Shown: positions 1-41,603 of the stretch, one piece after another | Layout of the letters: each line of letters starts with the position of its first letter | How positions within the stretch are numbered: the stretch's first letter is position 1 | Virus record (IMG/VR): IMGVR_UViG_3300042509_001825 | Coordinates: 1 to 41,603 of that record | Source: a virus | DNA length: 41,603 nucleotides | Direction: 5' to 3' (one strand) | The notes under the pieces: generated by a model | Told to the model about the DNA's origin: nothing | What the model saw: the letters and a program-made list of their open reading frames with translations, nothing else | Databases searched by the model: none | Position numbers and translations under genes: made by a program

Positions 1-168
1 GTGCCCGGTGCGCTTGTTCACGATGACCCGCTGCACCCACCCGACCTGCTCCTTCGGGTGAACCCGCCAGTTCAGCGGGTTTGCCAGCAGCTGATCCGGC
101 GCCTCTTCGCCCTCGCCGACGATGCGGCTGCGGAATGCCGACTGCGCGGCGACCTTTCCCTTACCCAT
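1..168 (-). repeat. Left terminal repeat; N-terminal piece of ParB-methyltransferase gene
   Basis: Bases 1-50 match 41406-41455 and bases 51-168 match 41486-41603, so the contig overlaps itself and the genome is circularly permuted, circular or assembled with terminal redundancy. The strip reads on the minus strand as the first residues of the ParB-like/methyltransferase protein that is complete at the other end. This copy lacks 30 bases between two copies of CGACCTGCT, an in-frame loss of ten codons (residues 43-52, DALEGLLKQV). The gene start is at 168, preceded by the purine-rich tract TAGGGGGATTTC at 169-180. The 26 bases from 169 to 194 contain no gene. Confidence 0.95.
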
Positions 169-194
169 GAAATCCCCCTAAAACGGTTTCGTGA

Positions 195-554
195 TCATTC
201 ATCCCCGCCCACCATCTCGCGCAACTTCCTCCCCACCGTCCGCGCCCTTTTCGGCGGCTTCGGCAAGACCTGCCGCGCCCTGCGCTGCCGCTCCTGTTCC
301 TCCCGTTCCAGCGTCCACCGGTTCGCCGGGTACTGCCCCCCCTTGACCTTCACGTTCCCGTCCTCGTCGCGCAGCACCTGGGCCGTCGTCGGCTGCGGAG
401 GCGGCGGGCAGGCTGCCCGGAGCTTCGTGCGCTTCGGGGCTGCGAGGGCGAGGTCGAACACCCAGGCCACTGCCGTGGTCCGGGGTCGGGCTTTGGATGA
501 TGCGGAGACGATGCGCTGCACAGGTTCGGGTGTCAGGGGCTTGCTCCTTGACAT
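195..554 (-). CDS. Hypothetical basic protein, last gene before the late block
   Basis: 119 residues with no family I recognise. The sequence is rich in Arg, Lys and Pro. It has a proline run near residue 51-54 and a strongly basic C-terminal half with an RxxRRAR stretch and a KPPKRAR stretch, which suggests nucleic-acid binding. It starts with ATG at 554, 13 bases after the stop of the upstream zinc-ribbon-like gene, and ends 26 bases before the methyltransferase/terminase block. That place is where lambdoid phages keep a late regulator (Q), so an antiterminator role is possible, but I see no Q-like motif. This is inference from position and charge only. Confidence 0.6.
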   Translation of the reverse strand: MSRSKPLTPEPVQRIVSASSKARPRTTAVAWVFDLALAAPKRTKLRAACPPPPQPTTAQVLRDEDGNVKVKGGQYPANRWTLEREEQERQRRARQVLPKPPKRARTVGRKLREMVGGDE

Positions 555-567
555 GATGCGGAGGCGG

Positions 568-816
568 TCAGGCCTGGCGGTTTCGGTGTCGGTCGATGCG
601 CTTGATCCACTCCCAGACCATGCGCTTCCCCTCGCGGCTGTCCTCGCCCCAGATGCGCTCGATCGCGTCCTGCAGCGGCACGGCGGTCTGGGCGTGCAGC
701 GCCTTCCACGCCTCGGGGCTCTGCGCCAGGGCTCGGGCGTCGCAGTTGCGGCAGTCGACGTGGTACTGGCCGGTCAGGGGGTCGGCCTCGGCGGCGGTGC
801 AGCTGGGGCAGGTCAT
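568..816 (-). CDS. Small zinc-ribbon-like protein, hypothetical
   Basis: 82 residues beginning MTCPSC. Two CxxC pairs, one at residues 3-6 and one (CRNC) about 19 residues on, form a four-Cys zinc-ribbon pattern in the first 30 residues. The rest is helical and charged, with the Trp-rich stretch RMVWEWIKRI near the end. The ATG at 816 overlaps the previous stop as ATGA, so translation is probably coupled. Such small four-Cys proteins are common in lambda-like early operons. Partner and function are unknown. Confidence 0.7.
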   Translation of the reverse strand: MTCPSCTAAEADPLTGQYHVDCRNCDARALAQSPEAWKALHAQTAVPLQDAIERIWGEDSREGKRMVWEWIKRIDRHRNRQA

Positions 817-995
817 CGGCGCCACCCCGGGAACAGCAGAGATTCGGCGATGCGCTCGAGCAGGCCCGGCGCTGGGCGGCTCTGCTGCTGCGCCAGGATC
901 TTCTCGGCCAGTGCGGCGGCGAACTCCAGCTGCATCACGATGGCCGCGTGCTCCTGCGCGGTGAACGTCACACTTCCGTCTGGGTGCTTTGTCAC
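813..995 (-). CDS. Hypothetical 60-residue protein
   Basis: I chose the GTG at 995 because it overlaps the previous stop as GTGA, the arrangement used throughout this operon. An in-frame ATG at 1031 would add 12 residues and overlap the upstream gene by 40 bases. The product is a small amphipathic helical protein (FAAALAEKILAQQQ in the middle) with no Cys and no recognisable domain. It lies between two small Cys-rich genes in the leftward early operon. Function unknown. Confidence 0.6.
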   Translation of the reverse strand: MTKHPDGSVTFTAQEHAAIVMQLEFAAALAEKILAQQQSRPAPGLLERIAESLLFPGWRR

Positions 996-1162
996 GATCT
1001 CCCCCTCCAGCAGCAGTTCCCGCCCACCCATGTGCGCACCCCATCGACCCGCTGCAGCCTCCGGCCCTTGGCGGGCACGGGGCGCTGGCAGGCCTGGCAG
1101 CGGTAGCGCAGGGGCTCGGGCGCTGGGGGCGCTTGGGGGGTGGGGGTCGGGTTGGGAGTCAT
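992..1162 (-). CDS. Small Cys-rich protein, hypothetical
   Basis: 56 residues. The N-terminal third is Pro/Thr-rich and disordered-looking, followed by RCQACQ and, 20 residues later, NCC, a plausible metal site. The ATG at 1162 overlaps the Dam-type methyltransferase stop as ATGA, and the stop overlaps the next GTG start. Coding sense is supported by this tight coupling on both sides. A competing long reading frame on the same strand extends upstream through the methyltransferase gene and is not credible as a start. Function unknown. Confidence 0.6.
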   Translation of the reverse strand: MTPNPTPTPQAPPAPEPLRYRCQACQRPVPAKGRRLQRVDGVRTWVGGNCCWRGRS

Positions 1163-1671
1163 GCGGCCTCGATCACGGCCGGCGCGAAGCGAACGAAGCA
1201 CCCGGCGATGCCGCAGTCGCGCAAGGTGTCGGCGTTGCCGGTGCCATAGGCGATCAGCACCGAAGGGGCGCCGGCTGGCCCGGCTCGGCCGCCACCAGGA
1301 AGGCGGAAGCTCACGCGGCCCCGCAGGAACAGCACGCCCGAAGCCTTCGGCCAAACATGGTTCTGGAAGGCTGCGGTCTCTGTGCGGGCGAAGACGAAGG
1401 CGATGCCGTTGCCGTGGTCGGCGAGCCTTTCCAGCCACTTCGCGGCGAACGGCCCGTATGGCGGGTTGCACCACACGCGGCCAGCCCACGGCTTCGACAA
1501 GCCGTCGTCGCGGATGGTGAACTGCTGGGCCGCGGTGCGCCACGGCTGATGCTCGCTTGCGCACGGGTCCAGGTCGAATGCGCCCAGCGCGGCGATGATT
1601 TCGGGTGGCGTTAGCCAGTCGTGCGTGGTCGCCGTGGACCCGTCATTGCCGGTCTCGAAGAGGGTATTCAC
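1159..1671 (-). CDS. Phage Dam-type DNA adenine N6-methyltransferase
   Basis: 170 residues from the GTG at 1671, which overlaps the preceding TGA. It resembles the small phage DNA N6-adenine methyltransferase family. The sequence opens with a DWLTPPE segment near residue 18, then DLDPCAS near residue 33, then the catalytic motif WCNPPYG at 67-73 (N/DPPY class). These enzymes transfer a methyl group from S-adenosylmethionine to adenine. The size and the missing separate target domain are usual for this family. It is an early/middle gene and the likely role is self-modification of phage DNA against host restriction. The window also has a second methyltransferase, the ParB fusion. Confidence 0.88.
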   Translation of the reverse strand: MNTLFETGNDGSTATTHDWLTPPEIIAALGAFDLDPCASEHQPWRTAAQQFTIRDDGLSKPWAGRVWCNPPYGPFAAKWLERLADHGNGIAFVFARTETAAFQNHVWPKASGVLFLRGRVSFRLPGGGRAGPAGAPSVLIAYGTGNADTLRDCGIAGCFVRFAPAVIEAA

Positions 1672-1832
1672 GGCCACACCCCACAAACCCGGTACACCAC
1701 GCCGTGCATCGGCCAGTCGTCGCCGATGCGCACCTGGGCCACCACCGGCAGCTCGCCGCGGCGGGCCTCGTCGTAGGTGACGCGGATTCGGGACCAGCGG
1801 CCGCGGCCCTTGGGGGTGAGCTCGACGACCAT
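1668..1832 (-). CDS. Hypothetical 54-residue protein
   Basis: Beta-rich-looking small protein starting MVVELTPKGRGRW and ending CGVWP. The ATG at 1832 overlaps the stop of the upstream gene by one base (TGATG), and its own stop overlaps the GTG of the methyltransferase gene. No domain is recognised. Position between RusA and the methyltransferase suggests an accessory DNA-metabolism protein, but nothing in the sequence shows it. Confidence 0.6.
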   Translation of the reverse strand: MVVELTPKGRGRWSRIRVTYDEARRGELPVVAQVRIGDDWPMHGVVYRVCGVWP

Positions 1833-2230
1833 CACACCAGCACCCCGCGGCTCGGGTCGCCCACCATCCACACCGGTGGCCTGGGCATCTCGACGCCGAT
1901 CGGCCGCCACAGGTGCAGGCAGAAGCTGTGGTTGTTCACGTAGTCCGCCTCCGGGGGGTGGAACTGCACCACGCAGTCCTCCGCGTCCCAGAAGATCGAC
2001 TTGATCAGGGCCATCTCGCGCCAGGTCGGGCAGCGGTCAGGGTAGGAAACGCTGACGTGCTCCCAGCCGTGGCTCTGCACGCCGTCGTGGCCGTCGCTGG
2101 CGATCACGGTCAGCGGGATCTCGCGGCGGAAGCGGTTGGGCACGAAGAACGCGCCGGCGTTGCCGATCGCATCCGTGGACGCGAGCCGGCCGGTGCGGAT
2201 GCGGTATTGGTTGGGGACGTGGAAGCTCAT
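1832..2230 (-). CDS. Conserved-looking phage hypothetical protein
   Basis: 132 residues from the ATG at 2230, overlapping the RusA stop as ATGA. Features: MSFHVPNQYRIR at the start, a central HGWEHVSVS stretch, CPTWREM, then DAEDCVVQFHPPEADYVNN and a C-terminal LHLWRP. The sequence resembles a phage family often found beside RusA and replication genes whose members have no assigned function. His, Glu and Asp are concentrated between residues 50 and 115, so metal binding is possible. I give no function. Confidence 0.65.
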   Translation of the reverse strand: MSFHVPNQYRIRTGRLASTDAIGNAGAFFVPNRFRREIPLTVIASDGHDGVQSHGWEHVSVSYPDRCPTWREMALIKSIFWDAEDCVVQFHPPEADYVNNHSFCLHLWRPIGVEMPRPPVWMVGDPSRGVLV

Positions 2231-2670
2231 GGCATCACCCACGCCACCGGCACCAGCTGCACCCGCACGGCCGGCGTCGCGCTGTACCGCTTGCGCACCC
2301 GCAGGTCGACCACCTGCACGTCGTCCTTGAAGGCCACGCCGTTCAGTCCGTCGAAGATGGCTTTGACCACGTTGTCGGCGTCCGGCTTCGTGGTCGGCAT
2401 CAAGTTCCCCGCCAGGGCCGCGCGCTGCTTCTTGGCCGACCAGCTCGCCGGCACAGCGCAGTCGATGGCGATCGCAGCCGACACCGGGCCGTCCAGCATC
2501 GGGCGGCCGGCCATGGCTTCCTGGGCGGCCAGGGCGATCAGGCCTTCGTAAGCGACCGTGGCCTTCGGCGTGGCCATGCGGGAGAAGCCGCCGATCTTCA
2601 CGATCTTGGCGCGGCCCTTTCCATGCGGAGGGCCTGGCACGGTGAAGGCGATGGGGGTCGGGTTGCTCAT
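2227..2670 (-). CDS. rusA: RusA-family Holliday-junction resolvase
   Basis: 147 residues, close to the usual RusA length. The N-terminus (AFTVPGPPHGKGRAK) is the RusA beta-strand and PxxKxR region. The acidic catalytic cluster is in KPDADNVVKAIFDGLNG (Asp97, Asp99, Asp107) followed by Asp116/Asp117 in FKDDVQV, matching the spaced aspartates of RusA. The family cleaves four-way junctions symmetrically as a dimer with metal. In phages it resolves recombination and replication intermediates before packaging. The ATG at 2670 overlaps the upstream replication gene by 4 bases. This is the clearest call in the leftward early operon. Confidence 0.93.
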   Translation of the reverse strand: MSNPTPIAFTVPGPPHGKGRAKIVKIGGFSRMATPKATVAYEGLIALAAQEAMAGRPMLDGPVSAAIAIDCAVPASWSAKKQRAALAGNLMPTTKPDADNVVKAIFDGLNGVAFKDDVQVVDLRVRKRYSATPAVRVQLVPVAWVMP

Positions 2671-3356
2671 GCCGTCGCGCCCTCTTCGTCGAACGTCGGC
2701 ACGTCATGCAGCCACGGCGCCTCGGCGTCCGAAAGCTGCGGCATGTCGCCGGTGTCGACCAGCGCCCGATCAATGTCCCGCGCCTTCACCGCAAGGCCTG
2801 CGCGTGCAGCGTCCAGCGTGGCATGCGGGCCGACAGCAGCCACCGCCATGCCGGGCGGGACGGCCTGCTCGGCAATGCCTCGGAACTGCCCGCCTGTCGC
2901 GGTCTGGTCGTCGGTCTTCAGCGCCTCGCGGTACATGACGCGCTGCACCACGCACAGCCGTTCCCCGGCCTGGTCGCGCTCGCGCAGCCGGTGCGCCCAG
3001 TGCTTCGGACCCACATCGCGGCGAAGGTCGCGCAGCCTGGCGATCTCGCGGCGCACCCGCTCCGGGTTGGCCCGCGGCGCCTCCAGCGCGAGCGGCGCAG
3101 CCTCGGGCCTGCGGCGGCACAGCTCGCGGAACTGCAGCACGTCGGGCGGCTTGCCGGCGGGCAGGTTCTCGAGCGCGTGGCGGATGGCCTGCGGGTTGGC
3201 GATCAGCCAGCCGTGCAGCTCGCGGCGCCAGTCGGCCTTGACCTCGGCCATGTCGAGGCCCTCCCAGCGGCCGAGAAAGTCCCGCCCGTACACCAGCGTG
3301 CACTTCGAGAAAATCAGGTCGACAAGGGCGTCAGCCGATGCGTTTGATGAGTCCAT
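2667..3356 (-). CDS. Replication protein P-like (helicase loader candidate)
   Basis: 229 residues. The N-terminal 70 residues carry the pattern of lambda P-type proteins: a YGRDFLGRW segment, KADWRRELHGWL, and a PPDVLQFRELCRR block. Known relatives recruit the host DnaB helicase to the phage origin. The middle part is an Arg-rich helix and the C-terminus is acidic and less conserved. The gene overlaps the DUF1376 replication protein by 26 bases, giving the O-P order of lambdoid phages. I do not see a Walker motif, so it is not itself a helicase. Loader function is inferred from pattern and position. Confidence 0.75.
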   Translation of the reverse strand: MDSSNASADALVDLIFSKCTLVYGRDFLGRWEGLDMAEVKADWRRELHGWLIANPQAIRHALENLPAGKPPDVLQFRELCRRRPEAAPLALEAPRANPERVRREIARLRDLRRDVGPKHWAHRLRERDQAGERLCVVQRVMYREALKTDDQTATGGQFRGIAEQAVPPGMAVAAVGPHATLDAARAGLAVKARDIDRALVDTGDMPQLSDAEAPWLHDVPTFDEEGATA

Positions 3357-4293
3357 CGAGCACCTCCATCGGGTTGGGGTTGATTGCGCCGGGCGCCTTG
3401 GCGGCGATGTTCGGCACGACCTGCTGCATGCGTTCGCGCTGGCTGCGCTGGTAGGCGGTTTCGGTCGGCGGCAATGGCCCGGCGTGCAGTTGGACGGCCG
3501 CAGCGCGTTGCCGCTGCTTCGTCAGCGCCGCCAGGGCATAGGCGAACGGGTCGCCCTTGCCGTTCGCCCCTCGGGCTGCACCGCGGACCTCGTCGTCGGT
3601 GACGCCCGCCGCGATCAGCGCGAGCAGGTCGGGGTGCCCGGGGTTCGTGGCCTGGATTCCCTCGGCCTTCATCAACCGGCACAGTTCGCCGGCTCGGGTG
3701 GGCTTGGCGTCGCCGACGATTTCAGCCAAGTCCGGGCCAGCCCCCGCGCGATCGGGGGGGTCCTCAATCTCTTTAAGTGAAGCAGGAGAAGGAGAAGAAG
3801 TAGAAGAGCCGTCACCAAAGGGGGGCTTTGGTGCGCCAGTCGGTGGCGCCTTTGGTGCGGCACCTTCTGGCGCTCCAAACTTGGAGGCATCCCCCCGAAT
3901 GGTTCGCACATGCTCGTCGATGACCATGCGCTTGGAGAACCACACCGGCCCCGGCTGGGAAGGCACCAATGTCACTGCGGGGCCGAGCTTGCGGCCGGTC
4001 CGGGCCTGGTAAACAAGTGGCTGCGTCAGTTCGGAGTCGGAACCGCGCAGCACGCCCTTCTCGACCAGCTCGCGGACGTGAGCCATCGAAGCGCCGACAG
4101 TCGTCGCGATCTCCTTCAGCGGCCAGCGCATGAGGCCGTAGGAGTCGTCAGAATCGTGCAGCGCGCACATGATGTCGACCCACACGCCGCGAGCTGCCGG
4201 CGAGCAGCGGCGCAGCTTCAGGTCCGACATCCAGTCTCCTGGGTAGAACTGCAGGGATGGGCGCTTCGCCCGGGTCGCTGTGTGCTCGCTCAA
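3331..4293 (-). CDS. DUF1376-type replication initiation (O-like) protein
   Basis: 320 residues. The DUF1376 signature is visible near the N-terminus: LQFYPGDWMSDLKLR, then the SPAARGVWVDIMCALHDS winged-helix segment and a second HTH-like stretch (WPLKEIATTVGAS). The middle is Pro/Ser/Gly-rich and variable, as in O-like initiators, and the C-terminal half is helical. The start is TTG at 4293, overlapping the previous TGA; there is no nearby ATG in frame that would keep the domain. Relatives bind the phage origin, often located inside this gene. The linker-coding bases 3770-3850 are A-rich on the plus strand and could be that origin; this is inference. Confidence 0.78.
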   Translation of the reverse strand: MSEHTATRAKRPSLQFYPGDWMSDLKLRRCSPAARGVWVDIMCALHDSDDSYGLMRWPLKEIATTVGASMAHVRELVEKGVLRGSDSELTQPLVYQARTGRKLGPAVTLVPSQPGPVWFSKRMVIDEHVRTIRGDASKFGAPEGAAPKAPPTGAPKPPFGDGSSTSSPSPASLKEIEDPPDRAGAGPDLAEIVGDAKPTRAGELCRLMKAEGIQATNPGHPDLLALIAAGVTDDEVRGAARGANGKGDPFAYALAALTKQRQRAAAVQLHAGPLPPTETAYQRSQRERMQQVVPNIAAKAPGAINPNPMEVLDGLIKRIG

Positions 4294-4499
4294 GCCTTCC
4301 CCCTCTTCGGCAGCTGCACCCGCGCCTTCTGCACATCCGGCACATTCGACGCAGCCGGCCCGAAGGTATCGGCCATCGTCCCCGTCACCCCCTTGTCCAG
4401 CGTCGTCTGCCGGCTGCGCAGATACCGCAGCGGGCAGCGTGCCGGCTCGATCGGCTGGGCGACGAAGCCCGGGGGCCAGGTGGTGGGCTTGGTGGTCAT
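4290..4499 (-). CDS. Hypothetical 69-residue protein
   Basis: A small basic protein beginning MTTKPTTWPPGF, with CPLRYLRSRQTT in the middle and a C-terminal KARVQLPKRGKA. The start at 4499 overlaps the preceding stop by 4 bases and the stop overlaps the TTG start of the O-like gene. One Cys, no recognisable domain. Its place directly before the initiator suggests an accessory role in replication or regulation, which remains a guess. Confidence 0.6.
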   Translation of the reverse strand: MTTKPTTWPPGFVAQPIEPARCPLRYLRSRQTTLDKGVTGTMADTFGPAASNVPDVQKARVQLPKRGKA

Positions 4500-5239
4500 G
4501 CGGACATCCCCCAGGCCCGCCCCGTCATCGGATCGACGCCAGGCGGGACCACGCTGAACAGCCGCGGCACAACGGCATCCGGCGCCACGGAATAGCGCGG
4601 GTCATAGTTGATCGTCCGCGCCCGCGTGACCTTCACCCCCTCCGGCACCACCGCGGGCAGCTCACGCCGCGCTGCGGCCGTCTGCCGGGCGTACTGCTCG
4701 GCGGGTCGGACCTGCGACATCGGCAGGCCCTGCCGGCGCCCGTAGCTCGAGGCTGCAGCAGGGGCAGGGGCGGCGTCCGGCTGCGCCAGCACCGCCTGCG
4801 CCTTCGCCAGCTCGAACTCGCGCGCCGCGGTCGGGCAGGAGAACCAGCGCTTCTGCGCGCCGTCGCTGCGCGCCGCATGCAGCTCGCCGGCGTTCGTCAT
4901 CACCCAGAGGCATTTGCTCACCCGCATCGCGGTCATACCCACCGCCTTGCGCACCTCGACCTGCGTGAAGCCGTCGGGGCGGGTCGATGCGTACTGACGG
5001 ATCGCGGCCCGCAGTTCCCCGGGCTTGCCGCGCTGTGCGGCCTCGGTTCTGCGCTCCTTGGACTTCTTCCAGCCGTTGACCGCGGCGAGGTTCTTGATGC
5101 TGTGGACCTCGCAGCCGTAGCGCTCGGCGAGTGCGTCGTTGCTCTCGTGCGGGTAGCGCTTGGCCAGGTCGGCGCGCTGCTCGGGCGTCAGGGGCGCGCG
5201 GCCTCCGCGCTTGGGCGGGGTGATGTGCTCGAGAGTCAT
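4496..5239 (-). CDS. Double helix-turn-helix DNA-binding protein
   Basis: 247 residues from the ATG at 5239, which overlaps the upstream stop. Residues about 13-55 look like a homeodomain-type HTH (TPEQRADLAKRYPHESNDALAERYG, GCEVHSIKN). Residues about 75-135 look like a winged helix (YASTRPDGFTQVEVRKAVGM, RVSKCLWVMTNAGEL, then a RWF strand). The C-terminal third is Ala/Pro/Arg-rich and disordered-looking. Two DNA-binding units suggest a regulator or an origin-binding accessory factor next to the O- and P-like genes. A regulatory role in early-to-late transition is equally possible. Confidence 0.65.
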   Translation of the reverse strand: MTLEHITPPKRGGRAPLTPEQRADLAKRYPHESNDALAERYGCEVHSIKNLAAVNGWKKSKERRTEAAQRGKPGELRAAIRQYASTRPDGFTQVEVRKAVGMTAMRVSKCLWVMTNAGELHAARSDGAQKRWFSCPTAAREFELAKAQAVLAQPDAAPAPAAASSYGRRQGLPMSQVRPAEQYARQTAAARRELPAVVPEGVKVTRARTINYDPRYSVAPDAVVPRLFSVVPPGVDPMTGRAWGMSA

Positions 5240-5529
5240 GCTTGCTCGACCTCCGGCACATTCACCACCAGCGTCGTGATCGTCGCCCCATCGACCGCAG
5301 GCGGCTCGATCGGCCGCAGGTCGGCATCGAGGAAGTTCCGCACCGAGCCACCGCACCGCGCGCAGGGCACGGCCTGGCCGACACGCCACACCGGCCCCAG
5401 GACCGGGTGCACGTACTCGACGGCCTGGGTGACCACGGGCATGCCGATCAGCCCTGCGAAGCAGCTCAGGCCCGAGCGGTTGTGCTCGACGATGGCGAGC
5501 TGGTTGGGTTTGCAGCGGGTGGGGGTCAT
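5236..5529 (-). CDS. Hypothetical protein with CxxC motif
   Basis: 97 residues from the ATG at 5529. The N-terminal half has a hydrophobic SCFAGLIGMPVV stretch and the middle has VPCARCGGS, a single CxxC zinc-knuckle half. The remainder is beta-like (GATITTLVVNVPEVEQA). It sits between the CII-like activator and the double-HTH protein, coupled to both by 4-base overlaps. No family is recognised. Confidence 0.6.
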   Translation of the reverse strand: MTPTRCKPNQLAIVEHNRSGLSCFAGLIGMPVVTQAVEYVHPVLGPVWRVGQAVPCARCGGSVRNFLDADLRPIEPPAVDGATITTLVVNVPEVEQA

Positions 5530-5831
5530 CAGTCGTCCCAGTCGAGTGATGGCGAGCTGCTCTGCATCTGCATCTTCGCCATGGTGTGGAGGGCCTGCAC
5601 GTACTCTTCGGGGTAGCAGCGCATGCCCACCGGCACGACCTTGAACCCGAGGTGACACAGCAGGGTGATCGCGTCTTCGAGCTTCTCGCTCTTGATCCGG
5701 CTTACCGTGGACTCGCTCACGCCGAGGACTTGCGCCACGTTGCGCGCCGTTCCGGGGTCTTGCATGGCCTGCAACACCTTGGCGTGCGACTTGCGGGCTC
5801 TTTCGGCGGGGGTGAGCGACAGTTCAGCCAT
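5529..5831 (-). CDS. CII-like transcriptional activator
   Basis: 100 residues, the same size as lambda CII (97). After a short charged N-terminus (SLTPAERARKSHAKVLQAM), residues about 28-48 form an HTH (ARNVAQVLGVSESTVSRIKS) followed by LEDAITLLCHLGFKVVP, which matches the CII fold of HTH plus oligomerisation helix. Lambda CII activates establishment promoters for repressor and integrase and is an unstable decision protein. It lies downstream of cro in the same transcript, as in lambda. I looked for paired TTGC repeats antisense to cro and did not find a convincing set, so its target sites here are unknown. Confidence 0.82.
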   Translation of the reverse strand: MAELSLTPAERARKSHAKVLQAMQDPGTARNVAQVLGVSESTVSRIKSEKLEDAITLLCHLGFKVVPVGMRCYPEEYVQALHTMAKMQMQSSSPSLDWDD

Positions 5832-5832
5832 G

Positions 5833-6102
5833 TCATCCACCCACACCACCGGAACAACCCATGCCCCTGCCCGACCCCCACACCTGGGCACGCGCCAAGG
5901 TGGCCGACATGGTTCGGCGGCTGCTGCTGATGCTGGAGAGGGGCTTGCGCTTGTAGAAAGCCCGACCCGAGTCGCCCCGGGCCGGGTTGAAAGCCGCGCC
6001 ATCAATGAAGACGAACAGGCGCGACAGGAGACGGGGGCGGACCGCCTGCACCGAGGTTTCCACGCCGACAGCCCCGCGAAGGGTTGGGTGCAGGCAGTCC
6101 AT
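5833..6102 (-). CDS. Hypothetical basic protein
   Basis: 89 residues from the ATG at 6102, three bases after the previous stop; the stop lies one base before the CII-like start. The sequence is Arg/Ser-rich with a central LFVFIDGAAFNPARGDSGR segment and the basic stretch YKRKPLSS. Third codon positions are strongly G/C, as in the neighbours, which supports coding. The position between cro and cII and the basic charge would fit an N-type antiterminator, but no arginine-rich boxB-binding motif stands out at the N-terminus. Alternative frames here are poorer. Moderate confidence that it is a gene, no function. Confidence 0.5.
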   Translation of the reverse strand: MDCLHPTLRGAVGVETSVQAVRPRLLSRLFVFIDGAAFNPARGDSGRAFYKRKPLSSISSSRRTMSATLARAQVWGSGRGMGCSGGVGG

Positions 6103-6105
6103 AGC

Positions 6106-6315
6106 TCAGTTCCGCGCCGTGCCGACCGGCACGAACGCATCGAAGGAGTTGCGGTCGCAGGCCCAGGCCACGCTCATGCCGTCGCCGACCGGCCCGGTTT
6201 GCGCGAGCCAATCGCGGTGGCGCTGGCACTCGGCGCGCTTGCTGCACCTGATGGGGCTGTCGGGGGTGGCCGTGCTCGGCAGCTCGGCGCGGCAGCGGGG
6301 CGGGAAGGAGGTCAT
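6106..6315 (-). CDS. Small Cys-containing protein, hypothetical
   Basis: 69 residues beginning MTSFPPRCRAELP. Cys residues occur at 8, 24, 30 and 53 (RCSKRAEC in the middle), and the segment CQRHRDWLAQTG resembles small phage proteins that carry an RxCQRHR-type block. A strong Shine-Dalgarno is absent (GACCGATGACC precedes it), so coupling to the upstream LuxR-type gene, whose stop is 3 bases away, is likely. Unknown function; a zinc-stabilised regulator or host-takeover peptide would fit. Confidence 0.55.
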   Translation of the reverse strand: MTSFPPRCRAELPSTATPDSPIRCSKRAECQRHRDWLAQTGPVGDGMSVAWACDRNSFDAFVPVGTARN

Positions 6316-6318
6316 CGG

Positions 6319-6525
6319 TCAGACCCACCCAGCTTTCGCGGCCATCACCACGAGCTGAACCAGGTTCTTGACGGCGGTGCGCTCCTTGGCGTGGGTCAGC
6401 ACCAGCTCAATGGTCCGATGGCTGCGGTTCACCTGCCGCGCGATCTCCTTCATGGTCAGCCCCTGGGCGTACAGCACCAGGTACTCACGCTCGCGCGGGC
6501 TCAGGGTGTCGAGGCTGGGGGTCAC
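6319..6525 (-). CDS. LuxR/GerE-type helix-turn-helix protein
   Basis: 68 residues from the GTG at 6525 overlapping the cro stop. Almost the whole protein is a GerE domain: LSPREREYLVLYAQGLTMKE at residues 8-27, IARQVNRSHRTIELVLTH, then AKERTAVKNLVQLVVMA. There is no receiver or autoinducer-binding domain, so it is a free-standing DNA-binding module, possibly a dimer through its last helix. It is the second gene of the leftward early operon, immediately after cro. In this place it could act as an early or late transcription activator. The phage-specific late motif at 21-38 kb needs a recogniser, and this is one candidate; that link is speculation. Confidence 0.82.
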   Translation of the reverse strand: MTPSLDTLSPREREYLVLYAQGLTMKEIARQVNRSHRTIELVLTHAKERTAVKNLVQLVVMAAKAGWV

Positions 6526-6728
6526 GCGGCGCCCTGCTGCTCTACGTTCAGCGCCGCGCCCCAGCACTCGGGGTCGGCTTTGAGCTTGCCGCCCGTCAGC
6601 CGCTCGAGCTGAATCTGGCGCAGCGCGGGCACCTCGTCCCATGCACAAACAGTGCTCTGGTGCATCTTCAGCGCTGCCGCAAGCGCCACCTGCGTGCCGA
6701 AATGCTCCACGGCTTGGTCTTTGGTCAT
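6522..6728 (-). CDS. Cro-like (YdaS-type) repressor
   Basis: 68 residues starting MTKDQAVEHFGTQVALAAAL. This is the YdaS/Cro pattern in which the HTH comprises AVEHFGTQVALAAALKM and HQSTVCAWDEVPALRQ, followed by LERLTGGKLKADPECWG. Small Cro-type proteins bind the divergent operator and shut down repressor synthesis. The gene is divergent from the repressor gene with 71 bases between the starts, the classical immunity-switch layout. It is the first gene of the leftward early operon and its stop overlaps the GTG of the LuxR-type gene. Confidence 0.85.
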   Translation of the reverse strand: MTKDQAVEHFGTQVALAAALKMHQSTVCAWDEVPALRQIQLERLTGGKLKADPECWGAALNVEQQGAA

Positions 6729-6744
6729 GGCCGCATCATGGCAT

Positions 6745-6781
6745 AACCCATATGGGTTTGTCCATTGATAGCCCCTATCAA
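6745..6781. promoter_or_regulatory. Immunity operator region between cro and repressor
   Basis: Three overlapping or adjacent dyads occupy this stretch. They are the perfect palindrome AACCCATATGGGTT at 6745-6758, the operator-like ATGGGTTTGTCCAT at 6752-6765, and the perfect inverted repeat TTGATAG-CCC-CTATCAA at 6765-6781. The second matches the ATGGG-N4-CCCAT boxes near 7160-7200 with one mismatch. The region must hold the divergent promoters for cro and the repressor. I could not pick convincing -35/-10 pairs for either. A Shine-Dalgarno (AGGGAGG, 6781-6787) for the repressor follows directly. Confidence 0.7.
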
Positions 6782-6799
6782 GGGAGGACAGTAGCGCTC

Positions 6800-7099
6800 A
6801 TGGAGACTATTGCCGCACGCATAAAGCGGCTGCGCCTGGAGCGCCAGATGACCCAGGCCCAGCTCGGGGCCGCAATCGACCGCGACCAATCCATTGTTTC
6901 GGACATGGAGAAGGGGCGCGGCTTCCGTATTGACTGCCTGCCGGCGCTTTGCCGGGCGCTCGGCGTGTCTGCTGACTACCTGATCTTCGGCCCTGAGCAC
7001 GCGGCCCAGCTTTCCGAACTGATGACCCTCGCCGGCCGGTTGACCGACCCGCAGCGCGTTTCATTGACCGCGATGCTGCGTTCCATGACGCAAAACTGA
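6800..7099 (+). CDS. XRE-family phage repressor (CI-like, short)
   Basis: 99 residues from the ATG at 6800. The first 65 residues are a typical XRE/CI HTH: IAARIKRLRLERQMTQAQLG, then DRDQSIVSDMEKGRGFRID, then LPALCRALGVSADYLIFG. The remaining 34 residues are a short helical tail. There is no LexA/CI peptidase domain, so induction cannot proceed by RecA-stimulated self-cleavage; another inducer or an antirepressor is expected. Divergent from cro and flanked on both sides by the same operator type, it is the best candidate for the lysogeny repressor. Confidence 0.85.
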   Translation: METIAARIKRLRLERQMTQAQLGAAIDRDQSIVSDMEKGRGFRIDCLPALCRALGVSADYLIFGPEHAAQLSELMTLAGRLTDPQRVSLTAMLRSMTQN

Positions 7100-7102
7100 C
7101 TT

Positions 7103-7240
7103 TCGATAGATCGAGACAATCGGCGCGCTTGTTTCAATGCAAACAATGGTGCCCGTCTGTATGGGTTCGCCCATTGACCCAATCGCATGGGTTGCCCCAT
7201 ACTCTCCCCATGCCGCACCCCGCGGCCAACGGAGAGACAG
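7103..7240 (+). promoter_or_regulatory. Rightward early promoter with two repressor operators
   Basis: Operators ATGGGTTCGCCCAT (7161-7174) and ATGGGTTGCCCCAT (7187-7200) share perfect ATGGG/CCCAT arms. A sigma70-like -35 (TTGACC, 7174-7179) touches the first operator, and a -10 candidate (CATACT, 7198-7203, spacing 18) overlaps the second. Repressor bound here would therefore block RNA polymerase. The leader runs to the Shine-Dalgarno GGAGAG (7231-7236) of the gene at 7241. A separate palindrome, TCGATAGATCGA, lies at 7103-7114 just after the repressor stop. This promoter would drive the whole rightward block to integrase. Confidence 0.72.
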
Positions 7241-7471
7241 ATGACCACCACCGCAGCAGCCGACAAGACCCGCCTGACCAACCACATCAGCAAGGTCGCT
7301 GGCGTGCCGGTCGAAATCACCATTCGCGGCCCCCGCGCCTTCACCTACAGCTTTGACGGCGTGAACAGCGCCGCTGCTGACCGGATCGTCGGCTACTTCG
7401 GTTCGTTGGCAAAGATGGAAGTCGTCGCCGATGACGAGTGCGGCACGTTCGTCTACTGCGATCTGGTCTGA
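7241..7471 (+). CDS. Hypothetical protein, first gene of rightward early operon
   Basis: 76 residues from the ATG at 7241 with a good Shine-Dalgarno (GGAGAG, 5 bases of spacing after it). The sequence looks like a small alpha/beta protein: KTRLTNHISKVAGVPVEITI, RGPRAFTYSFDG, then YFGSLAKMEVVADDECGT and a terminal YCDLV. No family recognised. As the first gene under the operator-controlled promoter it should be expressed immediately on induction, so a host-takeover or anti-defence role is plausible but unproven. Confidence 0.75.
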   Translation: MTTTAAADKTRLTNHISKVAGVPVEITIRGPRAFTYSFDGVNSAAADRIVGYFGSLAKMEVVADDECGTFVYCDLV

Positions 7472-7486
7472 CCCGGAGCCGCCACC

Positions 7487-8065
7487 ATGAACCACCCCCT
7501 CGCCCTCCGCCTCGCCGCTGTCGCATCGACAGTGCCGCCCCCGGCAATCGCGCACGACCGCGCCGATCCTGCGCCGGTTGTTGCGCTGCCGACGCCGAAC
7601 CCTGCCCGGGACACCCTGCGCCGCATGCGCGCCACTGCCGTGGACGATGCGCACCAGGCTATCGACTCGACCCGCCTTCTCGCTGCTGCCCGCGCTGCAT
7701 CGCAGGAAGACGGCGGCACCTGCTACCCGGTGTTTGCCGCAGAGCTTGGAATCCTGTTGACCGACTTGGCGATGGAGCTGAACCTGCTTCGCGGCCACGG
7801 TGCCTGCATCCCCGGTCCCGCCTCTCAGTTCCTGCGCGCCCCGCTTGGTGGCAGCGAGGCCGTGATCGAGTACAGCCACGACGAAGACTTCGGCCCGCTC
7901 GCTGAACGTGCGCTGATCAATGGCCGGTGGATCGAGGCCGACCAGTTCGCGCCCGAAGTGTTGGAGCAGTGGCACGACGCCATCCGCGCCGACATCGAGC
8001 AGCAGCGCCGGGACGATGCCGAGACGCATGCGGTGCGGCGGTATGAAGCGGCGAGGGGGCTGTGA
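7487..8065 (+). CDS. Hypothetical 192-residue early protein
   Basis: Starts with ATG at 7487, 15 bases after the previous stop, behind CGGAGCC. Residues 1-50 are Ala/Pro-rich and look disordered. The rest is predicted mostly helical, with YPVFAAELGILLTDLAMELN and a C-terminal charged helix (EVLEQWHDAIRADIEQQRRDD). No catalytic motif or known domain is visible. The stop overlaps the ATG of the next small membrane-protein gene by one base. Confidence 0.75.
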   Translation: MNHPLALRLAAVASTVPPPAIAHDRADPAPVVALPTPNPARDTLRRMRATAVDDAHQAIDSTRLLAAARAASQEDGGTCYPVFAAELGILLTDLAMELNLLRGHGACIPGPASQFLRAPLGGSEAVIEYSHDEDFGPLAERALINGRWIEADQFAPEVLEQWHDAIRADIEQQRRDDAETHAVRRYEAARGL

Positions 8066-8193
8066 TGCCTGACCTCGACCGCGAGCCCGGCCCGCAGCAC
8101 AGCGAGTGCCCCGAGTCCCACTGGCGCATCACCGACCTGCTGATGTCCATCGGCTTGGTGGTGGCCTGCATCTTCTTTGCCCTTGGAGGCTGA
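8065..8193 (+). CDS. Small single-pass membrane protein (42 residues)
   Basis: A short reading frame from the ATG at 8065 (TGATG overlap with the previous stop) to the TGA at 8191. The first 20 residues are polar and include PQHSECPESHWR; residues 22-41 are a hydrophobic segment (TDLLMSIGLVVACIFFALGG) that would span the membrane once. The next gene starts two bases after its stop. Coupling on both sides and a clean transmembrane segment support it as real. Role unknown; early-expressed small membrane proteins in temperate phages are often exclusion or host-interaction factors. Confidence 0.6.
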   Translation: MPDLDREPGPQHSECPESHWRITDLLMSIGLVVACIFFALGG

Positions 8194-8194
8194 C

Positions 8195-8383
8195 ATGAGC
8201 GAATGGGCCGACCAGTACCTGACGCTGATCGACGACTGCGAACAGCGCGAAGGGCGCCTGAGCGATTGGCAGCGCAGCTTTCTCGACAGCCTGCGCCGAC
8301 AGATCGAGGCCGGCAATGTGCCGACACAGAAGCAGATCGACAAGCTGGACGAGGCCTGGGAGCAGGCCACCGCAAGAGGATGA
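8195..8383 (+). CDS. Hypothetical 62-residue helical protein
   Basis: Starts with ATG at 8195 behind the Shine-Dalgarno TTGGAGGC (8184-8191). Charged and helical throughout: WADQYLTLIDDCEQREGRLS, then DWQRSFLDSLRRQIEAGN and QKQIDKLDEAWEQATA. This resembles small phage helical proteins found near recombination genes, without assigned function. It ends two bases before the start of the next gene. Confidence 0.7.
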   Translation: MSEWADQYLTLIDDCEQREGRLSDWQRSFLDSLRRQIEAGNVPTQKQIDKLDEAWEQATARG

Positions 8384-8385
8384 CC

Positions 8386-8679
8386 ATGAGCACCACACAC
8401 CAGACCTACCTCGCCGGCACTGCTGCCGACGAAGCCGTGCCTGCGCCGTACCAGGGACTGCACCGCATCCCGGTGCTCGAGCACACGAACAGCGCCGTCG
8501 CCGCGATGGACGCCGAAGACGCGCGCCCCATGCTCGGCCGCGACTACGCCCAGGGCCACGCGCACGGGTATATCGACGGGCTGCGGGCCTGTGCGCAGCG
8601 GCCCTCGCGCGGCGTGCTGTTCGTCGTGGGCGTGATGGTCGGTGCGGCCTGCGCGCTGCTGTGGACGGTGTTCGCATGA
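8386..8679 (+). CDS. Hypothetical protein with C-terminal membrane segment
   Basis: 97 residues from the ATG at 8386, 2 bases after the upstream stop. Residues 1-75 are soluble, with a RDYAQGHAHGYIDGLRAC motif that looks like a small conserved phage domain. Residues 77-97 (LFVVGVMVGAACALLWTVFA) form one transmembrane helix at the very C-terminus, so the protein is probably tail-anchored with the soluble part in the cytoplasm. Function unknown. Confidence 0.7.
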   Translation: MSTTHQTYLAGTAADEAVPAPYQGLHRIPVLEHTNSAVAAMDAEDARPMLGRDYAQGHAHGYIDGLRACAQRPSRGVLFVVGVMVGAACALLWTVFA

Positions 8680-8882
8680 CCGCCGCCACCATCACCCGCC
8701 CCGCCCTGGGCCTCTGGCGCGCGGCGCGCATCGCCTGGCTGCGCTACCGGGTGCGGGAGGCGCGCCGGGATGCCGCCTACGAGGCCACCAGCCTCTGGCC
8801 GCGCGAGGACCAGATCCGGGCCTGGCGCAAGGATGCCGCGGCCTGGGAGTGCGAGATCCTGGCGCTCGGGGGTGAGCTGTGA
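8676..8882 (+). CDS. Hypothetical basic 68-residue protein
   Basis: From the ATG at 8676, overlapping the previous stop as ATGA; its own stop overlaps the GTG of the exonuclease gene. The sequence is Arg- and Trp-rich (LGLWRAARIAWLRYRVREAR) with a second Trp-containing helix (DQIRAWRKDAAAWECEIL). Small, basic and coupled to the exonuclease, it may assist recombination, but no domain is recognised. Confidence 0.65.
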   Translation: MTAATITRPALGLWRAARIAWLRYRVREARRDAAYEATSLWPREDQIRAWRKDAAAWECEILALGGEL

Positions 8883-9763
8883 ACGCGCCCGACCGCGCCC
8901 TGATGGGTGTCATCCACGACCTGCCGAACGAGGCCTATCACGCAGGCCCCGGCGTGTCGAACAGCGTGCTGTCGGCCATGGCCCGCAGCCCGGCGCACTG
9001 CTGGGCGCAGCACCTGGACCCGAACCGGCCGCCCAGTACAGTGCGGGCCGGGCAGCTGGAGGGCACGCTGGCGCACTGCGCCACGCTCGAGCCTGCCGAG
9101 TTTCCGCGGCGCTACGTCACGATCCCGGCGAACGCGCCGCGCCGGCCGACCGATGCGCAGTGGAACGCGAAGAAGCCCAGCCCGGACAGCCTGGAGGCCA
9201 TGGACTGGTGGCGCGACTTCACGGCCCGGGTCGGCGCCGCTGAAGTGGTGTCGGCCGAACTGGTGCGCGTCGCCCAGGCCCAGGCCGCGAGCGTGCGCCG
9301 GCTGCCGCAGATCGCCGAGCTGCTGTCGCGCGGGCATCCCGAGGTGTCGGCCTACTGGATCGACGACGCGACCGGCCTGCTCTGCCGCTGCCGGCCCGAC
9401 TGGGTGCACCCGGTCAACGACGACAGCGTGATCCTGCTCGACCTGAAGACCTACAGCGACGCGAGCCCCAACGAGTTCGCGCGCCAAGTGGCCCGCAAGG
9501 GCTACCACCGGCAGGCCGCTTGGTACTCCGACGGGTACGAACGCGCGAGCGGGAAGAAGGTGCTCGGCTTCGTGTTCGTGGCCGTCGAGACAGAGCACCC
9601 GTTCGCGGCCTGCGCTCACATGCTGGACGACCCGGGGCTCGACAAGGGCCGCGAGTTGAACCGGGCGCTGCTGGACCGCTTCGCCGAGTGCCAGCGCACG
9701 AACTCCTGGCCGGCATACGGCGACGACATCCAGCTCATCACCCTGCCGCGCTGGGCGGCTTGA
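8879..9763 (+). CDS. RecE-like / DUF3799 5'-3' exonuclease (PD-(D/E)XK)
   Basis: 294 residues from GTG at 8879. The sequence matches the putative exonuclease family often paired with RecT. An N-terminal YHAGPGVSNSVLSAMARSP segment is followed by the active-site elements: CRCRPDWV (Asp174), VILLDLKTYSDASP (Asp188, Lys190) and YHRQAAWYSDGY, i.e. a PD-(D/E)XK nuclease core. Such enzymes degrade the 5' strand of double-stranded ends to give 3' tails for the annealing protein. It is followed 30 bases later by RecT. Together they form the recombination module, probably used for replication, concatemer formation and exchange with other prophages. Confidence 0.9.
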   Translation: MNAPDRALMGVIHDLPNEAYHAGPGVSNSVLSAMARSPAHCWAQHLDPNRPPSTVRAGQLEGTLAHCATLEPAEFPRRYVTIPANAPRRPTDAQWNAKKPSPDSLEAMDWWRDFTARVGAAEVVSAELVRVAQAQAASVRRLPQIAELLSRGHPEVSAYWIDDATGLLCRCRPDWVHPVNDDSVILLDLKTYSDASPNEFARQVARKGYHRQAAWYSDGYERASGKKVLGFVFVAVETEHPFAACAHMLDDPGLDKGRELNRALLDRFAECQRTNSWPAYGDDIQLITLPRWAA

Positions 9764-9793
9764 AGTACTCACCAACGAAGGAAGGAAAACGAC

Positions 9794-10729
9794 ATGGCAT
9801 CCACCAGTCTCGACGAGATCCGCAACGGCACGAAGCCCGCCAACCCTGTCGCCAAGTTCAGCGCATTCATGGACAAGCTGAAGCCGCAGCTCGCGCTGGC
9901 GCTGCCGAAGCACATGAACGCCGACCGCATGGCGCGGCTGGCGCTGACCGCATTCAGCACGACCCCGGCGCTCCAGGCGTGCAGCCCGCAGAGCATCGCC
10001 GCGTCGATCATGACCGCGGCGCAGCTCGGGCTGGAGCCCGGCATCAATGGCCAGGGCTACCTGATCCCGTACAAGGAGACCTGCACCTTCGTGCCCGGCT
10101 GGAAGGGACTGGTCGACTTGGTGGCGCGCAGCGGCCGGGCGACGGTCTGGACCGGCGCGGTGCGCCCCGGCGATGACTTCGAGTACCAGCTGGGCGACGC
10201 GCCGTTCTGCCGCCACAAGCCCGGCGACGGGGGCGACGACGAGCAGTTCACGCACGTCTACGCCATCGGCCGCGTGCGCGATGCGGCCATGCCGGTTATC
10301 GAAGTGTGGAGCCGCGCGAAGGTCGCCAAGCACCTGAAGAAGTACAACAAGGTCGGCGGCCGGCACTACGCCAACACCGACGAGAACAACTTCGAGATGT
10401 ACGCGCGCAAGGTCGCGCTGCTGCAGGTGCTGAAGTACATGCCCGCCAGCATCGAACTGGCCAACGCCATCACCGTGTCGAACGCGGTCGAGGAAGGCCG
10501 CGGCGTGGTGCTGGAGGGCGATTTCGTCAGCGTGTCCGAACCGTCGGGCAGCGACGGCGATGCCGACCCCAGCCTGAAGACCTACGCCCAGCTCGCCGAC
10601 GCCATCACCAAGTGCACCGACCCCATCGTGGCCGACCTGGTGCTCGACGAGTCCGAGCACCTGCCCGACGACCAGCGCGCCGAGCTGCGGGCGATGGTGG
10701 CACGGAAGTTCCCGGCCGCGAAGGCTTGA
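9794..10729 (+). CDS. recT: RecT single-strand annealing protein
   Basis: 311 residues behind a strong Shine-Dalgarno (AAGGAAGG, 9777-9784). RecT hallmarks are clear: KFSAFMDKLKPQLALALPKH, ALTAFSTTPALQACSPQSI, the AAQLGLEPGINGQGYLIPYK block at residues 76-95, FVPGWKGLVDLVARSG, and NNFEMYARKVALLQVLKYMP. RecT binds single-stranded DNA and anneals complementary strands. The C-terminal 70 residues are variable and acidic. It pairs with the exonuclease just upstream. Confidence 0.96.
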   Translation: MASTSLDEIRNGTKPANPVAKFSAFMDKLKPQLALALPKHMNADRMARLALTAFSTTPALQACSPQSIAASIMTAAQLGLEPGINGQGYLIPYKETCTFVPGWKGLVDLVARSGRATVWTGAVRPGDDFEYQLGDAPFCRHKPGDGGDDEQFTHVYAIGRVRDAAMPVIEVWSRAKVAKHLKKYNKVGGRHYANTDENNFEMYARKVALLQVLKYMPASIELANAITVSNAVEEGRGVVLEGDFVSVSEPSGSDGDADPSLKTYAQLADAITKCTDPIVADLVLDESEHLPDDQRAELRAMVARKFPAAKA

Positions 10730-10741
10730 TCGGAGATCGCC

Positions 10742-11881
10742 ATGCAAGACACCATCGACACCACCCCCGCCATCACCACCGCGCTGGCCGAGTACCAGCC
10801 GACTGCCGCTGCCCTGGCTGACCTGCGCCAACGCTTCGCCGGCATCGCGTTCGACCTGAGCACCACCAAGGGCGACAAGGAAGCGCGCGCGGCCCGCATG
10901 GAGCTGGTCCGCCTGCGCACGACGCTGGAGGCCAAGCGCAAGGAACTGAAGGCCCCGGCGCTGGAACGCTCGCGCCTGATCGACGACGAAGCTCGGCGCA
11001 TCACGGGCGCCATCCTCGAGCTGGAAACACCGATCGACGAGCAGATCCGTGCGGCCGAGGCGAAGAAGGAGCAGGAGCGGCAGGCCCGCGTCGAAGCCGA
11101 GCGCCAGCGCGTCGCGGCGCTGCAGGATCGCATCGACCAGATCAAGGCCGTGGCAGCACGCGCGGTCGGCAAGCCCGCGGCCGAGATCGAGGCCAAGATC
11201 AAGCTGATCGTTGCCATGGAGATCGGCGCCGACTTCCAGGAACTGGCGCCGGCAGCGGCGCAGGCCCAGGCCGACACACTCGCCACGCTGCGCGACCTGC
11301 ACGCCCGCGCCGTGGAGCAGGAAGCCGAGGCCGAACGCATCAAGGCCGAACGGGCTGAACTGGAGCGCCTGCGGGCCGAGGCCGCCGAGCGTGAGCGCGT
11401 CGAACGCGAACGGGTCGCCGCCGAGCAGGCCGCAGAGGCTGCCCGGCTGGCGCAGGAGCGTGCGAAGCTGGAGGCCGAGCAGGCAGCAGCCCGTGCAGAG
11501 CAGCGGCGGCTGGCCGAGGCTGCGGAAGCTGAGCGCCGGGCCGCCGATGCCAAGGCTGCCGCCGAGCGCGCGGAAGCCGACCGCATCGCCAACGAGGCGC
11601 GGGCGGCCGAGCAGCGGCGCATCGACGCGGAGCGCGCGGAGCTGAAGCGCCAGCAGGACGAGGCTCGCGCGGCGCAGGCCCGGGAAGCCGAGCGGCTGGC
11701 CGAGGTGGAGCGTGCACGCCAAGCCGCAGAGGCGGCAGCACGCACCCGGCTGCAGGCCTCGGCGCAGGCGCTGCTCGACGCGCTGGTGCTTGCCGTGCCC
11801 TACGTCGCAAACCACGGCACAGCCGACGACCTGGCGCAGTGCAACGCGGCGATTGCGGCGGCCACCGGGGGCACGCTGTGA
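10742..11881 (+). CDS. Long coiled-coil protein of the recombination module
   Basis: 379 residues. Residues about 1-110 contain RRARM/RTTLEAKRKELKAPALERS-type helices resembling DUF1351-like phage proteins. Residues about 185-345 are an almost uninterrupted Glu/Ala/Arg heptad coiled coil with many AERAELERL-like units. The last 35 residues (ALLDALVLAVPYVANHG) form a separate small helix pair. Proteins of this form lie next to RecT in many phages, where nuclease-inhibitor or structural roles have been proposed; none is shown here. The coding repeat structure produces long open frames on the opposite strand that are not genes. Confidence 0.8.
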   Translation: MQDTIDTTPAITTALAEYQPTAAALADLRQRFAGIAFDLSTTKGDKEARAARMELVRLRTTLEAKRKELKAPALERSRLIDDEARRITGAILELETPIDEQIRAAEAKKEQERQARVEAERQRVAALQDRIDQIKAVAARAVGKPAAEIEAKIKLIVAMEIGADFQELAPAAAQAQADTLATLRDLHARAVEQEAEAERIKAERAELERLRAEAAERERVERERVAAEQAAEAARLAQERAKLEAEQAAARAEQRRLAEAAEAERRAADAKAAAERAEADRIANEARAAEQRRIDAERAELKRQQDEARAAQAREAERLAEVERARQAAEAAARTRLQASAQALLDALVLAVPYVANHGTADDLAQCNAAIAAATGGTL

Positions 11882-12075
11882 GCACCACCCCCGGCACCCT
11901 GGCCGACGCCTGGTCCGACGAGCAGCGCCCGAACGATCACCGCCGCGCCTTCATGGCCGGCGCCCTGGCCACGCTGGAGCTGCTGCGCTCCGGCGTGCCG
12001 CGCGAGCAGCTGCTGGCCGAGTGCGTTGCTTACGGCAGAGCCATCGGGTCGGCAGCCGAGAGCGCCACTGCCTGA
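11878..12075 (+). CDS. Hypothetical 65-residue protein
   Basis: GTG start at 11878 overlapping the previous TGA. Sequence: disordered start, WSDEQRPNDHRRAFMAGALA, then ATLELLRSGVPREQLLAECV and a small C-terminal helix. This looks like a two-helix protein with a hydrophobic face. No family recognised. The 73 bases after it (12076-12148) hold no gene, only a pyrimidine-rich leader to the next start. Confidence 0.65.
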   Translation: MSTTPGTLADAWSDEQRPNDHRRAFMAGALATLELLRSGVPREQLLAECVAYGRAIGSAAESATA

Positions 12076-12148
12076 CCCCCTACGGCCCGCGACGCACCCC
12101 AGCGAACCCACGGGGCCGGGCCACCCTTCCCCACCACCAAGGACACGC

Positions 12149-12421
12149 ATGCCATTCGACCATCAAGCCTACCGAGCCGCCCAAGCAGCCGCAGAGGCCC
12201 GCAAGACTCTCGCCGCGCGCCTGCGAGCCGGGCCGGTTACGCCCGAGCTGGTGGCAGAGGCAGCCGCGGCTGTCGACGACTTGCATGCCGAGATCGCCCG
12301 CATGCGCCGCGAGTCCGCCGAGGAGCAACGCGAGTTCCAGCGCGAGGCGCGGTCGATCGCGTCCGAGGCGCGCTGGGATGCCCGCAACGAGGCTGACGGC
12401 GTGCCGCACGGCTGCTACTGA
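12149..12421 (+). CDS. Hypothetical 90-residue helical protein
   Basis: ATG at 12149, behind AAGGACACGC. The sequence is Ala/Arg/Glu-rich and helical: HQAYRAAQAAAEARKTLAAR, AAAAVDDLHAEIARMRRESA, EEQREFQREARSIASEARWD. It is probably a short coiled coil. It ends GVPHGCY. The leader contains the pyrimidine tract CCCTTCCCCACCACC (12124-12138), a close copy of which precedes the next gene (12422-12438). Function unknown. Confidence 0.65.
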   Translation: MPFDHQAYRAAQAAAEARKTLAARLRAGPVTPELVAEAAAAVDDLHAEIARMRRESAEEQREFQREARSIASEARWDARNEADGVPHGCY

Positions 12422-12461
12422 CCCCTTCCCCCACCACCCCGCCAACCACTGAAAGGCGCCC

Positions 12462-13340
12462 ATGTTCGAGATCACTTCCCCGATGACCGCCAAGCTGGCG
12501 ACGTTCGCCGTCCGAACCGAGAAACACGGCGACGATGATGTCCTGGCCTTCTCCATGGGCCTGAAGATCATCACGGCCAACACCTTCTTGGACCTGCTGG
12601 CGCCCGGCCTGCGCGAGTCGCTGTTCATGCCCGTCGAAGGCCAGGACCAGCTCCCCGGCGTGGAGCCCGCGACCCCGCTTCTGCGCTGCAAGGTCATCGA
12701 CGCGGTGCACCTGGACCGCTGCTTCGAGGGCTGGACGATGACGGTGCTGCACGGCATCGACGAAGAGACCGCGATCGTCATCGGCGGGGCTAAGGTCGAC
12801 AAGTGGCGCGTGTTGCCGATGGAGGGCGGCAGCGTCGAGGTGCTGTGCCGCGTGGGCAGCAACGACGTTGACGAGACCGAGCTCGGCAAGCTGGGCGGCA
12901 AGCTGAGCCAGGAGATCGAGTTCACGCTGGCCGCGCCGGTGGCGCCAGAGCCGGCCATCGACGGCACCACCGAGGCCTTCAAGCGCGACCACCCCGAATC
13001 GAACCCCGGCCAGGGCGACCTGCTGGCCGATTCCGAGACCCAGGCCGACCGCGCGACCGATGCGTTCCTGGGCATCCACGGCGGCGACGACGAAGGCGGG
13101 CCGCGCGACAGCGACCAGGAGAGCGGAGCCGGTGACAGCGAGGGCGGCGAGCCGGACCTGCACCAGGTGCTCGGCGATGCCCTCGGGCCCCGCACCGAAC
13201 TGCCGCGCACCGTCAAGTACCGCAGCCCGCACACCGGCGAGACTTGGAGCGGGCGCGGGCAGCAGCCGAGGTGGATCAAGGCGGCGCTGGCGGGTGGGCA
13301 GTCGCTGGAGGACTTTGCGGTGCAGACGGAGGCGGCGTGA
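12462..13340 (+). CDS. Recombination-module protein fused to an H-NS-type DNA-binding domain
   Basis: 292 residues, ATG at 12462 behind GAAAGGCG. Residues 1-157 form a compact domain (KLATFAVRTEKHGDDDVLAF, FLDLLAPGLRESLF, DAVHLDRCFEGWTM) of a phage family I cannot name; its place after RecT would fit an SSB-like role. Residues about 160-240 are a Gly/Asp/Glu-rich acidic linker. Residues 251-287 are an H-NS C-terminal domain: VKYRSPHTGETWSGRGQQPR and WIKAALAGGQSLEDFAV, with the AT-groove loop GRGQQPRW. H-NS binds AT-rich DNA. The fusion lacks the H-NS oligomerisation domain, so it could tether to host-silenced or AT-rich sites or compete with host H-NS. Domain call is strong; role is inference. 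Confidence 0.82.
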   Translation: MFEITSPMTAKLATFAVRTEKHGDDDVLAFSMGLKIITANTFLDLLAPGLRESLFMPVEGQDQLPGVEPATPLLRCKVIDAVHLDRCFEGWTMTVLHGIDEETAIVIGGAKVDKWRVLPMEGGSVEVLCRVGSNDVDETELGKLGGKLSQEIEFTLAAPVAPEPAIDGTTEAFKRDHPESNPGQGDLLADSETQADRATDAFLGIHGGDDEGGPRDSDQESGAGDSEGGEPDLHQVLGDALGPRTELPRTVKYRSPHTGETWSGRGQQPRWIKAALAGGQSLEDFAVQTEAA

Positions 13341-13414
13341 TGCGCGCCGCTGTCTTGGTGGTGGCGCCGATGTGGTTTTTCTTGGCAGACCTGCTGCGGT
13401 GGATGGCATCGTGA
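13340..13414 (+). CDS. Tiny hydrophobic peptide (24 residues)
   Basis: A reading frame from the ATG at 13340 (TGATG overlap with the previous stop) to the TGA at 13412, which overlaps the GTG of the next gene as GTGA. The peptide is nearly all hydrophobic (AAVLVVAPMWFFLADLLRWM) and would span or lie in the membrane. Exact overlap on both ends argues for a translated gene rather than a spacer. It could alternatively serve only to carry ribosomes between the flanking genes. Confidence 0.45.
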   Translation: MRAAVLVVAPMWFFLADLLRWMAS

Positions 13415-13635
13415 AGGCACTCACCCAGGCCGAATACGAGGCGCTGCAGGCCCGCGCCGATGCCAACACGCCAGCTAGGCCGCTGGACGTGCTGCGCGCG
13501 GCCCAGGCGCTGGCCGCGGATGCGCGCCGCTTGGGCGTGGTGCTGACCATCGAGCAGCGCCCGCTGCAGCCGCTGGCGATGGGGCACCACGAGGATGTGG
13601 TCAGCGTGAGGGGGGCTCGCAATGCGGCTGGCTGA
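13411..13635 (+). CDS. Hypothetical 74-residue protein
   Basis: GTG at 13411 overlapping the previous stop. KALTQAEYEALQARADANTP at the start, then LDVLRAAQALAADARRLGVV, then beta-like TIEQRPLQPLAMGHH. It looks like a small helix-helix-strand protein. It overlaps the next gene by 14 bases. No domain recognised. Confidence 0.6.
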   Translation: MKALTQAEYEALQARADANTPARPLDVLRAAQALAADARRLGVVLTIEQRPLQPLAMGHHEDVVSVRGARNAAG

Positions 13636-14119
13636 TCGAATCATCGCCCGCATCACCCGCCGGCCGCCCGACTTCATCATCGGTGGGCGGCAGGACCCTT
13701 ACCTGTTCCGCTGGTTCGTGCTGCCTCGGAACCCGGTGTTCAACGTCTACCTGCACCAGTTCGCGCGCAGCGACGACGAACGGGCCCACCACGATCATCC
13801 GTGGCTGTTCAATGCGAGCCTGATCCTGCGCGGCAGCTACCTCGAGCACACGATCCGCGCCGGCGGCATCGCCAAGCGGACGCTGCGCCGCGCGGGCTCG
13901 ATGGCGCTGCGCTGGGGGCCGGCGCCGCATCGGATCGAGCTGCTGGCCGATAGCTACGGCGGCCCGTCCTACAGCATGCGCCCATGCTGGACGCTGTTCA
14001 TTACCGGACCGCGGGTGCGAAGCTGGGGGTTCCACTGCCCGGAGCAGGGCTGGATCCGATGGGACCGGTTCACCGCTGCGAGCGACCCGGGCGCCACCGG
14101 AAAGGGATGCGACGCATGA
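13622..14119 (+). CDS. Cupin-like phage protein
   Basis: 165 residues. A cupin-type metal-site pattern is visible: RAHHDHPWLFNASLILRGSY (residues about 54-73) with three His and a following Glu in YLEHTIRAGG, and a second His in WGPAPHRIELL near residue 103. Several large beta-like stretches (FRWFVLPRNPVFNVYLHQF) support a jelly roll. Phage cupins of this sort are common but mostly without known substrate; sugar epimerase-like or dioxygenase-like chemistry is possible. It sits in the rightward early block between small hypothetical genes. Confidence 0.72.
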   Translation: MRLADRIIARITRRPPDFIIGGRQDPYLFRWFVLPRNPVFNVYLHQFARSDDERAHHDHPWLFNASLILRGSYLEHTIRAGGIAKRTLRRAGSMALRWGPAPHRIELLADSYGGPSYSMRPCWTLFITGPRVRSWGFHCPEQGWIRWDRFTAASDPGATGKGCDA

Positions 14120-14484
14120 CGCACAGCCGGGTGACGCCACAGGGGCAGGCCATGGGCAAGAGCGCCGCACGGCTGGCCGAGCTCGGGCGCCGCCGCCTCG
14201 AGGCGGCGGGATTGACCGATATGGGCCTGGCCACGCTGCGCGACCAGATGTGCACCACATGTGCCTGCCAACCAGGAAGCGTGCCGAATGGCTGCCTGCA
14301 GACACAGTTGGACCTCCTCAAGTCGGCAGCTGAGGGATACCCGTTCCTGTGCCACGCGCCGAGGGATGGCCGGATCTGCGCAGGGTGGGCTCGCATCCGG
14401 GCACAGCTGGTGGTGACCCCACTGCCCGCAAGGGTGGCCGAGTTGCTCGCCAAGCACGAATACTCGCCACCGGACGCCAAATGA
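14116..14484 (+). CDS. Cys-rich protein, possible metal or Fe-S site
   Basis: 122 residues from the ATG at 14116. A cluster of Cys lies in the middle: MCTTCACQPGSVPNGC (residues about 45-60), then YPFLCHAP (79) and GRICAGWARI (88). Six Cys with this spacing, together with the GRxCAGW ending, suggest a zinc- or iron-sulfur-binding fold. Similar small phage proteins exist without function. It is coupled by 4-base overlaps to both neighbours and is the first of three consecutive Cys-rich proteins. Confidence 0.7.
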   Translation: MTHSRVTPQGQAMGKSAARLAELGRRRLEAAGLTDMGLATLRDQMCTTCACQPGSVPNGCLQTQLDLLKSAAEGYPFLCHAPRDGRICAGWARIRAQLVVTPLPARVAELLAKHEYSPPDAK

Positions 14485-14759
14485 TGCTGACCAGCCGCGT
14501 CATCTGTCACGTCGACACCTGCAAGCGCGTCTACTGTCGCGAGCGCAATGCCTGCCAACGCGCGATAAAGGCGATCGCCGAACGCGAGAAGCAGGCAGAC
14601 TGGCCGAAGCCGGGCGAGCGCTGGCTGTCGCGCGACGACCGCACCTGCCGCGTGATGGCCGTGACCGAGGGCTATGTCGTTGCAAGGTTCAAGGGCGCGG
14701 CGCCGTTCCTGCTGCACGCGAACGACTGGCCTGCGCGCTTCAGGCGGAAGGCGGGCTGA
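14481..14759 (+). CDS. Hypothetical Cys-containing protein
   Basis: 92 residues from the ATG at 14481 (a second ATG follows at 14484). The first 25 residues carry CHVDTCKRVYCRERNAC, four Cys and one His that could bind a metal. The rest resembles a small SH3-like beta barrel: PGERWLSRDDRTCRVMAVTE, GYVVARFKGAAPFLLHANDW. It belongs to the chain of coupled small genes before the integrase. Function unknown. Confidence 0.65.
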   Translation: MMLTSRVICHVDTCKRVYCRERNACQRAIKAIAEREKQADWPKPGERWLSRDDRTCRVMAVTEGYVVARFKGAAPFLLHANDWPARFRRKAG

Positions 14760-15007
14760 TGGGCGCCGTCAACAAACGCCGCGCCGCGCGCCTCACCGGT
14801 GCCGCGTCCTTCAAGGCTCGCCACGACTACGACCGCGATCCGCCCCGGTGCGCGAACTGCACGTTCCTCCTGCCGCGCGCCGAAGCCAACGGCGTGACGG
14901 CTGCGCACGGGCCGTGGTGCAACGTCGGCAAGTTCCCCACCGTGGCGGTCGCCGTGTGCGACAGGTGGCAGGGGCGGCGCGGGGAGTTGTTGGAGGATCG
15001 AGCCTGA
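14759..15007 (+). CDS. Small zinc-binding-like protein
   Basis: 82 residues, ATG at 14759 in a TGATG overlap. The pattern PPRCANCTFLLPRA, then GPWCNVGKFPTVAVAVCDRW, gives four Cys (two in CxxC, two separated by 13) typical of a zinc ribbon. The stop overlaps the DUF4224 gene by one base. No family name assigned; a nucleic-acid-binding role would fit the fold type. Confidence 0.65.
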   Translation: MGAVNKRRAARLTGAASFKARHDYDRDPPRCANCTFLLPRAEANGVTAAHGPWCNVGKFPTVAVAVCDRWQGRRGELLEDRA

Positions 15008-15243
15008 TGCCTGCCGGCCTTACCTTGGACGACACCGAGCTGCTCGAGCTCACCGGCTACCGGCGCCCGTCCGATCAGCTGCGATTCCTGCTGGAGCGAG
15101 GCTTCCACCGCGCCACGATCCATCGCGGCCGGGTGTTGCTCGAGCGGACCCACTACGATGCGGTCACGCGCGGGCAGATGGGCCCGGCAGAGCAGCGGCG
15201 CCCCGTGCGTCGATCCGAACGGCAGAAGGCGGCCATGGCATGA
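15007..15243 (+). CDS. DUF4224-type protein, likely excisionase/recombination directionality factor
   Basis: 78 residues. LTLDDTELLELTGYRRPSDQ followed by LRFLLERGFHRATIH is the DUF4224 pattern: a small HTH-like unit that recognises DNA. Members are nearly always encoded directly beside a tyrosine integrase, where they are taken to act as Xis-type directionality factors. Here its stop overlaps the integrase ATG as ATGA. The C-terminus is basic (RRPVRRSERQKAAMA). Role is inferred from family and position. Confidence 0.8.
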   Translation: MPAGLTLDDTELLELTGYRRPSDQLRFLLERGFHRATIHRGRVLLERTHYDAVTRGQMGPAEQRRPVRRSERQKAAMA

Positions 15244-16292
15244 CCAGCACCAAGGGGCCGGCACGCGGCACATTCATAGTCAGCGGCCGGTACTACCTGG
15301 TGCGCGCCGATGGGAAGCGCCGCGTGTGGATCAAGCTGACCCGCGTCAGCGAGGGCCTGCCGGCGTTCTATGCTGCGCTGGCCGCCGAGCTGGCCGCGCC
15401 GGTGGTGGCCGACGACCTGATGCCCAAGGTGATCGCAGCATGGGAGCGTGACGTGATGTCGGCGCATGCCGAGAAGACGCAGCGCGACGAGCGAGCCCGC
15501 GGCCGAGTCATCGCTGAGGAGTTCGACGAGTTCAGGGCCTGCGACATGCGCCCGCAGGACATCGCCGGCTTCCTGCAGCAGTTCCGCGACCGGCCGAAGA
15601 CCCACAACCTCTACCGCGCGCAGATCGGCGAGCTGATGCGGTTCGCGATCGAACGCGGCTGGCGCGAGCCCGGGTCGAATCCGGTCGTCGGCGTGATCCG
15701 CACGATGCCGACCCCGCCGCGGGGGCGCTATCTGACCGACAGCGAGGTCCGGCGCATCAAGGTGGCCGGCTGCTACGGTCTGGACGGCAAGCGCACACGC
15801 TCGGGCCTGATGCTGGCGGCGCTGGTCGACATGGCCTACCTTACCGGCCAGCGAATCGCCGATCTCCTGGCCTTGCAGTGGGGAGCCATCGGCGATGCCG
15901 GCATCACGTTCCGGCCGGAGAAGACCGCAGGGAGCACCGGCGCCCAGGTGCTGATCGGCTGGACGCCGAAGCTGGTCGACGTGGTGCGCAGGCTGCGCGA
16001 GATGCGCCGCGGGCGCCGGGTCGTTGACCTCGATGCCGGGGCCTGGGTGTTCACCACGCAGAGCGGCCGGCAGGCCGGCTACTGGGGCATGTCGAGCGCG
16101 TGGCGCAGGGCCTGCGAGCGCGCGGGGATCAAGGATGCCCACTTCCACGACCTGCGGGCCAAGGCGCTGACCGACACCGAGGAGCAGCAGGGCATGCAGG
16201 CGGCCAGGCGGAAGGGCGCGCACAGCACCGAAGGCCAAACGGCCGACTACATCCGGCACCGAAAACCGCAGGTATCACGGTCGACCCGTTAG
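15240..16292 (+). CDS. int: Tyrosine integrase
   Basis: 350 residues. The N-terminal part is an arm/SAM-like region (about 60-160). The catalytic domain carries all six positions: Arg205 in LTGQRIADLL, Lys228 in RPEKTAG, His303 and Arg306 in HFHDLRAKALTD, His328 in GAHST, and nucleophile Tyr337 in TADYIRH. This is a P2/lambda-type site-specific recombinase. It is the last gene of the rightward operon, next to attP, and is coupled to the DUF4224 gene. The tRNA-derived core next to its 3' end shows the integration target is tRNA-Pro(UGG). Confidence 0.95.
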   Translation: MTSTKGPARGTFIVSGRYYLVRADGKRRVWIKLTRVSEGLPAFYAALAAELAAPVVADDLMPKVIAAWERDVMSAHAEKTQRDERARGRVIAEEFDEFRACDMRPQDIAGFLQQFRDRPKTHNLYRAQIGELMRFAIERGWREPGSNPVVGVIRTMPTPPRGRYLTDSEVRRIKVAGCYGLDGKRTRSGLMLAALVDMAYLTGQRIADLLALQWGAIGDAGITFRPEKTAGSTGAQVLIGWTPKLVDVVRRLREMRRGRRVVDLDAGAWVFTTQSGRQAGYWGMSSAWRRACERAGIKDAHFHDLRAKALTDTEEQQGMQAARRKGAHSTEGQTADYIRHRKPQVSRSTR

Positions 16293-16505
16293 AGGAAACC
16301 CGTCTGGTTAGAGTCGGCGGTTTCCCGATACTGCGCTAAGTCGTTGATTTATTGGTCGGGGCGGCGGGATTCGAACTCGCGACCTACTGGTCCCAAACCA
16401 GCGCGACAAACTAGTATCGGCGCGGGTTTCAGCCCGATCCCTCTAACCATTGCGGCCGGATTCTCGCACGTATCGGCGCGGGTTTCCGCAGGCCGGTTAG
16501 AGGGG
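16287..16505. other. attP: attP region with integrase arm-type repeats
   Basis: The 215 bases between integrase and the spanin stop contain the tRNA-derived core (16353-16401) and several repeated elements. The 17-base sequence GTATCGGCGCGGGTTTC occurs twice in direct orientation (16414-16430, 16470-16486), with part of its inverse at 16295-16302 and 16324-16331. GGTTAGAG-type elements occur at 16289, 16306-16313 and 16495-16503, with an inverted copy CCTCTAACC at 16440-16448. These flank the core on both sides, as integrase arm sites do. The 10-base inverted pair 16439-16448 / 16495-16504 could also form a stem between the two convergent transcription units. Confidence 0.85.
16353..16401 (-). 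other. 3' part of tRNA-Pro(UGG) serving as attP core
   Basis: Read on the minus strand: a full anticodon arm CTGGTTTGGGACCAG (16401-16387) with anticodon TGG at 16395-16393, a short variable region, a T arm with loop TTCGAAT, the acceptor strand CGCCCCG and ACCA. The D arm and the 5' acceptor strand are missing; the sequence beyond 16403 does not fit a tRNA. Integration at host tRNA-Pro would therefore restore the gene's 3' end from phage DNA. The T stem carries one A-C mismatch. The encoded CCA fits a proteobacterial host. Confidence 0.9.
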
Positions 16506-16507
16506 AA

Positions 16508-17032
16508 TCAAGGCCCCGGCCGCGCTGTCAGCGCATCGAAGGCCCGCTCGCAGCTGACGCCGGCGCCATGGGCCGCGTCGAGGGCTGCAGCAAGCTCTCC
16601 CGCAGCCTCGTCAACCCGGCCGAGCACGTCGGCGAGCACCATTCCGGTAGATCGGGCTGGCGCGCACTCGGGGGGAGCGGCGGGATCGCCGGGGGCGCCA
16701 CCACCACGGGCGGCAAGGGCTGCGGCACGGTCCCGCAGGCCGCGAGCAGCAACGGCAGCGCGAGCAGCATCAGCTTCTGCACGGGCCGCCCGCTGGGCCT
16801 GATGGTGGACGATTTCGGCGATGGCTTGGACACGGCGTTGCTCCTCGGATCTGGCGAGTTGTTCGGCGTCGACAGCGGCGGCTGCGAGGGTGGCGCGTTC
16901 GGTGGCATGGGCGCGGGCCTGCTCGGCGAGCTCGAGGTGCGCACCGCGCAGGCGCCAGGACTGCGCACCGAGGGCGGCAAGGCTCAGGGCCAGGCCGGCG
17001 GCGGTCAGCTTGAGGGCAAGGCCTGGGATCAC
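16508..17032 (-). CDS. Inner-membrane spanin (Rz / DUF2514-like)
   Basis: 174 residues from the GTG at 17032, which overlaps the endolysin stop as GTGA. One N-terminal transmembrane segment (LKLTAAGLALSLAALGAQSW) is followed by a long Ala/Glu/Arg coiled-coil periplasmic region (EQARAHATERATLAAAAVDA and on). The C-terminal 60 residues include TGMVLADVLGRVDEAAGELA. This is the i-spanin architecture, which connects inner and outer membranes with the lipoprotein partner during the final lysis step. A complete second gene for that partner is nested inside it in another frame. Confidence 0.85.
   Translation of the reverse strand: MIPGLALKLTAAGLALSLAALGAQSWRLRGAHLELAEQARAHATERATLAAAAVDAEQLARSEEQRRVQAIAEIVHHQAQRAARAEADAARAAVAARGLRDRAAALAARGGGAPGDPAAPPECAPARSTGMVLADVLGRVDEAAGELAAALDAAHGAGVSCERAFDALTARPGP
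16528..16770 (-). CDS. Outer-membrane spanin lipoprotein (Rz1), nested in Rz
   Basis: 80 residues, ATG at 16770, lying wholly within the Rz gene in a different frame. MLLALPLLLAACGTVPQPLP is a lipoprotein signal with lipobox LLAAC (Cys at residue 12) and is followed by a Pro-rich stretch (PPVVVAPPAIPPLPP) typical of Rz1. The C-terminal part is longer than minimal Rz1 and contains two more Cys (WCSPTCSAG). Nested Rz/Rz1 pairs are known in lambda and relatives. The lipoprotein would be mature at Cys12 and anchored to the outer membrane. Confidence 0.85.
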   Translation of the reverse strand: MLLALPLLLAACGTVPQPLPPVVVAPPAIPPLPPSARQPDLPEWCSPTCSAGLTRLRESLLQPSTRPMAPASAASGPSMR

Positions 17033-17529
17033 CCCATCCGCCCCACGATGTACGCCCGCGCCTGCGCATGCAGCCCCGGCCACTTCGCCGGGTGCGGCTT
17101 GCCCGGCCGCCAGTTGCGGATGTAGTAGTCCCAGGCGCCGCCCGGGTCATCCATGCTGGGCAGCCGGCGCGGATCGGTGAGCAGCAGCAGCCGGGCGAAC
17201 CCTGCCGCCAGGATGTCGTCGGTCTGCAGCGCGGTCCAGACGCGCTCCTCGGTCGCCATCACCTGGCGCGCGGTGCACAGCTTGACGGCCCGCACCTTGC
17301 TGGCGTCGTGGCGCAGCACCCCGCGCACGCCGCCGCCGCGCTCGAACTGCCAGAAGCCCGTGGCCGGCCCCGGCCCGCCGCCGTCGATGACCTGGCGCCG
17401 GTGCCGGAACGCGCTCTCCTGCAGCCCGATCGCCAGCATCAGCACCCGGGCCTCGGGCGTGTCGGCTACGCCGATCAGCGGGAGCGCCGGCAGGATCGCG
17501 TCTTCGAGGGCCTGCTGCAGCGTGATCAT
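17029..17529 (-). CDS. Endolysin, lysozyme/transglycosylase-like
   Basis: 166 residues. The motif AIGLQESAFRHRRQV (Glu38) followed by GPGPATGFWQFE matches lytic transglycosylase-type muramidases, in which the Glu is the catalytic acid and the FWQFE strand follows. No signal peptide or SAR-type N-terminal segment is obvious (ALEDAILPALPLIGVADTPE is only weakly hydrophobic), so export would need a holin. It lies in the lysis cassette directly before the spanins. The exact glycosidase class cannot be settled from motifs alone. Confidence 0.8.
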   Translation of the reverse strand: MITLQQALEDAILPALPLIGVADTPEARVLMLAIGLQESAFRHRRQVIDGGGPGPATGFWQFERGGGVRGVLRHDASKVRAVKLCTARQVMATEERVWTALQTDDILAAGFARLLLLTDPRRLPSMDDPGGAWDYYIRNWRPGKPHPAKWPGLHAQARAYIVGRMG

Positions 17530-17861
17530 GACCGATCCTCATCCCGCCGCGCCATCGACAGCCCCGGCCATTCCAGCTCGGTGGCCTGCTCGCGCAACGC
17601 ATGCGCCGGGGCGCCCTGCGTCCATGTCGGCCAGCTCACCACCAGCCACGCGCCGGCAGCGATCAGGGCGGCCACGTCGGACAGGTCCACCCTCCCCGTC
17701 CAGCCGTGATAGCCGGCCGACAGGCAGCCCATGAACAGCGCGAGGTGAAACACCACCACCGGGCTCGCATGGGTGCCGAAGCGCACGGCATCCAGCCGGC
17801 ACAGGTAGGCCGGGGCCAGGGCCACAGATGCCCAGAAGACGAGCATGTCCAGCGGGGTCAT
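17526..17861 (-). CDS. Membrane protein of the lysis cassette (holin candidate)
   Basis: 111 residues with three hydrophobic segments: MLVFWASVALAPAYLCR (5-22), PVVVFHLALFMGCLSAG (34-50) and VAALIAAGAWLVVSWP (63-78), then a charged C-terminal tail ending RRDEDRS. Three segments and a charged tail fit a class I holin topology. It directly precedes the endolysin gene with a 4-base overlap, the usual holin position. Other membrane proteins in the cassette compete for the role. Confidence 0.65.
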   Translation of the reverse strand: MTPLDMLVFWASVALAPAYLCRLDAVRFGTHASPVVVFHLALFMGCLSAGYHGWTGRVDLSDVAALIAAGAWLVVSWPTWTQGAPAHALREQATELEWPGLSMARRDEDRS

Positions 17862-18223
17862 CGGGCAGGCCCTCCGAGTCGGTCGGTCAATCGGGCGATC
17901 AGGGTCGGCAAGCCAGCGACTGCCGCCGTGAACAGCGGGTGGAACAGGGCCGCGGTTGCCGCCGCCGCTGCGTTGCGCGCGACGCTGCTGCCCTCCATGT
18001 GGTGCATCGCGAAGTACGTCCCGGCGAGGGCCGACATCATCACCACCGCGCAGAACATCAGGACCGCGCGCACCCGGCCAGACGCCGGCGCAACGGTCAA
18101 GCCGATGGAAGCGCCCACGGCGCCCCACAGCAGGGCCTGCGGCTCCACGCCAAGGGTCGCCAGGATCATCGCGCCGAGGCCAGCGCTTGCCGCCGTGGCG
18201 ACAGGGATGGTGGGGTCAGTCAT
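17858..18223 (-). CDS. Membrane protein of the lysis cassette
   Basis: 121 residues with three or four hydrophobic segments: ATAASAGLGAMILATLG, LLWGAVGASIGLTVAP, VLMFCAVVMMSALAGTYFAM and ALFHPLFTAAVAGLPTLIAR. This resembles phage holin-like proteins with Gly/Ala-rich helices. It starts MTDPTIPV at 18223 and overlaps both neighbours by a few bases. Holin or antiholin is possible; the sequence does not decide. Confidence 0.65.
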   Translation of the reverse strand: MTDPTIPVATAASAGLGAMILATLGVEPQALLWGAVGASIGLTVAPASGRVRAVLMFCAVVMMSALAGTYFAMHHMEGSSVARNAAAAATAALFHPLFTAAVAGLPTLIARLTDRLGGPAR

Positions 18224-18590
18224 GGGGTCGTGCTCGCTTGTAGATCGCCGCCGCGACCAGCAGGGTTGTTATGCAGCCCAGCGTCCCGAGTGGTGCGCCG
18301 AGCCGGTCGCTGCAGAGTTCGCCGCCCGGCTCGATGCGCCAGGGCTCGATCAGCCACGCCACCGAGCAGCCTGCGGTCTGGGCAGCCCAGCCGGCCAGCA
18401 GCGCGCAGACCAGCAGGACCGATGTGCTGTCCCGGTGCGCCCAGGCCACGCAGCACAGCAGGACCAGCGCGAGGCCGGCGCCGGTGGCATTCCAGACGAA
18501 TGCGGACTGCTCGGGGCTGGCCCACTTGTGCGCCTGGTTGTGGATGGCCCCGGCCAACAGCAGGCCGGCGGGCAGGGCGAGCCGGCGCAT
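18216..18590 (-). CDS. Multi-pass membrane protein of the lysis cassette
   Basis: 124 residues, about four transmembrane segments: RRLALPAGLLLAGAI, FVWNATGAGLALVLLCCVAW, TSVLLVCALLAGWAAQTAGC and LGTLGCITTLLVAAAIYKRA. Four Cys lie in or near the membrane parts. No family is recognised. It is coupled to the 121-residue membrane protein downstream. Confidence 0.6.
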   Translation of the reverse strand: MRRLALPAGLLLAGAIHNQAHKWASPEQSAFVWNATGAGLALVLLCCVAWAHRDSTSVLLVCALLAGWAAQTAGCSVAWLIEPWRIEPGGELCSDRLGAPLGTLGCITTLLVAAAIYKRARPHD

Positions 18591-18594
18591 GGGC

Positions 18595-18744
18595 TCAGAC
18601 CGGGTTGGTCGGGCGCGGGCCGCCGCCGAGGATGACGGCGCGCATGCTTTGCCCCGTGGTGCAGCTGGCCCGCCAGGCGCCGACGAGGAAGCCCAGCACA
18701 GCGCCGAGGGCGAGGGCGAGGCAGACGGTGATGATCAGGTCCAT
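18595..18744 (-). CDS. Small single-span membrane protein (49 residues)
   Basis: ATG at 18744, TGA at 18597-18595. Residues 3-25 (LIITVCLALALGAVLGFLVG) form one transmembrane helix, followed by WRASCTTGQSMRAVILGGGP and a Pro-rich end. A Shine-Dalgarno-like AAGGACT precedes it by 5 bases, and the next gene starts 4 bases after its stop. Small one-span proteins of this kind can be antiholins or pinholins. Real gene status rests on context and the clean membrane helix. Confidence 0.6.
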   Translation of the reverse strand: MDLIITVCLALALGAVLGFLVGAWRASCTTGQSMRAVILGGGPRPTNPV

Positions 18745-18754
18745 GGGGAGTCCT

Positions 18755-19072
18755 TCAGGTCAACGCGCGGGCCATCTCGAGCAACGCCGGGCCGTACCAA
18801 GCGAGCAGCGCGGCCAGCACGCATGGAAGCGCGGCATCCCAGAGCCAGGACTTCTCCGACCACACCCCGCGCGGGTCGGTCAGCACTGCCAGGGCGGGCA
18901 TGTTTGCCCGCAGCCGGTCGCCGTGGCGCTCGATCCAGCGGTACTCGGCCTGCGCGATCTCGCGGCCGACGAAGTACGCACCCGCCGCGGCAGCACCCGG
19001 CCACCAGGCGCCCAGGGTCAGGCCCAGCGCGATGGTCAGCGCGGCGGCCATGAGGGCGTGCAGGAGCTTCAT
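18755..19072 (-). CDS. Membrane protein, first gene of the lysis cassette
   Basis: 105 residues: an N-terminal hydrophobic segment (LLHALMAAALTIALGLTLGA) and another hydrophobic region at 24-36, a polar middle with EIAQAEYRWIERHGDRLRAN, and a C-terminal hydrophobic helix (WDAALPCVLAALLAWYGPAL). The middle part, with YRWIE and later DPRGVW, resembles a phage membrane-protein family without function. It follows the SGNH tail gene by 4 bases. Confidence 0.65.
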   Translation of the reverse strand: MKLLHALMAAALTIALGLTLGAWWPGAAAAGAYFVGREIAQAEYRWIERHGDRLRANMPALAVLTDPRGVWSEKSWLWDAALPCVLAALLAWYGPALLEMARALT

Positions 19073-19076
19073 GGCG

Positions 19077-21053
19077 TCACCACGCAGCCCGGAAAGTGAT
19101 CCCCGACAGAGAGGTCGCGGTCGCGTCCCCGGCGCTGTCGCACTGGATCGCGCCGGCTGTCGTCACGCGGACCCGGACAGGCGTCGTCGTGGAGCTTGCC
19201 ACCAAGAACATGTGATCAGCCTCTGGGCGATACCCGGCCGGCAGCGTCACCATCGTGGTCCCTGCGGTCGTCGTGCCGCTCCTGATTCGACCATCGACGG
19301 TCACGATCCCCTGCGCGTCTCGAACTGCCGTAGCGGTGGCAAATCCAGACCCGAAGGAAACCCAGGAGTTCGACCCTGGCAAAACGACAGCTTGCCCCGC
19401 CCAGAAGGTGGCCCAAGTTGTGCCCGTAGCGGCCCACCGCTCAAAGGTCCGACCCGCGCTCGGGCTGGACAGCGGGTAGAGGAACTGCTTGCTGTAGGTG
19501 TCGGGCTGGCGGTAGGTGACCAAGATGCCGTCGACGGGCCAGCCATCGGCGGCAAGGGCCAGTTCCCAGGTCATGCCGAACGGGTACTGATTCGGGGTCT
19601 TTGACGTGGGCGGGTTGTAGTGATCGCTGGGCGTCGACGTGAAGCTGTTGGTGCCCCAGATCGCCAGATGCTCACGCGGGAAGCATCGCTTGACCATACC
19701 CCCCCAGATCCAGGCATTCATCAGGCCCAGCGGGTGCACCGAACTGTTCAGCGTGAACAGCGGGTCGCCGGTGCTCGCTGGGGTCGGGTTGTCCATCCAC
19801 AGGTTCGCCGAGACGCGGCTGTCCTTGAGGTATCCATAGGTGTCGAAGTACGCGCAGTTGAAGTCGCGCGCGGCCTGCAGGTACACATTGCGGACCTGCT
19901 CGAACCACTCTTCATTGCGCCCGTGCCCGGTGTCGTTCACCGAGTTCGGACCCATCAGCAGGATCGCGCACTGGCCCAGGCCGCCGTTCGCCGCCGCACG
20001 GATCGCGGTCAGCTTCGCGCGCATGTTCGTGGCGAGAAAGTCGATACGCGAAGCGACGGTCCCGCCGAGCGCGCCCTCGTTGATACCGTACTTGATGATG
20101 AGCAAATCTGTGGACGTGCTCAAGTCGGGGATGGCGTTCAGGTTCGACCAGTTTGTGCCGCTGACGCCGCGGTTCGTGACCGTCACGTTCGCGACGCCCT
20201 GCTCGGCGAAGAGTCGCGGCAGCAGGTTCTGGACCAAGAAGCGGCCATCCATTGAGGCAGGCGGCGCGACAAACCCTTCGACCGTGCTGTCGCCGTAGAC
20301 AAAGACATTGACCGCCGACAGCGGGTCGGTCGCGCCAAGGTTCACGCGGGCGAAGACTCTGTAGAGGTACTCCAGCCCGGTGACCAGTTGGCCGGCGTCG
20401 GCGTAGGTGTTCAGTTGCCGAAAGCCGTTCGTCTCAGGCAACAGCAGCCGCCCGGGGCCGATGAACTGCACGCCGCGCGGGTTCGTCGGCGCCGCGGACA
20501 CCCGGAAGTCGCGGTTGCTCAGGTACAGCTCGCCCAGGCCGACACCCGTGATCGCCAAATTGACCGCCGCGAGATCGTCGGTCGTGCGGTCGCCCACCGC
20601 GCCGGTGTCGGTCGGCCCGTTGGGCAGCGCGTTGAGCTTGATCGCGACGGTGCGCGCGACTGCGCCGGGGATGCCTGCGGTGTGGCCGATCGTCGTCGAT
20701 GCGTTGGCCAGTGCCAGCATGGCCGAGGTCACGCCCTGCTGCACGGTCCAGCGGCCAGCGGCCAAGTCGGTAGCGAACGATGCCGCCGAGGTGTGGGGCA
20801 GCAGGCACACGTACCAGGTGCCGGCGTTGAGGGCGATGTCCCGCGGGTTGAACAGGGTCAGCGCGGTCCAGGTGCCGCGGTTGTTGAACGCGGCGAGGCT
20901 GTTGATCGCACCCTTGACCGTGTAGTTCGTCCCGCCCAGCCGATCCTGCCACGTCGCCGCCGCCGAGTTGATCGCTTCGTCCAGCGCCTCGGTGTTGAAC
21001 AGCAGATCCTGCGGGGCGGTGCTCGGGATCGGGTTGCTGGTCGGGGTCGTCAT
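19077..21053 (-). CDS. Tail spike/fibre protein with SGNH (GDSL) hydrolase domain
   Basis: 658 residues. Residues 1-240 are an N-terminal tail-attachment and beta region (FNTEALDEAINSAAATWQDR, TYYV-type strands). Residues about 250-445 carry the SGNH blocks: VFVYGDSTVEGF (nucleophile Ser256), NRGVSGTNW (Gly block), IIKYGINEG (Asn block), and SSVHPLG (His440). The position three before the His, normally Asp, is Ser437. The C-terminal 200 residues are beta-rich and probably form a receptor-binding or trimerisation part. SGNH enzymes on tail proteins commonly remove O-acetyl groups from surface sugars, which fits adsorption. It follows the tail-tip gene without a gap. Confidence 0.85.
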   Translation of the reverse strand: MTTPTSNPIPSTAPQDLLFNTEALDEAINSAAATWQDRLGGTNYTVKGAINSLAAFNNRGTWTALTLFNPRDIALNAGTWYVCLLPHTSAASFATDLAAGRWTVQQGVTSAMLALANASTTIGHTAGIPGAVARTVAIKLNALPNGPTDTGAVGDRTTDDLAAVNLAITGVGLGELYLSNRDFRVSAAPTNPRGVQFIGPGRLLLPETNGFRQLNTYADAGQLVTGLEYLYRVFARVNLGATDPLSAVNVFVYGDSTVEGFVAPPASMDGRFLVQNLLPRLFAEQGVANVTVTNRGVSGTNWSNLNAIPDLSTSTDLLIIKYGINEGALGGTVASRIDFLATNMRAKLTAIRAAANGGLGQCAILLMGPNSVNDTGHGRNEEWFEQVRNVYLQAARDFNCAYFDTYGYLKDSRVSANLWMDNPTPASTGDPLFTLNSSVHPLGLMNAWIWGGMVKRCFPREHLAIWGTNSFTSTPSDHYNPPTSKTPNQYPFGMTWELALAADGWPVDGILVTYRQPDTYSKQFLYPLSSPSAGRTFERWAATGTTWATFWAGQAVVLPGSNSWVSFGSGFATATAVRDAQGIVTVDGRIRSGTTTAGTTMVTLPAGYRPEADHMFLVASSTTTPVRVRVTTAGAIQCDSAGDATATSLSGITFRAAW

Positions 21054-23492
21054 TCAGTCGGCCTCATAGGTGCGTGCGTCGTACGCGACCAATGCTAGGG
21101 AGACCCTCCCCGCCGAATCAGGTCGAAGCGATGTCAACGTGTACAGCCCTGCCGCCTCCATCTCGTCGCCGGTGAGCCCGACCGCGAACGCATACCGGCT
21201 GCCGCACTGGCGCACGTCGTCGGCCAGGTAGAGGCCGCCCGGCACAGAGGCCAGCCGGATCTGCTCGCCAGCCGGGTAGCAGACCACCGGCGCCCCGAGG
21301 CTCTGGCCCTGCAGCCCGGTGAACTGGATTCGCCCGGAGGTCTGCCCGCCCCACTCGACCGGCTCGCTCACCGTGATCAGGTCGCCGCTGATCGCCAGCA
21401 CCTCGCCGGCCTGCAGCCCGTCGCCGCCGAAGTCGGCAGGATCGACCCAGCGCACCAGGGCACCCAGACCCAGGGCCGAAGCATCGGCGAGCGCGGTGTC
21501 GTTGATGGCCACCCGCTGATACAGCAGGCGCCGGGCTTCCATGTTTGCGCGGTTCAGGGCCTGGGCTTCCGTGGCGCAGCCGGCCAGCTGGATCTTCAGC
21601 GGGTTCGCGCTCACGCCGGCCACCACCGCGCCGGTGCTGATGTTCAGCCGGATGTATGCCTTCTTTGCCTGCGTCGCCTCGTCGATGTACTCCACCTCGA
21701 CGCCATCGTTCGACGCTGGAAGGTGCGCCGCGTAGCTGGTCGCCGACTCGCCGCCGGCGGCCAGGTTGCGGTAGTCGAACTGCATCTCATGGACGGGCCG
21801 GGCCTGGTCGCGCGTGACGGTCCACTGCTGCCCGTCGCGCCACACCACGCACCGCGCGACGTTCGCCGCGGTCTGCAGCCGCTCGCCGAGGCTGGTGTCG
21901 GCATCGTCTAGGCTGGCATCGAAGCGCAGCAGCGGGGAGTCCTCACCGAACTCGGCATTGATCGCCGCGAGGGTGTCCGTGTCCAGCTCGGCCAGGTCGT
22001 TGCCGGCCAGCGTCCAGATATGCGCCATCGCGCGGGCGAAGTTGCGCGAGGGGCTGAGGGTGTCGGTCGTCAGCGTGCGGACGTGGCGCAGCCAGCGCAG
22101 GTTGAACTTCCGATCGGAGAAGCCCGTCGCCTCGGTCGTCGCCTTCGTCGTCACCCGGATGACCGTCACCCCGGGCAGGGCCTTGGTCGGGTAGTAGCGG
22201 ACGGCGTAGACCTCTTCCAGCTTCGCCACGTCGGCGCCCTGGGTGCCGATCTGGTTCGTGGTGCGCGTGAACTGGATTCGGTATCGGCCGTTCCCTGCTG
22301 CCGGCGTCACTTCGGTCGTGTAGAAACGCTGGTCGAAGGTGTCGGCCGTGAAGGTGAAGTCGTCGTCCTCTCGCGTGCCGCCGATCTCGACCCCGGCGCC
22401 GTCGATCTTCCACCACTCGGCGCGGATCGTGACGGCGCCCTTGAGGCCGCGCAGGAACACGGTGTTCCATCGGATGCGGTCGCCAGCGAGGGGCAGCGTG
22501 AACGGGCCCTCGGTGATCGGTGCGGTGCCGTCCGGGGTGATCGTGAAGGCGATGCCAGGGGCCGTGACACTGGAGCCCCACGGGGGCACACCGGAGAACG
22601 TGAAGGTGCAGTCGGCGCCGCTCACCAGGAAGCTGGCGACCGTGCACACTTGGTTGAACGGCACCGGGCCGGGCAGCGTGAACACCACCCGGGCGGTGCC
22701 GGACGGGACGAGGCTCTTCAGTTGTGCGAGGCTCGGGGCGTCGGGGATGCGCGCGGTGAAGGTCGTCGCTGCCGCCACGCCGACGAACTCGCCGGTTGCC
22801 GTCACCACCGCGAACGGGGTCGGGTACTCGAGCTCCTGGCCGTTCACGTCGTCGCTGGCGAACGTCTCCAGCACATCGAGCAGCGTCGTCGTGCTGCTCT
22901 CCGGGTAGCCGGCCGAGGGCGCGGGCTCAAAGACCTCGAAGCTCGCCCCGCCGATGTCGCTGATCGGCGTCTCGGAGTACCGCACGTCGGTGATCGTGCC
23001 CTTGCCGCGGCTGATGCACAGCCACTCGGTCACGTACTTGACCTGATCGATGTACTCGACGGTGCTCGGCTGGATCAGGTCCGGCCACACCCGGCGCAGG
23101 CCGTACACGTCGGGGATCGCCTGGTACGCGCGGGCCACGTTCGCCTGCCCGGTGAGGCGGTTGTTCGGGCTGTCCTTGCCCGCCGCAGCCGTTGCCGGGA
23201 TCTTCGGCATCAGTGCCACCGCCAGCGCAGCGGAGCCGGCCACGATCGCGACGATCGTCCAGAACCCGATCTCGCCCGGCCTGCGGACCACCGTCACCAT
23301 GTCCAGGGCCGAGGGTGGCGCCAGCATGCGCGGGTCGGTCGCCGGGTCGATCGGCTGGCCGTTCCATCGCACCTCGGCATCGCCGCCCCACTTCAGGTGC
23401 TGCTCGATGTTGGCCTGCACCGTGAGGGCGTAGTCCCAGGGGTGGCGGTGTGCACCGGTGGCGCCGGCCGGGTCGTTCAGGATGGTCAGCAT
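21054..23492 (-). CDS. Tail tip / host specificity protein (J/TipJ-like)
   Basis: 812 residues. The N-terminus MLTILNDPAGATGAHRHPWD is followed by a hydrophobic helix (GFWTIVAIVAGSAALAVALM, about 75-95), which is usual in TipJ-type tail tips. Then follow NRLTGQANVARAYQAIPDVY (a well-conserved block) and many beta domains including fibronectin-like regions. Homologues form the central tail fibre or baseplate hub and decide receptor specificity. The gene overlaps the NlpC/P60 gene by 7 bases and abuts the SGNH tail gene. A copy of the 11-base late motif lies within its last codons (21092-21102). Confidence 0.88.
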   Translation of the reverse strand: MLTILNDPAGATGAHRHPWDYALTVQANIEQHLKWGGDAEVRWNGQPIDPATDPRMLAPPSALDMVTVVRRPGEIGFWTIVAIVAGSAALAVALMPKIPATAAAGKDSPNNRLTGQANVARAYQAIPDVYGLRRVWPDLIQPSTVEYIDQVKYVTEWLCISRGKGTITDVRYSETPISDIGGASFEVFEPAPSAGYPESSTTTLLDVLETFASDDVNGQELEYPTPFAVVTATGEFVGVAAATTFTARIPDAPSLAQLKSLVPSGTARVVFTLPGPVPFNQVCTVASFLVSGADCTFTFSGVPPWGSSVTAPGIAFTITPDGTAPITEGPFTLPLAGDRIRWNTVFLRGLKGAVTIRAEWWKIDGAGVEIGGTREDDDFTFTADTFDQRFYTTEVTPAAGNGRYRIQFTRTTNQIGTQGADVAKLEEVYAVRYYPTKALPGVTVIRVTTKATTEATGFSDRKFNLRWLRHVRTLTTDTLSPSRNFARAMAHIWTLAGNDLAELDTDTLAAINAEFGEDSPLLRFDASLDDADTSLGERLQTAANVARCVVWRDGQQWTVTRDQARPVHEMQFDYRNLAAGGESATSYAAHLPASNDGVEVEYIDEATQAKKAYIRLNISTGAVVAGVSANPLKIQLAGCATEAQALNRANMEARRLLYQRVAINDTALADASALGLGALVRWVDPADFGGDGLQAGEVLAISGDLITVSEPVEWGGQTSGRIQFTGLQGQSLGAPVVCYPAGEQIRLASVPGGLYLADDVRQCGSRYAFAVGLTGDEMEAAGLYTLTSLRPDSAGRVSLALVAYDARTYEAD
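21092..21102 (-). promoter_or_regulatory. Late motif copy upstream of the SGNH tail gene
   Basis: Coding-strand CTCCCTAGCAT, inside the 3' end of the tail-tip gene (codes for SLA) and 39 bases before the SGNH-gene start at 21053. Being coding, it may be fortuitous, but it is in the same orientation as the intergenic copies. As a -10 element it would give a leader of about 30 bases. Confidence 0.45.
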
Positions 23493-23917
23493 TGGGGTTC
23501 GCGCCGGTAGTGCCGCACGTCATCGAAGATCGCCCGGATCGCCCGCCCGCGCGTGATGCGCACGCTGCCCGGCTGGTCGACCTTGCCCTGGCAGTGCAGC
23601 AGGCGGTCGCCGGCCAGCACGATCCCGCAATGGGTCGGGGCGCCGTCGATCCAGCCCATGAACGCCACCGCGCCGGGCTCTGGCTCGCATCGCTGCCAGC
23701 CGGCACCGGCGCCGCAGTCCAGCCAGCCGGCCGTCGTGCTGTCGTGCGAGCCGCTCGGGTCGGGCGTGAGGGTGATGTCCAGGCCCAGGACGTGCCGATG
23801 CCAGAGGATGAGAAGTCCGAAGCAGTCCAGTCCGGTCCACTCTGCCTGCCACCGCGCCCACGGGATACCCACGGCGCGGGCTGCGAACTGGTCAGGGGTC
23901 AGGGTTGCTGTCGTCAC
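23486..23917 (-). CDS. NlpC/P60-family tail peptidase
   Basis: 143 residues from the GTG at 23917. Catalytic triad positions are visible: Cys32 in TGLDCFGLLILWH, His96 in APTHCGIVL and His108 in RLLHCQGKV, the NlpC/P60 Cys-His-polar arrangement. The family cuts peptidoglycan stem peptides; as a tail protein it helps DNA entry and assembles with the tip (lambda K-like). No Shine-Dalgarno of the usual form precedes the GTG; the 11-base late motif ends 8 bases before it. Confidence 0.88.
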   Translation of the reverse strand: MTTATLTPDQFAARAVGIPWARWQAEWTGLDCFGLLILWHRHVLGLDITLTPDPSGSHDSTTAGWLDCGAGAGWQRCEPEPGAVAFMGWIDGAPTHCGIVLAGDRLLHCQGKVDQPGSVRITRGRAIRAIFDDVRHYRREPQC

Positions 23918-23925
23918 CCGCCCCG

Positions 23926-23936
23926 ATGGTAGGGAG
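23926..23936 (-). promoter_or_regulatory. Late motif copy 8 bases before the NlpC/P60 start
   Basis: Coding-strand CTCCCTACCAT in the 21-base gap between the DUF1833 stop and the NlpC/P60 GTG. Exactly 8 bases separate it from the start codon, as at 31313 and 37802. TACCAT read as a -10 box would place the transcription start at or next to the start codon. No -35 consensus is seen. Confidence 0.6.
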
Positions 23937-23938
23937 GC

Positions 23939-24424
23939 TCAGCCGATCAGCTCGAGCCCCGTGAACACATCCGGGAGGTACACCGGCGCCACTGCCCGGC
24001 GCATCGGGTTGGAGTCGGTGGCCACCACTTGCACGGCGTCGGGGGTGAAGGTGATCCCCGCCGACTCGCTCACGAACAGGCGCCACGTCACGGCCGGCGT
24101 CGTCAGGTCGTCGAGGTAGACCGAGAACGTGCAGCGGATTGGATCGCGCGACCCAGCGGCGCGGATCAGGGCGAGCTGCCGCTTGAACTCCATGCCGACC
24201 ACGGCGCGCGGGAAGGCGAGCTGCAGCCTGGCGGTGGCGTCGCCGGTCTGGTCCGGCGGTTTGATGGTCATCGGCGCCGGCGTGTGCACGAAGCCGCCGA
24301 GGGTGACGGGTGCGAACTGGTCGGCCACCAGGCGGAACGGGCCGGTCATCGCCGGGTTCTCGAAGACGACCGCGCGGTACTCGGGCAGCGGGCTCTTCGT
24401 GGACCAGAACTGGCGCCGGTCCAT
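23939..24424 (-). CDS. DUF1833-type minor tail protein
   Basis: 161 residues starting MDRRQFWSTKSPLPEYRAVV. It matches the DUF1833 pattern: AVVFENPAMTGPFRLVADQF, then PVTLGGFVHTPAPMTIKPPD, LQLAFPRAVVGMEFKRQLAL and RCTFSVYLDDLTTPAVTW. Members lie between the distal tail and NlpC/P60 genes in lambdoid siphophages and are minor tail tip components (lambda L-like position). The order here supports that role. Confidence 0.8.
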   Translation of the reverse strand: MDRRQFWSTKSPLPEYRAVVFENPAMTGPFRLVADQFAPVTLGGFVHTPAPMTIKPPDQTGDATARLQLAFPRAVVGMEFKRQLALIRAAGSRDPIRCTFSVYLDDLTTPAVTWRLFVSESAGITFTPDAVQVVATDSNPMRRAVAPVYLPDVFTGLELIG

Positions 24425-24427
24425 CGC

Positions 24428-24829
24428 TCAGCCCCCGGGCACGGTGAACAGCACGCGGTGAGGCTGCGCCGGCGCGCGCGCGTTGCCCTGCGCATCGAGC
24501 AGGAAGAACCTGCCGAGGTCGGCCATCGCTTCGGCCACCTCGGGCCGGTCGGCGGCGATCTGCTCGGCGCGCTGCCGGAGGTCAATGGGCGTCGTCAGGT
24601 TCGCGTGCAGGTACTCGCGCCCATCGTCGTCGGTGAGCGCGGCCATGATGGGCTGGCCGTCGGCGTCCTGCTCGCCGGTGGGCTTGTGGACCGGCCCGAT
24701 CACATCCCAGACCCCGCCACCGGTCGCGGTGATCGTGCCCTCTGTGTCGGCCAGCGCACCCAGGGCCACGCCGAGGGCGATCATGGTCGGCCAGTCGGGT
24801 GCGATGCAGCGGAGGTAGTAGGTCTGCAT
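24428..24829 (-). CDS. Hypothetical minor tail-region protein
   Basis: 133 residues: MQTYYLRCIAPDWPTMIALG, VALGALADTEGTITATGGGV, a middle rich in Asp/Glu, and DRPEVAEAMADLGRFFLLDA. No family is recognised. Its place between the distal-tail-like gene and the DUF1833 gene indicates a structural or assembly role at the tail tip. It is separated by 2-3 bases from both neighbours. Confidence 0.7.
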   Translation of the reverse strand: MQTYYLRCIAPDWPTMIALGVALGALADTEGTITATGGGVWDVIGPVHKPTGEQDADGQPIMAALTDDDGREYLHANLTTPIDLRQRAEQIAADRPEVAEAMADLGRFFLLDAQGNARAPAQPHRVLFTVPGG

Positions 24830-24831
24830 GG

Positions 24832-26616
24832 TCAGGCGCTCAGGGCTTGAATCGTTGCGTTGTCGGCTGCTGCGGCGGATGGGACGTAGAGCAGGCGCTG
24901 GACGTGGCCGTTCAGGAATGAGCCGTTCAACTGACTGCCGATGTTCAGTGCGGACATCGTGGCGAGCGTGTGCGTGCCGTTGGTGGCGACTGTGCCGCCG
25001 TTGAGGGCGATCGCGAGGTCATTGGCCGCGTAGCGATACGCGATGTTGTTGCGGCCGGCCACGTGCTGGTTCGCGGTGGTCGGGGTGAAAAGCAGGCCCG
25101 CTGCCGCCGTGTTGCGCAGGGTCACCGCGCGAAGGTTCGGCGTCTGCTCAAGGATGACGCCGAGACGGTTGTTCGCCGTACCGTCGTTGAACGAAAGCGC
25201 CGCCTGTGCCGTCCCGCTCGCCACCGCCCCCCGCCACACCTCGACATCGAACACGCCCTCATCCTGCCGGTAGAAGTTGGTGAAGGCTGCGCCCGAGATG
25301 GTTGCCACGTCGGCGGCGCGGGTGGCCTGGGCGGTTGTCGTGTAAATGTACGAACTCGGGGCGCCTGCGACCTCGATCTGCACGCATGCAAATTGGACGC
25401 CCGTAGTCCCGTCGGCGGTGTAGGACCCATTGCCTGCAGCGTCGCGGATCTGCATGCCAGCACTGACAGAGGTCCGCTGCGGCGTCTGTTGTGTGAAGCG
25501 GGCGACCCAGGTCACCTCCCACATGCCCTGCGCGTTGAGCACAGCTGTAGGCGCCACGATGTTGGACCAGCCGGTTTGCAAGACCGCCGACGTGAAAGCC
25601 CCGGTTGTCGGGTTGAAGTTGACGGTCGCAAACAGGTTCGACGATCCGCTGATGTTGGCATCCCATACCAGCGTGAGCACATAACCCGCCGCGCCAATGG
25701 CGGCAAACCTGCCCCGCAGCGCGTAATCAGTAGCCACGCCGGCGGCTGTCGCGTTGGGGATGCCGATGTAAGACCGGGCGGGGAAGGACGCCGGCCCTGC
25801 AGGGGGGACCATTCGATGCGCTGGTAGCAAGTCCGGCCCCAATGCCGGCCCGGCGTCCAGCGTGATGACCAGCGCGCCTGACCTGCTGCGATTGGCGAAC
25901 AGGTTTGTCCTCTGCTCCTCTATCAGCAACCCCCGACACACCAGCGACACCGGGTCGAAGTCGATCCGATGCTCGCCGCTCGCCGCCGTGCGCAACACCC
26001 CCGCGCTGTCGAAGTACGTCGCCGCGCTCGCCCGGGTGAAGGTGATGAGGCTGGCGAACGGCACAGTCGGCAGGAACGCGCCGGCGCGGTAATCCTGCGT
26101 CGTGAAGTCCAGCGCCAGGGTCGGGCCGACGTAGGTCGGCACTGCCGCCGGGTCGGGCATCTCGGGAAGCGCGATGTCCAGCCATTCGGCCCATCCGTCC
26201 CAGTCGGGCAGGCCGATGATCGTCTCGGCTGCGGCGAGGTACTCCGCAGGGACTACCTGCGCGCGGGCCATCAGCCGGGCGGTGTAGGTGATCGACCCGC
26301 CGCTCTCCGTGGTGTCGAGTAGGCCGTCGGGCAGGAAGCGGCACACATGGTCGACGGTGCCGAACTCGGTGCGGATCGGCAGCGTGAACTCCTGCATGCC
26401 GCGCTGGGTGACGGTCAGGAACCAGAGCTGAAACCGCACGGCGTCGGCGGTGCGGAAGCGGAACTGGACATCCCAGAACACCGGGGTATCCGTGCCCACC
26501 CGCTGCACGTAGGCGAAGCCGCGCCGGGGCTCGGCGAGGCGGAAGGTCGCCGGCTGGGTGCGGGACTTGCTGGCCTGGACGATCGTGCGCAGGGAGAAGG
26601 GAAAGGCTGCGGGCAT
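24832..26616 (-). CDS. Distal tail-type protein with C-terminal carbohydrate-binding-like domain
   Basis: 594 residues from the ATG at 26616; an ATG at 26625 behind GGAGGG would add three residues. Residues about 1-165 look like a distal-tail protein (FPFSLRTIVQASKSRTQPAT, PVFWDVQFRFRTADAVRFQL, QEFTLPIRTEFGT). The remainder is beta-rich, with TFTRASAATYFDSAGVLRTA, GLLIEEQRTNLFANRSRSG and GVFDVEVWRGAVAS, a pattern seen in phage spike/fibre proteins with concanavalin-like lectin folds. A sugar-binding tail base would fit adsorption. The start lies 7 bases after a variant of the late motif. Confidence 0.78.
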   Translation of the reverse strand: MPAAFPFSLRTIVQASKSRTQPATFRLAEPRRGFAYVQRVGTDTPVFWDVQFRFRTADAVRFQLWFLTVTQRGMQEFTLPIRTEFGTVDHVCRFLPDGLLDTTESGGSITYTARLMARAQVVPAEYLAAAETIIGLPDWDGWAEWLDIALPEMPDPAAVPTYVGPTLALDFTTQDYRAGAFLPTVPFASLITFTRASAATYFDSAGVLRTAASGEHRIDFDPVSLVCRGLLIEEQRTNLFANRSRSGALVITLDAGPALGPDLLPAHRMVPPAGPASFPARSYIGIPNATAAGVATDYALRGRFAAIGAAGYVLTLVWDANISGSSNLFATVNFNPTTGAFTSAVLQTGWSNIVAPTAVLNAQGMWEVTWVARFTQQTPQRTSVSAGMQIRDAAGNGSYTADGTTGVQFACVQIEVAGAPSSYIYTTTAQATRAADVATISGAAFTNFYRQDEGVFDVEVWRGAVASGTAQAALSFNDGTANNRLGVILEQTPNLRAVTLRNTAAAGLLFTPTTANQHVAGRNNIAYRYAANDLAIALNGGTVATNGTHTLATMSALNIGSQLNGSFLNGHVQRLLYVPSAAAADNATIQALSA

Positions 26617-26623
26617 GAGGTGC

Positions 26624-26649
26624 ATGTTAGGGACAGCCCTCCCTAGCAT
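26624..26649. promoter_or_regulatory. Divergent pair of late motifs
   Basis: Two copies face away from each other. The minus-strand variant GTCCCTAACAT (26634-26624) stands 7 bases before the tail-gene start at 26616. The plus-strand exact copy CTCCCTAGCAT (26639-26649) points to the HNH gene. Together they form an imperfect inverted repeat, CATGYTAGGGA and TCCCTAGCATG around CAGCCC. The arrangement suggests the HNH gene carries or captured its own copy of the phage late signal. Bases 26650-26707 hold no gene and form its leader. Confidence 0.6.
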
Positions 26650-26707
26650 GCGGTAGGCGGATAGGGATGCAACCCGAAGAGCCTTCAGCAAGCCTGCCGC
26701 CTTCGTC

Positions 26708-27256
26708 GTGCTGACCAAGGGGCTGACCTTGAAACCTGAACTCACCGCCGCGCGCCTGCGCGAGCTACTACGTTACGACCCTGAAGCCGGCACCTTCACC
26801 CGCCGCGTGAGCGTCTCCGGTAGGAGTGGAAGAACATGCCAGCAAGCCGGGGAGCCGCTTGCCCCCAAGCTTCGATCGGACGGATACCTGCGCGCCACCA
26901 TCGACGGCAAGGCATACATGCTGCATCGGTTGGCGTGGCTGTACATGACAGGCGAGTGGCCTCGTACCGAGATCGACCACTTAGACGGCAACCGCAGCCG
27001 TAACGCCATCACCAATCTGCGTGAAGCAACCCGCACCGAGAACAACCAGAACAGACACTTCGCACGCCGCGACAGTTCGTCGCGCATGCTCGGAGCTTTC
27101 CGGGTTGAGAGGAAAGGCCGCGTCGTTTGGCGGTCAGGCATACGCGTTGACGGTCGAATCAAGCACCTGGGGTACTTTGTAACGCCGGGAGAGGCACACG
27201 ATGCCTACCGCGCCGCAAAGCGCATCCACCACCCCACGAGCAATCTCGCTGGCTAA
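26708..27256 (+). CDS. HNH homing endonuclease with AP2-like C-terminus
   Basis: 182 residues from the GTG at 26708; a TTG at 26729 behind AAGGGG is the alternative start. LRELLRYDPEAGTFTRRV is the usual N-terminal unit. The HNH core is YMLHRLAWLYMTGEWPRTE followed by IDHLDGNRSRNAITNLREAT (His and Asp-His, then Asn-rich), and ENNQNRHFARRDSSSRM. The C-terminus (FRVERKGRVVWRSGIRVDGR, KHLGYFVTPGEAHDAYRAAK) is an AP2-like DNA-binding unit. It is a free-standing homing endonuclease, on the strand opposite to all flanking tail genes, with its stop overlapping the tape-measure stop by 2 bases. Confidence 0.9.
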   Translation: MLTKGLTLKPELTAARLRELLRYDPEAGTFTRRVSVSGRSGRTCQQAGEPLAPKLRSDGYLRATIDGKAYMLHRLAWLYMTGEWPRTEIDHLDGNRSRNAITNLREATRTENNQNRHFARRDSSSRMLGAFRVERKGRVVWRSGIRVDGRIKHLGYFVTPGEAHDAYRAAKRIHHPTSNLAG

Positions 27257-29565
27257 AGGGTGCCGCGCACGTTCGTGCTTCCCCTCATGGCCGACCAGAA
27301 CGGGCCTTCGTTCTCTCGTACTTGGCGAGACATCTCGGCAATGGTCAGTCGCATGGTGTTGCTCTGCTGGTCCCAGCTCTGCGACTGGACAGCGACCGGC
27401 TGCCCCATGTTCTGAATGATCACGGTCGGGGCATTGCCGGACCCGCCGACCTGATCGGCCGGGATTACCTTGCCGGCCTGCGTCGGCATGAGGTACTGGC
27501 TGCCGTTGGAGCCCATGAACATCTCGGGGGCGCCGCCCTCGTTGACGCGGTACAGGCTGCCGGCGCTGACCGGGCCGCCGTACTGCCGGCCGCCGCCGTA
27601 GCTGACGCTGCTGATCGTGGACAGCAGGCTGCTGCCGGCCGCGAACACTGCCGCGTAGTTCGCGAGCTTCTGAGGCAGCGTGATCGCGGTCGGGTCGTCC
27701 AAGGCCTTCAGCGCGGCGCTGTAGAGCGCGACCGTGCCGCTGGCGATGGCGAAGCCTTTGGCGAGGGCGAACATCGCCCGGTAGGTGCCCGACATCTCGT
27801 CGCCGTGCTGCTTCGCCATGTCGGCCGCCGCGCCGAAGAATGACCCCACGCTGCTCAGCATGACCTGCTGCATGTCCGACTCGGACTGGACGCGCTGCTG
27901 CGCGATCTGCAGCAGTTCGTTCTGCAGGGTCTGTGCGTTGGCCAGCACGGTCGCGTCGTACTCGGCCTGGGTCAGCAGCTCGGCCTCACGCTGCCGGGCC
28001 AGTTCCTCGGCGCGGCGCGCGTAGTAGAAGGCCACCGCCGCGGCCGGATCGTTCTGGCCGCCCACGATGTCAGCCTGCGCACCCTCGCGCGCGCGGCTGC
28101 TCTCCATCGCATGCCGCTCCTGGTCGGCCGCCAGCTTGGCGCGGGCCTGTTCCTCTGCGCGGTCGAGCGCGAGCTGGTTGCCCTCGGCCCAGCGCTCGAG
28201 GCGCTTGGCGAAGGATTCCTCCATGTCTGCGATGTACTGCGTGTCCTTCAGCGGCTCGGGGCCATGCAGCTCTCCCGGCTTCTTGGCCCGGCCGCCGCTG
28301 CCCGCTGTGCCGGTGCCGGTGGCCGCAGGCGGCCGGAGCGTTGACGTGCGCGCCGGGGTGAAGCCGCGGTCCTCAATGCCGCGCATTGCGTCGTTCGTGG
28401 CCCACGTTTCGCGCATCGCCTGCCCGGCCAGCTTGCCGCGGCCCAGCGTGCGGGCGTCGGCCGCGTCCAGTTCGGCGCGGCGCTGTGCTGCATCTGCCCG
28501 CATGGCCTCGCCGATGGCCCGCGCCTGGGCGAAGTCGCCATTCATCACGGCCCGGACCTGTGCCCCGATGCCGCCGATCTCCGAGCCGATGCCGCGGAAC
28601 ACGAACGCGACATTGCGCCCGAGCACGCTGAGCGTCTGCCACACCACGTCGGCAGCGTCGATCAGGTAGGACAGGGCCACGCGGGAGCCGTCGGCCCATG
28701 ACCTGACCGCATCGTTTCTGCCGAGCGTGCCGGCCTCGCGGTTCGCGGCCATGAACTGCTGAGCCACGCCGTCCAGCGATTCGCCCAGGCCCGTTGCGAT
28801 GCCGGTGAGCGCGGCGCTCGTCCCGCTGAGCTTGTCGAACTCGAGGATGGCCAGCGCGGCCGCATCGCGCGCCACGACCATGGCGGACTCGATGGTCTGC
28901 GGGAACTTCTTGAAGTCGGCGTCAATGCGCTCGGCGGCCTGGGTGAGTGCGTTCGTCACCACGTCGGCTGTCAGCTTGCCCTCTTCGCCGAGCTGCTTCA
29001 GCGCGCCGACCGGGACGCCGATGCCGTCGGCCAGTTGCCGCATGAGGTAAGGCGCTGTCTCCAGCAGCGACCGCAGTTCGTCGCCGGCCAGCTTGCCAGA
29101 GCCCAGCGCCTGGCCGAACTGCAGCATGGCTGCCTTCGCCTCCACCGCACTGGCGCCGCTCACCTTGATGGCCTTGGCGAGCAGCTCGGTAACCTTCAGC
29201 GTGTCGTCCTGCGACCCGCCCATCTGCAGGATCGACTGGTTCAGGCGGTTGAAAACCTCGATGTTCCCGGCCAGGCTGCTCTGCGTGCTGCGGCTGACCT
29301 TCACCAGCGCATCGAAGGCGGCAGCGCCCGCCTCGACACTGCCGGCGGCCACCTCGACGCGGGCGGACAGCAGGCGGAACTCGTCGGCGAGCTTGGCCAG
29401 GCGCAGGGCGACCATGCCGGCGGCGAGGGCCGCCACGGCCGCGGCCACGATGCTGAATTTGCCGGCCACAGAGGACAGCTCGCGGTCTACCTTGCGGCTG
29501 TCGTCGATCAGCTTGCCGGTGTCGAGCCCGACCTCGTAGTAGATCCCACCGACCTGCTCAGCCAC
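27253..29565 (-). CDS. Tape measure protein
   Basis: 770 residues. The N-terminal 250 residues match the tape-measure N-terminal family: YYEVGLDTGKLIDDSRKVDR, LLSARVEVAAGSVEAGAAAF, QSILQMGGSQDDTLKVTELL, LLETAPYLMRQLADGIGVPV. Two hydrophobic segments lie near 35-55 and 600-640, and the middle is a long Ala/Arg/Glu helix. The protein sets tail length and is probably ejected with DNA. By the usual ratio of about 0.15 nm per residue, a tail somewhat above 100 nm is expected; that is inference. The C-terminus includes GGGRQYGGPVSAGSLYRVNE. It overlaps the chaperone gene by 8 bases. Confidence 0.93.
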   Translation of the reverse strand: MAEQVGGIYYEVGLDTGKLIDDSRKVDRELSSVAGKFSIVAAAVAALAAGMVALRLAKLADEFRLLSARVEVAAGSVEAGAAAFDALVKVSRSTQSSLAGNIEVFNRLNQSILQMGGSQDDTLKVTELLAKAIKVSGASAVEAKAAMLQFGQALGSGKLAGDELRSLLETAPYLMRQLADGIGVPVGALKQLGEEGKLTADVVTNALTQAAERIDADFKKFPQTIESAMVVARDAAALAILEFDKLSGTSAALTGIATGLGESLDGVAQQFMAANREAGTLGRNDAVRSWADGSRVALSYLIDAADVVWQTLSVLGRNVAFVFRGIGSEIGGIGAQVRAVMNGDFAQARAIGEAMRADAAQRRAELDAADARTLGRGKLAGQAMRETWATNDAMRGIEDRGFTPARTSTLRPPAATGTGTAGSGGRAKKPGELHGPEPLKDTQYIADMEESFAKRLERWAEGNQLALDRAEEQARAKLAADQERHAMESSRAREGAQADIVGGQNDPAAAVAFYYARRAEELARQREAELLTQAEYDATVLANAQTLQNELLQIAQQRVQSESDMQQVMLSSVGSFFGAAADMAKQHGDEMSGTYRAMFALAKGFAIASGTVALYSAALKALDDPTAITLPQKLANYAAVFAAGSSLLSTISSVSYGGGRQYGGPVSAGSLYRVNEGGAPEMFMGSNGSQYLMPTQAGKVIPADQVGGSGNAPTVIIQNMGQPVAVQSQSWDQQSNTMRLTIAEMSRQVRENEGPFWSAMRGSTNVRGTL

Positions 29566-30106
29566 GGCGTGCCTCCAGCTCGTCGGCCCGCTTCATCGCC
29601 GCCTCGTACTCCTCGCGCGTGGGCACCTGCCGCGCCTTCTTGCTGGGGAATTTCATCTCGAACATGGTCTGAAACTCCGTCATCGAGAGGGCCTCGGCGT
29701 CGGCGCGCGAGAGGCCCAGGTGCACGCAGGCGGCGGCGACGTACTCCGCGGCCTTGAACTCCGCGCTGAACTCACCGTCACCGGGCTGGCCCGGCCTGGC
29801 GGTGCCCACGATGCCGTGCTGCATGAGGTGCCGGGCCAGGATCACCTGCTCGACGTCGGGCATCGCGCCCGCGTGGTGCCCCGCCTCGTCGCGCCAGCCG
29901 ATCAGTGCGGCCGGGTCATCCTGATCGCAAAGACCAGCCAGGACATAGGTCGCCGCCTGCGCGGCGTGGGGACCGTGCAGAGCCGCGAACAGCTCCACGA
30001 TCTCATGCGGGGCCCCGAGCGCGGCGATGCGGCCGAGGGACGGGGTAAAGGTCCACTCCGTGCCCTCGGCCGTTATCGCGCGAACGAACCCGCATTCGAC
30101 CAGCAC
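29558..30106 (-). CDS. Tail assembly chaperone-like protein
   Basis: 182 residues placed directly before the tape measure gene. LVECGFVRAITAEGTEWTFT, PSLGRIAALGAPHEIVELFA and a C-terminal DAEALSMTEFQTMFEMKFPS resemble the DUF6246-type chaperone proteins that sit in the lambda G/T position. I looked for a slippery sequence and a second overlapping frame and found none; a single-protein chaperone is therefore likely. The protein would bind the tape measure during tail tube assembly and be absent from the virion. Confidence 0.75.
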   Translation of the reverse strand: MLVECGFVRAITAEGTEWTFTPSLGRIAALGAPHEIVELFAALHGPHAAQAATYVLAGLCDQDDPAALIGWRDEAGHHAGAMPDVEQVILARHLMQHGIVGTARPGQPGDGEFSAEFKAAEYVAAACVHLGLSRADAEALSMTEFQTMFEMKFPSKKARQVPTREEYEAAMKRADELEARRG

Positions 30107-30115
30107 GGGCTCACA

Positions 30116-30463
30116 TCAGAGGTTGAACAGCTGCACGGTGAGGGTCGAGGCGCCCTTCAGCTCCACCACGCCCTGGCAGTAGTAGCGGATGGTCGACAGC
30201 ACCACCGCGAAGGACAGGCCCGCGGCGATGACGATGGGCACGCCAGCGGCGACCGAGACGTTGCCCAGGCCCTCGATGGCTACGGTGGTGCCGTCCACGC
30301 CGTCGATGGTCACGGTCAGGCTGCCGGCCGTGGTGTTGCGGAACACCAGCAGCTGCTTGCGGGTCGGGTCGAAGGTGATGGTGTCGCTTGCGCTCATCGT
30401 GGTGATGGGCGCGGCGAAGGCACCGGCGGGGGTGCTGGCGTCGATTGCGGTGATGGCGGCCAT
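30116..30463 (-). CDS. Minor tail or decoration protein
   Basis: 115 residues, nearly all beta-like with Thr/Ala/Gly: ITAIDASTPAGAFAAPITTM, RKQLLVFRNTTAGSLTVTID, VSVAAGVPIVIAAGLSFAVV. This resembles a small Ig-like or jelly-roll virion decoration protein. It follows the tail tube gene and precedes the chaperone gene. Virion location is inferred from position and fold appearance. Confidence 0.65.
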   Translation of the reverse strand: MAAITAIDASTPAGAFAAPITTMSASDTITFDPTRKQLLVFRNTTAGSLTVTIDGVDGTTVAIEGLGNVSVAAGVPIVIAAGLSFAVVLSTIRYYCQGVVELKGASTLTVQLFNL

Positions 30464-30485
30464 GTTTCAGTGCTCCGGGTTCAGA

Positions 30486-30947
30486 TCAGGGGACGGGGAC
30501 GTAGGACACGGCGCCGTTACTCATGGCCGAGAGGGACCAGGTGGCAACGTCCGAATAAGGGCGCTCATCGGACCACTCGCTGACGATGAACGGGCCGGTG
30601 TAGCTGTCGCCGTCCGGGTCGATCATCTTGAACCAGACCTTCGGCTGGTTGCCCGTGCCGGCGCCCGGGTTGATCACGTGCGCCTTCAGCGCCTTCTGGT
30701 TGGCCACCGCCTCCCCGTAGCTCACGCCGTCGCCGGAGAACTCCACGCCCTTGAAGGAGACGATGTTTTCCTTGGTGAAGGACGGCGAGGTGTCCGCGGT
30801 GGCGTCCACGGTGTCCCAGCTGGTCGTCATGGTCTTGCCGCGCATCGAGCCGAGGCGCTGGAAGGTCAGGGTCGCCGGGTTGACGGTTTCCGCCGCGATG
30901 GCATACGAAACAACAACGTCCCGGCCTACAAATTTCGGAGAGGGCAT
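30486..30947 (-). CDS. Major tail tube protein
   Basis: 153 residues. The sequence has the usual features of a siphophage tube protein: MPSPKFVGRDVVVSYAIAAE, MRGKTMTTSWDTVDATADTS, FTKENIVSFKGVEFSGDGVS and PYSDVATWSLSAMSNG. The central WDTVDATAD/F..G.eFSG pattern is common in tail tube proteins with a two-sheet sandwich. It sits between the tail terminator candidate and the chaperone gene, which is the standard order. Expected to be one of the most abundant virion proteins. Confidence 0.85.
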   Translation of the reverse strand: MPSPKFVGRDVVVSYAIAAETVNPATLTFQRLGSMRGKTMTTSWDTVDATADTSPSFTKENIVSFKGVEFSGDGVSYGEAVANQKALKAHVINPGAGTGNQPKVWFKMIDPDGDSYTGPFIVSEWSDERPYSDVATWSLSAMSNGAVSYVPVP

Positions 30948-30956
30948 CTTTTAACC

Positions 30957-31304
30957 TCAGTTGGTGATTGCCGAGATGGCGAGTTCAAACACGGGCCGGC
31001 CATCGTTGGTCGGCATGTAGACCGGCTCGGCCGGTTGCAGGAACACCAGGGAGCCGCTCGACAGGCGCATGGCCTCGATGAGGGCATCTGCGGCGGCCTC
31101 GGCCACCGCGGCGGATTCGTTCTTGGCGCCGATCAGCGCGAGGGTGAACTGCGGCTGCCGCACCAGCTCAGCGGGGAGGCCGCCAGCGGGGCGCAGCACG
31201 GCGAAGCGGGCCGACTCGAGGCCATCGACCCAGCGGCCGAACTGCACGCGCCAGCCGGGCAGCAGCGGGGTGATGAAGGATCGGATGGCGTCAGCGGCAG
31301 ACAT
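30957..31304 (-). CDS. Tail terminator-like protein
   Basis: 115 residues from the ATG at 31304. SAADAIRSFITPLLPGWRVQ, FAVLRPAGGLPAELVRQPQF and LIEAMRLSSGSLVF match the small alpha/beta tail terminator (lambda U / HK97 gp10-neighbour) type. Position just before the tube gene agrees. There is no Shine-Dalgarno before the ATG; the late motif CTCCCTAGCAT ends 8 bases upstream. Confidence 0.72.
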   Translation of the reverse strand: MSAADAIRSFITPLLPGWRVQFGRWVDGLESARFAVLRPAGGLPAELVRQPQFTLALIGAKNESAAVAEAAADALIEAMRLSSGSLVFLQPAEPVYMPTNDGRPVFELAISAITN

Positions 31305-31312
31305 GCTTGCGC

Positions 31313-31323
31313 ATGCTAGGGAG
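31313..31323 (-). promoter_or_regulatory. Late motif copy 8 bases before the tail terminator start
   Basis: Coding-strand CTCCCTAGCAT in the 39-base gap between the gp10-like stop (31344) and the ATG at 31304. The distance to the ATG is exactly 8 bases, and GCGCAAGC between them offers no ribosome-binding site. Same geometry as at 23926 and 37802. Confidence 0.62.
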
Positions 31324-31343
31324 GCGCCCGCGCGGTGCGCGCG

Positions 31344-31691
31344 TCAGGTCTTGATTGCGCCCGCCAGCACGCGGCGGATGTTGGGCTCGGCGTTCTCGAA
31401 CCCCTTCTTCAGGAACTCCTTCTCCGCCGTCGCGCGGGTGAAGTTCTGCGGGTTGTCCGGGTCGTGCACGGCCAGCGCGTACTGGGCCGTATAGCCTACG
31501 GTCCCGACAATGCTTTCGCCGTCCTTCTCGACCTGGCGGAACTGGCTGTTCAGGAGGTTCGAGGTATCGATGGGGGTCAGCACGCTGGCCTCGCTGGCGC
31601 CGAGAATCAGGGCCTGCGTCATGCCCTTGGCCGCCCGCTCCTGCACCTTGTGGCGGAACTGCGGCAGCCGGTTGACGATGCGGGTCGCCAT
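31344..31691 (-). CDS. HK97 gp10-type head-tail/tail component
   Basis: 115 residues: RIVNRLPQFRHKVQERAAKG, MTQALILGASEASVLTPIDT, SNLLNSQFRQVEKDG, VGYTAQYALAVHDPD. The helix followed by TPIDTGNL-like turn and GYTAxYA strand is the HK97 gp10 family signature. Such proteins act at the neck between head and tail. The start at 31691 shares one base with the stop of the upstream gene. Confidence 0.82.
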   Translation of the reverse strand: MATRIVNRLPQFRHKVQERAAKGMTQALILGASEASVLTPIDTSNLLNSQFRQVEKDGESIVGTVGYTAQYALAVHDPDNPQNFTRATAEKEFLKKGFENAEPNIRRVLAGAIKT

Positions 31692-32032
31692 CAGGTCGCC
31701 ACCCGGAAGTCATCGGCCACATTGCCGAAGGTGTCGGCGTAGCGCGTCACGGCGCGCACCTCAAACGCACCGGCGGCCAGGGGCGAGGGCAGCGCGCTTT
31801 CCCCGATCAGGATCATGTCGCCGCGCTTGATATCGGCGCGCTCGGTGTGGATGATCTGGCGGGTGGTGAACTCCTGTCCCATGGCGTCGGTCATCCGCAT
31901 GGCCTCGGCGCTGTAGTCGCAGGCGAGCACGAACGGGCCCCCGTAGGTGGCGACGCCGGTCCAGTCATCGCGGCCCAGCAGGGGCCACAGGGTGGCGCGG
32001 CTGGTGTAGCTCCAGGCTGCTGCGGCGCTCAC
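31691..32032 (-). CDS. Head closure / head-tail joining protein
   Basis: 113 residues, beta-rich: AAAWSYTSRATLWPLLGRDD, ATYGGPFVLACDYSAEAMRM, EFTTRQIIHTERADIKRGDM, ILIGESALPSPLAAGAFEVR. The FTTRQIIHTE/IKRGDMI pattern is typical of stopper-type proteins that close the portal after packaging. It is between the connector and gp10-like genes, the expected position. Assigned by pattern and synteny. Confidence 0.7.
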   Translation of the reverse strand: MSAAAAWSYTSRATLWPLLGRDDWTGVATYGGPFVLACDYSAEAMRMTDAMGQEFTTRQIIHTERADIKRGDMILIGESALPSPLAAGAFEVRAVTRYADTFGNVADDFRVAT

Positions 32033-32042
32033 GGTGCGGCCC

Positions 32043-32408
32043 TCACACCACCATGAACATCGTGGCGGTAGCCGGGTCGGGGCCGATCAGCGCAGTGACC
32101 GTGCCCGCGGTGTCCAGGGCCAGCAGGGAGCGGCGCAGGGCCGACAGGTCGCCGTCCGGGTTCTTGAAGCTGCGCGAGGCGCCGGAGGGGGCGCCCTGCG
32201 ATGCGATGCGGCGGGGTGCGCCGGCTGCGGCGATCAGGGCCACGGCCATGCACTGCACCAGCGTCTGGTCCGCCGCGCTGTAGCCGGCGGAGACCATGGC
32301 GGCCTCGGCCGTCGCCACCTTGGCCACAGCTGCGTCGACCAGGAACCCAGGCACCGAGATGCCGAGCGACTGGTCGAGGTACTGCTGCGCCTGGGTGGTG
32401 GTGATCAC
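32043..32408 (-). CDS. Head-tail connector (adaptor) protein
   Basis: 121 residues, helical in the first two thirds: ITTTQAQQYLDQSLGISVPG, FLVDAAVAKVATAEAAMVSA, QTLVQCMAVALIAAAGAPRR, LSALRRSLLALDTAG. This matches the short helical adaptor (HK97 gp6-like) type that docks under the portal. It is placed after the capsid block and before the stopper-like gene. The C-terminal tail (IGPDPATATMFMVV) would contact the portal clip. Confidence 0.7.
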   Translation of the reverse strand: MITTTQAQQYLDQSLGISVPGFLVDAAVAKVATAEAAMVSAGYSAADQTLVQCMAVALIAAAGAPRRIASQGAPSGASRSFKNPDGDLSALRRSLLALDTAGTVTALIGPDPATATMFMVV

Positions 32409-32420
32409 GGCGGGCGGGCG

Positions 32421-32654
32421 TCAGGCCTTGCTGCCCGCCCGGCGCGGCTTTGCCGGCTCGGCAGCGGGGGCCTCGGCAGCGGGGGCGGCCTGGGCCTTGT
32501 CGCTGCTCGGGAAGGCCACCGTCGCCGCCCCGGCGTCCGGCGCTGCCGCGCACTTGCCCGCGGCCCACTCCGGCACGCTGCCCAGGTCGATGATGTCGCC
32601 GACCTGGGCGCCTGCTGGCCACGGGGCCTTGAGCGCGGTGATGCGAAACAGCAT
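32421..32654 (-). CDS. Small head protein, hypothetical
   Basis: 77 residues: an N-terminal beta part (MLFRITALKAPWPAGAQVGD, IIDLGSVPEWAAGKC) and a C-terminal Ala/Pro/Lys-rich tail ending KPRRAGSKA. It lies between the major capsid gene and the adaptor gene, a place often held by small proteins of this two-part type. The tail is flexible and basic. Function unknown; a minor head protein is likely. Confidence 0.65.
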   Translation of the reverse strand: MLFRITALKAPWPAGAQVGDIIDLGSVPEWAAGKCAAAPDAGAATVAFPSSDKAQAAPAAEAPAAEPAKPRRAGSKA

Positions 32655-32659
32655 GCCGT

Positions 32660-33658
32660 TCAGCTCGTGGTGGTGTGGGCGATCTGCGTCTGCCCGTTGG
32701 CGTCGACGCGGAACTGCGGGGCGACCGCGGCCATCACGCCGAACACGTAGTCGTCCTCCGGGTTCTGGCGCATCTTGGGGCGGGTCACCATCGGCATGGC
32801 CGACAGGATCGAGCCCCAGTCGCCGCTCCCCAGGCCGGCCACGCCGATCAGGTTGTTGGCTGGCACCTTCGACGCGGGCACCACGGCCTCGATCTGCTCG
32901 ATCTCGAGGATGCGCTGCAGGATCGTTTTCGGGTAGCCGGCGGCGAACTCGTTCGAGCTGGCCACGAACCAGTTCGAGTAGTTCAGGAACAGCGTGATCT
33001 TGCCGAAGGCGTTGTCACCGATCAGCAGGGTGCAGATCTGGCGGACGGCGGTCAGCCACTCGGCGCCCGTCGCGGTGGCCAGGGTCAGGCCGTGCGTGCC
33101 GGTGTTGCGCTGCGGGTGGTTGCGCAGGCCGTAGATCGTCGAGCCGCCGACAACGATGGACGACAGGCCGTTCAGCACCATGTCCTCCACCTTCTCGGCC
33201 ACCTTGCGCTGGTGGTTGGCGATGGTCTCCACGTCCAGGGCGGTCTGGCCCTTGCGAATGACCTCCATCTGGCGCCAGCCCATGCGGGCGTAGCTGTCCA
33301 GGATGGGGACCGGCGTGCCCTCGTAGCTGACCACCGCCTGGTCGGCGGAGCCCTCGCTGCGGCCGTCCATGCTGACATGCACCTCGCCGGAGTCGGAGAC
33401 CTTCGGGAAGTAGCTCACCAGGTCGCCGATGCCCACCGGCGTGCTGTTGGCGGCGGCCAGGCGGTTGAACACCGCGAGCACATCGCGCTGGATGCGCGTC
33501 GCCCGGGTGTCGATGCGGCGCCAGGCGTCGATGGGCACGGTGGCCGCATTGCCCACCATGTCGCCAGCGCAGGCCTGGGCCAGCGCAGTCATGCGGGTGT
33601 TGAACCCGGCCCGCGCCGCGTTGATGGCGCGCTGTTGTTCGTTCGTGAAAAGCAGCAT
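32660..33658 (-). CDS. Major capsid protein (HK97 fold, DUF2184/DUF6260-like)
   Basis: 332 residues. LFTNEQQRAINAARAGFNTR at the start, then IDAWRRIDTRATRIQRDVLA, DSYARMGWRQMEVIRKGQTA, MVLNGLSSIVVGGSTIYGLR, LLIGDNAFGKITLFLNYSNW and DYVFGVMAAVAPQFRV. The order of the RxGWRQME, VLNG and final VAPQFRV blocks fits phage major capsid proteins of the encapsulin-like HK97-fold group. Length is in the normal range and there is no sign of a long cleaved delta domain. A good Shine-Dalgarno (GGAGAAC) precedes the ATG. Confidence 0.85.
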   Translation of the reverse strand: MLLFTNEQQRAINAARAGFNTRMTALAQACAGDMVGNAATVPIDAWRRIDTRATRIQRDVLAVFNRLAAANSTPVGIGDLVSYFPKVSDSGEVHVSMDGRSEGSADQAVVSYEGTPVPILDSYARMGWRQMEVIRKGQTALDVETIANHQRKVAEKVEDMVLNGLSSIVVGGSTIYGLRNHPQRNTGTHGLTLATATGAEWLTAVRQICTLLIGDNAFGKITLFLNYSNWFVASSNEFAAGYPKTILQRILEIEQIEAVVPASKVPANNLIGVAGLGSGDWGSILSAMPMVTRPKMRQNPEDDYVFGVMAAVAPQFRVDANGQTQIAHTTTS

Positions 33659-33672
33659 GTTCAGTTCTCCGG

Positions 33673-34128
33673 TCAGGCCTTGACGTAGGGCATGCAGATC
33701 TCGATGTCGCCGAGATCGCCGGCCGACTTCGCACCGGCGAACCGGGTGAAGCCGATGATCACGTTGGTGCTCGCACCAGCGGCGGCGCGGCCAGCGGCGG
33801 CAACGATGACCTCCTGCCCCCAGGTGTAGGTGGCCGCGGCCATGGCGACCTGATAGGTCTGGCCAGGCTCCAGCACCGCGGCCACGCCGCTGTCGCCGGA
33901 GGCGTAGGCGGTGAGCAGCGGGTCGGTCGCCGTGAGCTGCTGCGCCGGGCTGGCGTAGAAGTCGCGGTCGATCAGCAGGCGCAGGTTCGGGCCGAAGGCG
34001 GTGGCCGCGGTCAGCGCGGTGGCCGACTCGGTGACGAACGTGCAGGGCAGATAGGCGCCCGCGACGGTCTTGTCGCTGACGGTCTTGTACTGGCGGTCAT
34101 TCGGACCGCGGTAGGCGCGAGACGGCAT
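33673..34128 (-). CDS. Head decoration-like protein
   Basis: 151 residues, beta-rich with many Ala, Thr and Gly: KTVSDKTVAGAYLPCTFVTE, GPNLRLLIDRDFYASPAQQL, AVLEPGQTYQVAMAAATYTW, GQEVIVAAAGRAAAGASTNV. This resembles structural proteins located between the protease/scaffold and capsid genes, usually decoration proteins. It begins one base after the stop of the upstream gene and ends 14 bases before the capsid start. Virion role inferred from position. Confidence 0.7.
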   Translation of the reverse strand: MPSRAYRGPNDRQYKTVSDKTVAGAYLPCTFVTESATALTAATAFGPNLRLLIDRDFYASPAQQLTATDPLLTAYASGDSGVAAVLEPGQTYQVAMAAATYTWGQEVIVAAAGRAAAGASTNVIIGFTRFAGAKSAGDLGDIEICMPYVKA

Positions 34129-34506
34129 TTATTTGCCCTCCTTCAGGTGTGCGTTCATGTCGTAGCCGGCGAACTCGTCGCCCGCGCTGTTGCCGCCGCA
34201 GTTGCCGACGACCACCGGGGCCGCCTTCGCCCGCAGCTCCTTCAGCCGCGCCAGGGGCAGGGCCTTCAGGTCATCGACGGTCAGCGAGCTGTTCACCGCC
34301 AGCTCGGCGGCCAGGGTGTCGCGCTCGGCGTTCTGGGCCGCGGCGATATCGGCCTCGAACCCAGCGATCTTGCTGTTGGCGGCCGTCAGTGCCTCGGTGT
34401 GCGGCTTGATGACCAGGGAGTTGTACGCAGACAGCAGCTGGGCATCGTCCAGGCCGTCAGTGGTGATGCCGGCGGCGTTCAGTGCCGCGACGATCTGGGG
34501 TTTCAT
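34129..34506 (-). CDS. Nested scaffold protein from an internal start
   Basis: 125 residues in the same frame as the DUF2213 protein, from the ATG at 34506. A very good Shine-Dalgarno (AAGGAAA, 8 bases before the ATG) lies inside the longer gene, which is not needed by that gene. Sequence: MKPQIVAALNAAGITTDGLD, then the coiled-coil scaffold part and an acidic/Gly end. This is the lambda C/Nu3 arrangement. A copy of the late motif stands 74 bases upstream, so it may even have its own transcript. Two products from one locus are expected. Confidence 0.6.
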   Translation of the reverse strand: MKPQIVAALNAAGITTDGLDDAQLLSAYNSLVIKPHTEALTAANSKIAGFEADIAAAQNAERDTLAAELAVNSSLTVDDLKALPLARLKELRAKAAPVVVGNCGGNSAGDEFAGYDMNAHLKEGK

Positions 34507-35427
34507 GCTGTCTGTTTCCTTGTGGTTGGTGACAGGGTGGTACTCGCGCACGAGGCGCACTTCTTTGGCTTGCCCGGCGAATGCTAGGGAGCCATCGGAC
34601 GAGATCGTGTAATCCTGTTGCCAGAGCCTGCTGTCGCGGTCGGTCCAGATGGCGTAGCGGTCGAAAACCTCGCGCAGCCAGGCCCCCTCCGGGAGCTTCT
34701 GCGAGAGGCCGGACTGGATGGCATCGAAGCTCATTTCGTCCGCGCTGTTGCCGATCAGCAGGCGCTTCAGCCACGCCACCAGGCCGGCGCTGCGCTTGTC
34801 CTCCGGCTCGGTGTTCACGGTCACCACCTCGATGGGCTCCGGCTCGCCGGCCGCGTTCAGCCACATCCCCACGCCATCGTCCGGGGTGCCCGCGCCGCTT
34901 TCGTTCAGCAGGATGGCCAGGTGGTCGTACTTGATGCCGGTTGCAATCCGGCTGTACTTCTTGCCCCCGCTCTCGCCGTTGGCGGTGACCATCTCGGCGA
35001 ACAAGCCGGTGCTGACATGGATCGGCTCGGCGTTGTTGCCGGTGATGGCGGCGTCCAGGCGCTCGAGCAGCCGCTGGCCATCCGGGTGGGCGCGGGCCTG
35101 GGCCTCGTTCACCACCACATCGACCAGCGTGCGGCCCCCCTCATGGCGCGCGTTCTTGCACACCGCGCCGATGTAGCTGGTCAGCAGGGCGTCGCCGTTG
35201 GTGGCGCTGATCACGCGGCCCTCGGCATCCTTCGGGTGGCCCGCCGGTGCGGGCTTGCCGTTCAGGCTCGGCGCGGCGCCTGCGAGCTGCTCGGCGGGGT
35301 ACAGCGCCTGATTCATCACCAGGCCGTCGACGCAGCCGCACACATCGCGGATGGTGTAGGTCGCGCCGGCCTTGCTTACGTGCGCGGCGTTGACGGCGGA
35401 GAGGATGTGAACACGGGAACGGGCCAT
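34129..35427 (-). CDS. DUF2213 prohead protease/scaffold protein
   Basis: 432 residues. The N-terminal 200 residues show the DUF2213 pattern: TYTIRDVCGCVDGLVMNQAL, PAPAGHPKDAEGRVISATNG, YIGAVCKNARHEGGRTLVDV, EPIHVSTGLFAEM, GIKYDHLAILLNESGAGTPD. The C-terminal 125 residues are a helical scaffold-like part (LTAANSKIAGFEADIAAAQN, AERDTLAAELAVNSSLTVDD). Phages of this type fuse a maturation protease to a scaffold, and the scaffold is often also made separately from an internal start, which is present here. Catalytic residues are not certain for this family. Confidence 0.8.
   Translation of the reverse strand: MARSRVHILSAVNAAHVSKAGATYTIRDVCGCVDGLVMNQALYPAEQLAGAAPSLNGKPAPAGHPKDAEGRVISATNGDALLTSYIGAVCKNARHEGGRTLVDVVVNEAQARAHPDGQRLLERLDAAITGNNAEPIHVSTGLFAEMVTANGESGGKKYSRIATGIKYDHLAILLNESGAGTPDDGVGMWLNAAGEPEPIEVVTVNTEPEDKRSAGLVAWLKRLLIGNSADEMSFDAIQSGLSQKLPEGAWLREVFDRYAIWTDRDSRLWQQDYTISSDGSLAFAGQAKEVRLVREYHPVTNHKETDSMKPQIVAALNAAGITTDGLDDAQLLSAYNSLVIKPHTEALTAANSKIAGFEADIAAAQNAERDTLAAELAVNSSLTVDDLKALPLARLKELRAKAAPVVVGNCGGNSAGDEFAGYDMNAHLKEGK
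34581..34591 (-). promoter_or_regulatory. Late motif copy inside the DUF2213 gene
   Basis: Coding-strand CTCCCTAGCAT, encoding part of GSLAF, 74 bases upstream of the internal scaffold start. Same orientation as the intergenic copies. If it is a promoter it would add scaffold-only transcripts; if it is chance, only the Shine-Dalgarno at 34515-34521 matters. Confidence 0.42.
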
Positions 35428-35456
35428 TGCAACCTCTTGGGGTGGGTTGCTGGCGA

Positions 35457-35467
35457 ATGGTAGGGAG
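35457..35467 (-). promoter_or_regulatory. Late motif copy before the DUF2213 gene
   Basis: Coding-strand CTCCCTACCAT in the 45-base gap between the Mu-F stop and the ATG at 35427. Here the gap to the ATG is 29 bases and a ribosome site (AAGAGG) lies between them, so a short leader would be made. Confidence 0.55.
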
Positions 35468-35472
35468 AGCGA

Positions 35473-36414
35473 TCAGGTGGCGAGGTTCTCGCGCTCCCAC
35501 CGCTCGCGCTCGGCCCGCATCTTCACCTTAAGCCCGTCCGTCAGGATCGGCTTGCCCGCGGCGTCGAGCAGGCAGCTGGTGACCGCACAGAAGCAGTTGT
35601 ATCGGTTCCCGTCCCGCTCGTAGAAGGCCCGCACCTCGTCGCGGGTGTAGACCTTCCCGCTGCGCGAGGCGTGCCAGGGCCGCGTGGTCGGCTTGAAGGC
35701 CGAGGTCCACAGCAGGCCGGTGCGGATGCCCAGGTCCTCCTCGGCCGCCTCGTCCTCCGCGATGCGCGCCCCGCGCAGCGTGTCGGTGATATCGGTCTGC
35801 GCGAACTGCCGGGCCTTGCTCCTGCTGACCTCCAGCGCGTCGGCGATCTCGGTCACCACCGCCTTGGGGTTCTTTCCGTCCACCACCGCGCGGCCGATGA
35901 TCTGCGACAGCCGGGTGCGGATCTCGGCCGTCTGCCCGGTCCAGTGCTCGTAGCTCTTGAGCTGGGCGAAGGCCAGGCGGTTGCGGTAGGGCGCGGAGTA
36001 CAGCACCGTCTCCAGGCTGCGGGCGCCGGCATAGGCGGCCGACAGGTTCGTGAGGTTCGCCGCACTCTGCGCCAGGCCGAGCTGCGAGGCCTCGGCGACG
36101 TAGCGGGACCACCACAGCTGGTTCGCGGGGTCGCGCCCGCTGGCCACCCAGCGCTCCAGGGCGGCCAGCAGCTCCGCGGCCAGGGCGCCCATCTGCTCGG
36201 GCGTCAGGCCGTAGGCCACGCGGGGCAGCACCACGTCATTGGCCGTCATCTCGCCCACGGCGTAGGACGGCACCCGCGCAAAGATCGCGAGTATTTCGGC
36301 CTGCAGCCCGGCGAAGCGGCGGTTTATCTCCGCCAGCGCCCGGCGCAGGATGCCGGCGGTCCCGGTGCGATCCCCGGCGTTTCCGGGGATCATCGGGTTG
36401 CGTGGGCGGGTCAC
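35473..36414 (-). CDS. Mu gpF-like minor head protein
   Basis: 313 residues from the GTG at 36414. The C-terminal half shows the Mu-F family pattern: ARQFAQTDITDTLRGARIAE, RTGLLWTSAFKPTTRPWHAS, RSGKVYTRDEVRAFYERDG, NRYNCFCAVTSCLLDAAGK, with the conserved NCxC and RPWHA elements. The N-terminal half is helical (LQAEILAIFARVPSYAVGEM). Such proteins (SPP1 gp7-like) are carried in the head and are associated with the portal during DNA delivery. The stop-start overlap with the portal gene is GTGA. Confidence 0.88.
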   Translation of the reverse strand: MTRPRNPMIPGNAGDRTGTAGILRRALAEINRRFAGLQAEILAIFARVPSYAVGEMTANDVVLPRVAYGLTPEQMGALAAELLAALERWVASGRDPANQLWWSRYVAEASQLGLAQSAANLTNLSAAYAGARSLETVLYSAPYRNRLAFAQLKSYEHWTGQTAEIRTRLSQIIGRAVVDGKNPKAVVTEIADALEVSRSKARQFAQTDITDTLRGARIAEDEAAEEDLGIRTGLLWTSAFKPTTRPWHASRSGKVYTRDEVRAFYERDGNRYNCFCAVTSCLLDAAGKPILTDGLKVKMRAERERWERENLAT

Positions 36415-37793
36415 ACCGCGGAGAGCCTGGGCGGCGCTGCTGTCGGCTCGCCACCGGCCGCGGGCTCGCCCTCTGCAGGCATGCCGTCATCGGCGCGCGG
36501 CTCGAAGTTCAGGACCCGGCGCAGCTCGTTGGCGTCGAACAGGGGCTCGGCGAGCCCCGACTGGAAGGCCTTCTGCATGGCCGAGGTCATCTTGTCGAGC
36601 AGCCCCGCCTTAGCATCGTCGCCCGGCGTGTCCAGCGGCGGCCACTCGACCACGAACTCGCCCGGAGCGATCAGGCCCGCGGCCTGCAGCCGGCGCACGA
36701 GTTGCTCCAGCATCGGCGTCAACTCGTTGACCTGCCGCGACTTGCACCGCGCCACCATGTCGGCCTGGTCCTGATCGCTGGCGAGCCGGCCTGTCTGCGC
36801 GCCGAAGAGGATCGTCATCGGGATCTGCACCGACGCCGAGAAGATGTTGGCCGCCACTTCGAACGCCGGGCCCGGGTCGGTCATCGTCGTCTGCAGCGTG
36901 CTCGCGGTCGCGCCCTGCGTCACGATGGCCGAGTCGATGTTGCGGTTCAGGTTGTCGACCTGCTCGCCGATGACCTCGCGCACCGAGCGCGTGCCGGCGC
37001 TGCCGTCGGGGTTCTGGGTGATGACCTGGGGCGATGCCTCGGGGGCGAAGTTGATCGTCACCGCCCGCGCGCTGTTCTTCAGGAAGCCCTCGGCGCTGCC
37101 GCCGCTGATCTTCTCCAAGTCGGTCAGCGCATTGAACCCGGCCTTCAGCAGCGGCACGCCGTCGAACAGGTCGCCGACACTGCCTTCGGCCAGGATCTGC
37201 ACGCGGGAGGGGTGCACATCGACCCACTGATCCGGGCGGCCCTGGGTGTCCGACGTTTGCGGCGGGCGCATGCGGTACTGGTACATCGTCGGGGCGCCGA
37301 AGTCCGGGCTGTTGGTGTCGCTGTTCCACGCGACCACCTTGAGCTGGTTCTCGTAGACCGGCACCAGGTCGACCAGCTTCTGGCCGCGCACCAGGGGCTC
37401 GCGCAGGGCCAGGCCGTCGGCGACGCGGTAGATCAGGCCCGCGTACCGGCCGATCAGGTTCCTGCGGTCGAAGTCGCGCAGCTTCTGCCAGCCGTTGATG
37501 CTGGTCAGCAGGGCCTTGACGCTCTCTTCCCAGGGTGTCGCCTCGTCCTGGCCCGGCGCCTTGATCCGGGGCCGCTCCTGCCAGCACTTGTCGACGATGC
37601 GGTGCACGGCGCCGTGGCCTGCCCCGCCGCGCTCGTAGGCGGTCAGGAAATGGTCGAAGGTCAGGTCGGTCCTATATCCAAACTGCCTCCAGGCGTCCGG
37701 CCGCTTGGCGTCAAGCGAGCCGAAGAAGCCGAGCAGGGATTCGCGGGCGCGGCTGATCTCCAGGTCGGAGGTGTTGACGGTGAGGGGGCGCAT
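36411..37793 (-). CDS. Portal protein (DUF1073-type)
   Basis: 460 residues from the ATG at 37793; the frame is open further upstream but that part overlaps the structured non-coding region and is not protein-like. The DUF1073 portal pattern is clear: LTFDHFLTAYERGGAGHGAV, RIVDKCWQERPRIKA, LRDFDRRNLIGRYAGLIYRV, VREVIGEQVDNLNRNIDSAI, IPMTILFGAQTGRLASDQDQ. It forms the dodecameric DNA channel at one head vertex and docks the terminase. The late motif ends exactly 8 bases before the ATG and there is no Shine-Dalgarno. Confidence 0.9.
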   Translation of the reverse strand: MRPLTVNTSDLEISRARESLLGFFGSLDAKRPDAWRQFGYRTDLTFDHFLTAYERGGAGHGAVHRIVDKCWQERPRIKAPGQDEATPWEESVKALLTSINGWQKLRDFDRRNLIGRYAGLIYRVADGLALREPLVRGQKLVDLVPVYENQLKVVAWNSDTNSPDFGAPTMYQYRMRPPQTSDTQGRPDQWVDVHPSRVQILAEGSVGDLFDGVPLLKAGFNALTDLEKISGGSAEGFLKNSARAVTINFAPEASPQVITQNPDGSAGTRSVREVIGEQVDNLNRNIDSAIVTQGATASTLQTTMTDPGPAFEVAANIFSASVQIPMTILFGAQTGRLASDQDQADMVARCKSRQVNELTPMLEQLVRRLQAAGLIAPGEFVVEWPPLDTPGDDAKAGLLDKMTSAMQKAFQSGLAEPLFDANELRRVLNFEPRADDGMPAEGEPAAGGEPTAAPPRLSAV

Positions 37794-37801
37794 GGGTGGG
37801 C

Positions 37802-37812
37802 ATGCTAGGGAG
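37802..37812 (-). promoter_or_regulatory. Late motif copy 8 bases before the portal start
   Basis: Coding-strand CTCCCTAGCAT between the terminal stem of the structured region and the portal ATG. The spacer is CATG-context CCCACCC with no ribosome site. Bases 37801-37812 repeat 38215-38226, so identical 12-base copies, followed by GCG after one differing base, bracket the structured region. Confidence 0.62.
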
Positions 37813-37813
37813 G

Positions 37814-38213
37814 GCGGAAAGCGAGCGCGCACGGCAGGAGCCCGAGGGGTGATGCCCCTCGGAATTCCGGCTGTCAGCTCCTGCGGCTGGGCCGGACTCG
37901 CTCGCGCGGGTATTTCGGTTTCCACGGCGCCCGTCTCGTGGGCCTGACGTTCTCACCTTGCTGCCGTGTTCCTGCGGTCCCATACCAAGGTCCGCGCGCC
38001 GGGCTCCTGCTACAGCGCTCGCCTGTTCTGCGGTGGGGCCAGCTAGCGCCCGCTTCACGACTTGCCACGCAGTTCGCCGCTCTGGGCTGCCGGAATGGAA
38101 AAGCCCTCAAGGCCTTGCCGTTCCGTGATGCGGACACGTCCCCGTACAGGGCAAACGGCAAGAGCTTGAGGGCTCTTGCTCATTGTCGCCAAAGTCCGCA
38201 TCAATGGCAACGG
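37814..38213 (-). ncRNA. Candidate structured phage RNA between large terminase and portal genes
   Basis: About 400 bases without a convincing gene. Helix 1 pairs 38126-38135 with 38194-38203 (10 bp, perfect). Helix 2 pairs 38101-38122 with 38154-38175 (two 9-bp blocks, a 2x2 loop, plus flanking A-T pairs). The two interlock, so they form a pseudoknot. An alternative hairpin uses 38158-38165 with 38172-38179 (8 bp). A CACGGC/GCCGTG helix lies at 37923-37928/37963-37968. The 3' end is a three-tier stem: 37821-37827/37899-37905, 37834-37841/37877-37884, 37842-37849/37855-37862, followed by TTTCC. Late motifs start it (38216-38226) and follow it (37802-37812). Possible roles: packaging RNA, regulatory leader, or packaging/cos DNA. 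I recognise no known family. Confidence 0.5.
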
Positions 38214-38215
38214 CC

Positions 38216-38226
38216 ATGCTAGGGAG
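38216..38226 (-). promoter_or_regulatory. Late motif copy at the head of the structured region
   Basis: Coding-strand CTCCCTAGCAT, 24 bases after the large terminase stop. Nothing protein-coding follows for over 400 bases, so if the motif is a promoter its first product is the structured RNA, beginning near 38209. A 36-codon frame from the ATG inside the motif exists but runs through both helices and looks unlike a protein. Confidence 0.55.
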
Positions 38227-38250
38227 AGCGTTGCGGAAGTGCGCACATCG

Positions 38251-39669
38251 TCAGCCGAACACCCCCGCGGTCGCCCCGATCAGCCCATTAAAGGCCCGCG
38301 CCGCCCCGTCCACCTGGTCGTCATGCAGCCCGTTCGGGAAGGTGCGCAGCTCGTCGGTGAAATCCTTGTTCCACGGCCCGCGCAGCATGACCACGTTCCC
38401 GGCGTTGACCTGCGAGGCCAGCGGCCGGGCCCGAACAACCTTGTCGCCGCTCTCCGTGCTGGTGTGCACCTGGTGCCCGGCCAGCATCGCCACCAGGGCC
38501 GCGGCCTGCCCCTTGCCGGCCTGCCCGGGGTCTTGCGGCAGGCTCTGCTTCACCCGCCCCATGCCGTCGCCCGAGGCGGTCGCCTTGATCAGCGCATCCC
38601 GCTTGTGCGTGCCGAGCTGCGCGCGCACGGCGTGGCCGATGATGTACCGGCCGTCAGCCAGGCGCCCGACCTTGACCCCCGCGGTGTAGTCCCCTGCCCC
38701 CTCGGTCGCGCCCAAGTCCCAGCCGCGGCACCACTGCACCGGGCCCGCGGGGATGACGTCGACGGTGGCGATCATGTCCGGCTGGAACTCTTCGCCCGAC
38801 GGTGGCGCGGGTCGCTGCTGGAACTGCCCGGCCACGGCATAGGCGCCCATCACCTTCTTGTCGCGGTCGACCACCTCGCGCGGGAACCGGGCCGGGAACA
38901 GCAGCTCGCCGGGCGTGGTTCGGGGGTCGGTGAAGCCGATGCACGTCGGCGGGCGCGGGGCTTCCCACTCCATCGGCAGGCAGAGGTGCTCGTAGCCCAG
39001 CTCCCGGGCGATGATCAGCCCGCTGATGTCCGACTCGTGCAGGCGCTGCATGCAGATGACGATGGCCGAGCGGTCGGGGTTGTTCAGCCGGGTCGGCAGC
39101 GTCTCGCTGAAGACCCGCTCGGCCTCGGTCAATGCGGCCTTGCTGTGGGCGTCCTCGACGCTGTGCGGGTCGTCCCAGGCCACGCGATCGCCGCGGCGGC
39201 CGGTCATCGCCCGTACGGCGCAGGACTGCCGCCAGCCGGTGCGCTCGTTCTCAAAGTAGGTCTTCTCGTTCTGGTCGCTGGTGAGCCCGAGCGGCCACAG
39301 GCTCTGGAACCACTCCGACTGGATCAGCCGGCGCATCCGCAGGTTGTCGCGGGTGGCCAGCGTGCTCTCGTGGCTGGCGGCGATGAAGCGCATGGACGGC
39401 AGGCCCCGCGGTCCCCACTCCCAGGCGGGCCACAGGACGCCGGTCATCATCGACTTCATCGTGCCCGGGGGAATGTTGATCAGGAGCCGGCTGATCTGGC
39501 CCTCGGTGACGGCCTGGAGGTGCTCGGCCATGGCGTCGATGTGCCAGCCGTGCACGTAGGGCTGGCCGGGCTCTAGCACGGCCCAGGCGCGGCGAATGAA
39601 GGTGACCAGGCTGCGCCGGCACGCTTCCCGCTCAATCGCCAGCCAGTCAGCCTCGGCGAGCTGCAGCAT
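38251..39669 (-). CDS. terL: Terminase large subunit
   Basis: 472 residues from the ATG at 39669, overlapping the small subunit by 23 bases. The ATPase domain shows LLINIPPGTMKSMMTGVLWP (Walker A-type, residues 63-82) and RGDRVAWDDPHSVEDA (Walker B Asp166-Asp167). The RNase H-like nuclease domain shows VQWCRGWDLGATEGAGDYTA and FPNGLHDDQVDGAARAF near the end, with Asp residues for metal binding. It cuts concatemers and drives DNA into the prohead through the portal. The family group would predict headful (pac) versus cos packaging; I cannot settle this. Confidence 0.94.
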   Translation of the reverse strand: MLQLAEADWLAIEREACRRSLVTFIRRAWAVLEPGQPYVHGWHIDAMAEHLQAVTEGQISRLLINIPPGTMKSMMTGVLWPAWEWGPRGLPSMRFIAASHESTLATRDNLRMRRLIQSEWFQSLWPLGLTSDQNEKTYFENERTGWRQSCAVRAMTGRRGDRVAWDDPHSVEDAHSKAALTEAERVFSETLPTRLNNPDRSAIVICMQRLHESDISGLIIARELGYEHLCLPMEWEAPRPPTCIGFTDPRTTPGELLFPARFPREVVDRDKKVMGAYAVAGQFQQRPAPPSGEEFQPDMIATVDVIPAGPVQWCRGWDLGATEGAGDYTAGVKVGRLADGRYIIGHAVRAQLGTHKRDALIKATASGDGMGRVKQSLPQDPGQAGKGQAAALVAMLAGHQVHTSTESGDKVVRARPLASQVNAGNVVMLRGPWNKDFTDELRTFPNGLHDDQVDGAARAFNGLIGATAGVFG

Positions 39670-40114
39670 CGCGCGCGGCCAGCAGTTCCTGCAGCGCCTG
39701 GTCGGACAGAAGGCCCGGGTCGATCGCGGCCGGGACGAGCGGGGCGCCACCCTTGCCGGTCAGCTCGCGCTTCTCCGGCGCATCCAGGCCCAGCAGCTTG
39801 GCCCGGCGCTCGCCGATCTTCAGCACGCGGTCGACAGCCGCGGCCTCGCCCTTCCGTGCCCGCGGCCACAGGCCCTGCAGCATGCCGTCCAGCCGCGACA
39901 GTTCCTCGCTGCGCAGCTCGTCGGCGTTCGCATTGACCTGCGCGCGGCACTCGGCGAGGCCAGCCTGCACCAGCCGGTGCGCCTGCGACTTCTTCAGGCC
40001 CAGCTGCGCGCCGATGGCCTCGTAACCCAGGCCAGCGCGGCGCAGTTCGAGCGCCTGGCGCTGGTGCTCGAGGCCCCGGGCTGCGCGGGCGGCGTTGGTG
40101 GTGTTGAGCGGCAT
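39647..40114 (-). CDS. terS: Terminase small subunit
   Basis: 155 residues from the ATG at 40114, one base after the stop of the upstream methyltransferase. An N-terminal HTH is visible (LEHQRQALELRRAGLGYEAI, GAQLGLKKSQAHRLVQ), followed by a helical oligomerisation part (ELSRLDGMLQGLWPRARKGE, AAAVDRVLKIGERRAKLLGL) and a C-terminal tail (SDQALQELLAARDAAARRG). This is the layout of phage small terminases, which bind the packaging site and hand DNA to TerL. Confidence 0.85.
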   Translation of the reverse strand: MPLNTTNAARAARGLEHQRQALELRRAGLGYEAIGAQLGLKKSQAHRLVQAGLAECRAQVNANADELRSEELSRLDGMLQGLWPRARKGEAAAVDRVLKIGERRAKLLGLDAPEKRELTGKGGAPLVPAAIDPGLLSDQALQELLAARDAAARRG

Positions 40115-40115
40115 G

Positions 40116-41603
40116 TCAGGCCTCGACCGGCACGCGCTCGGCGGCGATCTCGTCGAAGGTGCGGCCGTCGCCTTCAAGGGTGGCGGCCTGGCCGGTGAAG
40201 GCTTGCCAGCGGCGGACGATTACGTCGCAGTAAGCCGGGCTGATCTCAGTCCCGTAGCCGATGCGTCCGTTCTTTTCTGCCGCCATCAGCGTGGACCCGC
40301 TGCCCATGAACGGGTCGAACACCGCGTCGCCCTCGTCGGTGTAGGCCTTGACGAAAAACTCAGGTAGGCCCACAGGGAATGCAGCTGTGTGGCCCGTGGC
40401 TTCGTGGCTGCCTGAGAACGTCGGCAGCCTGTTGCCTGGGTAGGCCATGCCTTCGCCGATGAATTCTCCAGGATCCGCGTTCTGGCCCTGCACGTCAGAC
40501 ATGAACTGATTTGAACCGTTCTTGCGCTTGCGCTTTGCAAAGGCCCCGCCGCTGCCCTGATCGTCCTGCCACGATGAATTGCCACTACCTGGACCGAGGG
40601 AGGTCGGCACATTCTCGGAGAAGTGGCGCACTGCGTTCGGGCGCATCTTCCACCTATTGCGGACGAACTGGTAAATCGGCTCAAACTGATTCTTGAATCG
40701 TTGCGTCACCCCCTTGGGGATGCCTGTGCGCTCCCAGCAGAATTCTGTAGCGAAGTGGAACCCCCATTGCCGCGCGTGCGCGATCACCAAGTCGAACACG
40801 TAGAGGTGTGTGTCGAGCCCTTCCTGACACGGTTTTATGTTGCAGAAATAGCTCCCATCTGGCGCCAGGTGGTCGCGGATGTTCGCGGCGACTGGCGCAT
40901 ACCACTCGACGTAGGCGTCCGGGTTGATCGGCTTAAAGCCGCTGCTTTCGTCATAGGTGCGCTGCGCAGCGTACGGTGGCGAGGTGAACGCCAGATTGAT
41001 CTGCGATCCATCCAGCAGCCGCACCACGTCGCCAGGATCGCGGCAGCTCCCGCAGATGATGCGATGGTTGCCGAGCTGCCAGACGTCGCCCTTTTGCGTG
41101 ACCGTCACGGCCTGAATTTCTGGCGTCGACTCTGCGTCAGTGCCACCGCCTGCGGATTCGTCAGTCGATGGGTCATCAGGGCTCGCCAGCCCATCAAGCA
41201 GCGCCTGCAGCCCCGCATCCTCCGCCTCCAGCCCCTCCAGCACCTGGGCCAGCAGGTCATCGTCCCGCCCCGCCATGCCTCCGATAGGATCGATCGCCGC
41301 CAGCACCAGCCGTTCCTCGGCTTCCGACAGGTCGACATACAGCACCGGCAGCGTCGGCTCCGACCGGCGCAGCGCCAGGGCCACCCGCGCATGCCCATCC
41401 ACGACGTGCCCGGTGCGCTTGTTCACGATGACCCGCTGCACCCACCCGACCTGCTTCAGCAGGCCCTCGAGCGCGTCGACCTGCTCCTTCGGGTGAACCC
41501 GCCAGTTCAGCGGGTTTGCCAGCAGCTGATCCGGCGCCTCTTCGCCCTCGCCGACGATGCGGCTGCGGAATGCCGACTGCGCGGCGACCTTTCCCTTACC
41601 CAT
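40116..41603 (-). CDS. ParB-like domain fused to a beta-class DNA methyltransferase
   Basis: 495 residues from the ATG at 41603. Residues about 20-110 are a ParB/Sulfiredoxin-like domain: PLNWRVHPKEQVDALEGLLK, NKRTGHVVDGHARVALALRR. Residues about 165-470 are the methyltransferase with motif IV AFTSPPYAAQ (TSPPY 207-211) before motif I FDPFMGSGSTLMAA (430-438), i.e. the beta order; TSPPY is more usual for N4-cytosine but also found in N6-adenine enzymes. The gene is just upstream of the terminases, so it may mark the packaging site or protect virion DNA. The other end of the contig repeats its first codons with a ten-codon deletion. Confidence 0.9.
   Translation of the reverse strand: MGKGKVAAQSAFRSRIVGEGEEAPDQLLANPLNWRVHPKEQVDALEGLLKQVGWVQRVIVNKRTGHVVDGHARVALALRRSEPTLPVLYVDLSEAEERLVLAAIDPIGGMAGRDDDLLAQVLEGLEAEDAGLQALLDGLASPDDPSTDESAGGGTDAESTPEIQAVTVTQKGDVWQLGNHRIICGSCRDPGDVVRLLDGSQINLAFTSPPYAAQRTYDESSGFKPINPDAYVEWYAPVAANIRDHLAPDGSYFCNIKPCQEGLDTHLYVFDLVIAHARQWGFHFATEFCWERTGIPKGVTQRFKNQFEPIYQFVRNRWKMRPNAVRHFSENVPTSLGPGSGNSSWQDDQGSGGAFAKRKRKNGSNQFMSDVQGQNADPGEFIGEGMAYPGNRLPTFSGSHEATGHTAAFPVGLPEFFVKAYTDEGDAVFDPFMGSGSTLMAAEKNGRIGYGTEISPAYCDVIVRRWQAFTGQAATLEGDGRTFDEIAAERVPVEA
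41406..41603 (-). repeat. Right terminal repeat (complete copy)
   Basis: This 198-base strip matches bases 1-168 apart from the 30 bases 41456-41485, which lie between direct repeats of CGACCTGCT (41447-41455 and 41477-41485). It is the 5' part of the ParB-methyltransferase gene. Joining the ends gives a circle of about 41.4 kb in which the leftward operon runs without interruption from cro to the lysis genes. Confidence 0.95.

Follow-up and report, generated by a model that had tools for sequence, protein, structure and literature searches.

A conserved pseudoknotted 5′ RNA module joined to different 3′ modules in viral contigs, and its candidate RNA gene between the terminase and portal genes of a phage

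ROOL and GOLLD are large structured RNAs of phages and prophages whose kissing loops are backed by covariation, and GOLLD is built from one conserved and one variable half (PMC12286853). The candidate RNA described here was read from a 41,603-nt stretch of phage DNA, the whole of which we call the window. It resembles ROOL and GOLLD in being a structured phage RNA with complementary loops, and GOLLD also in combining a conserved with a variable part, but it is about 400 nt long, has no tRNA nearby and gives no Rfam match, whereas ROOL and GOLLD measure over 600–800 nt and often lie near tRNAs. With the phi29 packaging RNA (pRNA) it shares a small size, two complementary loops and a frequent position beside packaging genes; unlike pRNA, it lacks an Rfam match, occurs with differing terminases and is absent from close relatives. 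Proteo-phage-1 RNA (RF03044) is likewise a small phage RNA and occurs in two of the carrier contigs (L236 and L158), but as a separate family at a separate locus, outside the unit studied here (in L236 at 6680–6761, directly after terL, and in L158 at 8990–9074). Betaproteobacteria-1 RNA (RF02932) forms the 3′ module of some members of the family, and the 3′ module of the window differs from it.

According to PHROGs assignments, this 41.6-kb phage record carries terL at 38251–39750 and portal at 36411–37793, both on the minus strand, the order on that strand being TerL, gap and portal, with the candidate RNA read from 38.2 to 37.8 kb. The preliminary description had pointed to a gap of 457 bases without a credible gene that begins and ends at copies of a repeated late motif. 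Both observations stand: the gap contains no credible ORF and none conserved in homologues, and the motif CTCCCTAGCATG is exact at either end (Table 1). A protein-coding gene was rejected, as homologues share no ORF, their loops carry single-base indels and their pairs are compensated. At up to two mismatches, the motif has 11 copies in the window compared with 3.0 expected. The copy on the terL side overlaps a −10-like hexamer, and the RNA is predicted to start near 38208–38210. Elsewhere, the form (T)CCCTAGCAT ends 6–9 nt upstream of many start codons (window 37801–37812 and 31312–31323; L002 6095 and 10506; L013 7494, 9822 and 13250); read as a −10 box, it would make late mRNAs leaderless or nearly so. 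At 26623–26650 of the window, two facing copies make a divergent pair.

Within the gap, a perfect 10-bp helix interlocked with a helix of about 20 bp had been proposed from the letters alone, together with a three-tier terminal stem followed by TTTCC, and we find all of these elements in place (Table 1). The longer helix, P2, comprises 21 pairs including G·U and a single C·C mismatch, and the 10-bp helix, H1, interlocks with it. The small hairpin P4 (CGTG/CACG), which overlaps the 3′ strand of H1, is uncertain and poorly supported, with 55.6% of its cells paired. The predicted fold of the 5′ module (38096–38209) reaches −56.3 kcal/mol with a z score of −5.8, a value attained by 0 of 200 shuffles, while the z score of all 457 nt of the gap is a moderate −2.3 and the three-tier 3′ stem is weaker than the 5′ module.

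Table 1. Predicted features of the RNA locus (positions in the window)
Feature	Position	Strand	Evidence and remarks
Late motif CTCCCTAGCATG with −10-like TAGCAT (38216–38221)	38215..38226	−	predicted promoter of the RNA; exact copy of the repeated motif; most homologues have the hexamer at a near-constant distance before H1
Whole RNA gene, about 390–400 nt (predicted)	37813..38209	−	promoter motifs at either end; in L002, L008 and L014, motif copies enclose a homologous unit of ~410 nt
P1 hairpin, GCCA 38205–38208 with TGGC 38188–38191, H1a in its loop	38188..38208	−	pairing in 92.9% of cells over 18 sequences
H1a, 5′ strand of the interlocking helix H1	38194..38203	−	perfect complement of 38126–38135; covaries
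P2, 5′ strand: outer GAGCCCTCAAG 38165–38175, inner 38154–38163	38154..38175	−	P2 99.7% paired, with double-sided changes in 10 of its 20 pairs
P3 hairpin	38140..38151	−	91.7% of cells paired
H1b, 3′ strand of H1, in the loop of P4	38126..38135	−	complements H1a
P2, 3′ strand (38113–38122 and 38101–38111), then TTTTCC	38101..38122	−	pairing and covariation; sequence inspection
3′ module, resembling type A	37813..38100	−	weak blast link to L137 (E 0.009); shared motifs by eye
Three-tier terminal stem, then TTTCC: 37897–37905/37816–37827, 37877–37884/37834–37841, 37842–37862	37816..37905	−	z −2.8 against shuffles (modest)
Second copy of the late motif	37801..37812	−	predicted portal promoter, ATG 8 nt past TAGCAT; same layout before portal in most relatives

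We collected relatives of TerL and portal from IMG/VR. Most close relatives have 30–47 nt between the two genes, and in these short gaps a TCCCTAGCAT-like motif usually precedes the portal ATG by a few bases. In L008, a homologous RNA occupies the terL–portal site, with a P2 identical to that of the window and a 9-bp H1 core of GGGTGGAGC/GCTCCACCC, compared with GATGCGGAC/GTCCGCATC in the window. L084, found through a pattern search, has the RNA in a region also holding repressor-like genes. Using a covariance model built from three sequences (R1), we located the RNA in L002, L003 and L014, and a second model (R2), made of P1, P2 and P3 with H1 left out, together with three further viral scans, brought the family to about 30 distinct members, all in viral contigs.

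We then analyzed 18 members, the window among them, aligned by R2 and chosen by R2 score (alignment A6). Under the structure P1+P2+P3+P4+H1, 90.7% of the cells are paired, double-sided changes affect 21 of the 40 pairs and 73 cells, and the covariation score is 0.306; 0 of 500 shuffles reach any of the five measures used, and shifting the partners by one column reduces pairing to about 50%. H1 alone contributes 30 doubly changed cells, compared with 9.4 in shuffles. In 29 distinct H1 sequences, the two strands match over 9.0 bp on average when they come from one member and over 2.99 when they come from different members, a contrast whose combined p-value is too favourable because some of these members were first noticed through H1. 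As judged from these comparisons, each phage has an H1 built almost entirely anew. P2 holds two near-fixed G·U pairs (18/18 and 15/17), which favours an RNA, and one read from the minus strand; its outer sequence served as a search handle, so that the conservation of this part is overstated. The compensatory changes that the preliminary description had suggested seeking in homologues are thus present in P2, H1 and P3, with the window as one of the 18 sequences, and by this covariation the predicted 5′ module is an RNA family of its own.

The family is known here solely from IMG/VR viral contigs. With the blastn searches and queries used, neither 50,697 cultured phage records nor plasmids yielded a match to the RNA. 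Looking for prophage copies, R2 gave nothing convincing in 399 Pseudomonadota genomes or in 349 genomes from the order to which one Betaproteobacteria-1 carrier belongs; the results of a loose pattern search were close to those of the reversed pattern used as control, and an exact pattern run against the genome collection returned unrelated hairpins only. We found no description of this RNA family in the literature searched, most subscription papers lying outside that search. The first impression that no known RNA family can be recognised holds in Rfam for the window and the 5′ module. Run on the window up to E 1, cmscan returned two matches, both sub-threshold and outside the gap, and none to phage pRNA; over the window and 16 carrier loci, Betaproteobacteria-1 (in type D, described below) and Proteo-phage-1 (elsewhere) were the only families above cut-off, and no ROOL or GOLLD model matched. 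The Betaproteobacteria-1 model left the window unmatched and reached its cut-off only in the 3′ parts of L225 and L228, and no tRNA or tmRNA was found in the window or 28 loci. We also compared the fold by eye with HDV-like ribozymes, which have the same strand order, and rejected this candidate, as it lacks a P4 as well as a constant joining segment that could hold a catalytic C.

The conserved 5′ module measures about 110 nt, extends roughly 20–40 nt beyond P2, and is joined to at least five kinds of 3′ module of about 270 nt. Type A comprises L002, L008, L141, L131, L204 and L223, with L137 and the window placed there by resemblance, and type B comprises L084, L119, L120, L152, L144, L158, L167 and L224, the division between A and B being our reading, as short matches, partly near their start, merge both in one blast cluster. 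Types C (L215, L237, L246), D (L225, L228) and E (L227, L240) follow, and in L226, L238 and L148 an ORF stands in place of the 3′ module. Near-identical 5′ modules of L204, L167 and L215 lead into types A, B and C, respectively, and L002 and L136 carry 3′ parts that are 99% identical behind different 5′ modules. Using RNAalifold, we obtained no convincing fold from all type A 3′ parts together, and a fold with double changes in 18 of 63 pairs from four type B parts. The window's 3′ part, weakly tied to type A, shows type-A-like features in a hairpin at 37974–37995 and a GGTGA at 37953–37957. The 3′ part of type D is Betaproteobacteria-1 RNA, scoring 63.8 bits in L225 and 66.2 bits in L228 at a cut-off of 49.4, and lies directly behind the 5′ module in both (L225 4620–4750; L228 1968–2097). 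In bacterial chromosomes, this RNA stands alone without the P2/H1 module, and the two chromosomal loci that we read have a −10-like site and a short 5′ hairpin where the module would be, suggesting that the 5′ module may be cap-like and the 3′ part the working part.

Location and orientation also vary. In L002, L003 and L014, the RNA is missing between terL and portal and lies about 4 kb downstream, ahead of a gene whose start resembles that of the window's phrog_760 gene. In L142 and L152, and in L120 by the same layout, the RNA lies between terL and portal in inverted orientation (both L142 genes lie on the minus strand, terL with its end at 3137 and portal with its start at 2732, and the RNA runs on the plus strand from 2774). 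L084, L119, L141, L144 and L131 carry it in other regions, and many copies are located in early or repressor regions. A −10-like hexamer precedes H1 at near-constant spacing in most members: the window group has TAGCAT, which is the late motif of the phage itself, L084 and L119 have TAGAAT, L141 has TACAAT, and L225 and L234 have a full promoter-like TTGACA-N17-TATACT. Given that these hexamers differ by phage, the promoter seems to follow the carrier. L002 and L014 additionally show an intrinsic-terminator-like hairpin just upstream of the promoter-like site of the RNA. Covariation, the fixed G·U pairs, the −10-like site and the copies inverted relative to terL and portal support the earlier proposal of a structured RNA forming its own predicted transcription unit. 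At the window's RNA site, L007 (2820–3890) and L011 (7487–7963) have protein ORFs, the terL–portal site being an insertion hot spot for accessory genes; in L002, an ORF between portal and the RNA (7493–9409) contains, by eye, an intein-like internal stretch (CFLPGTRV...IVASNCHC).

These comparisons show an RNA fold of the 5′ module (P1, P2, P3 and H1) that is spread over unrelated phages, changes place and direction, and joins in similar form to different 3′ modules. In our view, the stretch is probably a standalone gene whose product is a structured RNA of about 390–400 nt, accessory and acting in trans. It would be accessory, rather than a required part of packaging or a leader, because relatives either lack the RNA, carry it 4 kb downstream, or carry it inverted. 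According to this model, the RNA would be read on the minus strand from the promoter-like site towards portal, here presumably transcribed with the late genes. The 5′ module could then cap the extreme 5′ end as a compact and stable structure, protecting the RNA and/or holding a partner, while the 3′ module may be an exchangeable part acting on a target of the host or of a rival phage, a role comparable to that of a moron gene in that it would benefit the phage without being needed for building the particle.

A counter-point to a standalone RNA gene is the leader-like ORF directly after the module in L226, L238 and L148. It agrees with a regulatory leader or attenuator, in which the 5′ module and P2 with a U-rich tail would control read-through into the following RNA or ORF, and in some members P2 and a U-run are indeed terminator-like. 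We nevertheless regard such a leader as unlikely: the tail is U-poor in most members (e.g., UUGUUCG or UUCGUCG), what follows is mostly structured RNA, the unit points away from portal in L120, L142 and L152, and P2 and H1 are compatible together, with no conserved alternative fold seen. The narrower proposal of a cis-acting leader of portal fails on location, the RNA lying elsewhere in L002 and L014, and such a role is impossible where the copies between terL and portal are inverted. An antitermination RNA, which the preliminary description had also listed, is a possible remaining candidate.

Given that the covariation fits H1 pairing within one molecule or between molecules alike, we also keep, as a decidedly long shot, a self-assembling phage RNA whose H1 loops pair between its own copies only, the 5′ module being a chassis that would display interchangeable effector RNAs in multimeric form, on the packaging motor or else against targets of the host or rival phages. 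In this respect, the complementary H1 loops recall those of pRNA and the kissing loops of ROOL and GOLLD. Rather doubtful as well is the idea that the 5′ module of about 110 nt is functional alone, with the 3′ modules as unrelated RNA genes that neighbour it at a common insertion site. It would account for strong covariation being confined to the 5′ module, for the differing 3′ parts and for Betaproteobacteria-1 RNA also occurring alone; however, the 3′ parts have no apparent promoter of their own, in all cases seen they adjoin the 5′ module directly and share its direction, and the first bases past P2 (consensus like GTTTCC) are common to the types. In L131, L204 and L227, P2 is followed by 5–6 U that could end transcription, in which case the 5′ module would be an RNA of its own.

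The position between terL and portal had suggested a packaging RNA like that of phi29, in which H1a and H1b of different molecules would pair into a ring bridging terminase and portal. Two complementary loops rebuilt in each phage would suit such a ring, and the RNA adjoins terminase genes in unrelated carriers (the window, L008, the L120 group, L138, L246, L225, L228 and L137), about 7 of 17 gene contexts touching terminase genes in unrelated phages by our count. We consider this role improbable because sister phages package without the RNA, and as a required part it does not hold: relatives with similar TerL and portal have none (L013, 38.9 kb; L011; L012; and the 44-kb Bordetella phage IFTN8, where terL and portal overlap), with the reservation that IMG/VR records may be fragments and that the model may miss divergent copies. 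The carriers moreover have different TerL types (phrog_38, phrog_2 and phrog_9), many copies lie in early or repressor regions, and Rfam gives no hit to phage pRNA. The weakest proposal, a packaging site or cruciform acting as DNA, draws on the location between packaging genes and on P2 as a long inverted repeat, and is scarcely credible in view of the fixed G·U pairs in P2, the strand-specific promoter, the changing place and direction, and the sister phages lacking the RNA.

Taken together, a conserved pseudoknotted 5′ module and several structured RNAs seem to be parts exchanged in the manner of protein domains. This covariation-supported family adds to the few structured phage RNAs known and gives Betaproteobacteria-1 RNA a phage context. 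It also makes testable both the role of orphan phage RNAs and the idea that RNA modules may serve as interchangeable effectors.
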